Below are positions 1 through 64,000 of a DNA stretch of 64,000 nt, piece by piece. A program made the position numbers and the translations under genes. A model generated the notes under the pieces. That model did no database searches. It saw only the letters and a program-made list of their open reading frames with translations, and had not been told where the DNA came from. Within the stretch, counting starts at the first letter, position 1, and each line of letters starts with the position of its first letter. Source of the stretch: Hyphomicrobiales bacterium. GTDB taxonomy: Bacteria > Pseudomonadota > Alphaproteobacteria > Rhizobiales > Rhizobiaceae. The DNA lies in the NCBI GenBank assembly GCA_900468625.1, contig UBUL01000039.1, positions 1-64,000 of the forward strand, read 5' to 3'.

Positions 1-248
1 TGATCGCCCTTCTTGACCGAAGTCACGCCTGGTCCGACATCGACGACGATGCCGGCACCCTCATGGCCGAGGATCGCCGGGAACAGCCCTTCCGGATCGG
101 CACCCGAGAGCGTGAAATCATCGGTGTGGCAGATGCCGGTCGCCTTGACCTCGATCAGCACTTCGCCGGCCTTCGGCCCCTCGAGCTGAACCGTCATCAC
201 CTCGAGCGGCTTGCCCGCCGCAACCGCAACCGCTGCTCTTACGTCCAT
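1..248 (-). CDS. adhC: class III alcohol dehydrogenase / S-(hydroxymethyl)glutathione dehydrogenase, N-terminal part
   Basis: This gene runs off the left edge, so only about the first 82 residues are visible. They show the zinc-dependent medium-chain alcohol dehydrogenase N-terminus: an MDVRAA start, then [19 protein letters not shown], which carries the catalytic-zinc Cys, and the [10 protein letters not shown] motif with the second zinc ligand His. The wording [11 protein letters not shown] is typical of class III enzymes, which oxidise the formaldehyde-glutathione adduct. The start codon is preceded by GGATTCC, a weak SD. It lies 49 bp downstream of the isomerase-like gene on the same strand, so the two may be co-transcribed. 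Its place beside a Moc-type oxygenase set suggests that it removes formaldehyde released by demethylation; that part is inference. Confidence 0.88.
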
Positions 249-297
249 GGGAATCCTCCAAAATCAATAGTTTGCTTCTTATATTTCGTTTGATTTA

Positions 298-1131
298 TCA
301 GCTCGATATCCTTGCCCACAAATCACGTATTTCCTGCCTCATCAGCAGAGATTCCTCCCAGCGGTCGGTGCTGTCTTCGCCATCCCTGCCGGTGATCGCA
401 TAGGGCTTCGGCCCGAGCTCGCAGGTGAAGGCGAGCGTTGCGTCCTTGTCGGCGCGCTTGCGCCAGCTTTTGAAACCATATTCCCACCAGCCGAGGAAAA
501 GATCGACCCAAGGCCTGTGATGGGGGAAGGAAATTTCGATCTGCACCTGTTCGCGTGAAGCGACGCGGCCGTGAAAAGCCCAGGAACTATCCAGGATCCG
601 GTGAATAAGCGCATGATTTTCGTCGGATACTGGCCAGGCGAATTCGCGTCCGACGAGGAAATGGGAGATATCGCCCAGTAGCCGCAAATCCGGCAGCCGA
701 TCGAGGAGATCGAGCGTGAAGAATAGATCCGTCGTCATTCGGTCGCGGTGCGTCTCGATCCAGACATCGATACCGGCCTCGTCCGCCAGCCGCTGCCAGC
801 CTTCCAGCAAGGGAATGCAGTCTTCCAGCCGCCTCAGGCGCACGTCGGGCTGCAAGCAGATATGATGGACATTGTATTCGGCGGCGATCTCGAGCACCGG
901 CTTCAGATCGTCGACGGTCTTCGGGAAACATTGTCCCTCCGCCTGCAGGCCATGCTGCTTGAGCAGTCCGGCGACACGGCAAACGACGTTGCGATCGTAC
1001 CAATGGGTGCTGATGCCGTCGAAGCCGGCAGCGGCGATCTTTTCGATATTTTCTTCCAGAGAAAGCTCCGGATATCGCGCGCTGCGCCGCTCCATGGACC
1101 AGAGCGACTGGAATATGAGCAAGTTTTGCAT
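298..1131 (-). CDS. sugar phosphate isomerase/epimerase-like TIM-barrel protein (MocC/IolE-like)
   Basis: A 277-residue protein of the AP-endonuclease-2-like TIM-barrel family (xylose isomerase-like). Family features are the FDGISTHWYDRN strand near residue 40, HHICLQPD near residue 90, WIETHRDRMTTD near residue 125 and LLGDISHFLVG near residue 155, which supply the His/Glu/Asp metal ligands expected in this fold. Relatives isomerise or dehydrate inositol derivatives (IolE, IolI) or act in rhizopine use (MocC). It is transcribed away from the binding-protein gene at 1362 and towards the alcohol dehydrogenase. An inositol-type substrate is inferred from the moc-like neighbours, not from active-site residues. 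Confidence 0.8.
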   Translation of the reverse strand: MQNLLIFQSLWSMERRSARYPELSLEENIEKIAAAGFDGISTHWYDRNVVCRVAGLLKQHGLQAEGQCFPKTVDDLKPVLEIAAEYNVHHICLQPDVRLRRLEDCIPLLEGWQRLADEAGIDVWIETHRDRMTTDLFFTLDLLDRLPDLRLLGDISHFLVGREFAWPVSDENHALIHRILDSSWAFHGRVASREQVQIEISFPHHRPWVDLFLGWWEYGFKSWRKRADKDATLAFTCELGPKPYAITGRDGEDSTDRWEESLLMRQEIRDLWARISS

Positions 1132-1192
1132 AGGTCCTCCCCTACCGGTGGTTTGCTCAGATCACGAAATCGAAGCCTTTGCCAGTCGCCGC

Positions 1193-1280
1193 GATGATGG
1201 CTTTTGATCATCAGCGCGTTTCATTGCAAAGCGGATGTATTCGCGAGCCGAGGGTCTGCGGTATGATGGTTTTTCATCAA
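1193..1280. promoter_or_regulatory. candidate LacI-type operators between the isomerase and binding-protein genes
   Basis: Two inverted repeats sit in the divergent promoter region: GATGAT (1193-1198) with ATCATC (1207-1212), and TGATG (1264-1268) with CATCA (1275-1279). The second contains TTTTTCATCAA at 1270-1280, whose reverse complement TTGATGAAAAA recurs exactly at 4749-4759 in front of the LacI-family regulator gene. A shorter version, TTTCATCAA, is at 2405-2413 before mocD. The sharing suggests one regulator acts on all three promoters. Confidence 0.45.
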
Positions 1281-1361
1281 AATACTTTCGGACGCTGATA
1301 GGGTCCATCGGTAACTCTTTCCCAAGCGGTCACTTGGGCCGCTGTTTCCTGGGAGGAGAAC

Positions 1362-2291
1362 ATGTTGAAGTTTTTGAGTGCAAGCGCGCTCGCGCTGCTG
1401 CTGTCGTCGCAGGTCCATGCCGCCGATCGGATCGGCGTTTCGATGGGCTACCTGACGACCAATTTCCAGACCCTGATCGCCAATGGCATGCAGGATTACG
1501 CGAAGTCAAAAGGTCTCGACCTGCAGGTGGTGGATGCCGCCAATGACGTCAACAAGCAGCTCGATCAGGTACGCAATTTCGCAGCCGGTGGCGTCTCGGC
1601 CATCATCGTCGATCCGGTGGATTCGGATGGCACGCCGGCCATGAGCAAGATTGCCGAGAATGCCGGCATCCCGCTGATCTACGTCAACATCCAGCCGACC
1701 GATCTTTCCACCCTCGGAAAGAAACAGGCTTTCGTCGGATCGAACGAAACCGAATCCGGCACGCTCCAGACGAAGGAAGTCTGTCGCATGCTCGGCGGCA
1801 AGGGCGAGGTCGTCGTCATGGTGGGTGACCTCAGCAGCCAGGCGGCGCGTCAGCGGACGCAGGATGTTCACGATGTGCTCAAGACCGGCGACTGCAGCGG
1901 CATCAAGGTGGCTCGCGAGCAGGTCGGCAACTGGAGCCGTGTCGATGGCGCCGATCTCGTTTCGAACTGGCTGACCTCCGGCCTGTCGTTCGATGCTGTC
2001 ATCGCCAACAACGACGAAATGGCGCTGGGCGCGATCTCGGCGATCAAGAATTCCGGCGGCTCGACGGACAAGACGATCGTCGCCGGCATCGATGCGACGC
2101 CGGATGCGCTGCAGGCGATGAAGTCAGGCGACCTCAAGGTCACCGTCTTCCAGGATGCCAAGGCACAGGGCCGCGGCGCCGTCGATACGGCAATCAAGGC
2201 GGCGAAGGGCGAGCAGATCGATAAGGAAGTCTGGATTCCATTCAAGCTGGTGACGAAGGAGAACATGGTTCAGTTCGAGAGCCTCAACTGA
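1362..2291 (+). CDS. periplasmic sugar/rhizopine-type ABC substrate-binding protein (MocB/RbsB family)
   Basis: A 309-residue protein with a Sec signal peptide ending near VHA-ADR (about residue 21), followed by a class I periplasmic binding fold (Peripla_BP_4). Characteristic stretches are ANGMQDYAKSKG, SAIIVDPVDSDG, IPLIYVNIQPTD and VIANNDEMALGAISAIKNSG. These place it with the ribose/inositol-type binders, among which is the rhizopine-binding MocB. A GGGAGGAG ribosome site lies just upstream. No permease or ATPase gene is next to it, as I recall for the moc loci of Sinorhizobium, so it would have to borrow a transporter. The ligand is inferred from its neighbours. Confidence 0.82.
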   Translation: MLKFLSASALALLLSSQVHAADRIGVSMGYLTTNFQTLIANGMQDYAKSKGLDLQVVDAANDVNKQLDQVRNFAAGGVSAIIVDPVDSDGTPAMSKIAENAGIPLIYVNIQPTDLSTLGKKQAFVGSNETESGTLQTKEVCRMLGGKGEVVVMVGDLSSQAARQRTQDVHDVLKTGDCSGIKVAREQVGNWSRVDGADLVSNWLTSGLSFDAVIANNDEMALGAISAIKNSGGSTDKTIVAGIDATPDALQAMKSGDLKVTVFQDAKAQGRGAVDTAIKAAKGEQIDKEVWIPFKLVTKENMVQFESLN

Positions 2292-2333
2292 GCGAATAAG
2301 CGTCGCCAAAGAGGGGCATAACCGCGGATGCAA

Positions 2334-2361
2334 GGGAAGGAGGGGCTCGATCCCCCTTCCC
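2334..2361 (+). terminator. hairpin after the binding-protein gene
   Basis: GGGAAGGAGGGG (2334-2345) can pair with CCCCCTTCCC (2352-2361) across a 6-nt loop. It lies 42 bp after the stop of the binding-protein gene. There is no U-run, so it may be a stabilising 3-prime hairpin and not a full terminator. Confidence 0.4.
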
Positions 2362-2483
2362 GTCTCCGCCGCAGCCCGGCGGACTTCCGGTCGCCGTGAG
2401 CAAATTTCATCAAATCAATGCTGTCGTTTCCGGCCGGCACCACCGACACTGACTGCATCGTTTCATTCACTGGGAGGCACATT

Positions 2484-3518
2484 ATGGACGACACGCTCTA
2501 CGGAACGCGCGACAAGCGTGGAGACTGGAAACCCAACAAGCTTCTGCAATATCCGCCCGTCTTCATCTGGCCGGCCAAACCGATCGCGTTCCTGAAATGG
2601 GTCTTCGGCTATCCCGGCTACCTGATGCCCTGGAATGTCGTTTATGCCGGCGTTGCAATGCTGCTGTGGCTCTACGCGACGCCCTCAATGGAGACGATGA
2701 AGACTCTGGCGCCGGGCTGGATCGCCTATCTCCTTCTGCGCAACGCTGCGCTGGTCTTCCTGTTCTTTGGTGCCTTTCACCTCCGCCTGTACATGCAAAA
2801 GAAGCAGGGCACGAGCTTCAAATACAACAGCAAATGGCCGTCGAAGGATAACTCCGCCTTTCTCTTCAGCAACCAGACCGTCGACAATGTGATCTGGACC
2901 TTTGCGAGCGCCGTGCCACTCTGGACGGCCTTCGAGGTGCTGACGCTCTGGGCTTTTGCGAACGGCATCATTCCCTACGTCGATTTTGCCGAACACCCGA
3001 TCTATTGCGCCGTCATCATGCTGCTGGTTCCGGCATTCCGAGATCTGCACTTCTATCTGGTGCATCGCCTGATCCACTGGCCGCCGCTCTACCATACGGT
3101 CCACAAGCTGCATCACAACAATGTCAATCCCGGTCCATGGTCCGGCCTTGCCATGCATCCGGTCGAGCATCTCTTGTATTTCTCAGGCGTTCTCATCCAT
3201 TGGATCGTACCGTCCAATCCGATCCACGCCCTGTTCCACCTCACTCATGCCGCTCTTGCGCCGGCACCGGGCCATGCCGGCTTCGACAAGATCGTGATCG
3301 GCGATGAGGCTGGGATCGATACGCACGCCTATGATCACTACCTCCATCACAAGTTCTTCGAATGCAATTATGCCGATGGCGTGATCCCGCTCGACCAATG
3401 GTTCGGCACCTTCCACGACGGCTCCAAGGAGGCCGAGGATCGCATGAACAAGCGCTTCATGGAACGCGCCAAGAAATATGCCGAAAAGCAGGCTCGCCGC
3501 TCCGGCGGACCGAGCTGA
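2484..3518 (+). CDS. mocD: sterol desaturase/fatty-acid hydroxylase-family oxygenase, MocD-like
   Basis: A 344-residue membrane di-iron oxygenase. Hydrophobic segments lie near residues 40-65, 70-95, 130-155 and 165-190. The eight-histidine signature of the family is present as HRLIH (from residue 194), HKLHH (from 207) and HYLHH (from 285). The ATG at 2484 is preceded by GGGAGGC. In Rhizobium, MocD is the oxygenase of a ferredoxin-oxygenase complex (MocDEF) required for rhizopine breakdown, and the Rieske ferredoxin and reductase genes follow at 4916-6471. It is convergent with the LacI regulator gene. Predicted reaction: O2-dependent hydroxylation of an O-methyl group, releasing formaldehyde. 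The exact substrate is inferred. Confidence 0.82.
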   Translation: MDDTLYGTRDKRGDWKPNKLLQYPPVFIWPAKPIAFLKWVFGYPGYLMPWNVVYAGVAMLLWLYATPSMETMKTLAPGWIAYLLLRNAALVFLFFGAFHLRLYMQKKQGTSFKYNSKWPSKDNSAFLFSNQTVDNVIWTFASAVPLWTAFEVLTLWAFANGIIPYVDFAEHPIYCAVIMLLVPAFRDLHFYLVHRLIHWPPLYHTVHKLHHNNVNPGPWSGLAMHPVEHLLYFSGVLIHWIVPSNPIHALFHLTHAALAPAPGHAGFDKIVIGDEAGIDTHAYDHYLHHKFFECNYADGVIPLDQWFGTFHDGSKEAEDRMNKRFMERAKKYAEKQARRSGGPS

Positions 3519-3656
3519 TACCAAGTTGAAACCGGCCGGAATTTTCTCAGCCGATGCAACGATCTCAGGAACTTGCCAAAGGCGGCGCGTGCGCCATATG
3601 CGCCTTTGGGCTCTCCCCCCGCCACCGGTCCAACCGGCCGTCGATGGCGGGAAATC

Positions 3657-3690
3657 CCGGAGCCTGCGGCCCTCCTTCCGCAGGCTCCGG
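3657..3690. terminator. 13-bp perfect inverted repeat between convergent genes
   Basis: CCGGAGCCTGCGG (3657-3669) and CCGCAGGCTCCGG (3678-3690) are perfect complements with an 8-nt loop. The element lies between the convergent ends of mocD and the LacI regulator gene and could terminate both. Neither side has a strong U-run. Confidence 0.5.
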
Positions 3691-3699
3691 ACTTGTCGC

Positions 3700-4737
3700 T
3701 TATCCGTGATTGGATGAAGGACCGATGTTTTCTGACGTATAAGTCAGGAACGGGACCGCCTCTTGACTGACGGGCACATCGATGATCCCCATTCGTGACA
3801 GGATCGTATCCAGAGCGCGCCTGGCCTGCGTTTCGGGCGCCTGATCGAGAACGAGCGTCATCAATCCCGATGCGATGAAGCGGCGCGTTTCATCGTTGAG
3901 CTCATGTCCTATCCAGACGCAATTCCTCCCCCGCTGCTCCTGAAAGCGCTGAAGCACCGAGCCCACACCGAGATTGGCACCGCCTGCATTATAAATGCCG
4001 ACAATATCTGGAGAGCGCCGCAGCGCCTGCGTCATCATCTCGGCGGATTTCACGTCGTCATCCAGGCCGAACACGACCTCCGAAAATTGCAGTTCGGGGC
4101 TGCCATGGAATTCGAGATAGTCCGAAAAACCGCGAATGCGCTCCCTGTGTATCTGATAGGCCCAGCTGTGACAGACGGCGACGACGCTACCCTTGGCGTG
4201 CCTGAGCATGCGTGACATGTAAAAGCCGGCGGTTCGGCCTGCCGCGTAGTTGTCGATGCCGACGAACACGTCATCTCGGCCTGTGAGATAGGAGACGATC
4301 TGAACGACTTCGACGCCCGCGGCGCGGGCCTTTCGCAAACTCTCCCGAATAGCGGGATGATCGACGGCTGCGACGATCAGGCCGTGCCGGCGAATGCTGA
4401 TATTGGCCACATGCGCTGCAAATTTTTCAGGATCGCTCTCCTCGACGAATGTTCGATGAACCGTGATCGAGCTATCCAGCGAGGCTGCAATCCGCTCGAA
4501 GGCGCGGTTGAGCCTGCTGAAGAACGGTGACTCCGGCCTGACCAGAATCACTTCGATGCGGATCGTGCCTCGATAGAGGCTCGGAATCAGTCCCTTGTAG
4601 CCCAGCCGCTTGGCCGCGAGCACCACCTTCTCCGCCGTCTGCGGCCTGACGCTGCCGCGTTCGTTGAGAACGCGCTCTACCGTCGCAAGACCGACACCTG
4701 CCTCGGCCGCGATATCCACCAGACGGGTTTTCTTCAT
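3700..4737 (-). CDS. LacI-family transcriptional regulator
   Basis: A 345-residue repressor. The N-terminal LacI helix-turn-helix is clear: KKTRLVDIAAEAGVGLATVERVLN, followed by the hinge-proximal VRPQTAEKVVLAAKRLGYKG. Residues 65-330 form a periplasmic-binding-like sensor domain (IRIEVILVRPESPFFSRL, FVGIDNYAAGRTAG, DIVGIYNAGGANLG), close to the inositol/ribose-sensing type. It is divergent from the Rieske ferredoxin gene at 4916. Known rhizopine clusters use the GntR-type MocR, so a LacI regulator here is a difference. The shared TTGATGAAA motif near its own promoter and two others suggests autoregulation and control of the island. Confidence 0.88.
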   Translation of the reverse strand: MKKTRLVDIAAEAGVGLATVERVLNERGSVRPQTAEKVVLAAKRLGYKGLIPSLYRGTIRIEVILVRPESPFFSRLNRAFERIAASLDSSITVHRTFVEESDPEKFAAHVANISIRRHGLIVAAVDHPAIRESLRKARAAGVEVVQIVSYLTGRDDVFVGIDNYAAGRTAGFYMSRMLRHAKGSVVAVCHSWAYQIHRERIRGFSDYLEFHGSPELQFSEVVFGLDDDVKSAEMMTQALRRSPDIVGIYNAGGANLGVGSVLQRFQEQRGRNCVWIGHELNDETRRFIASGLMTLVLDQAPETQARRALDTILSRMGIIDVPVSQEAVPFLTYTSENIGPSSNHG

Positions 4738-4748
4738 TCCGCTCCTCC

Positions 4749-4766
4749 TTGATGAAAAATGATCAT
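4749..4766. promoter_or_regulatory. candidate LacI operator in the divergent LacI-mocE region
   Basis: TTGATGAAAAA at 4749-4759 runs into the palindrome ATGATCAT (4759-4766). The 11-mer is the exact reverse complement of 1270-1280 upstream of the binding-protein gene. It lies 12-29 bp upstream of the regulator start codon. Confidence 0.45.
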
Positions 4767-4915
4767 AATCGGCGTGGAATGTGAAGGGTTATCTCGCGCA
4801 TGCTTGAACCGATCGGGAGCAGAAAACGAAGCGCGATCAAGGCGCGACGGCAACTTGCTCCCAACATCCGACAATGATTTTCGCGCCTTGCGACGATTGC
4901 AATGAGGAGAAAGAA

Positions 4916-5233
4916 ATGACGACCTGGGTTGATGCATACGCTGCCGGTGAAATCGATCAGGAGGACGTGGTCCGCTTCGATCACGCCGGGCGAACCTTTG
5001 CGATCTATCGCAGCCCTGACGATGAATATTTTGCGACCGACGGGCTTTGCACTCACGAGAAAATCCATCTGGCCGATGGGCTTGTCATGGATGACACCAT
5101 CGAGTGTCCGAAGCACAATGGCCGCTTCAGCTACAAGACCGGCGAGGCGCGCGGTGCGCCGGTCTGCATCAATCTGAAAACCTATCCGGTCAAAGTGGAA
5201 GGCGATCGCATCATGATCGGGATCGGAGCATGA
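4916..5233 (+). CDS. mocE: Rieske-type [2Fe-2S] ferredoxin, MocE family
   Basis: A 105-residue soluble Rieske ferredoxin. The cluster ligands are visible as C45-T-H47 and C64-P-K-H67 (CTH...CPKH), the spacing expected for a bacterial Rieske ferredoxin. The ATG at 4916 is chosen over an in-frame ATG at 4874 because GAGGAGA sits directly in front of it and the resulting MTTWVDA start matches the family length. It should carry electrons from the reductase encoded next (overlapping ATGA) to the MocD oxygenase. The regulator gene is divergent. Confidence 0.9.
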   Translation: MTTWVDAYAAGEIDQEDVVRFDHAGRTFAIYRSPDDEYFATDGLCTHEKIHLADGLVMDDTIECPKHNGRFSYKTGEARGAPVCINLKTYPVKVEGDRIMIGIGA

Positions 5234-6471
5234 GCCGCGACAAGGGTATCATCATCGTCGGCGCCGGCGAATGCGGCGCGCGCGCCGCACTGAGCCTGAG
5301 AGAGAACGGCTACCAACGCCCCATCACTCTTATCGGCGACGAGGTCTACCTTCCTTACGAACGCCCGCCTCTGTCCAAAAAGGTTTTGCTGGACGAGGCG
5401 CTGCCCGAAATACCCGCCGTTCTTAGCGATCTCGTGCTGAGCGAACAGGCGATCAGACATATCGGAGGCGCTTCGGCTGATGCCATCGACGCATCGGGAA
5501 AGCAGCTTATCCTTTTGGATGGCCGGGCGCTCGCCTATGACAAACTGCTGTTGACGACGGGCGCGATGCCCAGGCGATTACCGAGCGCTCCTGTCAGCGG
5601 CCGGATATTCTATCTAAGGACAATAGACGAGGCGCTGGCGCTTCGTTCCCTGATCCGGCCCGACATGCATGTCGGCGTGCTCGGCGGCGGCTTCATCGGC
5701 CTGGAAGTTGCCGCATCGGCACGAAGTCGCGGAGCGAAGGTCACGGTGATCGAGTCGCAGGAGCGCATTCTCAAGCGCGGCGTACCTGAGCCGATCGCTG
5801 AAACCATCACAGCCCTGCACCAGCGCAACGGCGTCGTCGTGAGGTGCGGCGTGGCGGTTTGCGGGATAGAAGCGGATGAACGGCGCGTCGACATCTTACT
5901 CTCCGATGGAGATGTGATTTCGGCAGATGTGCTGGTCGTCGGGATCGGGGCGCAGCCGCGCACCGAGCTTGCTACTAAAGCGGGCATTGCGATCGATAAC
6001 GGCATTGCCGTCAACGAGCGCCTGGAAACATCGATTGCAGACATCTTTGCCGCCGGCGATTGCTGCTCGTTTCCGCATTCTCTTTATGGCGGTCGCCGGC
6101 TGCGCCTCGAAGCCTGGCGCAATGCACAGGATCAGGGCATTCTCGCTGCGGCCAATTTGACAGGTGCGGCTCGCGGCTATCAGGCCGTTCCCTATTTCTG
6201 GTCCGACCAGTTCGATCATACATTGCAGATCGCCGGCCTCGTCGATGAGGGACGCACGGTCGTTAGACGCGATCTCGATGACGGCGCCTTCATTCTGTTT
6301 CATCTCGACGCGGAGCAAAGGCTGATCGCTGCCAGCGGCGTCGGCCGTGGCAACAAGGTCGCCAGGGATATCAAACTTAGCGAGATGCTGATTGCCAAGC
6401 GTGTCGTCCCGCCGATCGAGGCTTTGACGGCCGGCGTAAACCTGAAGTCTCTCTTGGCAAAGGCAGCATAA
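5230..6471 (+). CDS. mocF: FAD/NAD(P)-dependent ferredoxin reductase, MocF-like
   Basis: A 413-residue flavoprotein of the rubredoxin/ferredoxin reductase type. The FAD-binding GAGECG motif is at residues 11-16, YLPYERPPLSKK at about 40, the NAD(P)-binding VLGGGFIGLEVA at about 150, and the second FAD motif IFAAGDCCSF at about 270. Its ATG overlaps the TGA of the ferredoxin gene, so translation is coupled. It probably passes electrons from NAD(P)H to the Rieske protein. Convergent with the HAD phosphatase gene 45 bp downstream. Confidence 0.9.
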   Translation: MSRDKGIIIVGAGECGARAALSLRENGYQRPITLIGDEVYLPYERPPLSKKVLLDEALPEIPAVLSDLVLSEQAIRHIGGASADAIDASGKQLILLDGRALAYDKLLLTTGAMPRRLPSAPVSGRIFYLRTIDEALALRSLIRPDMHVGVLGGGFIGLEVAASARSRGAKVTVIESQERILKRGVPEPIAETITALHQRNGVVVRCGVAVCGIEADERRVDILLSDGDVISADVLVVGIGAQPRTELATKAGIAIDNGIAVNERLETSIADIFAAGDCCSFPHSLYGGRRLRLEAWRNAQDQGILAAANLTGAARGYQAVPYFWSDQFDHTLQIAGLVDEGRTVVRRDLDDGAFILFHLDAEQRLIAASGVGRGNKVARDIKLSEMLIAKRVVPPIEALTAGVNLKSLLAKAA

Positions 6472-6516
6472 AAATTCGCTGTCTCGTCAATCCATAAGGC
6501 TGATGGGCCGCACATT

Positions 6517-7179
6517 TCAGAGAAGCCTTCCAGAAAGGCGCAGAGCCCCGCCTGAGCTGATGTCCACAGCGAGACGGTTGTAACTCTCGATGGTCGGATG
6601 TCGGGTCGACAACGGTGTGCGGTGGGCTGCGCTGATCACAAGTACAGAAGCACCCGAGGCTTCCGCTGCCTCTATCCCCGCCGATGCGTCTTCAAAAACG
6701 AGACATTCTTCAATAGGTTGCGCCAGCATCCTTGCAGCCAGCATGAAGCAATCCGGCGCCGGCTTGCCATTCTCCACATCCTCGCCGGCGATCAGAATTT
6801 CCGGCCACGGAAGACCGGCTGCCGCAATGCGGACCTTGGCCAGCTCGCGTGGAGCTGACGTGACGATCGCCCAGCGATCCGGCGGCAGGCTTTTCAGAAA
6901 GCCGATAGCGCCTGCGATGGGTTTCACGCCGGCAACATCATCGATTTCGGCTTGTGTGAGTACCCTGACCTCTTCGGCAGGGTCGATCCCCGACAGGCCG
7001 AGACGGGTAATCGTCTCGACCGCCTTGCGGCCATGAACGGTCGCCAGCAGGGCGACAGCGTCGACTCCACGCTTTTCCGCCCATGCGGTCCAGACCCGTT
7101 CGGCGACCGCTATCGAGTTCAGGAGGGTTCCATCCATGTCGAACAGGAAAGCACCGAAGGAGCGCCCGTCAAAAGGCAT
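6517..7179 (-). CDS. HAD-superfamily sugar phosphatase/beta-phosphoglucomutase-like
   Basis: A 220-residue HAD subfamily IA hydrolase. Motif I FDMDGTLLNS carries the nucleophile D14 and acid/base D16; motif II is IVTSA; motif III Lys is in GKPAPDCF; motif IV is VFEDASAGIEAAEASG. The ATG at 7179 overlaps the TGA of the upstream SorC regulator gene (TGATG), so the two are translationally coupled. The reading frame stays open far upstream, but that extension is antisense noise inside the regulator gene. Likely role: dephosphorylating a sugar phosphate in the divergent sugar locus. Confidence 0.87.
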   Translation of the reverse strand: MPFDGRSFGAFLFDMDGTLLNSIAVAERVWTAWAEKRGVDAVALLATVHGRKAVETITRLGLSGIDPAEEVRVLTQAEIDDVAGVKPIAGAIGFLKSLPPDRWAIVTSAPRELAKVRIAAAGLPWPEILIAGEDVENGKPAPDCFMLAARMLAQPIEECLVFEDASAGIEAAEASGASVLVISAAHRTPLSTRHPTIESYNRLAVDISSGGALRLSGRLL

Positions 7180-8099
7180 CAGGATCGATCCTCGACTTTC
7201 TGATTGGACGACAGGCGATCGAGAATGGCCTGGGCCGTGTTGGCGTCGGTGACCAGTGCGTTGATCATCCCCGATCGTGCCGCTCCGATGATGCCGCCCG
7301 CCTTGCCGGGGGTCGCGGCAACAGCGATGGATAGCGGCACCTTGCGCAATTGTTCGGGAGAGGCTGCGATCATCCCCTCCTCTCCATCCCAGTGCAGGAT
7401 CTCGCCGGCTTCGGTGACGTAGTGGCGCAGCACATCGCCGGCGGCATGGGTCAGCGCCATCTCTCCCGGCAGCGCCGCCTCCGAAGGGTTTGCAGCATGT
7501 GTCAGCCCGACGCCGACGATCGCCGCGTCCAATTTGTCCCAAAGCGACGTCACCTGTTGAACGGTGGGGTCCCCCAGAAACGCATCCCGGAGTTCGGTCG
7601 AAGCAATATAGGGCACATGCAGGAAATGCGGCACGCCACCCATCTGGATTGCTGCCTGGCGCACGAATTCGTTGATCTGAAAATGTGGAGCCGCCTGTTG
7701 CATGCCGCCGTTCAGCGCGACCGTGACGATGCCCGGCAACTGCGGCAGGCCGGCCATTGTCACTTCGCGCACCGCCCGCCCCCAACCGATGCCCAGCGTC
7801 GAGCCCGACCGCAGGCCTGCTTGCCGCAGAAGCGAGCCGACAGGCGCGGCAAGCGCGCTCAGCACGTTCGATGACGGTGTATCGATCACTGCGGCGGTGC
7901 GCAGCTTCAGGCCCTCGATCAGCGCAGCACTCAGATCCTCGGCCGGCGACAGATCGATCACTTCGATCCGGACGATCCCGACTGCACGGGCTCGCTGCAG
8001 CAATCGCGAAACCGTCGCTGTCGACAGGCTCAATTTTCTGGCGATGTCCACCTGCGACATGTCGGACTGGTAGTGCAATTTGGCGACCGTGTGCAGCAA
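7179..8099 (-). CDS. SorC/DeoR-type sugar-binding transcriptional regulator
   Basis: About 306 residues. An N-terminal helix-turn-helix (MSQVDIARKLSLSTATVSRLLQRA, about residues 14-37) is followed by the SorC sugar-phosphate-binding domain, with GIGWGRAV, VVALNGG-like and GVGLTHAA stretches and a C-terminal GKAGGIIGAARSG. It is divergent from the aldolase-kinase-ABC operon and is the natural candidate for its control. The start is uncertain: 8099 is a TTG with a poor SD, while AGAAAGGAA (minus strand, about 8151-8159) lies before further in-frame sequence that has no ATG or GTG. An N-terminus about 14-21 residues longer, from a CTG or ATT, would fit family length. Confidence 0.85.
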   Translation of the reverse strand: MLHTVAKLHYQSDMSQVDIARKLSLSTATVSRLLQRARAVGIVRIEVIDLSPAEDLSAALIEGLKLRTAAVIDTPSSNVLSALAAPVGSLLRQAGLRSGSTLGIGWGRAVREVTMAGLPQLPGIVTVALNGGMQQAAPHFQINEFVRQAAIQMGGVPHFLHVPYIASTELRDAFLGDPTVQQVTSLWDKLDAAIVGVGLTHAANPSEAALPGEMALTHAAGDVLRHYVTEAGEILHWDGEEGMIAASPEQLRKVPLSIAVAATPGKAGGIIGAARSGMINALVTDANTAQAILDRLSSNQKVEDRS

Positions 8100-8328
8100 T
8101 GCGCGATTTGCCGCAGCTTCCTGCGATTGAGACGAATTCAGATTGAAATTCCTTTCTGCAATGTGTTACATCTGCTGTATTTGAGGAAGTTATCGCTCAA
8201 AACAGCCGGTTTCGCAACGTTCATACCGTGCGTGAGAGCCCTCAATTTCAAGAGCGACGCCCTTTTCGAGGAGCGAAGAAGGCGTGCCTGCGGGTGCGCC
8301 ATTTCGCAAAGGCTGGAGGAAGGACCCC

Positions 8329-9270
8329 ATGACGAAATTGACGACAGCGGAGATGCGCGGTTACCAGCAGATTTGCGGCAGCGATGGCGCCATGATGGTG
8401 ATTGCCTGCGACCAGCGCGGCGGCATGCGCAGCCTCCTGGCCAAGGATCCGGCCGAGCAGGCCGCCATCTCGGACAAGGTGCTTGGGGACACAAAGGCCG
8501 ATATCGCCCGCTTCCTTGCAAGCAAGGCCTCCTGCGTTCTCGTCGATCCGATCTGTGCCGTGCCGGCGCTGGTCGATGATCACGTCCTCCAGCGCGATAC
8601 CGCGCTGCTGATCGGTCTCGACGCCTCCGGTTGGGATATGTCACCGGAGGGCTATCGTCTGTCGAAGCCCGTTTCCGGTATTTCGGCGCGCCGCGTGCGC
8701 CAGCTCGGCGCGACCGGCGGCAAGATCATGGTCTATCTGCGCTCGGACCGGGATGCAGCGAACGTCCATAACATCCAGATCCTGAAGCAATGCATCGAAG
8801 ACTTCGCGCGCGAGGATCTCCTGCTTGTCGTTGAATTCCTGACCTATAAGTTCGACGATGAGGACGAGGCCGAGTACACTGCGAAGCTGCCATCCCTGAT
8901 CGTCGGCGGCAGTAGGATCTGCCTGGATCTGGGGGCGAAAGTCTTGAAGATCCCTTATCCGGGATCGTCGCAAGCCTGTGCCGAAGTGACGCGCCTTGCC
9001 GGCGACGTGCCATGGGCGGTACTCTCGGCTGGCGTCGACCACTCGACGTTCCTGACGCAGGTCGAGGACGCCATGCGCAACGGCGCCTCCGGCGTCATCG
9101 CCGGACGCTCGCTGTGGAAGGACTGTATTTCACTCGATCGTACCGTGACGAAGGATCGGCTGGAGTCGGTCGCGGTGCCAAGGCTCCGTGAAATCCAGGC
9201 CGTCATTGCGAACCACTTCAAAGGTACGGGCGCGCATGGCGCCGATCAAAGGCAGCGCGCCAATGGCTGA
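8329..9270 (+). CDS. LacD-family aldolase (tagatose-bisphosphate/sulfofructose-phosphate aldolase-like)
   Basis: A 313-residue class I aldolase-like TIM barrel. The N-terminal half has MVIACDQRGGMRSLL, ASCVLVDPICAVPAL and LLIGLDASGWD; the candidate Schiff-base Lys lies in GGKIMVYLR; the C-terminal barrel has GAKVLKIPYPG, WAVLSAGVDHSTFLTQVE and GVIAGRSLWKD. This matches LacD tagatose-1,6-bisphosphate aldolases and their relatives that cleave other sugar phosphates. The ATG at 8329 follows GGAGGAAGG. It overlaps the kinase gene by 8 bp. The substrate is unknown; the neighbours suggest a sugar phosphorylated by the ROK kinase. Confidence 0.82.
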   Translation: MTKLTTAEMRGYQQICGSDGAMMVIACDQRGGMRSLLAKDPAEQAAISDKVLGDTKADIARFLASKASCVLVDPICAVPALVDDHVLQRDTALLIGLDASGWDMSPEGYRLSKPVSGISARRVRQLGATGGKIMVYLRSDRDAANVHNIQILKQCIEDFAREDLLLVVEFLTYKFDDEDEAEYTAKLPSLIVGGSRICLDLGAKVLKIPYPGSSQACAEVTRLAGDVPWAVLSAGVDHSTFLTQVEDAMRNGASGVIAGRSLWKDCISLDRTVTKDRLESVAVPRLREIQAVIANHFKGTGAHGADQRQRANG

Positions 9271-10675
9271 CACCGCTATCGGCGTTGATATTGGCGGCAC
9301 GAATATTCGTGCTGCTTTGGTCTCCGCTCGAGGCGAAATACTAGCCAAGCTGTCGGAACGCACGCCAACCGATCCCTTGCTGGCATTGGAACGTGTCATT
9401 GCGATGGCGCACAGCCTCGACGAATCCAGGGTCTTGGGCGTTGGTGTCGGCATACCTGGTCGGGTCGACGTCGCCACCCGGGAAATCTTGTCCGGCGGCA
9501 TCTTGAACCTCGCCGGCCTCGACCTCGTAAAGCGGCTGGAGGCAACCCTTGGAAAGCCTGTCCTCGTCGAGAATGATTGCAGTATGGCACTCATCGCCGA
9601 GATGCGGATCGGCGGCGCCAAGGGCTATCGCAACGTTGCGATGTTGACGATCGGCACGGGCATCGGCGGCGCCGTCGCCCATGGCGGACGGATCTATCAC
9701 GGCCATAGGGCTGCAGGGCAGCTCGGCCATATCTGCGTATCCCAGGACGGTCCGCCCTGCCCTTGTGGCAGGCGCGGCTGTGTCGAAACCTTCAGCTCCG
9801 GAACCGCTTTGCGCCGGCACATCGCCGAGGCCGGACTGTCTGCCGTGACGATCAAGGAGGTGTTCGACATGGCCGCCGAAGGAGATCGCGCCGCAGCACG
9901 GGTCCTGCGCCAATGGGCGGTTCCCTTGCGCATGGCGCTCGACAATATCGCGGCGACAATGGATCCCGAAGTCATCCTGCTCGGCGGAGGGCTCGGCTGC
10001 GACGCAGCGCGCGCTCTTGCCGATCTGCCTGCCGTGGCGCCGTGGTTTTGTCCTGCCATATTGCCGGCGAAACTTGCCGGCAATGCCGGCGTAATCGGCG
10101 CAGGGCTTTCGATTTTCGATGCCGATACCGCGCCACAAGGAAAGCGTGTCGTCCTGGTCAACGGTGTACCGGCATCCGGCAAAAGCCGGCTTGCCAAGGC
10201 TGTTTCCCAGCGGACCGGCTGGCCGATCCTGTCTCTCGACGGTATCAAAAACCCGTTTCTGCAGCATATCGGCCTTGTCGATCGCGACTTCAATCGGGCG
10301 TTGGGAAAGGCGAGTTACCAGGCGATCTGGTCGTTCATTGCCGAGGCACCTGCCAATTCGACCTTCATCATCGATGCCTGGTTCGGCTTCCAGCCGAAGG
10401 CGCAGCTCGAAAACTATATCAATGCTGCGAACATCGAGCATGTCGCGGAGCTATGGTGCAAGGTGCCCGGATCGGTCGCAGGCGAGCGTTATGTCAGCAG
10501 GCTGAAGGATCGATTGCCCGGTCATCCGGGCGCCGAATATGTACCCGAACTGATTGGGCTCGCCGATCGGGCCGAGCCCATGGCCTGCGGTGCCGTCATG
10601 ACGATCGATCAGACGCAGGAGCCGGATATGGAGACCATCCTGGCCTGGCTTTCCCAGGTCTTCCACCGCGAATGA
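9263..10675 (+). CDS. ROK-family sugar kinase fused to a C-terminal P-loop kinase domain
   Basis: A 470-residue two-domain protein. Residues 1-290 are a complete ROK kinase: GVDIGGTNIRAAL at the N-terminus, LVENDC, the IGTGIGGA phosphate loop, AGQLGHI, and the zinc motif CPCGRRGCVE. From about residue 293 a second domain begins with VVLVNGVPASGKSRLAK, a Walker A (GVPASGKS at 301-308), then FIIDAWFGF and a YVSRLKDRLPGHPG stretch, like small-molecule kinases of the chloramphenicol-phosphotransferase or AAA_33 type. ROK proteins normally stop near 300 residues, so this is a fusion. An ATG at 9236 is also in frame; 9263 gives the standard N-terminus. It probably phosphorylates the imported sugar, perhaps twice. 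Confidence 0.87.
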   Translation: MADTAIGVDIGGTNIRAALVSARGEILAKLSERTPTDPLLALERVIAMAHSLDESRVLGVGVGIPGRVDVATREILSGGILNLAGLDLVKRLEATLGKPVLVENDCSMALIAEMRIGGAKGYRNVAMLTIGTGIGGAVAHGGRIYHGHRAAGQLGHICVSQDGPPCPCGRRGCVETFSSGTALRRHIAEAGLSAVTIKEVFDMAAEGDRAAARVLRQWAVPLRMALDNIAATMDPEVILLGGGLGCDAARALADLPAVAPWFCPAILPAKLAGNAGVIGAGLSIFDADTAPQGKRVVLVNGVPASGKSRLAKAVSQRTGWPILSLDGIKNPFLQHIGLVDRDFNRALGKASYQAIWSFIAEAPANSTFIIDAWFGFQPKAQLENYINAANIEHVAELWCKVPGSVAGERYVSRLKDRLPGHPGAEYVPELIGLADRAEPMACGAVMTIDQTQEPDMETILAWLSQVFHRE

Positions 10676-10901
10676 CGCGAGCTGCCGACGGGACAGACAG
10701 GACAATGCGAAATGATATTGAACGATCGCGCGGTCCTATGTTTCCGACGGATCACAATGTCGCGCTCATGTCGGAATTGGCAATCATATCAATTGGCTGA
10801 ATGAAATTCCTTGCAGAAAAAAATTACTTGACGTGCCGAAGTAACCCACTGATTATCGCTTTGCCGGACGGGGGAGGTTCGGCTTCAAGAGGAGGAAAAT
10901 T

Positions 10902-11891
10902 ATGGAGCGTCGCTCATTTCTCAAGGCTACGGCCGTGGCATCGCTCGCTGCCGGTGTTGCGGCAGTTGCCGAAAGCACCAAAGCCGCAGATAAGAAGTTC
11001 ACGATTGCCCTCATTCCGGGCCTGACGACCGATGCCTTCTACATCACCATGCGCAAGGGCGCCGAGGCCGCAGCCAAAGCCGTCGGTGCGACTCTGGTGT
11101 TCCAAGGCGGCCCCGATTTCAACCCCGTGACCCAGGTCCCGGTTCTTGATGCGGTCATAGCCAAGAAACCCGATGCGATCCTTATTGCACCGACCGACAA
11201 GGATCAGCTGATCCAGCCGCTGAAGAAGGCTGCGGATGCCGGCATCCCGATCATCACCGTCGATACCTTCATCGGCACGGGTGTCTACCAGACGGGCAAG
11301 GGCGATGCCGACTTTCCGCTGTCCTACATTGCTTCCGACAACCTGCTCGGCGGCGCGATTGCCGCGCGTGCGCTGGCAAAGGCCGTGGGAGAAAAGGGCA
11401 AGGTCTACGTTTCCAACGTGAAGCCTGGCATCTCGACAACGGACCAGCGCGAGCAGGGCTTCAAGGAGGAAATGAAGAAGTATCCGAACATCACCGTTCT
11501 GGAGACGCAATACAACGACGACGATGCCAACAAGGCCGCATCTCAGCTGCAGGCAGTCTTTGCCCGCAATTCCGATCTCGATGGTGTCTTCGGGGCCAAT
11601 CTGTTTTCCGCCCTTGGTGCCGCCAATGGCGTGCAGCAGGCCGGCCAGACGGGCAAGATCCGGGTGGTCGCCTTCGATGCGCCGACGTCGATCGTCGATA
11701 ACATCAACTCCGGCCTCGTCGATCTGGCAATCGCACAGCATCCTGCCGAGATCGGCTATTTCGGCGTGATGGCAGCCTATGCCCACCTGACCGGCAATTC
11801 GATCCCGACGGCGATCGGCACCGGCTTCACGGTCATCGACAAATCGAACGTGACGGACAAGAACGTCGCGAAGTTCATCTACTCCGATTGA
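10902..11891 (+). CDS. sugar ABC transporter substrate-binding protein with Tat-like signal
   Basis: A 329-residue RbsB/FrcB-type binding protein. The N-terminus ERRSFLKATAVASLAAG has the twin-arginine signature, and mature protein probably begins near residue 28. The body has IALIPGLTTDAFYITMRKGAEAAA, DAILIAPTDKDQLIQPLKKA, GIPIITVDT and IRVVAFDAPTSIVDNI, the ribose/fructose binder pattern. A strong AGAGGAGG ribosome site precedes the ATG. It is the first gene of an importer whose permease and ATPase follow. The sugar cannot be told from sequence. Confidence 0.9.
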   Translation: MERRSFLKATAVASLAAGVAAVAESTKAADKKFTIALIPGLTTDAFYITMRKGAEAAAKAVGATLVFQGGPDFNPVTQVPVLDAVIAKKPDAILIAPTDKDQLIQPLKKAADAGIPIITVDTFIGTGVYQTGKGDADFPLSYIASDNLLGGAIAARALAKAVGEKGKVYVSNVKPGISTTDQREQGFKEEMKKYPNITVLETQYNDDDANKAASQLQAVFARNSDLDGVFGANLFSALGAANGVQQAGQTGKIRVVAFDAPTSIVDNINSGLVDLAIAQHPAEIGYFGVMAAYAHLTGNSIPTAIGTGFTVIDKSNVTDKNVAKFIYSD

Positions 11892-11905
11892 TGCGGAGAT
11901 AGTCT

Positions 11906-11929
11906 GTGCCTCGCCGGTCGGCGGGGCAC
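11906..11929 (+). terminator. intra-operon hairpin after the binding-protein gene
   Basis: GTGCCTCGCC (11906-11915) pairs with GGCGGGGCAC (11920-11929) through one wobble and a GGTC tetraloop. It begins 14 bp after the stop codon. There is no U-run. Such hairpins commonly stabilise the binding-protein part of an ABC operon message. Confidence 0.5.
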
Positions 11930-12000
11930 AGCATCCAACGATGATAGAGCGGACGGCGCCGTGATCTTCGCGCCTTCAACGCTTCAGTTTGGACCGATCC

Positions 12001-13065
12001 ATGACAATCGACAATGCAGAGGTCCGCAAGGCGGATCAACACGTGGCGCCGCAGGCAGACCACGGCGACCAGGCAAAAACCATCCTAAACCGCATCGCGC
12101 AATTGCGCGCATGGCTCTTTCTTGCCGCGCTGATCATCGCCTTCGAGATCTGGGCGCGGATCGATTTCGGCGGCACCTTCGTTGGATCGAGCTTCAACTG
12201 GCAGTCCGTCGCGATCTTCGCCGTAGCACCGCTGCTGCTGGCGATCGGGCAGACCTTCGTCATCATTTCAGGCGGCATCGATCTGTCGACCGGCTTCATC
12301 ATGGGGCTTGCCGCCGTCGTCGCGGCACACATCGCCAATATCGCCGGGCTCTACCTGCCCCTGCCGATAGCAATGGTATTCGGCATTCTCGTTGCCATGC
12401 TGGCCGCCGCCATACCCGGCTTCATCAATGGTCTGCTGATCTCCCGTCTCAAGGTTCCGCCGTTCATCGGCACGCTCGGCATGTTCGGTGTTGCGCGCGG
12501 CACGGCCTTCCTGATTGCCGGCGGCACCACCGTGCCGGTCAAAAATTCCTATTTCGCCGAGCTCGGCAACGGACGGTTCTACGGCGTACCCTATCTCGTC
12601 ATCGTCACGCTCGTCTTCGTAGTGATCATGCATTACCTTTTGAGCCAAACCCGCTTTGGCCAGCATAATTATGCCATCGGCGCCAATGCGCAGGCGGCGC
12701 GGCGCGCCGGCATCGACATCAAGTTCCACCTGCTGCGGCTCTATATATTGTCGGCCGTCTGCGCAGGCCTGGGCGGCGCGCTCTATGCGGCCCGTTTCAC
12801 CGCGGGTGCGGCCCAGGCGGGCGAACCCTTGCTGCTCGACAGCGTGGCAGCCGTCGTCATCGGCGGCGCGAGCCTCTTCGGCGGTTCCGGTACGATCATC
12901 GGCACCATTGCCGGTGCTCTCGTCATCGCCGTCATTCAGTACGGTCTCGTCTTCATGAATGTGGAGCCGTTTTGGCAATTCATCGCCGTCGGCGTCGTCA
13001 TCATTATTTCGGTGCTCATCGACCAGGCGCAGCGTCGGTTCAGCGGAGCGAAACAGGATGAATAA
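12001..13065 (+). CDS. sugar ABC transporter permease (RbsC/FrcC family)
   Basis: A 354-residue inner-membrane permease of the BPD_transp_2 family. About eight to ten hydrophobic segments start at residue 38, and the family signatures VIISGGIDLSTGFIMGLAAVVAA and LKVPPFIGTLGMFGVARGTAFLIAGG are plain. GALYAARFTAGAAQ...GEPLLLDSVAAVVIGGASLFGG is the C-terminal EAA-like region. The ATG at 12001 is used because the in-frame TTG 12 bp earlier has no better SD. Its 3-prime end overlaps the ATPase start. One permease gene implies a homodimer in the membrane. Confidence 0.9.
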   Translation: MTIDNAEVRKADQHVAPQADHGDQAKTILNRIAQLRAWLFLAALIIAFEIWARIDFGGTFVGSSFNWQSVAIFAVAPLLLAIGQTFVIISGGIDLSTGFIMGLAAVVAAHIANIAGLYLPLPIAMVFGILVAMLAAAIPGFINGLLISRLKVPPFIGTLGMFGVARGTAFLIAGGTTVPVKNSYFAELGNGRFYGVPYLVIVTLVFVVIMHYLLSQTRFGQHNYAIGANAQAARRAGIDIKFHLLRLYILSAVCAGLGGALYAARFTAGAAQAGEPLLLDSVAAVVIGGASLFGGSGTIIGTIAGALVIAVIQYGLVFMNVEPFWQFIAVGVVIIISVLIDQAQRRFSGAKQDE

Positions 13066-13804
13066 TGTCACTCCCCTCCTCGAGGTCCGCAACCTCTCGC
13101 GCTATTTCGGCGCGGTCCGTGCCCTCGACAATTGCTCCATGGTCGTCCGACCCGGGGAGGTCGTAGCTCTGGCCGGCGACAACGGCGCCGGCAAGACGAC
13201 GATGATCAAGGCGATCTCCGGCGTCTATCCGCCGACCGCAGGCGAAATTTTGATCGAAGGCAAACCCGTCAGCTTCTCATCGCCGCAGGATGCGCGCGAG
13301 AAGGGCATTGAGACGATCTACCAGGATCTGGCGCTGGCCGACAATCTGACGATCGGTTCCAACATCTTTCTCGGGCGTGAACCGATGAAGAAGCTCTTCG
13401 GCTTCCTGCCGGTCCTGGACCGGAAAGCCATGGCGGAAGCGGCGCGCAAGACGATGGCAGAGCTCGATTTCCATGTGAAGCGGCTCGACGCGCCGGTCAG
13501 CAACTTCTCCGGTGGTCAGCGCCAGGCGGTCGCGATCGGACGTGCGGTTTACTGGAATGCCCGCATTCTGGTCATGGACGAACCGACGGCGGCGCTCGGC
13601 GTGCCGGAGCAACGCAAGGTGGTGGCCCTGATCAAATCGCTGAAGGCGCAGGGGCGCGGCGTCATCTTCATCTCACATAATCTGCAGGATATTTTCGCGG
13701 TCTCCGACCGCATCGTCGTCCTGCGGCGCGGCATCGTCGCCGGCGAGCGTAACATTGCCGACACCAATCATGAGGAAGTCGTCAGGCTCATGATCGGTGG
13801 GTAA
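13058..13804 (+). CDS. sugar ABC transporter ATP-binding protein (single-domain, FrcA type)
   Basis: A 248-residue ATPase with one nucleotide-binding domain: Walker A GDNGAGKT, signature FSGGQRQAVAIGRA, Walker B ILVMDEPTAALG, and switch His in FISHNLQDI. Ribose-type RbsA proteins carry two such domains in about 500 residues; the single-domain form is like the fructose system FrcA. The ATG lies inside the last codons of the permease gene (8-bp overlap), giving coupled translation. Confidence 0.92.
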   Translation: MNNVTPLLEVRNLSRYFGAVRALDNCSMVVRPGEVVALAGDNGAGKTTMIKAISGVYPPTAGEILIEGKPVSFSSPQDAREKGIETIYQDLALADNLTIGSNIFLGREPMKKLFGFLPVLDRKAMAEAARKTMAELDFHVKRLDAPVSNFSGGQRQAVAIGRAVYWNARILVMDEPTAALGVPEQRKVVALIKSLKAQGRGVIFISHNLQDIFAVSDRIVVLRRGIVAGERNIADTNHEEVVRLMIGG

Positions 13805-13838
13805 CAGGATCGCCAGCACATGATTTGAGATCGAGAGC

Positions 13839-13869
13839 GGCAATGGTGTTTCATCGCCATTGCCATTTT
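13839..13869 (+). terminator. rho-independent terminator of the sugar ABC operon
   Basis: GGCAATGG (13839-13846) pairs with CCATTGCC (13857-13864), followed by ATTTT. It lies 35 bp after the stop of the ATPase gene. Confidence 0.65.
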
Positions 13870-13947
13870 GTTACCGGCAATCAAGGGGCTCATATTGGAT
13901 TCGCAAGCGCGGCAAAACGCCGGCAGCCCGGTTTCTGTTGATTTATC

Positions 13948-13983
13948 TGATTGCACTCGTATATATTGCTATCAATGCAATCA
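13948..13983. promoter_or_regulatory. candidate FitAB autoregulatory operator
   Basis: TGATTGCA (13948-13955) and TGCAATCA (13976-13983) form a perfect 8-bp inverted repeat separated by 20 bp. The spacer holds the AT-rich TATAT (13960-13965), a probable -10 region, 37 bp upstream of the antitoxin start. Arms two helical turns apart suit the tetrameric DNA-binding mode of a FitA ribbon-helix-helix complex. Confidence 0.6.
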
Positions 13984-14002
13984 AATGTGGGAGCATGAAG
14001 CA

Positions 14003-14260
14003 ATGGCATCCATCACCATCCGCAATGTTCCAGACGAGGTGCATCGCGCGATCCGGGTGCGAGCTGCTATGCATGGTCGCAGTACTGAAGCCGAAATCCG
14101 CGACATTCTGGAAAAAGCGGCAAAGCCGGAAGGTCGTCTGAAACTAGGTTCGCTGTTGACATCCATCGCCCGCGAAGCGGGGGGGCTAACCGAGGCCGAA
14201 GCCGAGAGCTTCAATCAGCTTCGCGACAAGACCCCGGTCGAACCGATTAGCTTCGAATGA
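14003..14260 (+). CDS. fitA: FitA-like ribbon-helix-helix antitoxin
   Basis: An 85-residue protein. The N-terminal MASITIRNVPDEVHRAIR-VRAAMHGRSTEAEIRDIL is the RHH fold typical of FitA/VagC-type antitoxins of type II toxin-antitoxin systems. The C-terminal half (LTEAEAESFNQLRDKTPVEPISFE) would wrap the toxin. GGGAG at 13990-13994 sets the ATG at 14003; an in-frame ATG at 13985 has no SD. The stop overlaps the toxin start (ATGA). It should neutralise the toxin and, with it, repress the promoter through the inverted repeat just upstream. Confidence 0.88.
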   Translation: MASITIRNVPDEVHRAIRVRAAMHGRSTEAEIRDILEKAAKPEGRLKLGSLLTSIAREAGGLTEAEAESFNQLRDKTPVEPISFE

Positions 14261-14676
14261 TCGTTCTCGATACCAACGTCATTTCCGAGCTGTGGAAGGC
14301 CACGCCGGATCCCAATGTGTTGTCGTGGATCGACGCACAGATGATCGACACTCTTTACCTCTCGATCATCACGGTTGCCGAACTGCGCTTCGGCTTGGCG
14401 ACGATGCCGGAAGGCAAGCGACGTAGGATCTATCAAGACCGACTGGAAAGAGAGGTTTTGCCGGCCTTTGCCAACCGGTTTCTGCTGTTCGACTTGGACG
14501 CCTCGCGAGCCTATGCCGACCTGATGGCGCTGGCGAGGGCGGCGGGCAAATCCATTGGCAAGGCGGACGTCTATATTGCCGCCACGGCCGCTTCCCACGG
14601 CCTTATCGTAGCCACGCGCGATACTGGCCCTTTTGAGGCTGCCGGCTTAAACGTCATCAACCCTTGGAACACCTAG
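14257..14676 (+). CDS. fitB: FitB-like PIN-domain toxin (predicted ribonuclease)
   Basis: A 139-residue PIN-domain protein of the VapC/FitB type. The acidic catalytic residues are intact: D5 in VLDTNVISE, E42 in VAELRFG, D104 in GKADVYIAA and D122 in ATRDTG, so the nuclease site looks functional. The length is normal. It is translationally coupled to the antitoxin. A chromosomal role in stress or symbiosis-linked growth control has been described for related rhizobial modules, but nothing here decides it. Confidence 0.9.
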   Translation: MIVLDTNVISELWKATPDPNVLSWIDAQMIDTLYLSIITVAELRFGLATMPEGKRRRIYQDRLEREVLPAFANRFLLFDLDASRAYADLMALARAAGKSIGKADVYIAATAASHGLIVATRDTGPFEAAGLNVINPWNT

Positions 14677-14945
14677 AAATGAGAGCGGTTAAGCCAGCCG
14701 TGCGATAAATCCGTCGGACAATCCGAACACTTAACTGGCAACAGCTTGTTCGCGCTGGGCATCGCCTGGCGATCCGCGCGCCCGCCCCCATTTGATCGTT
14801 GATCGCAGAGCTGACAAGGAAATATTCGCGACTTTCGACCGGGGATATGCGCACCGCTCACCTATCCCTATAACAAATACCGTCAAGAGGCTGGATCGAG
14901 AAAGAGCCGCCGGGCTATAAGTGCTTTTCCTGGAGGCAAGCAGGC

Positions 14946-16460
14946 ATGACCGAAGCCGTACACATTGTGTCTTTCACGGATGCTGCACCGAAGATAGGCG
15001 ACATTGCTGCAATCGCGCGACGCAGCGCACGGATCGAGGTTTCGCCTGACGTCGAAGACAAGATCGCCGCAGCCCGCGCTGTCGTTGAACGCTATCTGGC
15101 GGCCGACCGGCCTGTTTATGGTTTGACGACGGCATTGGGCGCGGGCGTCGACACTCGCCTAGCCACCGACGACCTCATTGCTTTTCAAATGCGCGTGCCG
15201 CAAGCCCGCGCAGTCGGCGTCGGGCCAGCGTTACCGCGCGAAGCGGTAAGGGCAATGATGGCCGCCCGCATCGCCGGCATGGCGGCTGGCGGCTCCGGCG
15301 TGTCGCTGCCGGTCTTCGCAGGCCTCGTCGCCGCGTTGAATGCGGGCTTTCATCCGGTGGTGCCATCGCTCGGTTCGATCGGTGCAGCCGATCTTGCGCC
15401 CTTGGCGCATATGGGACGGGCCTTACTGGGAGATGGTGAGGCCGAACTTGACGGCACCGCCATGCCGGCAAAGGATGCTTTATCGAAGGCAGGCTTGATG
15501 CCTTTGCCGATCGGACCCAAGGACGGACATGTCCTCGTGGTGGCCAACAGCCTGTCGGTTGGCAAGGCATGCCTGTGCATCGAGGATATCGAACGCTTGT
15601 TCGATTGGTCGCTTGCGGCTGTCGCGCTGAATTTCGAGGCATTCCGCGCCAATGTATCGGCCTTCGACGACCGGGCGCTGGCGGCAAGGCCGGCCTTCGG
15701 CCAGCGCGAGGCGGCGGCAAGGCTTCGCGAGCTGCTGTCCGGAAGCTCTCTCCTTATCGATGGCGCGGCGCGGCGCCTGCAGGATCCCTTGAGCTATCGC
15801 TGTGCCCCGCAGGTATGGGGTGCCCTCCTCCATGCGATCGGCGAAGCGCGCGCCGCAACCGAGATCGAGCTTGCCAGCTCCGGCGACAATCCCGTCGTGC
15901 TGGTCAAGGAAGGGCTGATCCTGTCGCATGGCAATTTCGACATGACGGCCTTCGTTCTGGCATGGGAACGGCTTGGCCAGGCGATCGCCCATTGTGCGGC
16001 TGCGACTGCCTATCGCAGCATGAAAATCATGTCTCCAGGCATGTCGGAGCTGCCACGTTTCCTGACCCCACTCGGGCAGAGCAGAACAGGCTTTGCCACG
16101 GTGCAGAAAACGGTCTCGGCACTCGAAGCCGAGATACGACATCTGGCCATGCCGGTTTCGCTCACACCGATCCCGGTGGCCGATGGCATCGAGGATCAGG
16201 CGTCGATGGCGCCGAGTGTTCTCTCGAAAATCGAAGCGATGATCGAGCGGCTTCGTTATCTCGTGGCGATCGAGCTTGTCGCGTCCGCCCAGGCGGTTGA
16301 TCTGCGCGGTGTGGCGGGCGAACTCGGCAGCGGAACGCAGCGCGCCTATCGCAAGGTGCGCCAACTGGTGCTGCCGCTTGAGGAGGACCGCGCCCAAGGT
16401 CCCGACTTTCAAAGAGTATCGGGGTTCATTGCAGATACGGCCATGAAGTCTGCAACCTGA
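14946..16460 (+). CDS. histidine/phenylalanine ammonia-lyase homologue lacking the MIO triad
   Basis: A 504-residue protein of the aromatic amino acid lyase (HAL/PAL) superfamily over its whole length. Y58 in PVYGLTT matches the catalytic tyrosine of HAL, and R285 in DPLSYRCAPQVWG and SSGDNPVV are family signatures. The key cofactor loop, normally GSxGASGDLAPLAH, reads GSIGAADLAPLAH (143-155): one residue is missing and there is no Ala-Ser-Gly to cyclise into MIO. A second active-site tyrosine (DPYSLRC in HAL) is replaced by leucine 282, with Tyr two positions later. It therefore cannot be a normal ammonia lyase. GGAGG precedes the ATG. It heads a cluster with a cyclodeaminase homologue and a PhnD-like protein. 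Confidence 0.85.
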   Translation: MTEAVHIVSFTDAAPKIGDIAAIARRSARIEVSPDVEDKIAAARAVVERYLAADRPVYGLTTALGAGVDTRLATDDLIAFQMRVPQARAVGVGPALPREAVRAMMAARIAGMAAGGSGVSLPVFAGLVAALNAGFHPVVPSLGSIGAADLAPLAHMGRALLGDGEAELDGTAMPAKDALSKAGLMPLPIGPKDGHVLVVANSLSVGKACLCIEDIERLFDWSLAAVALNFEAFRANVSAFDDRALAARPAFGQREAAARLRELLSGSSLLIDGAARRLQDPLSYRCAPQVWGALLHAIGEARAATEIELASSGDNPVVLVKEGLILSHGNFDMTAFVLAWERLGQAIAHCAAATAYRSMKIMSPGMSELPRFLTPLGQSRTGFATVQKTVSALEAEIRHLAMPVSLTPIPVADGIEDQASMAPSVLSKIEAMIERLRYLVAIELVASAQAVDLRGVAGELGSGTQRAYRKVRQLVLPLEEDRAQGPDFQRVSGFIADTAMKSAT

Positions 16461-16573
16461 TCAACCTCGCGGCAAGGCGGTTCCCGCCTGTCATCTCACT
16501 TTCCCGCAGGCCGCCTATCGACCTGCATCATTCGACAGACCGGCACGGCCGGTGACATGCCTGGAGAACGGTA

Positions 16574-17578
16574 ATGCAGGAAATCTGGATCGACTATCTG
16601 AACGCCATCGATGCCAAGGCGCTGGCGCTTTCCAATGATGAAATCCTTGACGCCGTGACCAAGGCGCTTGATGCGCAAGGACGCGGCGAGACCGTGATTG
16701 AGCCCCGCGTCCATCTCGTGCCTGAGAGCTCCGACAAAGGTCATTTCAACGTGTTGCGCGGTTACGTGAAGCCGCTCGACTATGCCGGCGTCAAGGTCGT
16801 CGGCGATTTCGTCGACAACTACAAGCAGGGGCTGCCCTCCGAAATGGCGGTCCTTAACCTGTTCGATCCGCGCACCGGCGTGCCGAAGGCGATCGTCGAT
16901 GCGACTGCCATCACCGACATGCGCACCGGCGCAGTCACCGCCATCGGCGCCCGCCATCTCGCGCGCGAGGATAGCAAGATCCTCGGCCATATCGGCGCAC
17001 GCGGCACCTCCTACTGGAACGTGCGGCTGCTCGATCACCTCTTCGATTTCGATGAGATCCGCGTGCACTCGCGCCGCCCGGAAAGCCGAGACGCTTTCGC
17101 AGCACGGCTGGAAGCCGATCTAGGCAAGAAAATTATCGTGACGGACAATTGGGAGGATTGCCTGAAAGGCGCCGATATCATGATCGAGGCAAGCCGCCTG
17201 CCGGAGCCGACGCCGCTTTTCAAGACCGCCTGGGTCAAGAAAGGTGCCTTCGTCGTACCCTACGGCACCATGAGCGCGCTCGAATTCGACCTCACAGACA
17301 TCATGGACAAGGTCGTCGTCGACGATTGGGGACAGTGCGGCCCCGGCCGCCCGTTCGGCGCGCTTCGCCGCCATGTCGATGAGGGCAAGGTGACGGCCGA
17401 GACGCTGCATGCCGAAATCGGCCAGATCGTTTGCGGCGCCAAGCCCGGCCGCGAAAGCGACGACGAAACCATCCTCTTCTGGCATCGTGGCCTTAGCACG
17501 ACCGACGTCGCGCTCGGCGCGGCGATGGTCGAAAAAGCAAAACGCATGAATATTGGCCAGCGGCTTCGGTTTGCGTGA
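16574..17578 (+). CDS. ornithine cyclodeaminase/mu-crystallin family protein
   Basis: A 334-residue NAD(P)-binding protein of the OCD/mu-crystallin family. The VDATAITDMRTGAVTAIGARHLAR segment (about residues 109-132) is the family signature, followed by the Rossmann region ILGHIGARGTSYWNVRLL and VHSRRPESRDAFA, in which the usual GxGxxA/G loop is altered to GARGTS. Members reduce or deaminate cyclic imino acids, or make alanine and opine-like compounds. It lies 113 bp after the lyase homologue and 6 bp before the PhnD-like gene. The exact reaction is unknown. Confidence 0.85.
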   Translation: MQEIWIDYLNAIDAKALALSNDEILDAVTKALDAQGRGETVIEPRVHLVPESSDKGHFNVLRGYVKPLDYAGVKVVGDFVDNYKQGLPSEMAVLNLFDPRTGVPKAIVDATAITDMRTGAVTAIGARHLAREDSKILGHIGARGTSYWNVRLLDHLFDFDEIRVHSRRPESRDAFAARLEADLGKKIIVTDNWEDCLKGADIMIEASRLPEPTPLFKTAWVKKGAFVVPYGTMSALEFDLTDIMDKVVVDDWGQCGPGRPFGALRRHVDEGKVTAETLHAEIGQIVCGAKPGRESDDETILFWHRGLSTTDVALGAAMVEKAKRMNIGQRLRFA

Positions 17579-17584
17579 CGCGGC

Positions 17585-18397
17585 ATGACGGTATCTCCAG
17601 CTCCTGCGATTGCCTGCTCGCGAATGTACAATCTGAGCCCGAAAATATCGGGGCTTTGGGATCGGCTCTTTCGTTGGCTCACAGACCGGTCGGGCGTCGA
17701 ACTCGAGGTCATTGCCCATGCCGCCCCCGCACCTCTTTCGGAGCTGTGGGCTCGCCCGGACATGGGGGCCGTCTTCATGTGCGGTTTTCCGTTCTCCCAA
17801 TTGCCGAAAGCAGAGTGTCCGCAACCATTGGCCGCTCCAGTTTCGCTGGCAGACTGGGCAAACGGGCAGCCCGTCTACGCAAGCCATATCGTCACCGCGC
17901 GTGACCGGACGCTCACAGAAGCCGATCTTGCGGCCGTGCGCTGGGGCTGGACCGTGCGGGACTCGCAATCCGGCTATAATGCGCCACGGGAATTCTTTGC
18001 ATCGCTTGGCGGAGGGTCGGCGAACAAGACTGTCGGCCCTCTCCTCAATCCGCGCGGCGTCATCGAAGCGATCCGTTCGGACGCCGTCGATGTCGGCGCC
18101 ATTGATGCTTATGCCTATCAGCTTCTGAATATTCATGAGCCGGACGTGATTGCACCATTGCGAGTTATCGCCACGACAAAGCCGGCACCTTTTCCTCTGC
18201 TGGTTGCCTCCCGGCAGCAGTCTCCGGAAATCGTTGCGGCGCTTCGCGCCGCACTGGTTGGCGCCCACCAGGACCTAGAAGGACGCGATATCCTTAGATC
18301 GCTTGGCTTGGCGGCCTTTGCCGAACCGGACATTACTGCCTATGAACAACTGCCTGCGCGAGCCGAAGCCGTCAATGAAGCCCTCGGGATATGGTGA
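17585..18397 (+). CDS. PhnD/SsuA-like substrate-binding protein without a signal peptide
   Basis: A 270-residue protein like the phosphate/phosphonate ABC binding family (PhnD-like, Peripla_BP type II). Evidence is GAVFMCGFPFSQLP, YASHIVTARD, GWTVRDSQSGYNAPREFF and IDAYAYQLLNIHEPDVIAPLRVIATTKPAPFPLL. The N-terminus MTVSPAPAIACSRMYN shows no hydrophobic signal, so it appears cytoplasmic. Such leaderless forms may be sensors or enzymes. It starts 6 bp after the cyclodeaminase homologue and belongs to that operon. No transporter membrane gene is adjacent. Confidence 0.75.
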   Translation: MTVSPAPAIACSRMYNLSPKISGLWDRLFRWLTDRSGVELEVIAHAAPAPLSELWARPDMGAVFMCGFPFSQLPKAECPQPLAAPVSLADWANGQPVYASHIVTARDRTLTEADLAAVRWGWTVRDSQSGYNAPREFFASLGGGSANKTVGPLLNPRGVIEAIRSDAVDVGAIDAYAYQLLNIHEPDVIAPLRVIATTKPAPFPLLVASRQQSPEIVAALRAALVGAHQDLEGRDILRSLGLAAFAEPDITAYEQLPARAEAVNEALGIW

Positions 18398-18459
18398 AGT
18401 TCAAACGAACGTTTACCATTTCACTGCAACAGCGAAAGAAACAGCCAATAGGCGGCACA

Positions 18460-19041
18460 TCACACGCTGGCGGCTTGCTTCAGCAGTTTCTCGGCAGCCA
18501 AGTCCAGACATTCCTCGAAAGCTGTGAGATCAAGGAAACGCTGATCCGATGCAACCTTGCGGGTAACGATGACGCCGCCGCGCGCCGCTATGCCGCCATC
18601 GAGCATCAAATTGTCGGCCATGTCGAAGTTTTCCAGCGCCATGCCGTCGGGACCGCGATGGCGACCGTCCGGTCCCAGCCGAACCTCTCCGCCGTAAAGC
18701 CCACTCACACGTTCGAAATGATCGTCGACACAGTTGGAAAAAGCGAATGCCGGACAGCCGCGCGCGCACATGAACCCGAGCTCGAAAGCGGTTCCAACGT
18801 CGGCTGCAATACCGCGAAACGGCGTCAGGTTGGCAATGATGAGGTCGGCGCCGGACATCAGCCTCTCATTGATCGCGCTGATGGCAAGGCCGCGCTGGCG
18901 GCGTGTTTCCGTCTCGGGCACGGCGAGATCGCCGGGCGAAACAGGCGTAAAGCCGTAGCTGCGCGCCAGTGCGATCTTGCGATCGAGGATTTCTCTCGCG
19001 TTGGGAAGGAAGACTTCCGGGCCTGCCAGATATGCTCTCAA
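18460..19041 (-). CDS. nucleoside 2-deoxyribosyltransferase family protein
   Basis: A protein of about 193 residues. RAYLAGPEVFLPNA at the start, GADLIIANLTPFRG and DVGTAFELGFM (with the catalytic Glu of the family) mark it as PF05014. Such enzymes exchange or hydrolyse the base of deoxynucleosides in the cytosol. The TTG at 19041 is chosen: it follows AGAGGCAAGG and gives the usual MRAYLAGPE start. A TTG at 19095 would add 18 residues with no good SD. Convergent with the PhnD-like gene. Confidence 0.82.
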   Translation of the reverse strand: MRAYLAGPEVFLPNAREILDRKIALARSYGFTPVSPGDLAVPETETRRQRGLAISAINERLMSGADLIIANLTPFRGIAADVGTAFELGFMCARGCPAFAFSNCVDDHFERVSGLYGGEVRLGPDGRHRGPDGMALENFDMADNLMLDGGIAARGGVIVTRKVASDQRFLDLTAFEECLDLAAEKLLKQAASV

Positions 19042-19264
19042 TGCCTTGCCTCTTTGATAGAATATTGCGCTGCCGGAGTTGAGGGACCATATCAAGCCTA
19101 TGGCCGATTCAAGGCTCTTCCGCCATAGCCGGGCAAATAATTTACGAAATCGCGAATTGGAGGCGATTGCCGTTCCCGGTCACTGGCGAGACGCGTATAG
19201 TTCTATTCGGACTGAATAGCGCTCACGATCCATGACGGATGACGGAATTTGTGGGGTATAGGAA

Positions 19265-20512
19265 ATGCAATCTTCCATAGAGGCAGTTGCCGCTTCGACG
19301 CAGGACGATCAAGGCAGCTGGCCGACAAAACAAAGCAAGATCCTTGATTGGCTTATGAATGATGTCCGCGACCAGCGGTTCATCGACAACATCCTTGTCG
19401 AACTCTGCGAAAAAATGCGGGCGGTCGGGATTCCGGTCGGCAGAGCGACGATGCATTTCAGAACGTTGCATCCGCAATGGCTCGGCGCAAGACTTCTATG
19501 GCGCACCGGCATGAAGGAGGCGGATATCGCCACCTTCAGCTACGGGGTCGAGAATACGCCTCAGTTTCTGGCAAGCCCCATCAACGAGATCTTCAACGGC
19601 GCGACCGAAGTCCGGAAAAATCTCGAAACCTGCCCAAATGCGGAACTGAATTATCCGCTCTACAAGGAAATGCGTGCGGAAGGACTGACCGACTATATCG
19701 CCTGGCCGATCTACCACACGCTCGGCAAGCGCCACATCGTGACCTTCGCCGCAGATGCCCCCGGCGGCTTCACCGAGCAGCACATTACCTTCCTGAAGGA
19801 TCTGCTGCCGGCGCTGACGATGGTAACCGAGATCCGGCTGAAGAACATCATGGCGCGCACGCTGCTGCGCACCTATGTCGGACCGCATGCCAGCGAAAAG
19901 ATCCTGGCGGGCGCCACGACCCGAGGCAGCGGTACGACGGTCGGTGCCGCTATCCTCATCTGCGATCTGCGTGATTTCACGACCATTTCGGACATGTGGC
20001 CGCGCGACGATGTCATCGAGCTGCTGAATGGCTATTTCGATGCGATGGTCGAACCGATCGAAAAGCACGGCGGCGAGATCCTCAAATTCATGGGCGATGG
20101 GCTTTTGGCCATTTTTCCCTTGAGCGATCCGAATGCCTGCCACAATCTCCTTCTCGCCGTCAGCGAGGCGCAAACGGCCATTGCAGCGCTCAACGAAGAA
20201 AATCGCAAGCACGGCCGCGAAGTATTGCGCTATGGCGTCGGCGTGCATGTCGGCGATGTGATGTACGGCAATATCGGCTCACGCACTCGGCTTGATTTCA
20301 CGGTCATCGGTCCGGCCGTCAATATCGCCTCGCGGCTGGAATCGCTGACCAAGGAGGTCAAGCGGCCGGTGCTGCTTTCAAAGGCGTTCGTCGACATGGC
20401 CGCATGCCAGCGCGACATGGAAAGCCTCGGCTCTTTCCCGCTCAAAGGACTTGGCGATCCGGTCGACGTGTTTGCTTTCGCCGCAAAGGAGAAGCTGCTG
20501 CAGCACGGCTAA
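19265..20512 (+). CDS. class III adenylate cyclase
   Basis: A 415-residue cytoplasmic protein with no membrane segment. Residues 1-215 are an uncharacterised N-terminal region seen in many rhizobial cyclases (possibly GAF-like, with TDYIAWPIYHTLGKRHIVTFA). Residues 225-400 form the catalytic domain: ILICDLRDFTTISD with the first metal Asp, GGEILKFMGDGLLAIF with the second, and RLDFTVIGPAVNIASRLESL, which holds the transition-state Asn/Arg. All metal-binding residues look intact, so it should make cAMP. Rhizobia carry dozens of such cyclases. Transcribed alone. Confidence 0.9.
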   Translation: MQSSIEAVAASTQDDQGSWPTKQSKILDWLMNDVRDQRFIDNILVELCEKMRAVGIPVGRATMHFRTLHPQWLGARLLWRTGMKEADIATFSYGVENTPQFLASPINEIFNGATEVRKNLETCPNAELNYPLYKEMRAEGLTDYIAWPIYHTLGKRHIVTFAADAPGGFTEQHITFLKDLLPALTMVTEIRLKNIMARTLLRTYVGPHASEKILAGATTRGSGTTVGAAILICDLRDFTTISDMWPRDDVIELLNGYFDAMVEPIEKHGGEILKFMGDGLLAIFPLSDPNACHNLLLAVSEAQTAIAALNEENRKHGREVLRYGVGVHVGDVMYGNIGSRTRLDFTVIGPAVNIASRLESLTKEVKRPVLLSKAFVDMAACQRDMESLGSFPLKGLGDPVDVFAFAAKEKLLQHG

Positions 20513-20739
20513 TCGCAAGCCACCGATTTTGTACGGTGCGATTCAGTCGGTTGCAAAACGTGAAACGGTGCGGGGATGCCGCTGCGGACGGGCTTCCCTA
20601 TATTGTAGCGTGGATCATGACGATAGCCGCCTTATTTTTGGGATCGTTGTGCGCGTACGAATGTTAAGTAAGGGTTGATTCTATCGGCCCGATCACGAGG
20701 GTGCGTGCCACCCATAATACTCTGACAAGGAGAAAACAG

Positions 20740-21264
20740 ATGAGAAAAATTTTGACCCTGGCGTTTTCAGCAGCATCGTTGATCGTTGCGGGCGCGGCGG
20801 TGGCACGGGCGGCGGACATGCCGACGACCTATCGCGAAGAAGAGGCGGACCAGCGCAATGGCGTGAAAATCGGCTACCTCGAATGCGAAATCGGCGGCGG
20901 CGTCGGCTATGTCCTCGGCTCGGCAAAAGAGGTGGACTGCACTTTCCATTCGACCGTCGGACGCGAACGCGTCGATCATTACACCGGTGCGATCAGAAAG
21001 ATGGGGGTCGATCTCGGCTTCACGACGCGCAGCCGGCTTGTCTGGTTGGTTTTCGCGCCGACAGCCGGCTATCATCATGGTTCTCTGAGCGGCCTTTATC
21101 AGGGTGCCACCGTCGAGGCGACCGTCGGTGCGGGCGTCGGTACCAACATCCTCGTCGGCGGCACCTCCGGTTCCATCCATCTTCAGACCGTGAGCGTAAC
21201 GGGTCAGCTCGGTCTGAACCTTGCCGCAACCGGCACGTCGGTCACGCTGACGTCGGCCGAGTGA
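20740..21264 (+). CDS. exported DUF992-family protein
   Basis: A 174-residue protein with a Sec signal peptide (MRKILTLAFSAASLIVAGAAVARA, cleavage about residue 24). The body YLECEIGGGVGYVLGSAKEVDCTF...YTGAIRKMGVDLGFTTRSRLVWLVFAPT is the DUF992 pattern, a glycine-rich periplasmic or outer-membrane-associated fold of unknown function common in Rhizobiales. AAGGAG precedes the ATG. The conserved Cys pair is near residues 51 and 68. Confidence 0.85.
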   Translation: MRKILTLAFSAASLIVAGAAVARAADMPTTYREEEADQRNGVKIGYLECEIGGGVGYVLGSAKEVDCTFHSTVGRERVDHYTGAIRKMGVDLGFTTRSRLVWLVFAPTAGYHHGSLSGLYQGATVEATVGAGVGTNILVGGTSGSIHLQTVSVTGQLGLNLAATGTSVTLTSAE

Positions 21265-21270
21265 GGGTTT

Positions 21271-21303
21271 CGGCCACAGCTTCAAGCCATCATGGTGTGG
21301 CCG
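21271..21303 (+). terminator. possible terminator after the DUF992 gene
   Basis: CGGCCACA (21271-21278) can pair with TGTGGCCG (21296-21303), with a 17-nt loop. It starts 7 bp after the stop. There is no clear U-run, so the call is weak. Confidence 0.4.
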
Positions 21304-21453
21304 CTCTTGCCTGGCGCCGGAGCGGCCATTGTTTTGTCCGCTACAGCGCGAGCCGTCTTGGATGTTGCCGCCTTTCGGCGCGAAATCGGTTTATCGCTGC
21401 ATCCGCGCGGCGCTACAGCTATGGAAAATTAAAGATATTCTGGAGCCAGGTTC

Positions 21454-22689
21454 ATGACCGATACAGTCACCGATCGCTTTCTTCGTTATGTTGCCGTCGA
21501 TACGCAATCGGACCCGACCTCGTCCACGCAGCCTTCCACCGAAAAGCAGAGGGATCTCGGAAGGATCCTTGTCGAGGAGCTGCTGGCGATCGGTTTGAGC
21601 GATGCGCATTTGGATGAGCACGGCTATGTCTATGCCACCATTCCGTCGAATATAGACAAACCGGTTCCCATCATCTGCTTCTGTTCTCACATGGACACCG
21701 CGCCCGACTTTACCGGCACTAACGTCAAGCCACAGATCCTGCGAAACTATGGCGGCGGCGATATTCGCCTTACCGGTGACCCGCAGCAGGTCATCCTTGT
21801 CGACGAGCACCCTGCGCTGCGCGATCAGATCGGTAATGACATCATCACTTCGGACGGAACGACGCTGCTCGGAGCCGACGATAAAGCCGGCCTCGCCGAA
21901 ATCGTGACCGCCGCTCAATATCTCGTCGACAACCCTGATATCCGCCACGGCACGATCAAGCTCCTGCTTACGGTCGATGAGGAAATCGGGCGCGGCGTCG
22001 ACAAGGTCGATCTGAAGAAGCTGGGAGCGCAGTTCGCCTATACGATCGACGGTGAAACGGCGGGACATATAGAAGACGAGACCTTTTCCGCCGACAGCGT
22101 CGAAGTCGTCATCCAAGGCGTGGCCATTCATCCCGGCTTCGCCCTGGGAAAAATGGAGAATGCCATCAAGATCGCGGGCGCGATCATCGACAGGCTGCCA
22201 AAAGAGATCGCTCCCGAAACGACAGCCGGACGGGAGGGCTTCATCCATCCGACCGGTGTCAGCGGCTCCATGGAGAAGGCTTCGCTCGGCTTCATCATCC
22301 GCGATTTCGACGAGCAAGGTCTCGTCGAGAAGGAAACCATGCTGGAAGCGATCGTCAAAGAGGCCATGGCGGCCTATCCCGGCTCCTCCCACACATTCAC
22401 CGTCAAGCGCCAGTACCGCAACATGAAGACGATCCTCGATCGCCATCCGCAGATCGTGGATAATGCCATCGAAGCGATCCGGCGGGCCGGCATGACGCCC
22501 GTGCGCGGCAGCATTCGCGGCGGCACAGATGGGTCCAGGCTGTCGTTCATGGGCTTGCCGTGCGCCAATATCTTCGCCGGCGGCCACGCCTTTCACTCCC
22601 CGCTGGAATGGGTCAGCCGTCAGGATATGGAAAAAGCTGTCAAAACGCTCGTGGAGCTGGCAAAGATCTGGGCGGAGCGTGCATTCTAG
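21454..22689 (+). CDS. pepT: peptidase T (tripeptide aminopeptidase)
   Basis: A 411-residue M20B metallopeptidase. The dinuclear zinc site is complete: CFCSHMDTAPD (His/Asp, about residues 75-85), LLGADDKAGLAEIVTA (bridging Asp), LLTVDEEIGRG (catalytic Glu and ligand), VSGSMEKASL region, and the C-terminal GGHAFHSPLEWVS His. It also has the PepT sequence RGGTDGSRLSFMGLP. It removes the N-terminal residue from tripeptides in the cytosol. GGAGCC lies 9 bp before the ATG. Monocistronic. Confidence 0.94.
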   Translation: MTDTVTDRFLRYVAVDTQSDPTSSTQPSTEKQRDLGRILVEELLAIGLSDAHLDEHGYVYATIPSNIDKPVPIICFCSHMDTAPDFTGTNVKPQILRNYGGGDIRLTGDPQQVILVDEHPALRDQIGNDIITSDGTTLLGADDKAGLAEIVTAAQYLVDNPDIRHGTIKLLLTVDEEIGRGVDKVDLKKLGAQFAYTIDGETAGHIEDETFSADSVEVVIQGVAIHPGFALGKMENAIKIAGAIIDRLPKEIAPETTAGREGFIHPTGVSGSMEKASLGFIIRDFDEQGLVEKETMLEAIVKEAMAAYPGSSHTFTVKRQYRNMKTILDRHPQIVDNAIEAIRRAGMTPVRGSIRGGTDGSRLSFMGLPCANIFAGGHAFHSPLEWVSRQDMEKAVKTLVELAKIWAERAF

Positions 22690-22757
22690 AGCAATTCCGG
22701 GAAAAGTGCGGAGCGGTTTTCGGTCCGGAATTGCGTGAAAGCAAAGAGATAAAGCGG
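22686..22757. repeat. rhizobial dispersed intergenic palindromic repeat, type A
   Basis: The stretch GAGCAATTCCGGGAAAAGTG, then GCGGTTTTCGGTCCGGAATTGC, has complementary outer arms (GCAATTCCG/CGGAATTGC). It matches from memory a repeat that is scattered through Rhizobiaceae and other Rhizobiales genomes. It overlaps the stop codon of pepT and may act as its 3-prime hairpin. Confidence 0.6.
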
Positions 22758-22814
22758 CTCAGAGATTCCGTGAAGAGCTGAACCGATCTAGGCGCCCCGG
22801 CCTGCGGGAATAGA

Positions 22815-23423
22815 CTACCAGTCCATACGGTCGATTGCCTGCCGACTGCGGCGCAACATCACGCCGGGGACATCCGCGGCCCTGTTCAATAGGTGACGCG
22901 CACCCTCGAGCGGATGGAATCCGACCCTCTCTTCTACGGCGACCGGCGGATTGTCGGTCTCCGGCGATGGAGCGGCCTCGGCATATTCCGGATGACCAGC
23001 AATGAGCGGATCGCGCGTTTCGCATTGCGGCAGGCAGCGGTCGAAATGTTCCACGTCACCGGCCGATGCGACGATCGCCTTCGCCGTATCGGCGTGGACT
23101 GCCACCCGCTTTGCCGGCGCGCTGCTCTTGATCACGGCGGCAAGCGGCGACGGTTGCGGAATCGGCACCGACATCAAAGGTCTTGCGGGGCTCGCGTCGA
23201 TCGCTGTCTGCAAGTCGCTCATGGCGAGCTGCTGTACGGGTCTCGTGCCGCTGATCGCGATGCGGCCGGTATCGTCGATAGATCGCATGGCGCGGTCGCT
23301 GGGACCGGTCTGCACAATCACATAGAGAGCACCGACGACAGTGCCGCAAACCGCGAGCGCGGATCCGAGCCTCCGGGTTGTCTCGCTTTGGCCATTCCAC
23401 CATTTCACAGGCTGCGTATCCAT
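22815..23423 (-). CDS. hypothetical single-pass membrane protein
   Basis: A 202-residue protein not assigned to a family. One hydrophobic segment (SALAVCGTVVGALYVIVQTG, about residues 21-40) would anchor it in the inner membrane, leaving a Pro/Ala-rich tail with basic C-terminus outside or in the periplasm. The ATG at 23423 is preferred over 23435 because AATGGAGC precedes it. Codon use looks like its neighbours. It stands alone between pepT (convergent) and a small-protein gene. Confidence 0.6.
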   Translation of the reverse strand: MDTQPVKWWNGQSETTRRLGSALAVCGTVVGALYVIVQTGPSDRAMRSIDDTGRIAISGTRPVQQLAMSDLQTAIDASPARPLMSVPIPQPSPLAAVIKSSAPAKRVAVHADTAKAIVASAGDVEHFDRCLPQCETRDPLIAGHPEYAEAAPSPETDNPPVAVEERVGFHPLEGARHLLNRAADVPGVMLRRSRQAIDRMDW

Positions 23424-23709
23424 CGACCGCTCCATTGGACAAATCTCGAATGGTCATTCTCATGAGAACTGTGGCGGCGCCTTTACCGAAACATGGCCAA
23501 TTGCGGACCTTTTGCAAAGAAATGTTGTCGGATCTCCCTCGTGCGTTCGCAGGGGGGAGACGAGCTGCGGCCCGTCGATCGTGGCGCGACAGCAGTCGGC
23601 ATCATGCCTGCGGGAGCGTTGGGAAAAAATAGCGCCGAAAATGAGTTTGCATGGGTGACGGACCGAGTGCTCCGGTTTGGCTTTGCCGGGACATTGCTGC
23701 CGGACAAAT

Positions 23710-24015
23710 CTAGTTCTGCACGAAAACCGATGGCATCAGGTTGGCGCGGGCAGAATAATGCGGCTGGCCGACGACATGCGATATCATAAGCACATAAATC
23801 AGGACCGCACCTAAGACGATAGCGATGCCGTTCACTGGAAAACCGGCATTCGATTTCACCCCAGGCGGTAGGTCCGGCTGATTTGCACGGCTGCTCTTTC
23901 CAGCGGGTGATTGCGCGGCGGCGGCAGGAAGCAGCAGTTCCCTTTCTATTTGGGCTTGCGCATAAAGGTGTTTGCCGGATTTCGTTTTGGGCCGGAACTG
24001 GATGACTTCGCCCAT
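23710..24015 (-). CDS. hypothetical small membrane protein
   Basis: A 101-residue protein, not recognised. The first 55 residues are polar (MGEVIQFRPKTKSGKHLYAQ), then GIAIVLGAVLIYVLMISHV forms one membrane segment near residues 63-81. The N-terminus EVIQFRPK is a common opening of small rhizobial proteins. It lies 30 bp after the exported-protein gene on the same strand and may be co-transcribed with it. Confidence 0.6.
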   Translation of the reverse strand: MGEVIQFRPKTKSGKHLYAQAQIERELLLPAAAAQSPAGKSSRANQPDLPPGVKSNAGFPVNGIAIVLGAVLIYVLMISHVVGQPHYSARANLMPSVFVQN

Positions 24016-24045
24016 TTTTCACGCGGTCCCTTTTACCGCCTGCAG

Positions 24046-24324
24046 CTATTGGCCATTGTTTTGGTTGTTGTCATTATCATTGAAATCGACACGAACGACC
24101 ACCTTTTCCGGCCGTTGTTCGCCATGCGGAACGATGACAGTAACGATACAGCGATTCTCGCGCGGCTTGACAGACAGGAGGCGCCCTTTCGTCTTGGTCA
24201 GAACTTCATCCACCGCGCTCGAGCAATCTTGAATCTTGTAACCGCTCTGAACGACTTGATTTTGCCCCGCCAATGCGGAGCCTGCAATCAAAATTCCGGC
24301 CAGTACTGTCAAGATCCTCACCAT
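24046..24324 (-). CDS. hypothetical exported protein
   Basis: A 92-residue protein with a signal peptide (MVRILTVLAGILIAGSALAG, cleavage about residue 19). The mature part has two Cys (QDCSSAV and ENRCIVTV) that could form a disulfide, and ends in an Asn/Asp-rich tail. The ATG at 24324 gives a clean signal peptide; longer versions add an implausible Cys-rich N-terminus. Function unknown. Confidence 0.6.
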   Translation of the reverse strand: MVRILTVLAGILIAGSALAGQNQVVQSGYKIQDCSSAVDEVLTKTKGRLLSVKPRENRCIVTVIVPHGEQRPEKVVVRVDFNDNDNNQNNGQ

Positions 24325-24690
24325 TTGACCACTATACTCCAACGAAGCTGACGAGGCGACAGTGGTTTGCAAGAAAGCCGGTCCATTTGCGTCATCTTTT
24401 CGCTGTGTGTGGTCAAAGCCGCAACAGCTGAATGTCTGCCAGGGACGATGGACTTTCATGGCAAATTCCAGGAGCAGCGATCGGAGCGGGGCTTTCTCGT
24501 TCCGGGCCGGAAGTGCCAGGCAATTTCCCGCTGAAGATCGGCCGGATCCTGGGACGCGCCTATCGGCGGCAAGACCATGCGGCCGAGGTCAGCCTCGCCT
24601 GCCTGAATTTTCCATGGCGGGAACTGCAAACCGAATGTGTGATCGGCTATACCTCACACATCAATCGCCCTTTCACGCGACAAATTTCTC
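24325..24690. other. gene-free region before the esterase pair
   Basis: About 366 bp between the exported-protein gene and the esterase operon. I see no convincing coding frame, hairpin or repeat. It should contain both divergent promoters. Confidence 0.4.
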
Positions 24691-25650
24691 ATGACCATCC
24701 CGACGACCCATCCCTTCGATTTCGATCCCACTTACGGCATGGAGCCGGAGCAATTGCTGGCTATAGAACCGCCGCAGGCGCCGACCGGCTTCGATGATTT
24801 CTGGCAGCAACGCTACAAGGCCGCCCTTACGGTCGACCCGGAGCCGAGGCTGCGGCATAGCCGGCTGCGCCATGCCGATTGGCATGTCTTCGATATCAGC
24901 TACGTGTCGACGGGATCGTTTCAGATCAACGGCTGGCTGCTCGTCCCGCGCGCGCGTCAAGTGCGGCGTGGCCTCGTCGTCGGACACGGATATGGCGGAC
25001 GAGACCAACCTGAGTTCGATCTGCCTGTGGAAGAGACGGCCGTCCTGTTTCCGTGCTGCCGCGGGCTTTCCCTCAGCGCCAGCCCGCAGATCCCCGCGGA
25101 TGCCCCCGGACATGTTCTTTGCGGCATCGAAAGCCGCGATCGCTATGTCATCGGCGGCTGTGTCGACGACATTTGGCTCGCCGTTTCCACCCTCGAGACC
25201 CTTTATCCCTGGCTTGCCGGCCATATCGGTTACAGCGGCATCAGCTTCGGTGGCGGGATCGGCGCTCTGGCAATTCCATTCGATGCGAGGATCAGGCGCG
25301 GGCATCTCATCGTTCCGACCTTCGGCCACAGGCAGCTATGGCTGACCTTGCCGACTGTTGGCAGTGCCCAATCCGTCCAGGCCTATCAGAAACGACATGG
25401 CAGCGTTCTGGAGACGCTGCGCTTCTTCGATGCCGCGATCGCGGCAAGTCGCATCACCGTACCGATGCTGGTCGCGCCTGCCCTTTTCGATCCCGCAGTC
25501 GCTCCTCCATGCCAATTCTCCGTCGCAAATGCGACGCAGAAATTTAACGAAATCTTCATCCTGGATGCCGGCCATTTCGAATATGCTGGCATGGAAGAGC
25601 AGAACGCAATTCTGCAACACAAGGTCGGGCGATTTTTCAAGGTGCTATGA
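24691..25650 (+). CDS. acetylxylan-esterase-like (AXE1 / cephalosporin-C deacetylase family) alpha/beta hydrolase
   Basis: A 319-residue cytoplasmic hydrolase. TGFDDFWQQRYKAAL near residue 30, and INGWLLVPRARQVRRGLVVGHGYGGRD near 90 match the AXE1 family. The nucleophile is in GYSGISFGGGIGALA, the acid probably the Asp in PALFDPAVAPP and the His in LDAGHFEYAG, so the triad looks complete. It removes acetyl groups from sugars or related esters. No signal peptide. Its stop overlaps the next esterase start (ATGA). Confidence 0.82.
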   Translation: MTIPTTHPFDFDPTYGMEPEQLLAIEPPQAPTGFDDFWQQRYKAALTVDPEPRLRHSRLRHADWHVFDISYVSTGSFQINGWLLVPRARQVRRGLVVGHGYGGRDQPEFDLPVEETAVLFPCCRGLSLSASPQIPADAPGHVLCGIESRDRYVIGGCVDDIWLAVSTLETLYPWLAGHIGYSGISFGGGIGALAIPFDARIRRGHLIVPTFGHRQLWLTLPTVGSAQSVQAYQKRHGSVLETLRFFDAAIAASRITVPMLVAPALFDPAVAPPCQFSVANATQKFNEIFILDAGHFEYAGMEEQNAILQHKVGRFFKVL

Positions 25651-26375
25651 ACCGCGAATACCTGTGCTGGTACAGCCCGAGGCTGGATCGAGACATGGAG
25701 TTGCTGGTGTTCGGCCATGCCGGCGCCAAGGTATTGGTGTTCCCCACGCGTGACGGTCGCTTCTGGCAATACGAGCAGATCGGCATCGTCGCCAGTCTTG
25801 CCGATAAGCTGAATGCCGGACATCTTCAGCTTTACTGCATCGAGGGCCTGGCCACGGAGACTTTCTATGGTTCCCATCGCCACCCGGCCGAACGCATTCG
25901 CCGCCATAGTGCCTTCGAGGGATATATTCTCCACGAAGTGCTGCCGCTGATGGCGCAGAAGAATGGGCATGAGTGCACTATCGTTCATGGCTGCAGCCTC
26001 GGCGCCTTCCAGGCTGCAAGCCTGGTCTTCCGCCATCCTCACCTGTTCCGCAAGCTGGTCGCCTTTTCCGGCCGTTACGATCTGACGACGAAGGTGGAAT
26101 TCTTCAATGATCTGTTCGACGGCTATTATGACGATGATATCTACTTTCACACGCCGACCCATTTTCTGCCGGGACTCTCCTGCGAATGGCAACTGGAGAA
26201 ACTGCGCCAGATCGATATCGTCATGACGATCGGCGACGCCGATCCATTCTTCGACAACAATCGCTATCTTAGCCGACTACTGACTGAGAAGCAGATCGGC
26301 CATCGGCTGCATGTGTGGAATGGGCGAGCGCATGGTGCAAGCACCTGGCGCAGAATGGCACCGCTTTATATCTGA
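25647..26375 (+). CDS. esterase family protein (esterase D/PF00756-like)
   Basis: A 242-residue alpha/beta hydrolase. The nucleophile elbow is HGCSLGAFQAASL, with an Asp in GDADPFFDN and a His in WNGRAHGASTWRRMAPLYI near the end. It resembles the putative esterase family that includes S-formylglutathione hydrolase-like enzymes, although it is shorter. It is translationally coupled to the AXE1-like gene, so the pair probably acts on the same class of esters. Confidence 0.8.
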   Translation: MNREYLCWYSPRLDRDMELLVFGHAGAKVLVFPTRDGRFWQYEQIGIVASLADKLNAGHLQLYCIEGLATETFYGSHRHPAERIRRHSAFEGYILHEVLPLMAQKNGHECTIVHGCSLGAFQAASLVFRHPHLFRKLVAFSGRYDLTTKVEFFNDLFDGYYDDDIYFHTPTHFLPGLSCEWQLEKLRQIDIVMTIGDADPFFDNNRYLSRLLTEKQIGHRLHVWNGRAHGASTWRRMAPLYI

Positions 26376-26432
26376 TCGCGATTGCGGGCTTGTAGCATGC
26401 CGCTCGCGTGGGCAGATGGCCTTCTCAGTCCC

Positions 26433-26621
26433 TCAAGCCAACCCGGCCGGTATCGGTCTGACAGCCTTGCGCGCACCGTAATCCCGCTCGTGGGACTTAC
26501 GATGCTGCAGCTCGGATCTTGTGGAAAATTCGACCAGAACGCGTTCCATCATGCCATCCGGATAGGTTCCGGTATCGTCCGTCTCGACTTCCGATTGCGC
26601 GGTAACGATCTTCAAATTCAT
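26433..26621 (-). CDS. hypothetical small protein
   Basis: A 62-residue polar protein of unknown function (begins MNLKIVTAQSEVETDD). It is included because GGAGGACGAGGG directly precedes its ATG, a near-ideal ribosome site, and it lies between convergent esterases and a 350-bp AT-rich upstream region. No domain recognised. Confidence 0.5.
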   Translation of the reverse strand: MNLKIVTAQSEVETDDTGTYPDGMMERVLVEFSTRSELQHRKSHERDYGARKAVRPIPAGLA

Positions 26622-26974
26622 CCCTCGTCCTCCGATTCTGCGCGGAAACCCTTAATTCCAATATTGGTTCCATTAGTAGTCGAGTAATTGTTAAAAAATT
26701 AACTACGTCCGTTAATCAATTGGGGCGCTGCGGCATCGAACTTTGAACTGCCAGGTGGATTGGAACATTCTTCCGACTTCGGCGTTCGATTTCCGATTGA
26801 TCGGGGAGTCTGATGTATCGATCCAAATCGTCCTGGAAACGGCACCAGTCGCGGCCAGAGAAACTAGCAACATCGATTTCGACATAGGCTGTCCCTGGAT
26901 TCCTCGGGTATCCGGGTGGTTTTGCACGCGTTCGATCAACGACTGTTCAATGGGCGGATAGACTGGAGCGGATC
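26622..26974. other. gene-free AT-rich region upstream of gcd
   Basis: This 353-bp stretch separates the small protein gene from the glucose dehydrogenase gene. It contains an AT-rich segment around 26685-26725 with the inverted repeat GTTAA...TTAAC. No convincing coding frame is seen. Confidence 0.4.
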
Positions 26975-29311
26975 ATGGCCATCATCATCACTTCGATCAT
27001 TCTGGCAATCATCGGCCTGGCGCTCGGCGGCGGTGGTCTGTGGCTCGTGCTGCTCGGCGGCAGTTTCTTTTATCTGCTGGCCGGCCTTGTCTTCCTCGTT
27101 ACGGCCATCCTGCTCTATATGCGCCGCGTGGCGGCACTCTGGCTCTATGCCATTTTCGTCGTTGCAGCGCTCGCCTGGGCGATATGGGAGGTCGGGTTCG
27201 ACTGGTGGCAACTCGGCCCTCGCGGCGGCCTGATCATTCTGATAGGTCTCTGGCTGCTCACGCCCTGGATCCGGCGTCCGCTGGGCTTTCGCAGCCTCGA
27301 TGGCGTTCACTATGGGGCCAATCCCTGGCCGCTCGCCATCCCTCTCCTTATCGCCATCCTCGTCGCCGCCTATTCGATGACGACGGACCCTCACGACCTC
27401 TCAGGCGAATTGCCGACAACCGCGGTGGCTAATGCTCCGATGGGCGGCTATGTCCCCAATGGCGAATGGCACCAGTATGGCAGGACTGCCTACGGTCAGC
27501 GCTATTCGCCGCTCGATCAGATCAACGCGCAAAATGTCGCCAATCTCAAGGAAGTGTGGCGCTACCAGACCGGGGACGTCAAACGCCCTGACGATATCGG
27601 CGAGACCACTTACCAGGCCACTCCGCTGAAGATCGGCGACACGCTATATATCTGCACGCCGCATAGCCTGGCGATCGCCATCGGTGCCACAGACGGCAAG
27701 GAAAAATGGCGTTACGATGCCAATGCCGGCATGAACCCGAACCGCCAGCATCAGACCTGCCGCGGCGTTTCCTATTATCATGACAAGGCGGCCGCTGCCG
27801 GAGCGCCTTGCGCCGACCGCGTCTATCTGCCGACCTCGGATGCCCGGCTGATCGCCCTCGACGCCGCTAACGGCAAGGTGTGCTCGAGCTTTGCCGCGCA
27901 GGGCGTGCTGCGTCTTGAAACCGGCATGAAATATAACCCCGCCGGCTACTACTATTCGACGTCGCCGCCCGTCATCGTCGCCGACAAGATCATCATCGGC
28001 GGCGCGGTCAACGACAACTATTCCACCCAGGAGCAATCCGGCGTCATCCGCGCCTTCGATGCGCGGACTGGCGCACTGATCTGGAATTGGGATTCGGGCA
28101 ATCCGGACCAGACGGCGCCCCTGCCCGCCGGCCAGACCTACACCACAAACTCCCCCAACAGCTGGTCGGTTTCCAGCGCCGACGAGAAGCTCGGCATGGT
28201 CTATGTCCCGCTCGGCAACCAGACGCCCGATCAGCTCGGCATGGGCCGCAGCGCCAATGTCGAGCGCTTTTCCTCCTCGGTGGTGGCGCTCGACATCAAT
28301 ACCGGACAGCTCAAATGGGTGCAGCAATTCGTCCATCACGATCTCTGGGATATGGACGTGCCGGCTCAGCCCGTGCTCGTCGATCTGACGAAGGCCGACG
28401 GCAGCACGGTTCCCGCACTGGTCGCTTCGACCAAGCAAGGCGACATCTATGTGCTCGATCGGCGCACCGGTGCGCCCATCATTCCTTTCAAGGAAATACC
28501 CGCTCCCGGCGGCACCATTCCGGAAGATCACGCCTCCCCGACCCAGCCGATCTCCGATTTGACCTTCTCGCCGCCGCCCTTGCGGGAAAAGGACATGTGG
28601 GGCATTTCGCTGTTCGACCAGCTCGCCTGCCGTATCTCGTTCCACCAGCATCAATATGAAGGTCGCTACACGCCGCCGTCGCTGCGCGGCTCGATCATCT
28701 TCCCCGGCAATTTCGGTACTTTCAACTGGGGCAGCGTCGCCGTCGATCCCGAACGGCAGATCATGTTCGGCATGCCGACCTATCTCGCCTTCACCTCGCG
28801 ACTGGTGCCGCGCGCCGAGATTCCGCCGAAGGGCGCCGGCGACAAGGGCAGCGAACAGGGGCTCAACCGAAACGAAGGCTCACCCTATGGCGTCTACATG
28901 GGGCCATTCGTCAGCCCGCTCGGTATTCCCTGCCAAGCACCGCCCTGGGGCTATGTCGCCGGTGTCGATCTGAAGACCGGCAAGATCGCCTACAAGCACA
29001 AGAACGGCACCGTTCACGACATGACCCCACTGCCCCTTCCCTTCAAGGTCGGCGTTCCCGGTATCGGCGGGCCGATCGTTACCAAAGGCGGCGTCGCTTT
29101 CCTGGGCGCGGCCGTGGATGATTATCTCAGAGCCTACGACGTGACGACAGGAAAACAGCTCTGGCAAGCACGTCTGCCGGCGGGCGGTCAGGCAACGCCG
29201 ATGACCTACACCGCCAGCGACAACAAGCAGTATGTCGTCATCGTCGCCGGCGGTCATGGCTCGGTCGGAACGAAACCGGGCGACTATGTGATCGGTTATA
29301 CCTTGCCATGA
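26975..29311 (+). CDS. gcd: membrane-bound PQQ-dependent glucose dehydrogenase
   Basis: A 778-residue quinoprotein. Residues 1-140 contain five hydrophobic segments that anchor it in the inner membrane (MAIIITSIILAIIGLALGGG onward). Residues 155-778 form the eight-bladed PQQ propeller: YGQRYSPLDQINAQNVANLKEVWRYQTGD, TPLKIGDTLYICTPHS, the WDMDVPAQPVL blade, CRISFHQHQYEGRYTPPS and GGQATPMTY near the end. It oxidises glucose to gluconolactone in the periplasm and passes electrons to ubiquinone; in rhizobia this acid release solubilises phosphate. The PQQ synthesis genes are not in the window. The 3-prime end overlaps the convergent DUF763 gene by 16 bp. Confidence 0.95.
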   Translation: MAIIITSIILAIIGLALGGGGLWLVLLGGSFFYLLAGLVFLVTAILLYMRRVAALWLYAIFVVAALAWAIWEVGFDWWQLGPRGGLIILIGLWLLTPWIRRPLGFRSLDGVHYGANPWPLAIPLLIAILVAAYSMTTDPHDLSGELPTTAVANAPMGGYVPNGEWHQYGRTAYGQRYSPLDQINAQNVANLKEVWRYQTGDVKRPDDIGETTYQATPLKIGDTLYICTPHSLAIAIGATDGKEKWRYDANAGMNPNRQHQTCRGVSYYHDKAAAAGAPCADRVYLPTSDARLIALDAANGKVCSSFAAQGVLRLETGMKYNPAGYYYSTSPPVIVADKIIIGGAVNDNYSTQEQSGVIRAFDARTGALIWNWDSGNPDQTAPLPAGQTYTTNSPNSWSVSSADEKLGMVYVPLGNQTPDQLGMGRSANVERFSSSVVALDINTGQLKWVQQFVHHDLWDMDVPAQPVLVDLTKADGSTVPALVASTKQGDIYVLDRRTGAPIIPFKEIPAPGGTIPEDHASPTQPISDLTFSPPPLREKDMWGISLFDQLACRISFHQHQYEGRYTPPSLRGSIIFPGNFGTFNWGSVAVDPERQIMFGMPTYLAFTSRLVPRAEIPPKGAGDKGSEQGLNRNEGSPYGVYMGPFVSPLGIPCQAPPWGYVAGVDLKTGKIAYKHKNGTVHDMTPLPLPFKVGVPGIGGPIVTKGGVAFLGAAVDDYLRAYDVTTGKQLWQARLPAGGQATPMTYTASDNKQYVVIVAGGHGSVGTKPGDYVIGYTLP

Positions 29312-30654
29312 GCCGATGACGGAGCGGCGCTTAGCCGCTCCTCCCCCTCCCGAACCTCGGCACAGCCCTTGGAAAAGCGGGAGGCACCCTTGGCGGCGCC
29401 GTTCCCCGACCCCTCGGGAGGCTCCCAGCCGAAGACGCTTCGGCCGCCATAGGAGAAGGAGCGGTCGAACTCGCCGGCCACGATCTCCTTGAGATCGGGG
29501 CCTGTGACGTATCGTTCCAGAATTCTCGATTGATCATCGAGCCGCTTCAGTGCCGACAATTCCTCATCGCGGCCGAGACGCCCCTTCCTGACGGCGGATT
29601 TCATCACGTTGATCGTCTCGTCGTAGACTTTCAGCGGCACCGGAAAGGGATGCCGGTCCTTGCCGCCATGGGCGAGCGAGAAGCGCGCGGGGTCGGAGAA
29701 GCGGCACGGTGCGCCGTGAACGACTTCGGCAACCATCGCCAGAGCCTTCACCGTGCGCGCCCCCACACCGGGCGTCAGAAGCAACTCCTCAAAATCCACC
29801 GGACCACGATCGGCAGCCGCGGCAAGATTTCCATGCAGGCGCCGCATGTTCACGTCCTCCTGACGGACATTGTGATGTGCCGGCATGACAAGATATGGCA
29901 ACATCGGCTGCGCCTCTTGTTCGCTTATTACTGGAGTTTGTCCTTCGAGTGCGCTGAATTCGCGCAGGATTTTATCTGGGCCTAATGAGGCGAGCAAATC
30001 CAACTGGCCGTTGCGGGAGCGCCCCGCGCGCCGGTCCGCAAGATTGATGATCTCGCCCTGCTCACGCCCCTCGATAGCTGCATGCGGCGAATCCAGGAAG
30101 GTCGTCAAACCTTCCGATAGCCAGTGATATCGCCGCGCCTGCCGCCGTTCGTCGTTCATGCCCTGCTGAATGACGACCCACTTGCCGTCGTCGGCGACGA
30201 TGAAGCCATGCAGGTAAAGGTCGAAACCATCCTGCACCGCGGCGCTGTCCACTTTGGCGATCAGCCGGCTTTTCATGGCAAGGGACGCGCCGTCGATGCC
30301 GACGCGATCGCCGATATCGAGCAGTTCGCCTGGCGTCTTTCGGGATTGCGCGCCGCGGCCGCCGCAGACATGGATGCCGAGCTCGCCGGAAAGCGGCGTC
30401 AGGCCGCGCTTCAAGGCACCGAGAACACTTGTCGTGATCCCCGAGGAATGCCAATCCATGCCCATCACCGCGCCGAAGGATTGGAACCAGAAGGGATTGG
30501 CCAGGCGGCGAAACAGCTCGTCGCGCCCGTAATGCTGCACGATCGCCTCGGTGATGACAGCGCCCAGGCGCGTCATCCGGTCTCCGAGCCAGCGTGGTAC
30601 GCGGCCGCCATGCAAGGGAAGATCAGCTTTGCCGGCTCTCTGTGCCAAATCCAC
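29296..30654 (-). CDS. DUF763 family protein with helix-hairpin-helix motif
   Basis: A 452-residue protein that I recognise as DUF763 from GKADLPLHGGRVPRWL, MGMDWHSSGITTSVLGALKRGL, LGIHVCGGRG and FDLYLHGFIVADDGKWVVIQQGMN. Residues about 293-312 (ELLLTPGVGARTVKALAMVAE) form a helix-hairpin-helix of the DNA-repair kind, so a nucleic-acid role is likely. The start codon is GTG. Family members are found in scattered archaea and bacteria without known function. The C-terminal tail overlaps the convergent gcd gene. Confidence 0.8.
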   Translation of the reverse strand: MDLAQRAGKADLPLHGGRVPRWLGDRMTRLGAVITEAIVQHYGRDELFRRLANPFWFQSFGAVMGMDWHSSGITTSVLGALKRGLTPLSGELGIHVCGGRGAQSRKTPGELLDIGDRVGIDGASLAMKSRLIAKVDSAAVQDGFDLYLHGFIVADDGKWVVIQQGMNDERRQARRYHWLSEGLTTFLDSPHAAIEGREQGEIINLADRRAGRSRNGQLDLLASLGPDKILREFSALEGQTPVISEQEAQPMLPYLVMPAHHNVRQEDVNMRRLHGNLAAAADRGPVDFEELLLTPGVGARTVKALAMVAEVVHGAPCRFSDPARFSLAHGGKDRHPFPVPLKVYDETINVMKSAVRKGRLGRDEELSALKRLDDQSRILERYVTGPDLKEIVAGEFDRSFSYGGRSVFGWEPPEGSGNGAAKGASRFSKGCAEVREGEERLSAAPSSAHGKV

Positions 30655-30750
30655 GACTCTCGTTCTTTATCCGGACATTGTAGTCCCGGCAGCCGAGATA
30701 TGCCATTCGCAAAGCGCAGCGTTTCGGCGAGGCTATGGATTGTAACGAGG

Positions 30751-31494
30751 TTAAGCCGACGCTGAACTCGGTGCAAAATCCTGCATCGCACCTGAAAAAG
30801 GCTTGGGCAATGGCGAGGCATAGGAACTGCGCTTGCTGGTAAAGAGACCCAGCGATACCAAGGCTTCGGCCTGCTTGACCGCTGCGGCGACACCATCCAC
30901 GACCGGGATGCCATAGATCGATTGCAGCTCTCTTGCGAGATCCGTCATGCCGGCACAGCCAAGCACGATGGCCTCCGCTCCATCTTCGGCAAGCGCTCGC
31001 TCGATTTCCGCCCGCAGCTTCCCGATTGCACCCGAAGACGGATCTTCAAGCTGGAGGACAGGGATATCGGACGCGCGAACCTTGGCGCGGCTACCCATGC
31101 CATAGCGCCGGACGAGATTGTCGATCAGGATGCGCGAACGCTCGAGCGTCGTCACCACGCTGAACCGCTGCGCCAGGAAGCCGGCCGTTGCGACGGCGGC
31201 TTCACAGAGCCCGACAACCGGCACATCGCAAAGCATACGCGCGGCTTCGAGGCCGGTATCGTCGAAGCAGCAGATGATTGCTGCGTCATAGCCTTCGGCC
31301 TTCCTCTCCTTCAGTTCGCGCAGCATGCCCGGCACGGCAATGGCGCCGTCGTAATAGCCCTCGATCGAAGCCGGTCCCATCTGCGATGTGGCGGCAATGA
31401 TCTCCGTGCCGGCGCTAGCCACCGCGCGCGCAGCTGTTGCCGCCTTCTCCGTCATGGAAACGGTGGTGTTTGGATTGATGAGCAGCAGGCGCAT
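30751..31494 (-). CDS. Asp/Glu/hydantoin racemase
   Basis: A 247-residue racemase of the hydantoin racemase type. It opens with LLLINPNTTVSMTEKA, the family hallmark. The two catalytic cysteines are in IICCFDDTG (about residue 76) and VLGCAGMTDLA (about 182). It interconverts the enantiomers of 5-substituted hydantoins or similar compounds. It is the last gene of the putrescine-type ABC operon (4 bp after the permease), so the imported compound is probably a chiral hydantoin, allantoin-like or cyclic amide molecule. Confidence 0.87.
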   Translation of the reverse strand: MRLLLINPNTTVSMTEKAATAARAVASAGTEIIAATSQMGPASIEGYYDGAIAVPGMLRELKERKAEGYDAAIICCFDDTGLEAARMLCDVPVVGLCEAAVATAGFLAQRFSVVTTLERSRILIDNLVRRYGMGSRAKVRASDIPVLQLEDPSSGAIGKLRAEIERALAEDGAEAIVLGCAGMTDLARELQSIYGIPVVDGVAAAVKQAEALVSLGLFTSKRSSYASPLPKPFSGAMQDFAPSSASA

Positions 31495-31498
31495 GATC

Positions 31499-32320
31499 TC
31501 AACTTTTCTTGGCTTGGCGGCGGCCGAGCATGGTCATTATTGCAAGCGCCAGCAGGATGATGGTGAAGGAGAAGAGCGTCGTCACCGTTCCGAGCGCATA
31601 GAGCACCGGCGTCGTGACATTCGTGGTCATGCCGTAGATTTCGAGCGGCAGCGTGTTGTAGGTGCCTGATGTCATAAGGGTGCGGGCGAACTCGTCATAG
31701 GACAGCGTGAAACCGAACAGGCCGACGCCGATGAGGCTCGGCGCGATCATCGGCAGGACGACATGGCGGAAGGTCTGCCATGAGCTGGCGCCGAGATCGC
31801 GGGCCGCCTCCTCATAGGCCGGTGAAAACCGGTTGAAGACCGCGAACATGATCAGCACGCCGAAGGGCAAGGTCCAGGTCAGATGCGCGCCGAAGGCGGA
31901 GGAATACCAGGCCGGCGCAATGCCCCCCTGCTGAAAGACCACGCCGATCCCGAGCGAAATGATAATGGACGGCACGACGAGACTGGCGACCGTTGCATAG
32001 AACAGGAATGTCGATCCGCGAAAGCGGCGGCGAAAGGCGAGACCCGCCAGCAGCGAGACGATGACGGTCACGATCATGACCATCACGCCGAGGATCAGGG
32101 AACGCTGGAACGAGGCGCCGAAATCGCCGACGGCCTGCTTCTCGAAAAGGTTGGCGAACCAATGCAGGGATACGCCGTTCAACGGGAACGTCAGCCCACC
32201 ATCCGGCCCCTGGAAGGACAGGATGACGACTGCCGAGAGCGGGCCGTAGAGAAACAGCACGAAAATCGTGAAGAAGATTGCCAGAACATAGAATTCCAGG
32301 CTGCGTTTTTCCCTGTTCAT
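31499..32320 (-). CDS. ABC transporter permease, PotC type
   Basis: A 273-residue inner-membrane permease with about six hydrophobic segments and the BPD_transp_1 EAA loop (YEEAARDLGASSWQTFRHVVLPMIAPSLIGVGL). It follows the PotB-type permease by one base, so the two are coupled and likely form a heterodimer. Confidence 0.9.
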   Translation of the reverse strand: MNREKRSLEFYVLAIFFTIFVLFLYGPLSAVVILSFQGPDGGLTFPLNGVSLHWFANLFEKQAVGDFGASFQRSLILGVMVMIVTVIVSLLAGLAFRRRFRGSTFLFYATVASLVVPSIIISLGIGVVFQQGGIAPAWYSSAFGAHLTWTLPFGVLIMFAVFNRFSPAYEEAARDLGASSWQTFRHVVLPMIAPSLIGVGLFGFTLSYDEFARTLMTSGTYNTLPLEIYGMTTNVTTPVLYALGTVTTLFSFTIILLALAIMTMLGRRQAKKS

Positions 32321-32321
32321 C

Positions 32322-33233
32322 CTAGAGCTCCTTGCGGATATCGACGATACGCAGGATCGCAGCGACCATCAGCAATACGACGATCAGCAACACCACCGCA
32401 TTGGCGGCGGCGGCCGGATATTGCAGTAGCGACATCTGGTTTTTCATCATCAAGGCTATGGAGGCGCTTTGACCGCCAGACATCACTTGCACAGTGGAAA
32501 AATCCGCCATGACGAGCGTAACAACGAAGATGCTGCCGATCGCCATGCCGGGCTTCGCAAGCGGGATGACCACATTCCACAGCACCTGCCATCCACTGGC
32601 GCCGGCATCGCGTGCGGCTTCGAACAGCGAGCGGTCGATACGCATCAGGGTGTTGAAGATCGGCGTCACCATAAACAGCGTATAGAGGTGCACCATGGCG
32701 AGCACGACGGCAAAATCGGAATAGAGCAGCCATTCGATCGGCTTCGGGATGAGGCCCATCTCGATGAGCGTTGAATTGACCAGTCCGTTGCGCCCGAGAA
32801 CGGGTATCCACGAGATCATGCGGATGATGTTGGACGTCATGAAGGGCACCGTGCAGACGAGGAAAAGGATCATCTGCGTCGAGGTGCGGCGAATGTGGAA
32901 GGCGAGAAAATAGGCGACCCAGAAACCAATGAAGAGCGTAAGCGCCCAAACAATTGCTGTGAATTTCAATGTGTTGAGGTAAGTTTTCCATGTAACCCAC
33001 GAACCGAGGGTATCGGTGTAATTCGTAGTCAGGAATGCTGGATAGAGGCCAGCGAAATCGTAATCCCAGAAACTGACGATGCCGATCATGGCGATCGGCA
33101 ACAGGAAGAAAAAGCCGAGAATGAGAAAGAGCGGCGTTGCCTGCAGATAGGCGACCGCCGAGGCGGGCAAAGCATATCCGCGTCCAGCCTTTTGAGTTTG
33201 CTGTTCCGCATCCGAGGAAGCGATTGTCGCCAT
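32322..33233 (-). CDS. ABC transporter permease, PotB type
   Basis: A 303-residue permease. Six membrane segments are visible, the first being LFLILGFFFLLPIAMIGIVSF. The EAA loop is SLFEAARDAGASGWQVLWNVVIPLAKPGM. The ATG at 33233 is chosen; the frame is open for another 88 codons upstream, but that sequence is Arg/Gly-rich antisense of the binding-protein gene. It belongs to the PotD-like/PotA/PotB/PotC set. Confidence 0.9.
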   Translation of the reverse strand: MATIASSDAEQQTQKAGRGYALPASAVAYLQATPLFLILGFFFLLPIAMIGIVSFWDYDFAGLYPAFLTTNYTDTLGSWVTWKTYLNTLKFTAIVWALTLFIGFWVAYFLAFHIRRTSTQMILFLVCTVPFMTSNIIRMISWIPVLGRNGLVNSTLIEMGLIPKPIEWLLYSDFAVVLAMVHLYTLFMVTPIFNTLMRIDRSLFEAARDAGASGWQVLWNVVIPLAKPGMAIGSIFVVTLVMADFSTVQVMSGGQSASIALMMKNQMSLLQYPAAAANAVVLLIVVLLMVAAILRIVDIRKEL

Positions 33234-33301
33234 GATCCGGCTTCTCCATTGGTAGAATCCTCCCCCCGTTTTGAAGGGGAGAGGAGATGGTCGATCGGAG
33301 C

Positions 33302-34600
33302 TTAGGCAGCGATGAATTCGTTCCAGCGGCGAACCATGTAGCGGTCCTCGTCCATGACCGAATTCCAGCAGGCGACCGCGCCCATGCGGGCCTCGAAGGA
33401 GCCGCCGTCGCGAACGGCGCCGGCCTTCTCCATGACTTTCCCTTCCGGAGAGAGGATGTCGCCCTGCGCCGGCTTGCCCTCGATCCAATAGCCCCATTCG
33501 TCGGCCGACATGAAGTTCTTGGCCGTTTCCATGCAGGCGGAATAGTAGCCTTGGCGGTTAAGGTAACCGCCGACCCAGCCGGAGGTGTACCAGTTGATAT
33601 ACTCATAAGCCGCATCGAGCTGCGCACCCTTGAGATGCGAGGCGAGGCCGAGGCCGCCGCCCCAGGCGCGATAGCCTTCCTTGAGCGGCTGGAAGGTGCA
33701 AGCGATACCCTTCGAGCGGACGGCGGCGACCGCCGGCGACCACATGGATTGAATAACCACTTCGCCCGATGCCATCAGGTTGACGCTTTCGTCGAAAGAC
33801 TTCCAGAAAGCGCGGAACTGACCGTCGCCCTTGGTCTTGATCAGGAACTCGATCGTCTTGTCGATTTCGGCCTTCGTCATGTTGCCCTTGTCGGCATATT
33901 TGATCTCGCCGGCGGCTTCCATGATCATTGCGGCGTCCATGATGCCGATCGACGGGATGTTGAGGATCGCGGTCTTGCCCTTGAAGGCCGGATCGAGAAT
34001 ATCGGCCCAGCTGGTGATCGGACGGCCGGTGAGATCGGGACGAATGCCCAGCGTGTCGGCATTATAGATGGTCGGAACCATTGTCATCCACTGCGTCGGC
34101 TCCTTGGCGAACTTGCGGGAGCCCTGGCCCTCCACGAAGCCGACCGTATGAGGCGCGGTACCCTGCGCGATGACGCTGTCGGGCTTCAGCTTGCCATTGA
34201 TGAACAGCGGCACGATCTTGTCGTAATATTTGAGCTTCTTGACGTCCATCGGCTGCAAGACGCCGGTCGGGAAGACCTTTTTGGCGATCCAGTATTCGAC
34301 ATCGGCGATATCGTAGCTGTTCGGCTGCGTCACGGCGCGCTGGGCGGCGGCATCGGAATCCGTCGCGGTCATCTCAAGCGTGATGCCGAGATCGGCCTTG
34401 CACTTCTCGGCGATCGCATTGATGTTCGAAACGCCGGTGCCGAACTGGCGCAAGGTTATGTTGGATTTGGCCCAGATGGTCGGAAAGCCGGTGATAACGC
34501 CCGAGCCGGCCATGGCGCCGAGAGCGGCAGCGCCGGTCTTCAGCAGCGAGCGGCGGGAGATGCCTTTCGTCGTCTTGGTAGTTTTCGTTTCAGTCGTCAT
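33302..34600 (-). CDS. PotD-like extracellular solute-binding protein with Tat signal
   Basis: A 432-residue family 1 binding protein. The Tat signal ISRRSLLKTGAAALGAMAGSG is near residues 14-35. The body (NITLRQFGTGVSNINAIAEKC, PITSWADILDPAFKGKTAILN, YINWYTSGWVGGYLNRQGYYS) is like spermidine/putrescine and thiamine-type binders. GGGGA precedes the ATG at 34600. Tat export may indicate folding or a cofactor before secretion. Ligand inferred from the racemase and amidohydrolase nearby, perhaps a hydantoin or other small nitrogen compound. Confidence 0.88.
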   Translation of the reverse strand: MTTETKTTKTTKGISRRSLLKTGAAALGAMAGSGVITGFPTIWAKSNITLRQFGTGVSNINAIAEKCKADLGITLEMTATDSDAAAQRAVTQPNSYDIADVEYWIAKKVFPTGVLQPMDVKKLKYYDKIVPLFINGKLKPDSVIAQGTAPHTVGFVEGQGSRKFAKEPTQWMTMVPTIYNADTLGIRPDLTGRPITSWADILDPAFKGKTAILNIPSIGIMDAAMIMEAAGEIKYADKGNMTKAEIDKTIEFLIKTKGDGQFRAFWKSFDESVNLMASGEVVIQSMWSPAVAAVRSKGIACTFQPLKEGYRAWGGGLGLASHLKGAQLDAAYEYINWYTSGWVGGYLNRQGYYSACMETAKNFMSADEWGYWIEGKPAQGDILSPEGKVMEKAGAVRDGGSFEARMGAVACWNSVMDEDRYMVRRWNEFIAA

Positions 34601-34632
34601 GTCAGTTCCCCTTTTTTTCATGCTTGAGATTT

Positions 34633-35724
34633 TCATGCGGACATACGGCCAAGAAGGATTGCGTCCTCCCGAGCCCAACTCAGCGAGACGGCGTCGCCGA
34701 CCGCTATGGATCTGACGGCGTCATCGTCGTTGTTTGCGATCACGGTGAAATCGTCGCTGCCGGCACCGATGACGGTGATCTTCAGCGTCGCGCCGCGATA
34801 TTCGATGTTGGAGACCACGCCGTTGAAACCGAGGCCCTTCCCGTCGGACTGCGAGAGCCGGACACGATCTGTACGAACGGCTATATCGACGGCTTCACCG
34901 ACGGCGCGGCCTGCCCCCTTTACCGAGAAGCCCTGCCCTTCGGGCACGGCCATAGTGATGACGCCGTCCTCACTCGAGGTGACGCGGCCGGACAGGACGT
35001 TGTGGTCGCCCATGAAGCGCGCGACAAAGGCGGTCGCCGGGTGCTCGAAAACCTCTCGCGGCGATCCGGCCTGCTCGATCCGGCCGTCATTCATGATGAC
35101 CATGATGTCGGCAAGCGCCATCGCCTCTTCCTGACTGTGCGTGACATGGACGAAGGTGATGCCGAGCGATTTCTGCAGCTTTTTCAGCTCGGCGCGCATA
35201 CGGATCTTCAAAAAGGGATCGAGCGCCGACAGCGGTTCGTCCAGCAGCAGAGCTTCCGGATCCGTGATCAAAGCGCGGGCAAGCGCGACACGCTGCTGCT
35301 GGCCGCCCGAAAGTTGAGCCGGACGTCGGGTCGCATAGGCTTCCATCTGCATGAGCTTCAGCATTTCGAGCGCCTTGGCCCGACGCTCGTCCTTGGCGAC
35401 CCCCTTCATTTTCAGGCTGAAGGCAACATTGTCGACAAGATCGAGATGGGGAAACAGCGCGTAGGACTGAAACATCATCGCCGTGCCGCGCCTGGCAGGC
35501 GGGAAGTCCGTCACGACGGTATTTCCGAGCCTGATGTCGCCGGAGGAAATACCTTCATGACCCGCGATCATGCGCAGCGTCGAAGTCTTGCCGCAGCCGG
35601 AGGGGCCGAGGAAACAGCAGTAAGAGCCCGCCGGTATCTTCAAGCTGATCGCATGAACAGCCGTGGTCGTACCGTAGACCTTCGAAACGGACACTATATC
35701 GATCTCTGCCGCTTTCGACATCAT
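34633..35724 (-). CDS. ABC transporter ATP-binding protein, PotA type
   Basis: A 363-residue ATPase. Walker A GPSGCGKTS, Q-loop MMFQSYALFPHL, signature LSGGQQQRVALARA, Walker B LLLDEPLSALD and H-loop VTHSQEEAM are complete, and residues 275-355 form the TOBE domain. It is the first gene of the PotADBC-like operon and is divergent from the GntR regulator gene at 35990. Confidence 0.93.
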   Translation of the reverse strand: MMSKAAEIDIVSVSKVYGTTTAVHAISLKIPAGSYCCFLGPSGCGKTSTLRMIAGHEGISSGDIRLGNTVVTDFPPARRGTAMMFQSYALFPHLDLVDNVAFSLKMKGVAKDERRAKALEMLKLMQMEAYATRRPAQLSGGQQQRVALARALITDPEALLLDEPLSALDPFLKIRMRAELKKLQKSLGITFVHVTHSQEEAMALADIMVIMNDGRIEQAGSPREVFEHPATAFVARFMGDHNVLSGRVTSSEDGVITMAVPEGQGFSVKGAGRAVGEAVDIAVRTDRVRLSQSDGKGLGFNGVVSNIEYRGATLKITVIGAGSDDFTVIANNDDDAVRSIAVGDAVSLSWAREDAILLGRMSA

Positions 35725-35891
35725 CTTCCCCTTTGGTTCGGGAAAGACATTGCATCAATCGTGCCAGTTTTGTTGCGTCGCACTAACCATTTGCGATTTC
35801 TACGGTTTTTTCGGGATTGGCTGTTTTGTCCTCCTGAGAGACGATCCGCCATATGCTCATGAAATAGGCTATTGTGCTCGATTTGTGCAAA

Positions 35892-35907
35892 AAATTGTAT
35901 ACAATTT
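35892..35907. promoter_or_regulatory. GntR (FCD-type) operator palindrome
   Basis: AAATTGTATACAATTT is a perfect 16-bp palindrome. Its core TTGTATACAA matches the operator consensus of FCD-domain GntR regulators. It lies in the 265-bp divergent region between the potA-like operon and the gntR gene, 83 bp from the regulator start, and could control both directions. Confidence 0.65.
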
Positions 35908-35989
35908 AGCGCCTCTGTTGCATCAGATTTCGTTTAACTTTGGCGCGAAACCGGGCTATCATTTTCGCCAATCATTCAGGCAAGCAATC

Positions 35990-36703
35990 ATGGATTCTTC
36001 AGCAGACGGGCTTCTGACGCCCAGCGATTCCTCTGAGACCGGTGCGCAGCAGATCCGCGACGCCATTCGCGACGCGATCGTGGAGCGAAGGCTCGCACCG
36101 GGAACGAAACTGTCGGAGAGCGATGTCGGCGGATTATTCAATGTCAGCCGAACCTTGGCGCGAGCTGCGCTGCAGGCGCTGTCTTACGAAGGCCTCGTCA
36201 GTGTCGAAAAGAACAGGGGCGCTTTCGTCGCCTACCCCTCGCCCGAGGAAGCCCGGCAGATATTCGCCGCCCGTCGCCTGGTCGAGCCAGGCATATTGAA
36301 GTCGGCGGCCGAGCGGATCAACCCGGTCCAGCTCGAACAGCTCAAACAGCTTCTCGTGGAGGAAGGCCGCCTGGTAGGCGAGCGCGGTCAATCCGCGCGT
36401 CGGGCCGAGATCAAGGCTTCGGGCGACTTCCATCTGATGCTGGCGTCGATATCGGGCAATCTCATCATGCAGCGCTTCATGGAAGAGCTTGTCGCCCGCT
36501 CCTCCTTGGTGATCGCCCTTTACGGGCAATCGAGCGCTTCCAGTTGCGGCCACTCGGAGCACGCCGACATCATCGCCGCTCTGGAGCGCAAGGACGTCGA
36601 TGCGGCCTGCGGCCTGATGCTTCATCATATCGCGCATATCGAGGCCGATCTCGACCTGCGAGAGCACAGAGGCTTCGGCCTCAAAGAAGCGTTCGAGCGG
36701 TGA
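35990..36703 (+). CDS. GntR-family regulator, FCD subfamily
   Basis: A 237-residue regulator. The winged helix covers residues 15-85 (RDAIRDAIVERRLAPGTKLSESDVGGLFNVSRTLARAALQAL), and the FCD effector domain residues 90-225 with the metal-binding residues in DFHLMLASISGN and HSEHADIIAALERKD, then MLHHIAHIE. It sits between the divergent importer and the amidohydrolase gene 57 bp downstream, so it probably senses the imported compound or its breakdown product. Confidence 0.9.
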   Translation: MDSSADGLLTPSDSSETGAQQIRDAIRDAIVERRLAPGTKLSESDVGGLFNVSRTLARAALQALSYEGLVSVEKNRGAFVAYPSPEEARQIFAARRLVEPGILKSAAERINPVQLEQLKQLLVEEGRLVGERGQSARRAEIKASGDFHLMLASISGNLIMQRFMEELVARSSLVIALYGQSSASSCGHSEHADIIAALERKDVDAACGLMLHHIAHIEADLDLREHRGFGLKEAFER

Positions 36704-36760
36704 GACCGCCACAATGCGGGCGGTTCCCGCTCGGACCAAAGGCTATTCACGGAGAGAAAA

Positions 36761-37963
36761 TTGAGCGACATCGAAACCCTCTTTACTCGGGCGAGGCTTC
36801 CTGATGGATCGAGCAAGGATATCGGCGTCGCGGACGGCCGCATCGTGTCGCTCGAGTTGACCGGAGCGCCCGTCTCGGCCTCCCGGGTTATCGATCTTCA
36901 AGGCGCCCTTGTGGTGCCGGGCTTCGTCGAGGGTCATATTCATCTCGATACCAGTTTCTACGGCGACACCTGGATACCACACAAGCCATGTACCGACGGC
37001 TTCGACGTGCACGAGCGCGTCGCGTTCCAGGCGCAAAACATGGCGCAGGCCGCGCCGATGGACGTGAGGGCGAAAAACCAGCTCGAACTCTGCATTGCCA
37101 ATGGCAGCACGCATATGCGCAGCCATGTCATGGTGGACGGCTCCGTCGGCCTGAAATCGCTCGAAACCATTCTTGCCGTGCGCGAGGAATATCGCGGGTT
37201 GATCGACATCCAGCTTGTTGCCTTTCCGCAAAGCGGCATTCTGAAGAGCCCCGGCACACCTGAGCTTCTGGACGAAGCGATCGCCATGGGTGCGGACCTT
37301 GTCGGAGGACTTGACCCTGCAAGCTTCGACCGGGATATCGAAAAACATCTCGACGTTGTTTTCGGCGTTGCCGAGAAGCGTGGCGTCGGTGTCGACATTC
37401 ATCTTCATGACGGCGGCACGCTCGGTCTCTTCACCATCGAGCAGATATGCGCTCGTACCCGCGCACTCTCCATGGGCGGACACGTCGCGATCAGCCATGC
37501 CTACGGACTTGGCGATCTTTTGGTCGACGTTGCAAAACGTGCTGCAGGCCTCATCGCCGAAAGCGGTGTTTCCATCATGACCAATGCGCCGGGCGCCCAT
37601 GCCTTCCCGCCCGTTGCACTGCTCCGCTCCGCAGGCGTTACCGTCTTCAGCGGCAGCGACAATATCCGCGACTCCTGGTGGCCCTATGGTGACGGCGACA
37701 TGCTGGGGCGCGCCATGATGATCGGTTATCGCTCCGGCTTTCATACGGATGACGAGTTGAAGGCCGCCTTCGATGTCGTCACCGAAAGCGGCGCCAAGGC
37801 GCTTCGGCTCGACAGCTATGGTTTACGTCTCGGCGCGAAAGCCGATTTCGTGACGCTGCAGGCGGAGCATGTACCCGAAGCTGTCGTGGCTGTCCCGAAG
37901 GGGCGCTCCGTCTTCAAGGCAGGCAAGCTTGTCGCCAGGGATGGTATCGTTCTGCGGGATTGA
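36761..37963 (+). CDS. cytosine-deaminase-like amidohydrolase
   Basis: A 400-residue metal-dependent hydrolase. The metal site is H59 and H61 in VEGHIHLDTSF, a further pair of His in DIHLHDGG, His in AISHAYGLG, and Asp in VFSGSDNIRDSWWPYGDGDM. The last stretch is typical of cytosine/isocytosine deaminases and related N-acyl or cyclic-amide hydrolases. Start codon is TTG with a strong GGAGAG. Given the hydantoin racemase and GntR gene, a heterocyclic amide is the likely substrate; this is inference. Confidence 0.87.
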   Translation: MSDIETLFTRARLPDGSSKDIGVADGRIVSLELTGAPVSASRVIDLQGALVVPGFVEGHIHLDTSFYGDTWIPHKPCTDGFDVHERVAFQAQNMAQAAPMDVRAKNQLELCIANGSTHMRSHVMVDGSVGLKSLETILAVREEYRGLIDIQLVAFPQSGILKSPGTPELLDEAIAMGADLVGGLDPASFDRDIEKHLDVVFGVAEKRGVGVDIHLHDGGTLGLFTIEQICARTRALSMGGHVAISHAYGLGDLLVDVAKRAAGLIAESGVSIMTNAPGAHAFPPVALLRSAGVTVFSGSDNIRDSWWPYGDGDMLGRAMMIGYRSGFHTDDELKAAFDVVTESGAKALRLDSYGLRLGAKADFVTLQAEHVPEAVVAVPKGRSVFKAGKLVARDGIVLRD

Positions 37964-37988
37964 AGCCAGGCGGGCTGTGCCTCCCCTT

Positions 37989-38129
37989 CTACCGCTTCAA
38001 TTCACGCTCGAATGTCTCGATCTGCTGCAGAACCCACGGGTCGTCGGCCGAATATTCAGCCGTCTCGCTTTCCAGCCGCCGTTGCCGACGGCGCCGGATC
38101 CAATCGATGAAAGCAAGAAGCAGGCGCAT
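37989..38129 (-). CDS. small basic hypothetical protein
   Basis: A 46-residue frame read from the sequence: it begins MRLLLAFIDWIRRRRQRRL and ends with ADDPWVLQQIETFERELKR before TAG. It has a hydrophobic-then-arginine-rich N-terminal helix and an acidic C-terminal helix, giving strongly structured, codon-like composition. An in-frame TTG at 38141 preceded by GAAAAGAG could start it four residues earlier. Function unknown. Confidence 0.5.
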   Translation of the reverse strand: MRLLLAFIDWIRRRRQRRLESETAEYSADDPWVLQQIETFERELKR

Positions 38130-38497
38130 GCGGATATCCAAGCTCTTTTCATATCTGCCGGGCTCGGCAATCGGGCTGGAAAGCCGGCCGGAAGCTGACC
38201 TCTAGGGCCATAAGCCATTGCGTCAAATACTTTTTTGCCTTCGCCTAAATGAACGACAGCTGAACGAAAATGCACTTCCGATAGTTTTGTAACGTTAATG
38301 TTACAAATCTGCGAAGCATGCCTCAGACGTGTCCGATTTAGGACCGCGGTAGAGACGGCAGCAATCGGCAAAACATCAAATCCGAAGAGCTTTTTTACGC
38401 GAGCGTACCGCTATCGCCAAAACTGACCTAGCCGGAACGAGTGACCGCAATTAAACACGCCGCGTCGCTTCCGATTTCCCCGGGGCGGCACAAGCTT
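38130..38497. other. gene-free region with no recognised element
   Basis: About 370 bp upstream of the small basic protein, AT-richer towards 38280-38420. I find no convincing reading frame. A promoter for an RNA ending at the terminator at 38498 could be here, but I cannot point to it. Confidence 0.35.
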
Positions 38498-38522
38498 AGC
38501 CTCGCCCGCGCGGGGCTTTTTT
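38498..38522 (+). terminator. rho-independent terminator
   Basis: AGCC-CGC and GCG-GGGCT arms around a CCGC core are followed by TTTTTT (38516-38522). It is a good terminator on the plus strand, yet there is no plus-strand protein gene closer than 530 bp upstream, so an unannotated transcript may end here. Confidence 0.6.
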
Positions 38523-38540
38523 GTTCTGGGTGCCTGGTAT

Positions 38541-38795
38541 TCAACGGCGCGGTTCGCCGCCAGGCGCGTAAACTGTGTCCTGTTCAAAAGCAAAGACCGA
38601 GCCGCAACGGCAGCGGATCATATGCTTGCGCGGATCGGTCGATGGCCGCTCGGTGGAAAAGCCGCGCGGCATCTCGTCTATCTTGAAATCGCGGCTCGCC
38701 GCGCGGCGATCGTCAGTTTCGGAAACCTCGGCGAAACCGGTATGATCGCATTTCGCGCATTCCAGCTTCCGTGAATATCGATCTCGCGCGGCCAT
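38541..38795 (-). CDS. small zinc-ribbon-like hypothetical protein
   Basis: An 84-residue protein. CAKCDHTG near residue 13 and CRCG near residue 62 provide a four-cysteine set that could bind zinc. The start at 38795 follows GGAAGAG. The frame is open further upstream but loses coding character. Function unknown; possibly nucleic-acid binding. Confidence 0.6.
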   Translation of the reverse strand: MAARDRYSRKLECAKCDHTGFAEVSETDDRRAASRDFKIDEMPRGFSTERPSTDPRKHMIRCRCGSVFAFEQDTVYAPGGEPRR

Positions 38796-38980
38796 TCTCT
38801 TCCAATCTCGGACTCGTATCAGGCTCCTTCTATCAGCGCTGCCAACGCTGTTGAAGGCCGCAAACAACCTTCGTCGCAGCTCGCCTTCACTCCTCCTGCA
38901 AAAATTTACGGCCGGAAAAAATACCGACTTCAAGAAAAAGAGATTGACCTGATGGCAGATGTCAGACCAATTTACCTCCC

Positions 38981-39688
38981 ATGACAAAGCCCATGCTTAC
39001 ACCCCTTCCTTCCATCGATCGGACGCAGCAAGTCATCGAGGCGCTGTCGACCTTCATCGAGTCGTCGAAGCTGCAGGCGGGCGACAGGCTGCCGACGGAG
39101 CGCGAGCTGATGGCGGCGCTTTCGGTAGGACGATCCACCATTCGCGAGGTCATCACCTATTTCCAGGCGCTCGGCGTCATGGAGACACGCAAGGGCAGCG
39201 GCACCTACCTGCTGAAGCCGGTTTCCAAGGCGACGATCCACATGCCGCTGTCGCTCGACCCGCCGCATCTGCGCGACGCGCTGCTGCAGACGCTGGAGGT
39301 CCGCCGCGGCATCGAGTGCGAGGCAGGCATGGTGGCGGCCAGAAAGCGGACCGCCAAAGACATCGCCATCATCGAAGAGAAGCTCAACGAGATGGAGCGT
39401 GTGCACATGGCCAAGGGCACGTCGGGGCCGGAAGACTTGGCTTTTCACCTTGCCGTCTATGACGCCACGCACAATCCGCTGTTCCGCCAGCTTCTCGAGC
39501 AGATGCGCGAGACCTTCGAGCGCTTCTGGGAGCATCCCTTCGACCGTCAGGATTTCGCCCGCCGGTCCTTCCCCTATCACCGCACGCTGTTCAACGCGAT
39601 CGTCGACCAGGATCCCGAGGCGGCGCGCGCCGAAACGCTGAAAATTCTCGACGTCGTCGAGGAAGACATCAAGGAAATGTCCAAATGA
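38981..39688 (+). CDS. GntR-family regulator, FadR/FCD subfamily
   Basis: A 235-residue regulator. The winged helix (IESSKLQAGDRLPTERELMAALSVGRSTIREVITYFQALGVME, about residues 27-69) is followed by SGTYLL and an FCD domain with metal-ligand type residues in EDLAFHLAVYDATHNPLF and FPYHRTLFNAIVDQDPEAAR. Its stop overlaps the start of the PLP enzyme gene (ATGA), so it is the first gene of a seven-part locus and is likely autoregulated. An internal ATG at residue 5 could be the true start. Confidence 0.9.
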   Translation: MTKPMLTPLPSIDRTQQVIEALSTFIESSKLQAGDRLPTERELMAALSVGRSTIREVITYFQALGVMETRKGSGTYLLKPVSKATIHMPLSLDPPHLRDALLQTLEVRRGIECEAGMVAARKRTAKDIAIIEEKLNEMERVHMAKGTSGPEDLAFHLAVYDATHNPLFRQLLEQMRETFERFWEHPFDRQDFARRSFPYHRTLFNAIVDQDPEAARAETLKILDVVEEDIKEMSK

Positions 39689-40851
39689 CCGACGGGCTAG
39701 AGCCGTTTGAACTTGCGTCCCTTATTACCGCTCACGACGACGGCAATTTCGCCGAGGCCGTCGTGCCGCCGATCTTCCAGACCTCGCTGTTCACCTTCTC
39801 CAGCTATGACGAGATGATCGCGTCCTATCGCGGAGAAAAGGTGCGGCCGATCTATACGCGCGGCCTTAACCCGACGGTACGCATGTTCGAGGAGATGCTG
39901 GCAAAGCTCGAAGGGGGCGAGGATGCGCTCGGATTTGCCAGCGGCATGGCCGCCATCTCTTCGGCCGTCTTGAGCTTCGTCGAGCCGGGCGACCGGATCG
40001 TCGCCGTCAAGCATGTCTATCCCGATGCGTTCCGTCTCTTCGGCACTGTTCTGAAACGCATGAAGGTCGAGGTAACCTATGTCGACGGGCGCGACGAGGA
40101 AGCCGTCGCCAAAGCACTTCCCGGCGCCAAGGTCTTCTATATGGAAAGCCCCACGAGCTGGGTCATGGAGGCGCATGATGTCGGCGCGCTGGCGGCATTA
40201 GCCAAGCAGCACGGCGTCGTCTCCATGATCGACAATAGCTGGGCAACGCCCTATTTTCAGCAGCCTTTGAAGCTTGGCGTCGATCTCGTCATTCATTCCG
40301 CCTCGAAATATCTCGGTGGGCACAGCGACGTGGTCGCCGGCGTCGTCGCCGGCTCGAAGGAGATGATCGCCCGCCTGAAAGCCGAAGCCTACCCTTATCT
40401 CGGCGGCAAGCTTTCGCCTTTCGACGCATGGCTTCTGATCCGCGGTCTGCGCACGCTGCCGATCCGCATGAAGGCGCACGAGGCGGCGGCGATGACGATC
40501 GCCCAGCGGCTGCAGGAGCTCGATGTCGTCGAGCAGGTTTGCCATCCGGGCCTTGCCAACCGGCTGCCCGCCGGCCTGAACGGAACCTCGGGCCTGTTCT
40601 CTTTCATCTTCCGCGAGGGTGTCGATGTGCGCGCCTTCGCCGACCGCCTCAGGCTCTTCAAACTGGGTGTGAGCTGGGGCGGACATGAGAGCCTGATCGT
40701 GCCGGGCGAAGTCGTGCTGCAGCAGAAGGCCCAGCCGAATTCCGCACACGCATTCGGCATCAATCCGCGCTCCGTACGTCTCCATGTCGGCCTCGAAGGA
40801 ACCGAGGCCCTGTGGAAGGAACTCGAGGAGGCGATCGCCGCCGCCTCGTGA
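39685..40851 (+). CDS. PLP-dependent trans-sulfuration-family enzyme (cystathionine gamma-synthase / methionine gamma-lyase type)
   Basis: A 388-residue fold-type I PLP enzyme. IYTRGLNPTVRMFEEMLAKLEGGEDALGFASGMAAISSAVL (phosphate-binding region) and SASKYLGGHSDVVAG with the cofactor lysine K208 are classic for the Cys/Met metabolism family. VMEAHDVGALAALAKQHG and LRTLPIRMKAHEAAA also fit. The precise reaction (beta/gamma-elimination or replacement) cannot be read. Because it is coupled to a FadR-type regulator and a binding-protein importer, it probably breaks down an imported sulfur- or hydroxy-amino-acid compound. Confidence 0.87.
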   Translation: MTDGLEPFELASLITAHDDGNFAEAVVPPIFQTSLFTFSSYDEMIASYRGEKVRPIYTRGLNPTVRMFEEMLAKLEGGEDALGFASGMAAISSAVLSFVEPGDRIVAVKHVYPDAFRLFGTVLKRMKVEVTYVDGRDEEAVAKALPGAKVFYMESPTSWVMEAHDVGALAALAKQHGVVSMIDNSWATPYFQQPLKLGVDLVIHSASKYLGGHSDVVAGVVAGSKEMIARLKAEAYPYLGGKLSPFDAWLLIRGLRTLPIRMKAHEAAAMTIAQRLQELDVVEQVCHPGLANRLPAGLNGTSGLFSFIFREGVDVRAFADRLRLFKLGVSWGGHESLIVPGEVVLQQKAQPNSAHAFGINPRSVRLHVGLEGTEALWKELEEAIAAAS

Positions 40852-40892
40852 AATCGTCAATCTGAGAGGAAAACCTAAAAAGGGGAACCAAC

Positions 40893-42152
40893 ATGAAAAG
40901 ACTGATAACAGCAGCACTCTTTACCGCTTTGATGGGCGGCACGGCCTTTGCCGATACGACGCTGAAGCTCGTGGAAGTCATCACGAGTCCGGAGCGCACA
41001 GAGACGCTCAAATCGATCGTCGCCAAGTTCGAGGCGGCAAATCCCGGCACCAAGGTCGATATCATCTCCCTGCCGTGGAACGAGGCGTTTCAGAAATTCG
41101 CCACCATGGTCTCGGCCGGCGACACGCCCGACGTTATGGAAATGCCCGACACCTGGCTGTCGCTCTACGGCAATAACGGCATGCTCGAAAGCCTCGAGCC
41201 TTACCTCGCCAAATGGGAGCACACGAAGGAACTGACGCCGCGCGCTCTTCAGCTTGGCCGTGACGTGAAGAACACCGCCTATATGCTGCCCTACGGCTTC
41301 TATCTGCGCGCCATGTTCTACAACAAGAAGATTCTGAAGGACGCCGGTGTCGCCGAGCCGCCGAAGACGATGGACGAATTCGTCAAGGCATCCGCAGCCA
41401 TCTCCAAGCTGCCGGGCAAATACGGCTACTGCATGCGCGGCGGTCCGGGCGGGCTCAACGGCTGGATGATCTTTGCCGCCTCGATGGCCGGCGACAACAA
41501 GTACTTCAAGGATGACGGCACGTCGACGATGAACAGCCCCGGCTGGGAGAAAGGCATCGAATGGATGGTCGATCTCTACAAGAAGGGCTATGCGCCGAAG
41601 GATAGCGTCAACTGGGGCTTCAACGAAGTCGTCGCCGGCTTCTATTCCGGCACCTGCGCCTTCCTCGACCAGGATCCCGACGCGCTCATCGCTGTCGCCG
41701 AGCGCATGAACAAGGACGATTTCGGCGTCGCGCCGCTGCCGAAAGGCCCAGATGGCAAGTCCTTCCCGACCATCGGCTACGGCGGTTGGTCGATGTTCTC
41801 AAGCAGCCAGAACAAGGATCTCTCCTGGAAGCTGATCGCAACGCTCGAGGGGCCGGAAGGCAACCTTACCTGGAACAAGAAGATCGGTGCTCTGCCGGCC
41901 TATACGGCTGCGGAAAAGGACCCATTCTATGCCGGCGATCAGTTCAAGGGCTGGTTCCAGGAACTGGCCGACAAGGACACCGTTCCCACAGTGATGCCGA
42001 CCTATCTTGAAGAATTCGCCTTCTTCAAGGATTCGCTCGCCATCAAGACCTCGCAGCAGGCATTGCTCGGCGATATCTCGGCGAAGGATCTAGCCGACCA
42101 GTGGGCTGATTACCTGACCAAGGCCCAGCAGAAATTCCTGGCCAAGAAGTAA
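40893..42152 (+). CDS. UgpB-like ABC substrate-binding protein
   Basis: A 419-residue extracellular binding protein with a Sec signal (MKRLITAALFTALMGGTAFA, cleavage about residue 20). TLKLVEVITSPERTETLKSIVAKFEAANPGTKVDI is the family 1 sugar-binder opening, followed by MFYNKKILKDAGVAEPPKTMDEFVKA. AAAAGGGGA precedes the ATG. It is the first gene of a UgpBAEC-type importer. The family takes up sugars, glycerol phosphate derivatives and some peptides. Confidence 0.9.
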   Translation: MKRLITAALFTALMGGTAFADTTLKLVEVITSPERTETLKSIVAKFEAANPGTKVDIISLPWNEAFQKFATMVSAGDTPDVMEMPDTWLSLYGNNGMLESLEPYLAKWEHTKELTPRALQLGRDVKNTAYMLPYGFYLRAMFYNKKILKDAGVAEPPKTMDEFVKASAAISKLPGKYGYCMRGGPGGLNGWMIFAASMAGDNKYFKDDGTSTMNSPGWEKGIEWMVDLYKKGYAPKDSVNWGFNEVVAGFYSGTCAFLDQDPDALIAVAERMNKDDFGVAPLPKGPDGKSFPTIGYGGWSMFSSSQNKDLSWKLIATLEGPEGNLTWNKKIGALPAYTAAEKDPFYAGDQFKGWFQELADKDTVPTVMPTYLEEFAFFKDSLAIKTSQQALLGDISAKDLADQWADYLTKAQQKFLAKK

Positions 42153-42163
42153 GTCCCGCATGC

Positions 42164-42189
42164 GGCGGCGGAGCGATCCGCCGCCCTTT
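42164..42189 (+). terminator. intra-operon hairpin after the binding-protein gene
   Basis: GGCGGCGGA (42164-42172) and TCCGCCGCC (42177-42185) are perfect complements around a GCGA tetraloop, then CTTTCT. It begins 12 bp after the stop and is probably a stabilising or attenuating hairpin ahead of the permease genes. Confidence 0.6.
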
Positions 42190-42242
42190 CTGCCCACTTG
42201 AAACAGACGGCGTTCGAACGCCGCGAATGGGAACTCTCGCAG

Positions 42243-43178
42243 ATGACCTCGATCACCGGCACGCTCGACAGGCGCCACGACCGCAGGCCGTGGCCGAAGC
42301 GCCTTGCCGACGCCTCGGAACCCTACCTTTACAGCGCCCCTTCCCTGATCCTCATCATAGCGGTGATGCTGGTGCCGCTGGCGATCGGCATATCCTACGC
42401 CTTTCGCGATATTCAACTGCTCAATCCATTTTCCGGCGAGTTCATCGGTCTCGAGCATTTCCGCGATCTCTCTAAGGATAAGGCTTTCTACTGGGCACTG
42501 AAGAATACGCTTTGGTGGACCGGCGCTTCGGTGCTGCTGCAGTTCGTTTTCGGGCTGATCCTGGCGCTTCTGCTGGACAAACCGTTTTTCGGCCGATCGA
42601 TCGTACAGGCGCTGGTATTCCTGCCGTGGGCTGTGCCGTCTTTCCTTGCCGGCCTCAACTGGTCCTGGCTGTTCAACCCGGTGATCGGCCCGATACCGCA
42701 TTGGCTCTATGGCGTGGGTCTGATGAGCGAGCCGGGCAATATTCTGTCCGATCCGAACTATGCGATGTGGGGGCCGATCGTCGCCAATGTCTGGTGGGGC
42801 ATTCCCTTCTTCGCGATCACGCTTCTGGCAGCCCTTCAGGCCATCCCGCGCGACCTCTATGAGGCGGCTTCGATCGACGGCGCCGGCTGGTTCGAGCGCT
42901 TTCGCTCGATTACGCTTCCCTTCTTGGCGCCGACCATCGCCATCACCGTGCTCCTGCGTACGGTCTGGGTCTCCAATTTCGCCGATCTGATCGTCGTCAT
43001 GACGGGCGGCGGGCCTGCAGACCGCACGCAGATCGTCGCGAGCTACATTTTCACGCAGGCCTTCAAGCGGCTGGATTTCGGCTATGCCTCGGCCATCGCG
43101 CTGGTGCTGCTGGTCCTTCTTCTCACCTATTCCATGCTGATCATCCTGCTGCGGCAGACCCTGCTGAACAAGGATTGA
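42243..43178 (+). CDS. ABC transporter permease, UgpA/MalF type
   Basis: A 311-residue permease. Six membrane segments (first at SLILIIAVMLVPLAIGISYAF) and the EAA loop YEAASIDGAGWFERFRSITLPFLAPTIA identify it. The ATG at 42243 is used; an upstream in-frame TTG at 42198 lacks an SD. It is 4 bp before the second permease. Confidence 0.9.
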   Translation: MTSITGTLDRRHDRRPWPKRLADASEPYLYSAPSLILIIAVMLVPLAIGISYAFRDIQLLNPFSGEFIGLEHFRDLSKDKAFYWALKNTLWWTGASVLLQFVFGLILALLLDKPFFGRSIVQALVFLPWAVPSFLAGLNWSWLFNPVIGPIPHWLYGVGLMSEPGNILSDPNYAMWGPIVANVWWGIPFFAITLLAALQAIPRDLYEAASIDGAGWFERFRSITLPFLAPTIAITVLLRTVWVSNFADLIVVMTGGGPADRTQIVASYIFTQAFKRLDFGYASAIALVLLVLLLTYSMLIILLRQTLLNKD

Positions 43179-43181
43179 GCC

Positions 43182-44012
43182 ATGAGACGATCCATCCTTC
43201 CGACCATCGCGCATCGCCTAGCCATTCTTTGCTACGTCGTCTTTGCGCTCTTCCCGCTTTTCTGGCTGCTCAAGGTCTCGGTCACACCGAACGACCTGCT
43301 TTATACGGAAGGCGTGCGCATGTGGCCGTCGCGCACGACTTGGGAACATTACTCCTTCGTGATACAGCACAGCGATTTCCCGACCTTCTTCAAGAACAGC
43401 CTGATCGTCTCCGGTTCGACGGCGATTGCGGTGACGATCTGCGCATCGCTCTCCGGCTACGCGCTCTCGCGCTTCAATTTCCGCGCCAAATACTGGATCG
43501 TGGCGCTGATGCTGCTAACCCAGATGTTTCCGCTCGTCATGCTCGTCGCACCGATCTTCAAGATCCTGACGCCGCTGCATCTGACCAACAGCCTGACAGG
43601 CCTCGTCATCGTCTACACAGCCTTCAACGTGCCTTTCGCCACCTTCCTGATGCAGTCCTTCTTTGACGGCATCCCGAAGGATCTGGAGGAGGCTGCGATG
43701 ATCGACGGCGCGACGCAGTTCACCGCCTTCCGGCAGATCATCCTGCCGCTGACGCTTCCCGGCATCGCAGCCACCCTCGGTTTCGTCTTTACGGCGGCAT
43801 GGAGCGAACTGCTCTTCGCGCTGATGCTGATCAACGGCAATCAGGCTGCGACCTTCCCGGTCGGGCTTCTCACCTTCGTCTCGAAATTCTCCGTGGACTT
43901 CGGGCAGATGATGGCGGCCGGCGTCATGGCGCTCATACCGGCCGCACTCTTCTTCCTGCTCATCCAACGTTATCTCGTGCAGGGCCTGACGGCCGGCGCG
44001 GTCAAGGGTTAG
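43182..44012 (+). CDS. ABC transporter permease, UgpE/MalG type
   Basis: A 276-residue permease with the EAA loop LEEAAMIDGATQFTAFRQIILPLTLPGIAATLGFVF and six membrane segments. It forms a heterodimer with the preceding permease. The ATPase gene begins 5 bp later. Confidence 0.92.
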   Translation: MRRSILPTIAHRLAILCYVVFALFPLFWLLKVSVTPNDLLYTEGVRMWPSRTTWEHYSFVIQHSDFPTFFKNSLIVSGSTAIAVTICASLSGYALSRFNFRAKYWIVALMLLTQMFPLVMLVAPIFKILTPLHLTNSLTGLVIVYTAFNVPFATFLMQSFFDGIPKDLEEAAMIDGATQFTAFRQIILPLTLPGIAATLGFVFTAAWSELLFALMLINGNQAATFPVGLLTFVSKFSVDFGQMMAAGVMALIPAALFFLLIQRYLVQGLTAGAVKG

Positions 44013-44016
44013 TCAC

Positions 44017-45075
44017 ATGGCATCGATCGATATTCAGAACGTCAAGAAAGCCTACGGCCATGTGCAGGTGCTGCACGACATCGATCTCAGGATCAAGGAC
44101 GGCGAATTCGTCGTGCTCGTCGGTCCCTCCGGATGCGGCAAATCCACCCTGCTACGCATGATTGCCGGCCTCGAAGACATCAGCGGCGGCGAAATCCGCA
44201 TTGCCGACAACCGCGTCAACGAGCTGCATCCGAAGGATCGCGATATCGCCATGGTCTTTCAGTCCTATGCGCTCTATCCGCATATGAATGTCGCCGGCAA
44301 CATGAGCTACAGCCTGCGGCTGCGGAAAGTGGCAAAGGACGGCATTGCAAAGGCTGTCGCCGGTGCGGCATCCAAGCTCGGACTTGATCCGCTGCTCGAG
44401 CGCCGGCCAAAGGCGCTCTCCGGCGGTCAGCGCCAGCGTGTCGCCATGGGTCGCGCCATCGTGCGCCAGCCGAAGGCTTTTCTCTTCGACGAGCCATTAT
44501 CGAATCTCGACGCGCGGCTGCGCGAGCAGATGCGCGCGGAAATCAAGAAGTTGCATGGCGATCTTAAAGCAACGTCGATCTATGTGACGCATGACCAGAT
44601 CGAGGCGATGACGCTGGCGGACCGTATCGTCGCCATGCATGGCGGGGTGGTTCAGCAGGTCGGCAGCCCCCTTGAACTCTATGATCGCCCCGCCAATCTC
44701 TTCGTTGCGGGCTTCATCGGCTCGCCCGGCATGAACTTTCTCGATGCCACGTATGAGAGCAATGCCGTCAGACTCAAGGATGGCACACTCGTTCCGCTTC
44801 CCGCGCCGCTGAAACTGGCAGATGGTACGAAGGTCACACTCGGCATCCGCCCGGAGCATGTCGCTTTGTCATCTGATCCGTCCGACATGGCCGCCAATGT
44901 CGAATTGATCGAACCCACCGGCTTCGGCATCATCCTACACCTTTCACTGCACGGCCTGCCGTTCAAGGTGTTCACATTGGATCGCACCGCGCTGAGCGCC
45001 GGCAATCGGGTCAATGTCGGCTTCCCGGCGCAGCATCTGCATGTCTTCGACGAAGAAGGGAAGCGGGCGGCCTGA
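44017..45075 (+). CDS. ABC transporter ATP-binding protein, UgpC/MalK type
   Basis: A 352-residue ATPase. Walker A GPSGCGKST, Q-loop VFQSYALYPH, signature LSGGQRQRVAMGRA, Walker B FLFDEPLSNLDARLR and H-loop VTHDQIEAMTL are intact, and residues 235-345 form the regulatory TOBE domain (GIRPEHVAL). It completes the importer. Confidence 0.95.
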   Translation: MASIDIQNVKKAYGHVQVLHDIDLRIKDGEFVVLVGPSGCGKSTLLRMIAGLEDISGGEIRIADNRVNELHPKDRDIAMVFQSYALYPHMNVAGNMSYSLRLRKVAKDGIAKAVAGAASKLGLDPLLERRPKALSGGQRQRVAMGRAIVRQPKAFLFDEPLSNLDARLREQMRAEIKKLHGDLKATSIYVTHDQIEAMTLADRIVAMHGGVVQQVGSPLELYDRPANLFVAGFIGSPGMNFLDATYESNAVRLKDGTLVPLPAPLKLADGTKVTLGIRPEHVALSSDPSDMAANVELIEPTGFGIILHLSLHGLPFKVFTLDRTALSAGNRVNVGFPAQHLHVFDEEGKRAA

Positions 45076-45087
45076 CGGCCGCCCTTT
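45065..45087 (+). terminator. terminator at the end of the UgpBAEC-like operon
   Basis: GGGCGGCC (45065-45072) pairs with GGCCGCCC (45077-45084), followed by TTTG. It overlaps the ATPase stop codon and separates it from the convergent peptidase gene. Confidence 0.6.
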
Positions 45088-45095
45088 GAAAATTC

Positions 45096-46241
45096 TCAGC
45101 TCGCAAACGGCTCCGTCGGCCCGCTGGAAGGCGGGGTGAACCAGCGCGGGCCGTCCGAGGTCATATAGATGTGATCCTCCAGCCGGATACCGAATTTCTG
45201 CGGGAAGACGATCATCGGCTCGTTCGAAAAGCACATGCCGGGCGCAAGCCTCGTTGCGCTGCCGCGCACGATATAGGGTTCTTCGTGAATTTCGAGGCCA
45301 AGGCCGTGACCGGCGCGATGCGGCAATCCCGGCAGCTTGTAGTCCGGCCCGAGCGAATGTCTCGCCAGCACGGCGCGCGCCGCATCGTCCAGACTGGAAC
45401 AGGCGGCACCCAGCTTGGCGGCATCGAAAACCGCCTGTTGCGCCTCGCGTTCGATCGCCCAGGCATCTTCAAAGACGCTGTCGCCGCTCTTCAGCTTGTA
45501 TGTCCGCGTCAGGTCGGAATGATAACCGTCGATGCGGGCGCCGGTGTCCACCAGAATGACGTCGTCTTCGCCGAGCGTCTGGTCGCCGTCAGCGCCATGT
45601 GGCAGTGACGTGGCCTCGCCGAAGGACACGATGCAGAAGGTCGAGCCGCCATCGGTACCGGCCTCACGATGACCCCGGTCGATGAACTCCGCCACTTCCG
45701 ATGCGCGAATTCCCGGCTTGAGCAAGGCGTGCGCCTGCTTGTGCACGTCCAGCGTCAGTTTCATGGCGTATTGAATGAGCGCGATTTCGGCTGGAGACTT
45801 GAGCCGACGCAGGCTGCTGATGATCGGCCCACCATTGACAAGCCTTTCGGCTCCGAGCTCGGCCGCCAGCCGTTGGTAGAAATATAGCGGCATGCTGTCG
45901 TCGAGCGCCAAAACGCCCTTATCCCCCAGCACGCGGGCGATGAGTGCCGCGCTGCTCTCCTCTTCCTGCCATTCCAGGATTTCCGCCGGCAGATGCGGCA
46001 GGGTTTCCACCCGGCTGCGTTCGAAGCCCGGGACGATATAGTGAAGCCCCGTTGGCGTCACCAGCGCGCCCAGAAACCGCTCGCTCGCATGCCAGACGAG
46101 CCCGGTGAAGTAACGCAGGCTCTCTGTCGGCCCCAGCAACATGCCGGCCAGGCCCTGCGCATCGAGCAGTTTCCTAAGCCTCGAAAGGCGCTGGTCCCTT
46201 TCCTCTTCAGTGATCCTGGGTACTGGATGTTGCCACGACAT
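45096..46241 (-). CDS. M24-family Xaa-Pro aminopeptidase/dipeptidase-like hydrolase
   Basis: A 381-residue pita-bread metallohydrolase. The five dinuclear-metal ligands are present: the two Asp of VDTGARIDGYHSDLTRTY, His in AGHGLGLEIHEEP, Glu in FSNEPMIV and Glu in GIRLEDHI. The N-terminal creatinase-like domain covers residues 1-150. The ATG at 46241 follows GAGGAGAATAGGA. Members cleave Xaa-Pro peptides or, in the DoeA branch, ectoine. It is convergent with the importer operon, and the importer may supply its substrate. Confidence 0.87.
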   Translation of the reverse strand: MSWQHPVPRITEEERDQRLSRLRKLLDAQGLAGMLLGPTESLRYFTGLVWHASERFLGALVTPTGLHYIVPGFERSRVETLPHLPAEILEWQEEESSAALIARVLGDKGVLALDDSMPLYFYQRLAAELGAERLVNGGPIISSLRRLKSPAEIALIQYAMKLTLDVHKQAHALLKPGIRASEVAEFIDRGHREAGTDGGSTFCIVSFGEATSLPHGADGDQTLGEDDVILVDTGARIDGYHSDLTRTYKLKSGDSVFEDAWAIEREAQQAVFDAAKLGAACSSLDDAARAVLARHSLGPDYKLPGLPHRAGHGLGLEIHEEPYIVRGSATRLAPGMCFSNEPMIVFPQKFGIRLEDHIYMTSDGPRWFTPPSSGPTEPFAS

Positions 46242-46469
46242 TCCTATTCTCCTCGATAATCTTTGCCTTGCAGGCATCCATCCCGCACCGGATGGAGCCG
46301 CGCCGACACTATCGCTCAAGCGGATGTTATGTCGACAAATAAAATACAAAATCACCACCGGCGGCTTGCCGAATGATCACAGCCGCGTTCGATCGCTAAA
46401 TTATCTGACAGCGCGAACGCTGTCCCGATGGTTCACTACCTCCATCGAAACAAACGGTGGAGTATCACT

Positions 46470-46697
46470 ATGCAAGCTGCAAACACCTTAACGTCTTCCA
46501 AACGCGTCCGCAGCCACAGCGAAGCCCGGCATTCGCCTCTTTCGCTGTTGCCGGACCTTGTACATCTGCTCGCGCGCAAGATGGCCGAAAGGAGAAACCG
46601 CACTGCGCTTCTGGAACTGTCGGACGATCAGTTGAAGGATATCGGCCTTTCTCGCGGCCAGAACGGAAGCGACGTCCATGTCTATAGCCGCTACTAA
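46470..46697 (+). CDS. DUF1127-domain small protein
   Basis: A 75-residue protein. The C-terminal RKMAERRNRTALLELSDDQLKDIGLSRGQ is the DUF1127 (YjiS-like) motif: an Arg-rich helix followed by L-x-D-IGLSR. Small DUF1127 proteins of rhizobia and Agrobacterium affect phosphate and carbon metabolism and RNA turnover. GGTGGAG precedes the ATG at 46470. Alone. Confidence 0.87.
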   Translation: MQAANTLTSSKRVRSHSEARHSPLSLLPDLVHLLARKMAERRNRTALLELSDDQLKDIGLSRGQNGSDVHVYSRY

Positions 46698-46764
46698 AGA
46701 TAGCGCAGGCCGTGCTAAGATTAGCTAATGTGGCGAGTACCGGCGCTGGGATGAGGATTTTGGC

Positions 46765-47616
46765 ATGTCGCAAATTTCGACAGCTTTGCTGCTGAAGACG
46801 AAGACCGTCCTCATCCGCGATGTCGTCTGCAATGGCGAATGCCGCCACAAGACCGATGAGGAGTGCGCCCATCGGACGAGCCTTGTCTATCCCTATCGCG
46901 GCGTCTTCAAGCGTCATGTCGGCCAGAACGACGTCGTTGCGGAAGCAAACCAGGTGCTGTTCTTCAACCGTGAGCAGGGATATCGGATCAGCCATCCCGT
47001 CGACGGCGGCGATTCCTGTCTCGACCTCATGATCGACGAAACGGTCCTTCACGAGCTTGTTCCAAAGGATCAGGTTCAATCCGGCGACGGTGTGGTCTTT
47101 CGCCGCCAGCGGCGGCGGATAGATCCCCGTGCCCAGGCGCTTGTCGCGATGCTGCGTCATGGGCTGAGCCGCAATATAGCCGAAAGCCTCGAAGGCGAGA
47201 CGCTGGCGCTGACCCTGGTGCGCCGGTCGCTCGGCGAGCGCACGTCACATGCAGCCGGCGCCAGTTTCGGCCGGCAGAAACTTGTCGACCGCGCAAAGCT
47301 CGTCCTGTCTTCCGATCTCGCCCGCCGCTGGACGCTTGCTGAGATCGCCAAGGAGGTCGGCGTCTCGCCCGTTTATCTGACGCAGGTCTTCCAACAGGTG
47401 GAAGCCATACCGCTCTACCGTTACCAGTTACGGCTCCGGCTGGCGCGCGCGCTCGATCTTCTCGGCTCTTATGACGACCTGACCATGCTCGGGCTCGATC
47501 TTGGCTTTTCCAGCCACAGCCATTTCAGCGCCGCCTTCAAACAGACCTACGGCCTGACGCCGGCGGAATTCCAGCGCTCGGCACAATTGAAGCCGAAGCG
47601 TTACGCTGCTCGCTAA
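46765..47616 (+). CDS. AraC-family transcriptional regulator
   Basis: A 283-residue regulator. The N-terminal half is a cupin-like sensor that contains an unusual Cys/His set (VVCNGECRHKTDEECAH, about residues 20-36), which might bind a metal or sense oxidation. The C-terminal AraC double helix-turn-helix is plain: RWTLAEIAKEVGVSPVYLTQVFQQVEAIPLYRYQ and LDLGFSSHSHFSAAFKQTYGLTPAEF. Its target is unknown; the Cys-rich microprotein gene lies 82 bp downstream. Confidence 0.9.
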   Translation: MSQISTALLLKTKTVLIRDVVCNGECRHKTDEECAHRTSLVYPYRGVFKRHVGQNDVVAEANQVLFFNREQGYRISHPVDGGDSCLDLMIDETVLHELVPKDQVQSGDGVVFRRQRRRIDPRAQALVAMLRHGLSRNIAESLEGETLALTLVRRSLGERTSHAAGASFGRQKLVDRAKLVLSSDLARRWTLAEIAKEVGVSPVYLTQVFQQVEAIPLYRYQLRLRLARALDLLGSYDDLTMLGLDLGFSSHSHFSAAFKQTYGLTPAEFQRSAQLKPKRYAAR

Positions 47617-47698
47617 AGATTCCGACAGCGCCAATGCAATGATCGGTGTTCTCATCACCCTGCCCCGGCAACGGGATCGATCAGGAAAGGATCATGAG

Positions 47699-47860
47699 AT
47701 GAAGAGAACCACATGTGCCGCTTGCGACTGCGAACTGGGTGCCGAAACCATCAAGGTCAATCTCGGCGGCAAATCGGTCGAAGTATGCTGCGAGGAATGT
47801 GCGGCAGCCTTGAAGGAGGCCGACCAATCGACATCGGCCGCATCCAGCGGCAAGGAATAG
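47699..47860 (+). CDS. small Cys-rich metal-binding-like protein
   Basis: A 53-residue protein. CAACDC near the start and VCCEECAAAL in the middle resemble a TRASH/YHS-like treble-clef or heavy-metal-binding knuckle. AAAGGA precedes the ATG. The tail is Ser/Ala-rich. It follows an AraC regulator with a Cys-rich sensor region, which suggests metal sensing or handling. Confidence 0.7.
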   Translation: MKRTTCAACDCELGAETIKVNLGGKSVEVCCEECAAALKEADQSTSAASSGKE

Positions 47861-47938
47861 CGGCCAGATCAGAGCAAGGCGCTATGGCGGCAACAGCAAA
47901 GGTGCGGCCGCGGTAGGGATGCCGCTATCCAGGGCATA

Positions 47939-47969
47939 GGCAACCGCCGTATCGAGTGCGGCGGTTGCC
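47939..47969. terminator. strong hairpin after the Cys-rich microprotein gene
   Basis: GGCAACCGCCG (47939-47949) and CGGCGGTTGCC (47959-47969) form an 11-bp perfect stem with a 9-nt loop. The downstream sequence AATTTCT is only weakly T-rich. The rest of the 308-bp gap (47861-48168) shows no gene. Confidence 0.5.
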
Positions 47970-48168
47970 AATTTCTCCGCCGAGCGTCCAGGAATCTCGG
48001 ACCAGCATCGTCAGACGAGAAATTGTAATAAAGTGTTGCCGGCCGCCACTTGGCAAACTTCGTTCGCAACATTCCTTTTGCAGGAAATACTCGGACACGT
48101 AGGGACGTATTGCATTCACACGGCCCAACTAGCCTCAGCATCAGTTAATTGAAATGAAGGTACTGATC

Positions 48169-48798
48169 ATGAGGCAACAATACTTCATTGCGACATTGCT
48201 GGCAGCCGCGATCGGCTCCGCAGCCGCTTCGGCCTATGCCACGGAGCCGGCCGGTGAGCCGGATGGGCAGAATCCGATGAGCATCCAGGCTCCACAACCT
48301 CCACAGCCCTGCATGCCGCCGCCTGGCTGGTCTTTTCCGGGCCAGCACCCGGAAGGTCCGATGATGGCTTTTGGCGGCGACATGCCCATGCTGCCTCCTG
48401 GCCCGCCCGGCGGCTTTCCTCGCGGAAAGAATCCGGCCCTGGCGATCGCAGGCAAATTGTCGGCGCTTGAAACGCTGATCGGCATTCGCAGTGCTCAGCT
48501 CGATGCCTGGAGGGACTATACCAATGCGCTGACGGATTTTCTGGCTTTTCCCAAGCACCAGCCTGCGGGCTCTCCGCCGGCCGATGCTGCGGCTGCTTCT
48601 CAATCCGATCGTGATGCCGGCAAACAGGGGGAACTCTTCGGCGAGCTGATGGCCGATCACCTTCTGAATCGCGCCGGCAAGGCAACGGCCCTCAAGGAGA
48701 AGGCGCTCGCCTTGCGCAATGTGCTGACCGCCGATCAGCTGGCGAAGCTCGAGGACGCCGAGCGATCGCTCGTTCCCGATCCGCATGCCTTCCGCTGA
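48169..48798 (+). CDS. periplasmic Spy/CpxP-like (LTXXQ-type) protein
   Basis: A 209-residue exported protein. Signal peptide YFIATLLAAAIGSAAASAYA, then a Pro/Met/Gly-rich linker (residues 40-95, many Met and Pro), then a helical domain LSALETLIGIRSAQLDAWRDYTNALTDFL and LKEKALALRNVLTADQLAKLEDAE. The last segment resembles the LTxxQ motif of Spy/CpxP proteins, which act as envelope chaperones or metal-responsive stress proteins. The ATG at 48169 is used since AAGGT precedes it. The Met-rich linker could bind copper. Confidence 0.7.
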   Translation: MRQQYFIATLLAAAIGSAAASAYATEPAGEPDGQNPMSIQAPQPPQPCMPPPGWSFPGQHPEGPMMAFGGDMPMLPPGPPGGFPRGKNPALAIAGKLSALETLIGIRSAQLDAWRDYTNALTDFLAFPKHQPAGSPPADAAAASQSDRDAGKQGELFGELMADHLLNRAGKATALKEKALALRNVLTADQLAKLEDAERSLVPDPHAFR

Positions 48799-48933
48799 TT
48801 GATGGAAGAAAATCCTGGCCGGGAAAACTCCACGGCATAGTTACCATCGACCATTTCCTCTCCGCTTCCGACCAATTTGAGACCCCCCCGGACGCCTCTG
48901 GTGGTTGGAAGGAGCGGCCCGCAAAGGGTCGAA

Positions 48934-48969
48934 TGGTCCGGGAACGCCCCGCCCGGCGTTCCCGGACCA
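48934..48969. repeat. 15-bp perfect inverted repeat
   Basis: TGGTCCGGGAACGCC (48934-48948) and GGCGTTCCCGGACCA (48955-48969) are perfect complements with a 6-nt loop. It lies 135 bp after the Spy-like gene and 119 bp before the efflux lipoprotein gene, without a U-run. It could be a terminator or a repeat element. Confidence 0.5.
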
Positions 48970-49087
48970 ATTCTGTGTGAGCGCCGTAGCCTTTTTCCAC
49001 GGAGGAAAATTGCCCATGCGACGGGGCTAAACCTATGCGGGCTCCATAAGGCCAACGCTCAAAATCAATAAGACAGGGATAGAAATC

Positions 49088-50578
49088 TTGCCGATTTGTT
49101 CGCGTTCAAACCCAAAGTCATCAAATATCATCATTGCCGCCGCGCTCGCCGGAACATTGACAAGCTGCGTCGTCGGACCGGACTACCGCGCACTCGGCCT
49201 CCCGATGCCATCGCATTGGGGCGACAAGGGCGCGACCGAACCGCGCAAGGTCCCACAACTGTCGCAATGGTGGAAACAACTCAAGGACCCCACCCTCAAT
49301 GCGTTGATCGAGGAGGCCATCGCCGACAATCTTGACGTAGCGACGGCCAAGGCGAAAATCCGCCAGGCGCGTGCCACCTACCGGGAGCAGAAAGGGGCAC
49401 TGCTGCCGACCGTCGAGGGAACCGGTTCGGCCACGCGCACGCGCACCTCCGCCGCGGAGAGCGGTACGGCGGACGCGACGTTTTCTACGCTATATGCGGG
49501 AGGTTTCGACGCGAGCTGGGAGATGGATCTCTTCGGGGGCAACAAACGCGCCGCCGAAGCGGCAAAATATGGCGTCGATGCCGCGGACGAGCAGCTCCGC
49601 GACACCATGCTGACCTTGATCGGCGATGTCGCCTCCTACTATGTCCAGGCACGCGAATATCAGGCGTTGCGCGATCTGGCCAGGCGCACCGCGATATCGC
49701 AGCGCAAGAGCGCGGCGCTTACGCATGCCGAATATCAGGCAGGCAGCGCCACCGCGGTCGATACAGCCAAAGCCGACGCGCAGGCCAGCAGCACGGAATC
49801 CGACATTCCAGCCTATGAAATCTCCTATGCCGAAGCGGTTCATCGCCTGAGCGTGCTGCTGGGCAAGCCGCCTGCAACTTTGGAAGAAAGGCTCAAGGCA
49901 GGAGGTCCGATCCCAAGCCCGAAGATGAACGTTGCGATCGGCATTCCCGCCGATATCCTCACATCGCGTCCGGATGTGCGTCTCGCGGAGCGGCAGCTTG
50001 CGCAGTATACCGCGAAGATCGGTCAGGCGGAGGCCAATCGTTATCCCTCCATCTCCCTGACGGGCGACATCACATCGTCGGCCGCCAGTATCGGTGATCT
50101 CGCCAAGACGTCGTCCATCGGCTGGTCGCTCGGGCCGTCACTGACGGTGCCGCTCTTTCAGGGTGGCCAGCTCAAGGCCGCAGCCGATGTCGCCAAGGCC
50201 GAGCGTGATCAGTACTTCATCGCTTATCAATCGGCCGTCTTATCGGCCATGGAGGATGTCGAGAACGCCGTGGTGTCGCTTACCCAGGAGCGTTTGAAAT
50301 ATGTCAAGCTCGCCTCGTCCAGCAGCTCCTATCGCCGCGCTTCCGATCTTTCGCGCACACTTAACAAGGCCGGCGCCACCGGTTTTCTCGATGTGCTCGA
50401 TGCCGAGCGTTCGCTCTACAGCGCCGAAGAATCCGTCATTGAAAGCCGGGCTTCGATCGCCACTGACTATGTCGCGCTCAATAAGGCACTGGGCGGCGGC
50501 TGGGATGGCCTGGTCGACGTATCGATTCCGGCCGTTATCGATGCCGATACAGGCCCGCACCCGAGCACGGCTAAATAA
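49088..50578 (+). CDS. RND-type efflux outer-membrane lipoprotein (NodT/OprM family)
   Basis: A 496-residue TolC-like channel. The N-terminal lipobox LAGTLTSC puts the acylated Cys near residue 27. DPTLNALIEEAIADNLDVATAKAKIRQARATYREQKGALLP and IPADILTSRPDVRLAERQLAQYTAKIGQAEANRYPSISLTG are the two tandem outer-membrane-efflux repeats. The start codon is TTG. It would join an inner-membrane pump through an adaptor, but neither is present: only a decayed macB piece follows. Confidence 0.9.
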   Translation: MPICSRSNPKSSNIIIAAALAGTLTSCVVGPDYRALGLPMPSHWGDKGATEPRKVPQLSQWWKQLKDPTLNALIEEAIADNLDVATAKAKIRQARATYREQKGALLPTVEGTGSATRTRTSAAESGTADATFSTLYAGGFDASWEMDLFGGNKRAAEAAKYGVDAADEQLRDTMLTLIGDVASYYVQAREYQALRDLARRTAISQRKSAALTHAEYQAGSATAVDTAKADAQASSTESDIPAYEISYAEAVHRLSVLLGKPPATLEERLKAGGPIPSPKMNVAIGIPADILTSRPDVRLAERQLAQYTAKIGQAEANRYPSISLTGDITSSAASIGDLAKTSSIGWSLGPSLTVPLFQGGQLKAAADVAKAERDQYFIAYQSAVLSAMEDVENAVVSLTQERLKYVKLASSSSSYRRASDLSRTLNKAGATGFLDVLDAERSLYSAEESVIESRASIATDYVALNKALGGGWDGLVDVSIPAVIDADTGPHPSTAK

Positions 50579-50724
50579 TCTCGTACCGAACACCGTGGAA
50601 CATAAGTTCCCGATAACCGTCAGTCCCAAACGTGCCAATGGCCCAATTCCCGCGCCCGCCAAAACTCGATCACGGCAAAGCATCGGGCCTGGGCACTTGC
50701 TGTCTGCCGCTCCTCTGGCGCCTG

Positions 50725-50988
50725 TCACGTGGCTGTCGGCGCAAGCATTCTCCAGCGCTTCCTGACCGAAGCCGTACTCGTGTATCTGCTGGGTGGTGCT
50801 TTCGGCATTGCGACCGCGCTCGGCTTTGAGCTTTGCCTTCAATCATTTGAGCCCAGCTTCACACTGATCTATTCGACGAGTTCGATCATTTTGGCGTTCA
50901 CCTGTTCCCGCGCCATCGGCCTGACCTTCGGCTACCCGCCCGCAATGCCTCGCAGCCTGATCCGGTGGCGGCATTCTCAACAGGCTGA
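50725..50988 (+). pseudogene. macB: macB remnant (C-terminal end of a MacB-type ABC permease)
   Basis: Translation gives ILQRFLTEAVLVYLLGGAFGIATALG, then STSSIILAFTCSRAIGLTFGYPPA, which match the last two membrane helices of MacB. Near 50938 the frame shifts by one to NASQPDPVAAFSTG followed by TGA at 50986, again the MacB ending (PARNASxLDPV). The front of the gene, including the ATPase domain, is missing and residues just before ILQ are deleted. It lies 147 bp after the outer-membrane lipoprotein gene in the order expected for a MacAB-channel operon. Confidence 0.75.
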
Positions 50989-51386
50989 TATTTCCGGGAA
51001 AAATCCAAGGCCGGGGCCGGAAAGCAATCCGGCTTCACCATTCGTGTTGGGGGCGTCATGGCGAAGCCGGGTATGCGGGGCGATCAAAGCCTGCTCGAGT
51101 CACGCTGCTGATCGACTGTAATTTTACATCAGTTGGTGCCCGGAACATTTCTGAAGATTGCTGAAACAAGGCATTTTGACGAAATTTAGTGTCTCGGTTT
51201 TTCCCTTCGCAGGAGCGTCATTTAGAAAATTCTTTAATATTATCATAAGCATCGTCATTTCTAGAATTTTTGAATACTTCAGGCAAGTAAAGCCTATATG
51301 GCCGAAAACCGGCGTGGACCGGCCCCTTTCTCAAGCGAAGCAGGTTTATGTTCGAACGATGAGTTTGTTGGCCTGTTCTGTTTGTA
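50989..51386. other. gene-free region after the macB remnant
   Basis: About 400 bp between the macB remnant and the histidine kinase gene, AT-rich from 51120 to 51300. No coding frame or strong hairpin was found; it may be further decayed sequence. Confidence 0.4.
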
Positions 51387-52652
51387 TCAGCCTGCAACCC
51401 TGGCGTCGGCGCTCTTGAATGACACGACCTGCTCCAGGCCCCGGGGTTGACGGTTGCGTACCGTGATCTCACCCTCGAACCGGGTAACGATTTCGCGCGC
51501 GATGGCCATGCCTAGGCCGGCGCCGGGGAAGGATTTCTGCCTTGCCATGTCGATTCGGAAGAAGGGTTCGAACACCTGGTTCAGCCGATCCTCCGGAATG
51601 CCCGGACCCGTATCGACAATCCGCACAACGGCCCTGTTGCCGAGATGCGTCACCGTCACGGTTGCCGACTGGCCATGTGTCGCAGCATTGATGAGAAGGT
51701 TGCGCAGCGCCCTCGTGACGGCCAGCGGACCCGCGCAGATCGTCGTCTGTTCCATGTCGCCGGCCCTGACGTTCATGTCGATCGCCTTCAGCTCGGTGAC
51801 CACATCCTCGACGATCCTGTCGAGCCTGACCTTTTCCAGACTATCATTGGAAATCTCCTCCCGAACCAGCCCTATGGCGCTGTCGGCAATCCTGTCGAGC
51901 TCCTCGAGATCGGAAAACCACTTGTGCCGTTCCTTGTCGTCCCGGATGAATTCCGCACGCAGGCGCATCCGCGTCATCGGTGTCCGCAGATCGTGACCGG
52001 CGGCGGCGACAAGCCGCATGCGGCTTTCCGTGGCAGCCTTCACCCTGGCCGACAGGCCGTTGAGGGCCTGGGCAGTCGCGCGGATCTCACCCGGGCCGGT
52101 CTCCGGTATATGCGGCAGCGTGCCGTCGGGATTGACCGCAGCGACCGCTTCCTCCAGCAGACGCAGCGGCTTCATGATTTTCGACGCGGCAAAGATCGAA
52201 ACCAGCACGCTGCCGATAATGATGAGGCCGAGCCACCCCACAAGAATCTTCCAGCCGTCCGGCGGCGGACCGTGCTCGGGCATCGGCATGATCAGCCAGT
52301 TGCCGTCGGAGAGCTTCAGGGAGGCGATCATCTCGCCGGTCGATTGACGCAATATGATCGCTTCGCGCATGCCGGCAATTCGAAGCAGCGCTTCCATGAG
52401 AAAGCGCGAGAGCTCCTGGTCGCGCTGACCTACGGCCGGCATGGGTCTGACGACCAATCCAGCCGCCGCCGCCGCTGTCCTATCCTTCTCCGCAAAGGTC
52501 GCCAGAATGGAAAGCTGTCTAGCCATGCGCTCGACGGTCATGTCCGGCCGTGGTCCGCGCATGACGAGACTTGCGACAAAGGACGAGGAAATGACGACCA
52601 GCACGATGGCGGTCATCAAAAGCAGAGCCAAACGCGCGCCGAGCGACCTCAT
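51387..52652 (-). CDS. sensor histidine kinase (EnvZ/CpxA-like)
   Basis: A 421-residue kinase. Membrane segments at residues 8-30 and about 137-157 flank a periplasmic sensor of about 105 residues. A HAMP domain follows (about 158-210), then the phosphoacceptor His in AAAGHDLRTPMTRM, N-box LRNLLINAATHG and G-boxes DTGPGIPE and GAGLGMAIAREIV. It is coupled to the response regulator gene (ATGA overlap). The neighbouring envelope proteins (Spy-like, efflux channel) suggest envelope or metal stress as signal. Confidence 0.92.
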   Translation of the reverse strand: MRSLGARLALLLMTAIVLVVISSSFVASLVMRGPRPDMTVERMARQLSILATFAEKDRTAAAAAGLVVRPMPAVGQRDQELSRFLMEALLRIAGMREAIILRQSTGEMIASLKLSDGNWLIMPMPEHGPPPDGWKILVGWLGLIIIGSVLVSIFAASKIMKPLRLLEEAVAAVNPDGTLPHIPETGPGEIRATAQALNGLSARVKAATESRMRLVAAAGHDLRTPMTRMRLRAEFIRDDKERHKWFSDLEELDRIADSAIGLVREEISNDSLEKVRLDRIVEDVVTELKAIDMNVRAGDMEQTTICAGPLAVTRALRNLLINAATHGQSATVTVTHLGNRAVVRIVDTGPGIPEDRLNQVFEPFFRIDMARQKSFPGAGLGMAIAREIVTRFEGEITVRNRQPRGLEQVVSFKSADARVAG

Positions 52653-53389
52653 GAATCGCCCTTGATAGCCGTTACCGGAACGACAAGCTGATAGCCTCCG
52701 TTGCGGATCGTCCGGAAGATTGGTTCTTCCACCGTTTCCCCGAGCTTGCGGCGCAACCGGCTCATCAGGACGTCGATCGAGCGATCGGCCGGATCGCGGT
52801 CGCGTCCCTGCGTCAGATCGAGCAACTGATCGCGGGACAACAGCCGCCCCGCGCGTTCCAGGAACGCCTTGAGAAGATCGAATTCCGCGCCCGTCAAGGA
52901 GATGACCTCGCCATTGTCCCTGCTGACGCGGCGAAGTTGCGGATCAAGCATCATATCGGCGAACTGAAAGCGCCTATGCTCCGGCTCCGACGAAAGATCG
53001 TCGTTCGTACGGCGCAGGACGGCACGAATGCGTGCGGCCAGCTCGCGCGGATTGAACGGCTTGCCGAGATAATCGTCGGCGCCGATCTCCAAACCGAGAA
53101 TGCGGTCAATATCCTCCTTCAAGGCAGTCAGCAAGATGACCGGGACGCGGGGACGGCGGTTGCGCAGGTCACGGCAGAGGTCGAGGCCCGACCCATCGGG
53201 AAGCATGACGTCCAGCACCAGCAGGTCGGGATGCCGGCGGTTGAGCGCGTCGTTGCAGCCGCGCAGATCGCTTGCCGTCGCTACACGGAAGCCCTGCTCC
53301 TCGAGATACCGGCTCAGCAGAGAGCGTATCTCGTGATCGTCATCGACTATCAGAATGTCGGGAGCAGCGTTGGCGTTCATAGGCTTCAT
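52649..53389 (-). CDS. OmpR-family response regulator
   Basis: A 246-residue regulator. Receiver domain residues 12-125 with acidic pocket D16-D18, phosphoacceptor D60 in VLDVMLPDGSG, and Lys in GKPFNPRELAARI. The C-terminal winged helix (residues 140-238) is OmpR-type, with LTGAEFDLLKAFLERAGRLLSRDQLLDLTQG and RSIDVLMSRLRRKL. The start may be 53389 or the ATG at 53380. First gene of the two-component operon. Confidence 0.93.
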   Translation of the reverse strand: MKPMNANAAPDILIVDDDHEIRSLLSRYLEEQGFRVATASDLRGCNDALNRRHPDLLVLDVMLPDGSGLDLCRDLRNRRPRVPVILLTALKEDIDRILGLEIGADDYLGKPFNPRELAARIRAVLRRTNDDLSSEPEHRRFQFADMMLDPQLRRVSRDNGEVISLTGAEFDLLKAFLERAGRLLSRDQLLDLTQGRDRDPADRSIDVLMSRLRRKLGETVEEPIFRTIRNGGYQLVVPVTAIKGDS

Positions 53390-53929
53390 TCCGTTTTTTC
53401 AATCCTTATACAAACTATCATTTCCCTGAAAAGAAGGGTTTTGCGGCACCAATACGGAAATTCCGGGCTCGGAAACTTTGGTTTACAAAATTCCCGCCAC
53501 CGGAAATGTTGGGTAACAAAATAATGCCTGAAATACGAAACGGCGCGGCAGGACGTGCATCTCGCAATGAGATGGGCCTGCGAAAGCGGGCTGCCTTCAA
53601 AGGCATCCGCCGGATGTCGAAAAGTGTGATCTGTTTCCGGACGACACCATCATGCCGGCTTTGTTGATTGCAGAGCGATTTCAGATTTCAGGTTGAACAG
53701 ACTTAAAATCGTCCGGCTCTAGCCGAATACTCCACAAAGGACATCCCTATCGGATGAACGGCACATCGCGTGCAGCCGCGACACCACCTCGGACGGGACA
53801 AGCAGACGGTACGGGGAAATGGGCATCCCGGATATGGGAGGAACGCTTCAAGCGCTATTACCGGGATGCTGAGGCCATGCACTGTGTTCCAGCGCGAATT
53901 GAAGGGGCGCACCGAAGTGCGCCGCTTGT
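53390..53929. other. 540-bp gene-free region
   Basis: It holds the promoter of the two-component operon (AT-rich near 53390-53530) and a dispersed repeat at 53611-53655. I see no supported reading frame on either strand. Confidence 0.4.
53611..53655. repeat. rhizobial dispersed repeat, type B (degenerate copy)
   Basis: CGGATGTCGAAAAGTGTG, then GTTTCCGGACGACA and CATCATG, resembles a repeat common in rhizobial intergenic DNA (GATGtCGAAAAGTGTGnAGCGGTTTTCGGACGACATCATG-like, from memory). This copy is imperfect. Confidence 0.5.
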
Positions 53930-54175
53930 TCACATGATGAAAAAAGTCGAGGGCGGAACCTGCAATGCGGTGGCAATACGGCGAAGCTTTGCCGGATCGG
54001 CCTCTGCGCCTGCCTCAATTTCAACGATTTCCTCGCTGGTGAGACCACAGGTTTCCGACAGATCGTCGATCGTGTAGCCGATGGCTTCCCGCGCCTGTCG
54101 CACGGCGGCAGCAATCTCACCATGCGGGACGGTAGAAGCTTTTGAACTATCGATATTATTCGGAGTAATGGACAT
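53930..54175 (-). CDS. small Xre-type helix-turn-helix regulator
   Basis: An 81-residue protein. Residues 22-72 form an Xre/Cro helix-turn-helix (AAAVRQAREAIGYTIDDLSETCGLTSEEIVEIEAG). AAGGAG precedes the ATG at 54175, so longer versions are rejected. It may regulate itself; no partner toxin gene is adjacent. Confidence 0.85.
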   Translation of the reverse strand: MSITPNNIDSSKASTVPHGEIAAAVRQAREAIGYTIDDLSETCGLTSEEIVEIEAGAEADPAKLRRIATALQVPPSTFFIM

Positions 54176-54492
54176 GAAATTTCTCCTTCCAAAGTCCGCC
54201 GGCCAGCTCGTTGCCGGGTGAAGGCAGCTATTGCAGCCATGAGGCATATCGACCTAAACAGACGCGGTCGAACGCTGGGTCAATATAGGCATCGATGCGG
54301 CAAGGGCAAGCGCAGAAGCGCATGGCAGCCAATCCCCCAGCTCGCGGCTCGTTACGCCTGTTAAAACTAAGTGACCATCCCGGCGGCCCTGGTTACGAAG
54401 ATGCGGGCCGTTCGCTGCAGGCTTATTTGAGCGGCCTTTTCCTCCACCAGTGCGTGGCGGATGCGGGGCGACGACGGCGATGCGCGGGATGC
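54176..54492. other. gene-free region
   Basis: This 317-bp stretch separates the Xre gene from the NUDIX gene on the same strand. I see no supported gene or clear terminator. Confidence 0.35.
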
Positions 54493-55026
54493 TCACCTCT
54501 TGCCTTTTGCCTTGCGTATCTTCCGCTCGGCTCCAAGCAGAAGCCCCTTGAGTTCCGGTTCGCGTACGCGATTGGCGGCCTCGATGAAGGAGACCCATTC
54601 GGTTCGGCGCTGGCCCCGCTCCGGAAAATCCTGCAAAATCTGATCGACCTCCAGCAAATGCAGTCCGACGATACAGGGAACGTGACTGCCGTCGGCAAGG
54701 TGCTTCAGATAGGTAAAGTAGCCGAAAGGCTTCTTCTTCACCTTGCCGCGTACGCCGGCTTCCTCATAGGCCTCTATGGCAGCGACTTCATGCGGCTTCT
54801 TGCCTTTGATCGGCCAACCCTTGGGAACGACCCAGCGACCGCTTTCCCGGCTCGTGACGACGAGAACCTCGGCGTCGTCCTGTCCGATGCCTTTTCTATA
54901 GCAGATGGCGGCATATTGTTCGCAGACGCGACCGTGGAGCAGAGCATCGGCATGAGCGGCAAGCTCGGATAGAAAACTCTCCGAACGCTTCAGGACCTTT
55001 TGCTTCGCTGAGATTGAAGACGCCAT
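54493..55026 (-). CDS. NUDIX hydrolase
   Basis: A 177-residue NUDIX protein. The box region is WVVPKGWPIKGKKPHEVAAIEAYEEAGVRG, near residue 65-95. The metal-binding EEAG is intact, but the canonical first Glu is Lys and the Arg of REUXEE is Ile, a variant seen in diphosphoinositol-polyphosphate-type and related rhizobial NUDIX proteins. It would hydrolyse a nucleoside diphosphate derivative. Basic C-terminus (RKIRKAKGKR). Confidence 0.85.
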   Translation of the reverse strand: MASSISAKQKVLKRSESFLSELAAHADALLHGRVCEQYAAICYRKGIGQDDAEVLVVTSRESGRWVVPKGWPIKGKKPHEVAAIEAYEEAGVRGKVKKKPFGYFTYLKHLADGSHVPCIVGLHLLEVDQILQDFPERGQRRTEWVSFIEAANRVREPELKGLLLGAERKIRKAKGKR

Positions 55027-55276
55027 GGCCCGCGACTACCCGCAACACGTTCGGCGAAGGCATACTCGTCCCAAGGCCGGCCGGCATGTGATCACAAAAT
55101 CATCCCTCACACATGCCCTCCTGTCCTGCCCGCGGCAGCGCCAAGCTTCCCAACTTTTATCAAGATGCTGTGAGCTGTTGCGGTGACAGTTTTATGAAGG
55201 CCACTGTTGATGACGGTGTGCGGAGGGGTTGCATTCGCAGCGATAAACAAAACTGTGACCGGACGGGCACGGAAAC

Positions 55277-55303
55277 TGAAAACGGCCCCGCAGGAGGGCC
55301 GTT
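55277..55303 (-). terminator. dctA terminator
   Basis: AACGGCCC (55281-55288) pairs with GGGCCGTT (55296-55303). On the minus strand the stem is followed by TTCAGTTTC. It begins 25 bp after the dctA stop. The remaining gap (55027-55327) shows no gene. Confidence 0.6.
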
Positions 55304-55327
55304 CCGTAGTTGCGGATAGGGGCAAAC

Positions 55328-56656
55328 CTACTCGGCGGCCTGCAATGCAGGCACTTCGATTTCCTCGCTCAGCTGCCCCGCCATGGCGGCGGCAAACTTG
55401 GTCTGGTCGAGTTCGTTTTCCCAGCGGGCGACGACGATCGTGGCAACAGCATTGCCGACGAAGTTCGTCAGGGCGCGGCACTCCGACATGAAGCGATCAA
55501 TGCCGAGGATCAGCGCCATGCCGGCGATCGGAACCGAAGGCACGACGGCAAGGGTCGCGGCAAGCGTGATGAAGCCTGCGCCCGTGATGCCGGCAGCGCC
55601 CTTGGAGCTCAGCATGGCGACCAGCAGCAGCAGGATCTGGTCAGTGAGCGACAGCGGCGTATCGGTCGCTTGCGCAATGAAGAGCGCCGCCAGCGTCATG
55701 TAGATATTCGTGCCGTCGAGGTTGAAGGAGTAACCCGTCGGAATGACGAGGCCGACGACGGAGCGCTTGCAGCCGGCACGTTCCATCTTGTTCATCAAGC
55801 CAGGCAGCGCCGCCTCGGAAGAAGACGTACCGAGCACGAGCAGCAGCTCCTCCTTGATGTAACGGATCAGTGCCAGGATCGAGAAGCCGTTGTAGCGCGC
55901 AACCGCGCCGAGCACGACGAGCACGAACAGCAGCGACGTCGCATAGAAGGTGCCGATCAGGAAAGCGAGATTGGCGATCGTACCGATGCCATACTTGCCG
56001 ATGGTGAAGGCCATCGCGCCAAAGGCGCCGATCGGCGCGAACTTCATCAGCAGCGCAACCATGCGGAAGATGGGGGTGGTCAGCGCCTGCAGAAAGTCGG
56101 CGACCGGCCGACCGCGTTCGCCGGCGGCGCCGAGTGCGATGCCGAAGACGACCGAGAAGAACAGCACCTGGAGGATGTCGCCCTTGGCGAAGGCTCCGAC
56201 GATCGTATCCGGAATGATGTTCATCAGGAAGCCGACGACCGAGGCATCATGGGCCTGCGCGGCGTAATTGGTGACGGCCTTCGTATCCAGCGTCGCCGGA
56301 TTGATGTGCATGCCGGCGCCCGGCTGCACGACGTTGGAGATGATCAGACCGACGATCAGCGCCAGGGTGGAGAAGGTAAGGAAGTAGACGAACGCCTTGC
56401 CGACGACGCGGCCGAACTTCTTCAGATCCGACATGCCGGCAATACCGGTGGTGACCGTCAGGAAGATGACGGGCGCGATGACCATGCGCACCAGCTTGAT
56501 GAAGGCATCGCCAAGCGGCTGCAGCGAAGCGCCGAGTTGCGGGTAGTAATGGCCAAGCAGGATGCCGGCAGCGATGGCGGTGAGGACCTGCACGTAGAGG
56601 TGCCGGTAGAATGGAAGTTTGCCGCGCGTTTCGGCGGCAGCGATGGGAGCAATCAT
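55328..56656 (-). CDS. dctA: C4-dicarboxylate:cation symporter DctA
   Basis: A 442-residue inner-membrane carrier of the DAACS family. [24 protein letters not shown], the reentrant [42 protein letters not shown] and [27 protein letters not shown] motifs are all present. It imports succinate, malate and fumarate and is essential for symbiotic nitrogen fixation in rhizobia. GGAGGA precedes the ATG at 56656. A sigma-54 promoter and DctD sites lie in the region shared with the divergent dctB. Confidence 0.96.
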
Positions 56657-56742
56657 AATGTCCTCCGTTAAGCCCAACCGATCTCTCGGCCCTCCGGGCG
56701 ACGACTAGAATTCAACAGCCTCCGACTGTTCCGACTCCCTTT

Positions 56743-56757
56743 GCAACGCGTGTGCCA
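56743..56757 (-). promoter_or_regulatory. sigma-54 (RpoN) promoter of dctA
   Basis: On the minus strand the sequence reads TGGCAC-ACGCG-TTGC, an exact -24/-12 match with the required spacing. It gives a leader of about 75-80 nt ahead of dctA. Confidence 0.88.
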
Positions 56758-56829
56758 AACAGAAAAAAAAGCATAACATGTTGTTTTTGCCGTATTTTAA
56801 GATCAACTACTGAATATTGAGCGTCAAAA

Positions 56830-56880
56830 TGTGCGAAAATCCGCACAGATCGATTTGCTATGCGCGCGAAATCATGCACA
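56830..56880. promoter_or_regulatory. two DctD upstream activator sites
   Basis: TGTGCG (56830-56835) and CGCACA (56842-56847) form a perfect inverted repeat with a 6-nt spacer. A second, weaker site TGCGCG...ATGCACA lies at 56861-56880. They are about 80-130 bp upstream of the sigma-54 promoter, as described for the Rhizobium dctA upstream activator region. The second ends just before the dctB start. Confidence 0.7.
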
Positions 56881-56882
56881 AT

Positions 56883-58751
56883 ATGGCCATGCTGCAGCGC
56901 CCGGCCCACGAACGACTTTTGACGCCTGAGCAACTGGGTCGGCGCTCCCGCCGCGTCTGGTTCGTTTTCGCTTTTCTGAGCGCGGCCATTCTTGCCGCCG
57001 GCCTCTACGGGGCGAGCTTCTACGGCCGCCTGTCGGCAATACAGATGCTGCAGAGGCAGGGACACACGGATGCGAACCTGAAGGTCGCGCTTCTGAGGGC
57101 AGTCCTTGAGCGGCCCCGCGCCCTGCCGCTGCTGCTGGCCGACGATCAGCAGGTGCGCGATGCGCTCACCAACCAACACGCCGATGACGTCGTCGCCCTC
57201 GACCGCAAGCTGGAAAGCCTGGTTTCTGGAACCAGCGCCTCCGTCCTCTATGTCACCGGCAAGGATGGCGTTGCGATGGCATCCAGCAATTGGCGCGAGC
57301 CCTTGAGTTTCGTCGGCAACGACTATTCCTTCCGCGATTACTTCAGCAAGGCGATGGAAGCCGGAACCGCCGAGCATTACGCGCTCGGCACGGTCAGCAA
57401 TCGCCCGGGTCTTTATATTTCCCGCCGCGTCGGCGCTGCCGGTTCCGCCTTGGGCGTCGTCGTCGTCAAGATGGAGTTCGATCAGCTCGAGGCCGATTGG
57501 AGCGAGACCGGCCGCCCGGCATACGTGACCGATGAACGCGGCGTCGTCCTCATCACCAGCCTGCCCTCATGGCGCTTCATGACGACGACACCGTTTTCGC
57601 GTGAAGAGGCTGCTGCCATTCGAAAGAGCCTGCAGTTCGGCGCAGCACCGCTGTCGCCCCTGCCGATCAGCCATCCGGAGACCGTAGGTCCGGATGCGAC
57701 CATCGTGCGCGCCGTCCTGCCGGGGAGCAGTGCTGCAGAATATTTGCGCCTGACGACGCCAATCCCCTCGACGCCATGGCAGCTCGGTTATCTGATCCCG
57801 ACAGACCAGGCGATCGCATCTTCGGTGCGCGAGATGCGCTTTCTCACCTTGACCGTCCTGTTGCCGATTCTGGCCTTTGCCGCCTTCCTGCTGCGTCGGC
57901 GAGACGTCGCCGTCATGCAGATCGCAGTCAGCAGGATCGCGCGCGAGGAACTCGAGCGCCGTGTTCTGGAGCGCACGGAGGATCTCAGCCTGGCGCGCGA
58001 CCGCCTGGAAGCGGAGATAGCGGACCATCGGGCGACCGAAGCCAAGCTGCAGGGCGTGCAGCAGGATCTCGTACAGGCCAATCGCCTCGCCATTCTCGGC
58101 CAGGTCGCAGCCGGCGTCGCCCATGAGATCAACCAGCCGGTGGCGACGATCCGCGCCTATGCCGAGAACGCGCATATTTTTCTCGACAGACAGCAGACGG
58201 AGCCGGTCAAGGAGAACCTGTCCGCGATCGCGGCACTGACGGAGCGTATCGGCACCATCACCGAAGAACTGAAGGCCTTTGCCCGCAAGGGGCGGACCGC
58301 GCCGGAACCGGTGGACCTGAGAAGCGTGATCGAGGGAACCGTCATCCTTCTCAGAAGCCGATTTGCCGGCCGTCTGGATGCCTTGAAGATCGAATTGCCA
58401 CCAATGGGGCTCAGCGTCATCGGCACGCGCATCCGGCTGGAGCAGGTGCTGATCAACCTGTTCCAAAACGCTCTGGAGGCCCTGGAGGGCCGTAAACAGG
58501 CCAAAGTCGAAGTATCGGTGCGCGAGACTTCGGAGGAAGTCGAGATCGTGGTCTCGGACAACGGGCCTGGCATTCCCGCCGCGATCCTCGACCAGCTGTT
58601 TACACCGTTCAATACCTCAAAGGAAAAGGGTCTCGGCCTCGGCCTCGTCATTTCGAAAGATATCGTCGTCGACTACGGCGGCCGGATCGACGTCGAGAGC
58701 AACGGCAGCGGCACCCGCTTCACCATCCATCTGCGCAAGGCCATACCATGA
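56883..58751 (+). CDS. dctB: C4-dicarboxylate sensor histidine kinase DctB
   Basis: A 622-residue kinase, the length I recall for R. leguminosarum DctB. Membrane segments near residues 23-45 and 315-335 enclose a double-PAS periplasmic sensor ([42 protein letters not shown]). A coiled coil (about 350-390) leads to the kinase: His in [37 protein letters not shown] and [12 protein letters not shown]. The ATG at 56883 is preferred over the longer 56817 start because the DctD sites lie before it; 56889 is an alternative. Confidence 0.93.
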
Positions 58752-60124
58752 ACGAGAGCTCGCCCGTCTTCCTCATCGACGATGACAAGGATCTGCTGAA
58801 GGCGACGAAGCAGACGCTCGAACTCGCGGGCTTCGCAGTCTCGGCCTTCCCGACGGCAGCGGATGCTCTCAGTGCTCTACATGCCAGCTTTGCCGGTGTC
58901 GTCGTCTCCGACATCAGGATGCCGCAGATGGATGGACAGCGGCTTTTCGCCCATATCAAGACGTTCGATGCCGATCTGCCTGTCATCCTGATGACCGGTC
59001 ATGGCGATATACCGATGGCGGTGCAGGCAATCCAGAATGGCGTTTATGATTTCATCGCAAAGCCCTTTGCCACGGACCGGCTGGTGCAAAGCGTGCGCCG
59101 CGCGGCGGAAAAGCGGCGGCTTGTGCTGGAAAACCGCGCGCTGCGGCAGGCAGCCGAGCAGGTTCAGGGCGATCTCCCTCTGATCGGCCAGACCCCCGCC
59201 ATCGAGCGGCTGCGCCATACGCTGCGCCAGATCGCCGATACCGACGTCGATGTGCTGGTGACCGGCGAAACGGGCAGCGGCAAGGAAGTGGTGGCAAGCC
59301 TGCTGCATCGCTGGAGCCGCCGCGCTAAGGGCAATTTCGTTGCGCTGAACTGCGGCGCCCTGCCCGAAACCGTCATCGAAAGCGAGCTCTTCGGTCACGA
59401 ACCGGGCGCCTTCACGGGCGCACAGAAGAAACGCGTCGGGCGGATCGAGCACTCAAGCTCCGGCACGCTTTTCCTGGACGAGATCGAAAGCATGCCTCCG
59501 GCCATTCAGGTGCAGATGTTGCGCGTGCTCGAGATGCGCGAGGTGACCCCCCTTGGTACGAACGAGGTCCGCCCCGTCGATCTGCGCGTCGTGGCGGCGG
59601 CGAAGGTCGATCTTGGCGATCCCGGCCAGCGCGGCGATTTTCGCGAGGATCTCTATTATCGGCTCAACGTCGTCACTCTTTCCATCCCGCCCCTGCGTGA
59701 ACGTCGCGACGACATCCCCCTGCTCTTCGGTTATTTCGCCGAACGGGCCGCGAACCGGTTCAAGCGTGAAGTCCCTGCCATTTCCGTGGCTGTGAGCCGT
59801 CATCTGCAACAGCACGATTGGCCGGGAAACGTTCGGGAGCTTTCGCATTTTGCCGAACGCTTCGTGCTCGGCCTCGAAATGGCAGCGACATCCAAACCCA
59901 ATGAAATGCCGATGACGGATGCTAGATTGCCGCTGCCCGCCCGGGTGGAGCGTTACGAAGCCGAACTCATCCGCGAGACGCTGTCACAGAATAATGGCGA
60001 TGTCCGCCGAACCATCGAGGCGCTCGGCATTCCCAGAAAGACCTTCTACGACAAGCTGCAGCGGCACGGTATCGTCAGGGGCGACTTCGCCGGCTTCGAC
60101 GGCGACGAACGCCGGAGCTCATAA
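58748..60124 (+). CDS. dctD: sigma-54-dependent response regulator DctD
   Basis: A 458-residue activator. Receiver residues 1-120 with D55 as phosphoacceptor ([13 protein letters not shown]) and Lys in IAKPFA. Central AAA+ domain residues 145-375: Walker A GETGSGKE, the sigma-54-contacting GAFTGA, Walker B GTLFLDEI, and R-finger region. C-terminal Fis-type helix-turn-helix [26 protein letters not shown]. Start overlaps the dctB stop (ATGA). It activates dctA from the upstream sites when dicarboxylates are present. Confidence 0.96.
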
Positions 60125-60200
60125 ATCGCAGTAGCGCGATAAGCTGCGGCATGATTTTATCCTTAAATCGATCCCGATCTAAGGAATTACGCGGCGGCAA

Positions 60201-61811
60201 TTACGCGCTGCGGCGTATCTCCCGCGCGTTGGACACGTCCCTTTGCCGGCTCGCCACTTCGGCGGTACGATCCAGAACCAGCATCGCCTGCGTGATGAGC
60301 GTCGCAAGCGCCTCTTCGCCCTTGCAGGCCGCCACGATCAGTGGCGCGCTCAGGCAGATTCTAAGGGCGCTGGCAGGTATGTCGCCAAAATCGGCACAGC
60401 GAACCGGCTGACCGAGGCGTACCGAGGCAACGTCATCATTCTCGATGGCCAAATCCTTGTAGACGGTCGCCATTTCAGCCGCCGTCAGCATGGCGCCATC
60501 GGTGCTATTGCGCAGGTAGAACGAGAAGATTGAGGCGATCTCATCCCAGCGAACAGCCGCCGACGCGCCCCACAGCGCACGCCGATCCAAGGGCCGGCTT
60601 TCCAGTTGCTCGAAGGCTGGATCGCCGGAAAGGCGCTCAGCCACTGCCCTGGCAAAGGCGGAGAGGACCGCAATTATGCGATCCTCGGGGATACCGGCGA
60701 AGCGTTCGAGCTCGAACAGCGCCGCCTTCCAGCGCAGCAGCAGCCCGAAATTGGCACGTTCCGGCAGAACTTCGCGGGCGACCCAGCCTTCCGGCCATTC
60801 CGCCTTCCCGCAATAGTCGGCAAGTGCGGCCGGCAGCGTGCGGGACTTGAAGCGTTCCGACATTTGCGGCGGGCAGAGAAGCGCACCGCTGAAAATCGGC
60901 CCGGCAAGGAATTTCGAACCTGTGACCGCGACCATGAAGCCCTGCGCGAGATAGGCGCGGATCGTTGCCGCCGACAGGCGAAACTGACAGGCATCGATCA
61001 TGATATCCAGCACGGCTTCGAACCGCGCTTTCAAACGTAGAACGGTCTCCAGGCTCGGTGCCAGTAAGCTGGTCTTCGACACATCCGTAACCACGAGCAG
61101 GCATCTGAGGCCGGCCGCGCGGGCAAGCTCGATCAGGCCACGCAACTCGTCTTCAACCTCGCCCTCGGCGCGAAGGGAACCATCCTTGTTGCGCACTGCA
61201 ATGGTGGCGTTGCGCGTAGCGTCACCCGGCCGCAATTCCTCGCCCTTGACGACGGCCCGTTCGCTGCTGACGCGGCTCATGAAATGCCGGCCGGCCGACG
61301 CGGTCATGACACCGCTGCCCGTCTCGTTGCCCATCAGCGTGATGGTCATCAGATCGCGATCGCCCTCGCGGGCCAGAAGCGAGGCGGCAAAAAGATGGAT
61401 GTCCGTGCCTGATGTGGCAAGGATCGCATCGACGCGCGGTTCGGATCTTTGGTTGAGGCCGAGCAGACGCAGCAGATCGTCGCGAATGCGCCCGATTTCG
61501 CGCCCATAGATCGCTGCAGCCGAGCCGGTTGCGATCTCGCGCATCAAGCCCATGTAATAAGACTCGACTTCGGCAAAAGCCGCCGCAGAAATGGTCGAGG
61601 CCGTGGATGAACCGAAGGCAAGGTCGCGCGGCCGAGGCGATGGGCCATAGCCATACATATTGAGACCGCTGGCAGCATCGCAATCCAAGCGTTCGTCGCC
61701 ACCCGAGATCAAGCACTTCAGAAGCGCCAGCCTGTCCTCATCCCGCTGCTGCGACGATGCGCCCGCTGTCAGGTTTCTATCCAAGGCACCGTTGCCAGCG
61801 ATTTGCTGCAT
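60201..61811 (-). CDS. PLP-dependent fold-type-I protein of unknown family
   Basis: A 536-residue protein that I cannot name. ILATSGTDIHLFAASLLA (phosphate-binding loop style), DIMIDACQFRLS (Asp for the pyridine nitrogen) and VTGSKFLAGPIFSGALLCP with candidate cofactor lysine K300 are the fold-type I PLP pattern. The N-terminus has DAASGLNMYGYGPSPRPRDLAFGSSTAS. The C-terminal third is an extra, helical part. The ATG at 61811 follows GAGGAATGC; the open frame continuing to 62264 is antisense of the transferase gene and is rejected. Convergent with dctD. Confidence 0.75.
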   Translation of the reverse strand: MQQIAGNGALDRNLTAGASSQQRDEDRLALLKCLISGGDERLDCDAASGLNMYGYGPSPRPRDLAFGSSTASTISAAAFAEVESYYMGLMREIATGSAAAIYGREIGRIRDDLLRLLGLNQRSEPRVDAILATSGTDIHLFAASLLAREGDRDLMTITLMGNETGSGVMTASAGRHFMSRVSSERAVVKGEELRPGDATRNATIAVRNKDGSLRAEGEVEDELRGLIELARAAGLRCLLVVTDVSKTSLLAPSLETVLRLKARFEAVLDIMIDACQFRLSAATIRAYLAQGFMVAVTGSKFLAGPIFSGALLCPPQMSERFKSRTLPAALADYCGKAEWPEGWVAREVLPERANFGLLLRWKAALFELERFAGIPEDRIIAVLSAFARAVAERLSGDPAFEQLESRPLDRRALWGASAAVRWDEIASIFSFYLRNSTDGAMLTAAEMATVYKDLAIENDDVASVRLGQPVRCADFGDIPASALRICLSAPLIVAACKGEEALATLITQAMLVLDRTAEVASRQRDVSNAREIRRSA

Positions 61812-61958
61812 GTAGAAGCATTCCTCTTTCACTAAAGTCGAAACGCTTCGCAGGATCGCGCCGCGTTCTATGCCGGGGGGCTTCGGCAACCGAACATTAC
61901 GCTTTTCAAGGTGGAGCGAGGCTGACTTGCCAAGGCCAGCAACACCGGCCGCAAGCGC

Positions 61959-61989
61959 AAAAAAACTCGCGGTCCGAAGGGCCGCGAGC
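61959..61989 (-). terminator. terminator of the YghU-like gene
   Basis: On the minus strand CTCGCGG and CCGCGAG (61966-61988) enclose CCCTTCGGA, followed by TTTTTTT (61959-61965). A classic intrinsic terminator 32 bp after the stop. Confidence 0.85.
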
Positions 61990-62019
61990 TCATTGCTACG
62001 AAAAGTGGAGTTGCCGGAA

Positions 62020-62895
62020 TCAGCCGGCAGCTGCGAGTTTATCCTGCGTCTTCGTATCGAAGTCGCTTGCATCGTGGCGTTCGCGCAGCTGCTCGGAGGG
62101 ATCGCCCGACATGCGGTTGACCATGCGGCCGCGCTTGACGGCCGGACGCGAATAGACCTGCTCGGCCCAGCGCTGCACGTTCTTATAGTCCTGCACCTGC
62201 AGAAATTCGGCCGCGCCATACTGCCAGCCCTTGGCAAGACCGCCGTACCACGGCCAAATGGCAATATCGGCGATCGTGTAGTCGTCGCCGGCGATATATT
62301 CGCTTTCGGCCAGACGGCGGTCGAGCACGTCGAGCTGGCGCTTTACCTCCATGGCGAAACGATCGATCGCATATTCGATCTTCGTCGGAGCATATGCGTA
62401 GAAATGACCGAAGCCACCGCCGAGATAGGGAGCGCTGCCCATCTGCCAGAACAGCCAGGAGAGGCATTCGGCACGAGCCGGCTGGTCGCTCGGCAGAAAG
62501 GCGCCGAATTTCTCAGCGAGATACACTAGGATCGATGCCGATTCGAAAACGCGGACCGGCTTCGGGCCGCTCCGGTCAAGGAGAGCCGGGATCTTCGAAT
62601 TCGGATTGACGTCGACAAAGCCGCTGCCGAACTGATCGCCCTCGCCGATCCTGATCAGCCAGGCATCATATTCGGCGCCGCTATGGCCGAGCGCCAGCAG
62701 CTCTTCCAGCATGATGGTGACCTTCACGCCGTTCGGCGTTCCAAGCGAATAGAGCTGGAGGGGATGGCGGCCGATCGGCAATTCCTTTTCATGGGTCGGC
62801 CCGGCGATCGGACGGTTGATGTTGGCGAACTGGCCGCCATTGGCCTTGTTCCAGGTCCAGATTTTCGGCGGCGTGTATTCGGCAGAACCGGTCAT
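62020..62895 (-). CDS. yghU: YghU-type glutathione S-transferase / disulfide-bond oxidoreductase
   Basis: A 291-residue protein of the Nu-class GST family. YTPPKIWTWNKANGGQFANINRPIAGPTHEKELPIGRHPLQLYSLGTPNGVKVTIMLEEL is the YghU/YfcG signature with the glutathione-binding Thr/Asn cluster; VFESASILVYLAEKFG and WLFWQMGSAPYLGGGFGHF follow. Such enzymes reduce disulfides and peroxides using two glutathiones. AAAAAGGAGG precedes the ATG. A perfect 16-bp palindrome lies 42 bp upstream, so it is probably regulated. Confidence 0.92.
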   Translation of the reverse strand: MTGSAEYTPPKIWTWNKANGGQFANINRPIAGPTHEKELPIGRHPLQLYSLGTPNGVKVTIMLEELLALGHSGAEYDAWLIRIGEGDQFGSGFVDVNPNSKIPALLDRSGPKPVRVFESASILVYLAEKFGAFLPSDQPARAECLSWLFWQMGSAPYLGGGFGHFYAYAPTKIEYAIDRFAMEVKRQLDVLDRRLAESEYIAGDDYTIADIAIWPWYGGLAKGWQYGAAEFLQVQDYKNVQRWAEQVYSRPAVKRGRMVNRMSGDPSEQLRERHDASDFDTKTQDKLAAAG

Positions 62896-62936
62896 GGCAT
62901 CCTCCTTTTTCGGGGTTCAAGTTTGGGCGATCTTCG

Positions 62937-62952
62937 ATGTAGCGCGCTACAT
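62937..62952. promoter_or_regulatory. 16-bp palindromic operator candidate upstream of yghU
   Basis: ATGTAGCGCGCTACAT is a perfect palindrome, 42-57 bp upstream of the yghU start. Its form suits a dimeric TetR, MarR or ArsR-type repressor. No regulator gene is next to it. Confidence 0.6.
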
Positions 62953-63041
62953 AGGTGGCACATAGTGGCGGCCGTTCATTTTTGCGAGAGGAAATTGCGC
63001 GCTCTTCAACGCCTCGCTATTGGGCGCGGGATTAGATGAAA

Positions 63042-63200
63042 ATGAAAAAGCCTGCCGCGGGAGGAGGTGCGGCAGGCTTTCTACAAGAACTGAACAACGG
63101 ATGGGAGGAGGAGTTCCATTGTTCCTGCAGTCGTCTCTGGGAGGAGAAGGACGCCTGCCAAGCAAAGGATGCGGGAGGAGATGCATCGCTTCGATGGGAG
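63042..63200 (-). ncRNA. sRNA with four anti-Shine-Dalgarno hairpin loops (alpha-r14/cuckoo-like)
   Basis: On the minus strand the segment folds into four hairpins, each with CTCCTCCC in its loop: stem GATGC/GCATC (63168-63187), CGTC/GACG (63132-63153), GAACAATGGA/TCCGTTGTTC (63092-63124), and a 12-bp perfect stem AAAGCCTGCCGC/GCGGCAGGCTTT (63047-63080) that ends in TTTTTC as an intrinsic terminator. CCUCCUCCC is complementary to Shine-Dalgarno sequences. This architecture matches my recollection of the Rhizobiales alpha-r14 or cuckoo RNA group. The 5-prime end near 63200 is an estimate. Confidence 0.8.
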
Positions 63201-63336
63201 AAAGATATCAGTCTTTTGCTCAGTTCATAGGCACTTCTTTGCAAGGCAGTTATGCGCCATGCGAAAAGCAGATAGCTGAACCGATGCAATCTTCGGCATG
63301 CACTGCAAGAGCAGGCGACTACGGAGGCAAAGCAAA

Positions 63337-63363
63337 AGCGCCTGCTCGGAAGGAACAGGCGCT
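63337..63363 (-). terminator. terminator of the DUF1127 microprotein gene
   Basis: AGCGCCTG (63337-63344) pairs with CAGGCGCT (63356-63363). On the minus strand a short TTTTG tail follows. It is 38 bp after the stop of the gene. Confidence 0.7.
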
Positions 63364-63400
63364 GGCATAATGCAGCTTTTATTAGGAGCCGTTGCGGCCG

Positions 63401-63547
63401 TTAGCGAGCGATGGCTGCACGGGCAACATTGCGGATTTCGCCGCGGTCGATACCCAGATCGTGCAGTTCGCGCGCAGACATACGGCCCAGTTCGGCGACC
63501 GTCTGACGATACTTGCGCCAGTTATTGAAAGAGCGTGCTACGTTCAT
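63401..63547 (-). CDS. DUF1127 microprotein
   Basis: A 48-residue protein read on the minus strand: MNVARSFNNWRKYRQTVAEL, then GRMSARELHDLGIDRGEIRNVARAAIAR. The middle carries the DUF1127 pattern (Arg-rich helix, L-x-D-LGIDR). GGGGATC precedes its ATG. Rhizobial and Agrobacterium DUF1127 microproteins of this size bind RNA and influence stress or nutrient responses. It has its own terminator. Confidence 0.85.
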   Translation of the reverse strand: MNVARSFNNWRKYRQTVAELGRMSARELHDLGIDRGEIRNVARAAIAR

Positions 63548-63789
63548 GATGATCCCCTTTCCTTGGGCTTTCGAAGCTGAGCTGCCGTGCTTGGCGCTCT
63601 CGTCGCTTCGATGAGAAATATATAGTCGAAGCGACCAACCTTTTGCAGAGCCAAGGTATCACTGCACCTATGCGCTATTTGCATAGATCATGCAGAAAGC
63701 GGGCAGACCTGATCTCGCCTGCCGTCACGGCCTTTGTGATTTGATGATGACAGCGCTGCTTTTGTCTGCGAAAGATAAGGAGATGAGAG

Positions 63790-63872
63790 ACAGGGGCGTC
63801 CGCTATCCGGCGGGCTGAGAAGCACCCTTCGAACCTGAACCAGATCATGCTGGCGGAGGGAGTCGCTCGGGA
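63790..63872 (+). promoter_or_regulatory. TPP (THI-box) riboswitch
   Basis: The conserved pieces are in order: GGGGCG near 63793, GGGCTGAGA (63832-63840), ACCCTT, GAACCTGA (63851-63858) and ATGCTGGCGGAGGGA (63866-63880 region). This is the thi-box core that binds thiamine pyrophosphate. It lies directly upstream of thiM and would shut off its expression when TPP is abundant. Confidence 0.93.
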
Positions 63873-63927
63873 CCTCGCAAAGCACAGCACGTCGTCCCTA
63901 TGCGTCTCGCCGCCTGAAAGGGGCGAT

Positions 63928-64000
63928 ATGCAAGACCAAACCACAGCAGGCCATATGCTTCGCACGATGCGGACCAACCCTCCGCTGGTGCAATGCATCA
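63928..64000 (+). CDS. thiM: hydroxyethylthiazole kinase, N-terminal fragment
   Basis: Only the first 24 codons are in the window: MQDQTTAGHMLRTMRTNPPL followed by VQCI. The RxxxPLVQCI stretch is the start of the ThiM family (usually continuing TNFV), which phosphorylates hydroxyethylthiazole in thiamine salvage. AAGGGG precedes the ATG. The TPP riboswitch 55 bp upstream supports the call. Cut by the right edge. Confidence 0.88.
   Translation, partial: MQDQTTAGHMLRTMRTNPPLVQCI

Follow-up and report, generated by a model that had tools for sequence, protein, structure and literature searches.

The window analysed here, a stretch of 64,000 nucleotides in all, carries on its + strand a gene for a MIO-lacking HAL-fold lyase (14946..16460), followed after a gap of 113 bp by a gene of an OCD/mu-crystallin-family dehydrogenase subfamily (16574..17578, + strand, 334 aa) and, after a gap of 6 bp, by a gene for a PhnD-family protein (17585..18397, + strand, 270 aa). 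The OCD protein is predicted to use the product of the lyase; the PhnD-like protein, which has no signal peptide by eye, is a possible oxyanion binder. These two genes are the only partners of the lyase at this locus. A first-pass annotation of the DNA had spoken of an apparent operon, which is plausible, although it would be a short one, made up of these three genes with the two gaps between them. Directly upstream of the lyase lies a gene pair for a FitA-like antitoxin and a PIN-domain (VapC-like) toxin (13868-14676, + strand), and at 9188-10675 (+ strand) the window encodes a sugar kinase of the ROK family with a P-loop domain (AAA_33-like, below cut-off) fused at its C terminus.

The lyase gene and its short loop

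The lyase gene has an ATG start and encodes 504 aa, which match the PF00221 profile over residues 17-473 (451.5 bits), as expected for the fold and length of the HAL/PAL/TAL family; we predict a MIO-free amine lyase acting on a histidine-derived betaine. The Ala-Ser-Gly triad is the source of the MIO cofactor. In place of the MIO loop, the window lyase has the short loop GSIGAADLAPLAH (residues 143-155, nt 15372..15410, + strand), with Ala147-Ala148-Asp149 at nt 15384-15392. Alignment with the loop of P. putida HAL shows a deficit of one residue and no triad, in agreement with the first reading of the letters, which had noted a shortened loop without Ser-Gly. Because Ala-Ser-Gly is absent, MIO cannot be formed in the known way.

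Among the 57 related loci that a scan of named genomes returned, 50 (L005-L054) are orthologs with 64-91% identity. The short loop is present in all 50 orthologous loci, as are Tyr58, Leu282, Lys388 and Glu416. A sequencing error whose correction would restore GASGD, named in the first-pass annotation as a possible refutation, is thereby excluded, and the idea that a sequencing or assembly error removed the triad, in favour of which we found nothing, has practically no probability left. Across seven ortholog pairs, dN/dS ranged from 0.065 to 0.142, indicating purifying selection; together with the loop conserved in 50/50 orthologs, this rules out a pseudogene or a gene in decay. We also rejected a plain HutH because of the missing triad, the loss of HAL Tyr280 and the score against the HutH equivalog TIGR01225 (373.6 bits, below the curated cut-off of 539.15). 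These observations confirm that the window lyase is a genuine MIO-lacking relative of HAL, and a product of neither artefact nor decay.

Active-site residues and relation to ergothionase

Like HutH (P. putida 1b8f; TIGR01225), which it resembles in fold and length, the window lyase retains HAL Tyr53, Gln277, Arg283, Phe329 and Glu414 in the alignment with P. putida HAL, and it differs from HutH by the lost MIO triad and by three substitutions (His83 to Arg88, Asn195 to Val, and Tyr280 to Leu). Y58 and R285, which had been named as preserved, are seen to be so in this alignment, and Glu416 (codon 16191..16193, + strand) corresponds to HAL Glu414. The segment Leu282-Ser-Tyr284-Arg285 (15789..15800, + strand) retains HAL Arg283 and has Leu for Tyr280; the first-pass annotation had called this second tyrosine shifted, and the change is real, but it is better described as a loss of HAL Tyr280 (Leu282), with another Tyr at 284.

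Among PDB entries, T. denticola ergothionase (6s7j) scores best by sequence, with HAL behind it, although overall identity to ergothionase (30-33%) is no higher than to P. putida HAL (35%). The AlphaFold2 model of the lyase has a mean pLDDT of 85.9 and a pTM of 0.89, with pLDDT below 50 at residues 61-67 and 368-381. With this model, Foldseek ranked ergothionase 6s7j at the top and HALs close behind (TM about 0.9 to P. putida HAL), and VIA-align placed HAL 7tqr (Z 41.9, rmsd 2.5, 475 aligned) level with ergothionase (Z 41.3, rmsd 2.6, 487 aligned). Ergothionase (ergothioneine trimethylamine-lyase; PDB 6s7j/6s7q) shares with the window lyase the HAL fold, the lack of MIO, the loop one residue short and Leu at the HAL Tyr280 site, and its Tyr, Lys and Glu at positions 53, 383 and 411 (PDB chain count), which we take to be catalytic, are matched by Y58, K388 and E416. 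It differs in belonging to another clade and in having His where the window lyase has Arg (HAL His83 site), and the window lyase, unlike ergothionase, is tied to an OCD-family enzyme. Loss of MIO within the HAL fold thus has a known precedent in ergothionase, which is described as lacking MIO in an excerpt of PMC13405746. The first-pass annotation had missed this precedent with its same one-residue-short loop, and its interpretation is supported in part: that the protein cannot make MIO, is not decaying and may perform a MIO-free reaction is supported by conservation, purifying selection and the kept active-site residues.

We placed the lyase in a tree of 58 rows, made by a quick method with SH-aLRT support only and with the long branches L059 and L215 joining each other. 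The window lyase falls in a clade of 24 rows (support 95), and ergothionase and five relatives form a separate one (99); the GCAD-loop rows form a further clade (100), and 22 rows that include HutH and the YxTH-loop rows make up another side (100). The deeper order is weakly supported (77) and joins the window clade to the HutH side, not to ergothionase, which suggests that MIO was perhaps lost more than once and that its loss in the window clade may have been independent. The phylogeny of MIO-lacking homologues and their gene context, put forward earlier as a check, sets the lyase in a separate clade and beside OCD and PhnD genes.

Residues at the active site follow these groups to differing degrees. 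At the Tyr280 site, all 39 MIO-less rows compared (L059 and L215 left out) have Leu, Ile or Val, and 8/8 HutH rows have Tyr. Lys388 (codon 16107..16109, + strand), which is Val in HutH rows and Lys in T. denticola ergothionase, occurs in 21/24 rows of the window clade, 5/6 of the ergothionase clade, 4/4 of the GCAD clade, 0/5 YxTH and 0/8 HutH rows. Arg88 (codon 15207..15209, + strand), at the HAL His83 site, is shared by 21 of the 24 rows of the window clade and absent from the 23 remaining rows compared; among the 50 orthologs, 43 have Arg and 7 have His. It is no strict clade marker, since the genomes of the seven His-type orthologs carry OCD and since Arg also occurs at this site in L089 b, a GMDG-loop lyase outside the tree rows compared. 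In L089, a region with an OCD-subfamily gene, two lyase relatives with a GMDG loop stand in tandem (12442-15506, - strand), and one of the two has Arg at the His83 site. Seven HutU matches were counted in genome G086, noted with L089.

A census of lyases across 289 genomes, for which the window protein served as bait (E up to 1e-20, hence biased to its relatives) and which left out the own genome's other three lyase copies and the two of L089, gave 116 frames in 115 loci: 90 with an Ala/Thr-Ser/Cys-Gly triad, 23 without it and 3 with the loop uncovered. Genome G246 (L231-L233, L235) contains four diverged PF00221 frames of about 600 aa with GEGD/GEAD loops. In the genome of the window itself, a second MIO-less lyase with the loop GCAD (10061-11752, - strand) lies in L238 (C35:139000-151273) near a divergent, HutU-like gene (4035-5696, - strand) and an amidohydrolase gene; between them are genes for an M20-type hydrolase and one more enzyme, both named by eye. 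This divergent HutU and amidohydrolase suggest that plain ergothioneine is handled there, and the region resembles a pathway from ergothioneine to glutamate. In all four genomes in which a GCAD-type lyase was noted (own, G015, G040 and G262), such a divergent HutU is at most 10 kb away. A third MIO-less lyase of the own genome (L239 on C25, 7433-8950, - strand) has the loop GSAGYLTHNAH, three residues short; a HutC that exceeds its cut-off and an amino-acid binding protein of the SBP_bac_3 family are encoded nearby.

Partner genes and genomic context

The OCD protein has the PF02423 fold (182.7 bits), and all 13 of its NCBIfam matches fall below their cut-offs, including that for ornithine cyclodeaminase/cyclodeaminase. 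The best of them is alanine dehydrogenase (187.5 vs 409.15). Of the solved structures, the archaeal alanine dehydrogenase (1omo) and the 4m54 group (SbnB) are nearest to the OCD protein. The nearest solved relative of the PhnD-like protein is AioX, an arsenite/phosphite-type binding protein. OCD and PhnD genes directly follow the lyase in 43 of the 50 orthologous loci, the same 43 that bear Arg88; this coincidence reflects one clade split, and the two traits are therefore not independent. OCD was present in 15/15 genomes or records of orthologous loci tested and was unlinked in seven, which are all seven of the His-type ones. Our own prediction that His-type orthologs would be without OCD was refuted, as 7/7 such genomes carry OCD elsewhere.

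We surveyed a sample of 289 alphaproteobacterial genomes, the window's own included, with the OCD subfamily defined by E up to 1e-60, and found this subfamily in 19 genomes and HutU in 76 (75 over cut-off). An Arg-bearing lyase of the window clade occurs in eight genomes (with the loop uncovered in one, L216). OCD was found in 8/8 of these versus 11/281 others (p=7e-11) and, within HutU-bearing genomes, in 8/8 versus 10/68 (p=2e-6), p-values that overstate the association because the Arg-type class was defined post hoc and the eight genomes belong to six families. Lyase and OCD are adjacent in two of the eight only (the own genome and G105); in the others they lie on different contigs or, in G261, far apart. 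HutU is present in 18 of the 19 OCD genomes (17 over cut-off). No lyase was found in the stretch examined at 16/19 OCD loci outside the own genome, some of these stretches ending at contig ends, and several OCD loci adjoin peptide-type ABC genes (by eye), which suggests that the role of OCD is perhaps broader.

These data bear on the possibility that the window protein is a non-catalytic, binding or regulatory pseudoenzyme. According to a portion of PMC3903478, a phenylalanine ammonia-lyase in which the replacement of Ser by Ala blocked MIO formation had practically no activity left on L-Phe; this makes ordinary deamination unlikely for the window lyase and, together with the lost triad, would fit a protein without activity. 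For substrates whose rings are electron-poor, a section of PMC7247363 reports that such enzymes have a MIO-independent route. Against a pseudoenzyme, Y58, K388 and E416 are kept in 50/50 orthologs under purifying selection, the lyase is associated genome-wide with a dehydrogenase and has gene neighbours of catabolic type, and, by the excerpt already mentioned, a MIO-free enzyme of the same fold exists (PMC13405746). We consequently regard a pseudoenzyme as quite improbable and do not favour the binding or regulatory role that the first-pass annotation had offered.

Neighbourhoods in relatives are richer than that of the window. In R. johnstonii 3841, the order is LysR, PF03601 putative sulfate exporter, CoA-transferase, SDR, MaoC, HutC and lyase, then OpuAC-type binding protein, OCD, PhnD, two permeases and ATPase, and the genes from CoA-transferase to lyase overlap end to start. 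HutC of this strain passed TIGR02018 (279.1 vs 220) and was below NF011575 (234.6 vs 424), and the exporter was under the TIGR00698 YeiH cut-off. Counting proteins with at least 50% identity to those of R. johnstonii, we found the exporter near 16 of the 50 orthologs, betaine ABC genes near 25, HutC near 26, and CoA-transferase, SDR and MaoC near 24-27 (MaoC 27). None of these is present at the window locus; the own genome's best matches to the R. johnstonii CoA-transferase and betaine-binding protein reach just 38% and 34%, and its HutC (C25, C40) and PF03601 exporter (C29) are on other contigs than the lyase. The rhizobial-type cluster is also largely present in the L031 record, which is titled Mycobacterium sp. 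KBS0706 and which the tree places within Rhizobiales; either the record is mislabelled or a transfer has taken place.

Similar sets occur in more distant relatives. Paracoccus saliphilus has, within 15 kb, a similar lyase, hutU, G, H and I, formimidoylglutamate deiminase, a PF03601-type exporter, OCD, PhnD and HutC, and in Paraburkholderia OCD, a HutU relative and the lyase are consecutive. Lyase and OCD are accompanied by OpuAC-type ABC genes in Martelella, by glycine-betaine-type ABC genes in Rhizobium CFT758, by relatives of the glycine-betaine-type set in Streptomyces and by an ABC set in Sinorhizobium B11. Leaderless lyases (L062, L113 and L115) adjoin OpuAC- or glycine-betaine-type ABC genes, whereas in Polaromonas the order is LysR, exporter, lyase, tricarboxylate-type binding protein, OCD and PhnD, and the lyase there has a leader-like N-terminus (by eye) and 41% identity to ergothionase; this swap of transporters fits a betaine substrate. 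Out of 84 matching records, we examined 12 OCD regions, all on plasmid records of other types than R. leguminosarum and R. tropici, and nine of these regions contain a MIO-less lyase. The OCD regions of Comamonadaceae L117 and Rhodococcus L119 have only an ordinary MIO HutH, and in that of Cupriavidus L110 we found no lyase in the stretch examined.

Two alternative substrates have to be weighed against these neighbourhoods. One is ergothioneine itself, which an ergothionase proper would convert to thiourocanate and trimethylamine, a reading that overlaps with our own and differs in the substrate. Ergothionase is the closest solved relative by score and has Tyr, Lys, Glu and Leu282 in common with the window lyase, and betaine-type ABC genes lie in 25/50 orthologous loci. 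We nevertheless think it unlikely: the T. denticola enzyme is in a different clade, His has changed to Arg at the ring site, the cluster is without a second HutU or a hydantoinase-like gene (the own genome has its divergent HutU and amidohydrolase by another MIO-less lyase), and the exporter, HutC and OCD would be left unexplained. The other is a different betaine, such as hercynine or a plant aromatic betaine like hypaphorine, whose acrylate product would be degraded by CoA-transferase, MaoC and SDR. The betaine transporter genes and the frequent presence of these three genes, overlapping with HutC and the lyase in R. johnstonii, speak for this second alternative, but the linkage to HutC and HutU indicates urocanate and the exporter genes suggest sulfur, and we would not expect it to be correct.

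A candidate trimethylamine-releasing route

From the observed loss of MIO, its conservation, the residues shared with ergothionase and the genetic and genomic linkage to OCD, to which linkage with Hut, betaine-uptake and exporter genes is added in part of the relatives, we infer a leaving group, a substrate and a reaction for OCD. We lean, if only slightly, towards the view that the window protein is a MIO-free HAL-fold lyase that would cleave trimethylamine from a histidine-derived betaine, with ergothioneine sulfonate as the favoured substrate and with OCD making urocanate. In HAL and PAL, the electrophilic MIO activates a primary amine. A quaternary amine leaves readily by itself, and an ergothionase-like beta-elimination of the tertiary amine, trimethylamine, would therefore not require an electrophilic MIO. 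The acid/base set of Tyr58, Lys388 and Glu416 may be enough for this elimination, while Arg285 would hold the carboxylate and Arg88, which stands in the place of HAL His83, could hold the 2-sulfonate of ergothioneine sulfonate. Elimination would yield 2-sulfo-urocanate, whose C2=N bond the OCD-family enzyme may reduce, releasing sulfite; the resulting urocanate would pass to HutU, and sulfite or sulfate could exit via the PF03601-type exporter in those relatives that have one.

This scheme, in which each chemical step is proposed, would unite the facts on betaine uptake, Hut, exporter and PhnD. Betaine import and trimethylamine elimination would account for the OpuAC genes and the dispensable MIO, the linkage to HutC and HutU points to urocanate as the end product, and sulfite is suggested by the exporter together with the PhnD protein, which resembles an oxyanion binder (nearest AioX). 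The CoA-transferase, SDR and MaoC are superfluous to the sulfonate model and are left unexplained by it. In its most specific form, trimethylamine would be eliminated from ergothioneine sulfonate by a distinct MIO-free clade of the HAL fold, most members of which have Arg where the imidazole is contacted, and urocanate would then arise through reductive desulfonation of the imidazole ring, an unusual reaction for which an OCD-fold enzyme would be responsible; we put this forward tentatively, as a possibility that is rather doubtful in all its details.

A pathway of this kind may already be on record. An ergothioneine sulfonate catabolic pathway was reportedly reconstituted by Yan, Huang and Zhang in 2022 (ACS Catal. 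12:4825), as their title has it, and that title matches the pathway proposed here. In the excerpt of PMC13405746, their work is cited for Agrobacterium radiobacter. The current name of A. radiobacter K84 is Rhizobium rhizogenes K84, and the full cluster is present in the R. rhizogenes records L016 and L050; if K84 was the strain used, an overlap is quite possible, and that paper possibly covers the window cluster already. Among literature titles on MIO-less lyases, on ergothioneine with OCD, HutH or hercynine, and on Rhizobium with ergothioneine and trimethylamine, we found none on the window clade.

The loss of MIO is not unprecedented in itself, and the points of note are the separate clade, its Arg88 and its firm tie to the OCD partner. 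Besides a normal HutH, the own genome has three distinct HAL-fold lyases that are free of MIO, which, if these assignments are true, would make MIO loss, perhaps repeated, a recurrent route to new catabolism of histidine derivatives. Annotations of histidine ammonia-lyase in rhizobia and others include MIO-free enzymes that are unable to deaminate histidine in the usual way. Recognising this clade and its OCD partner would correct such annotations and may point to a trimethylamine-releasing, sulfur-recycling route for betaines in soil.
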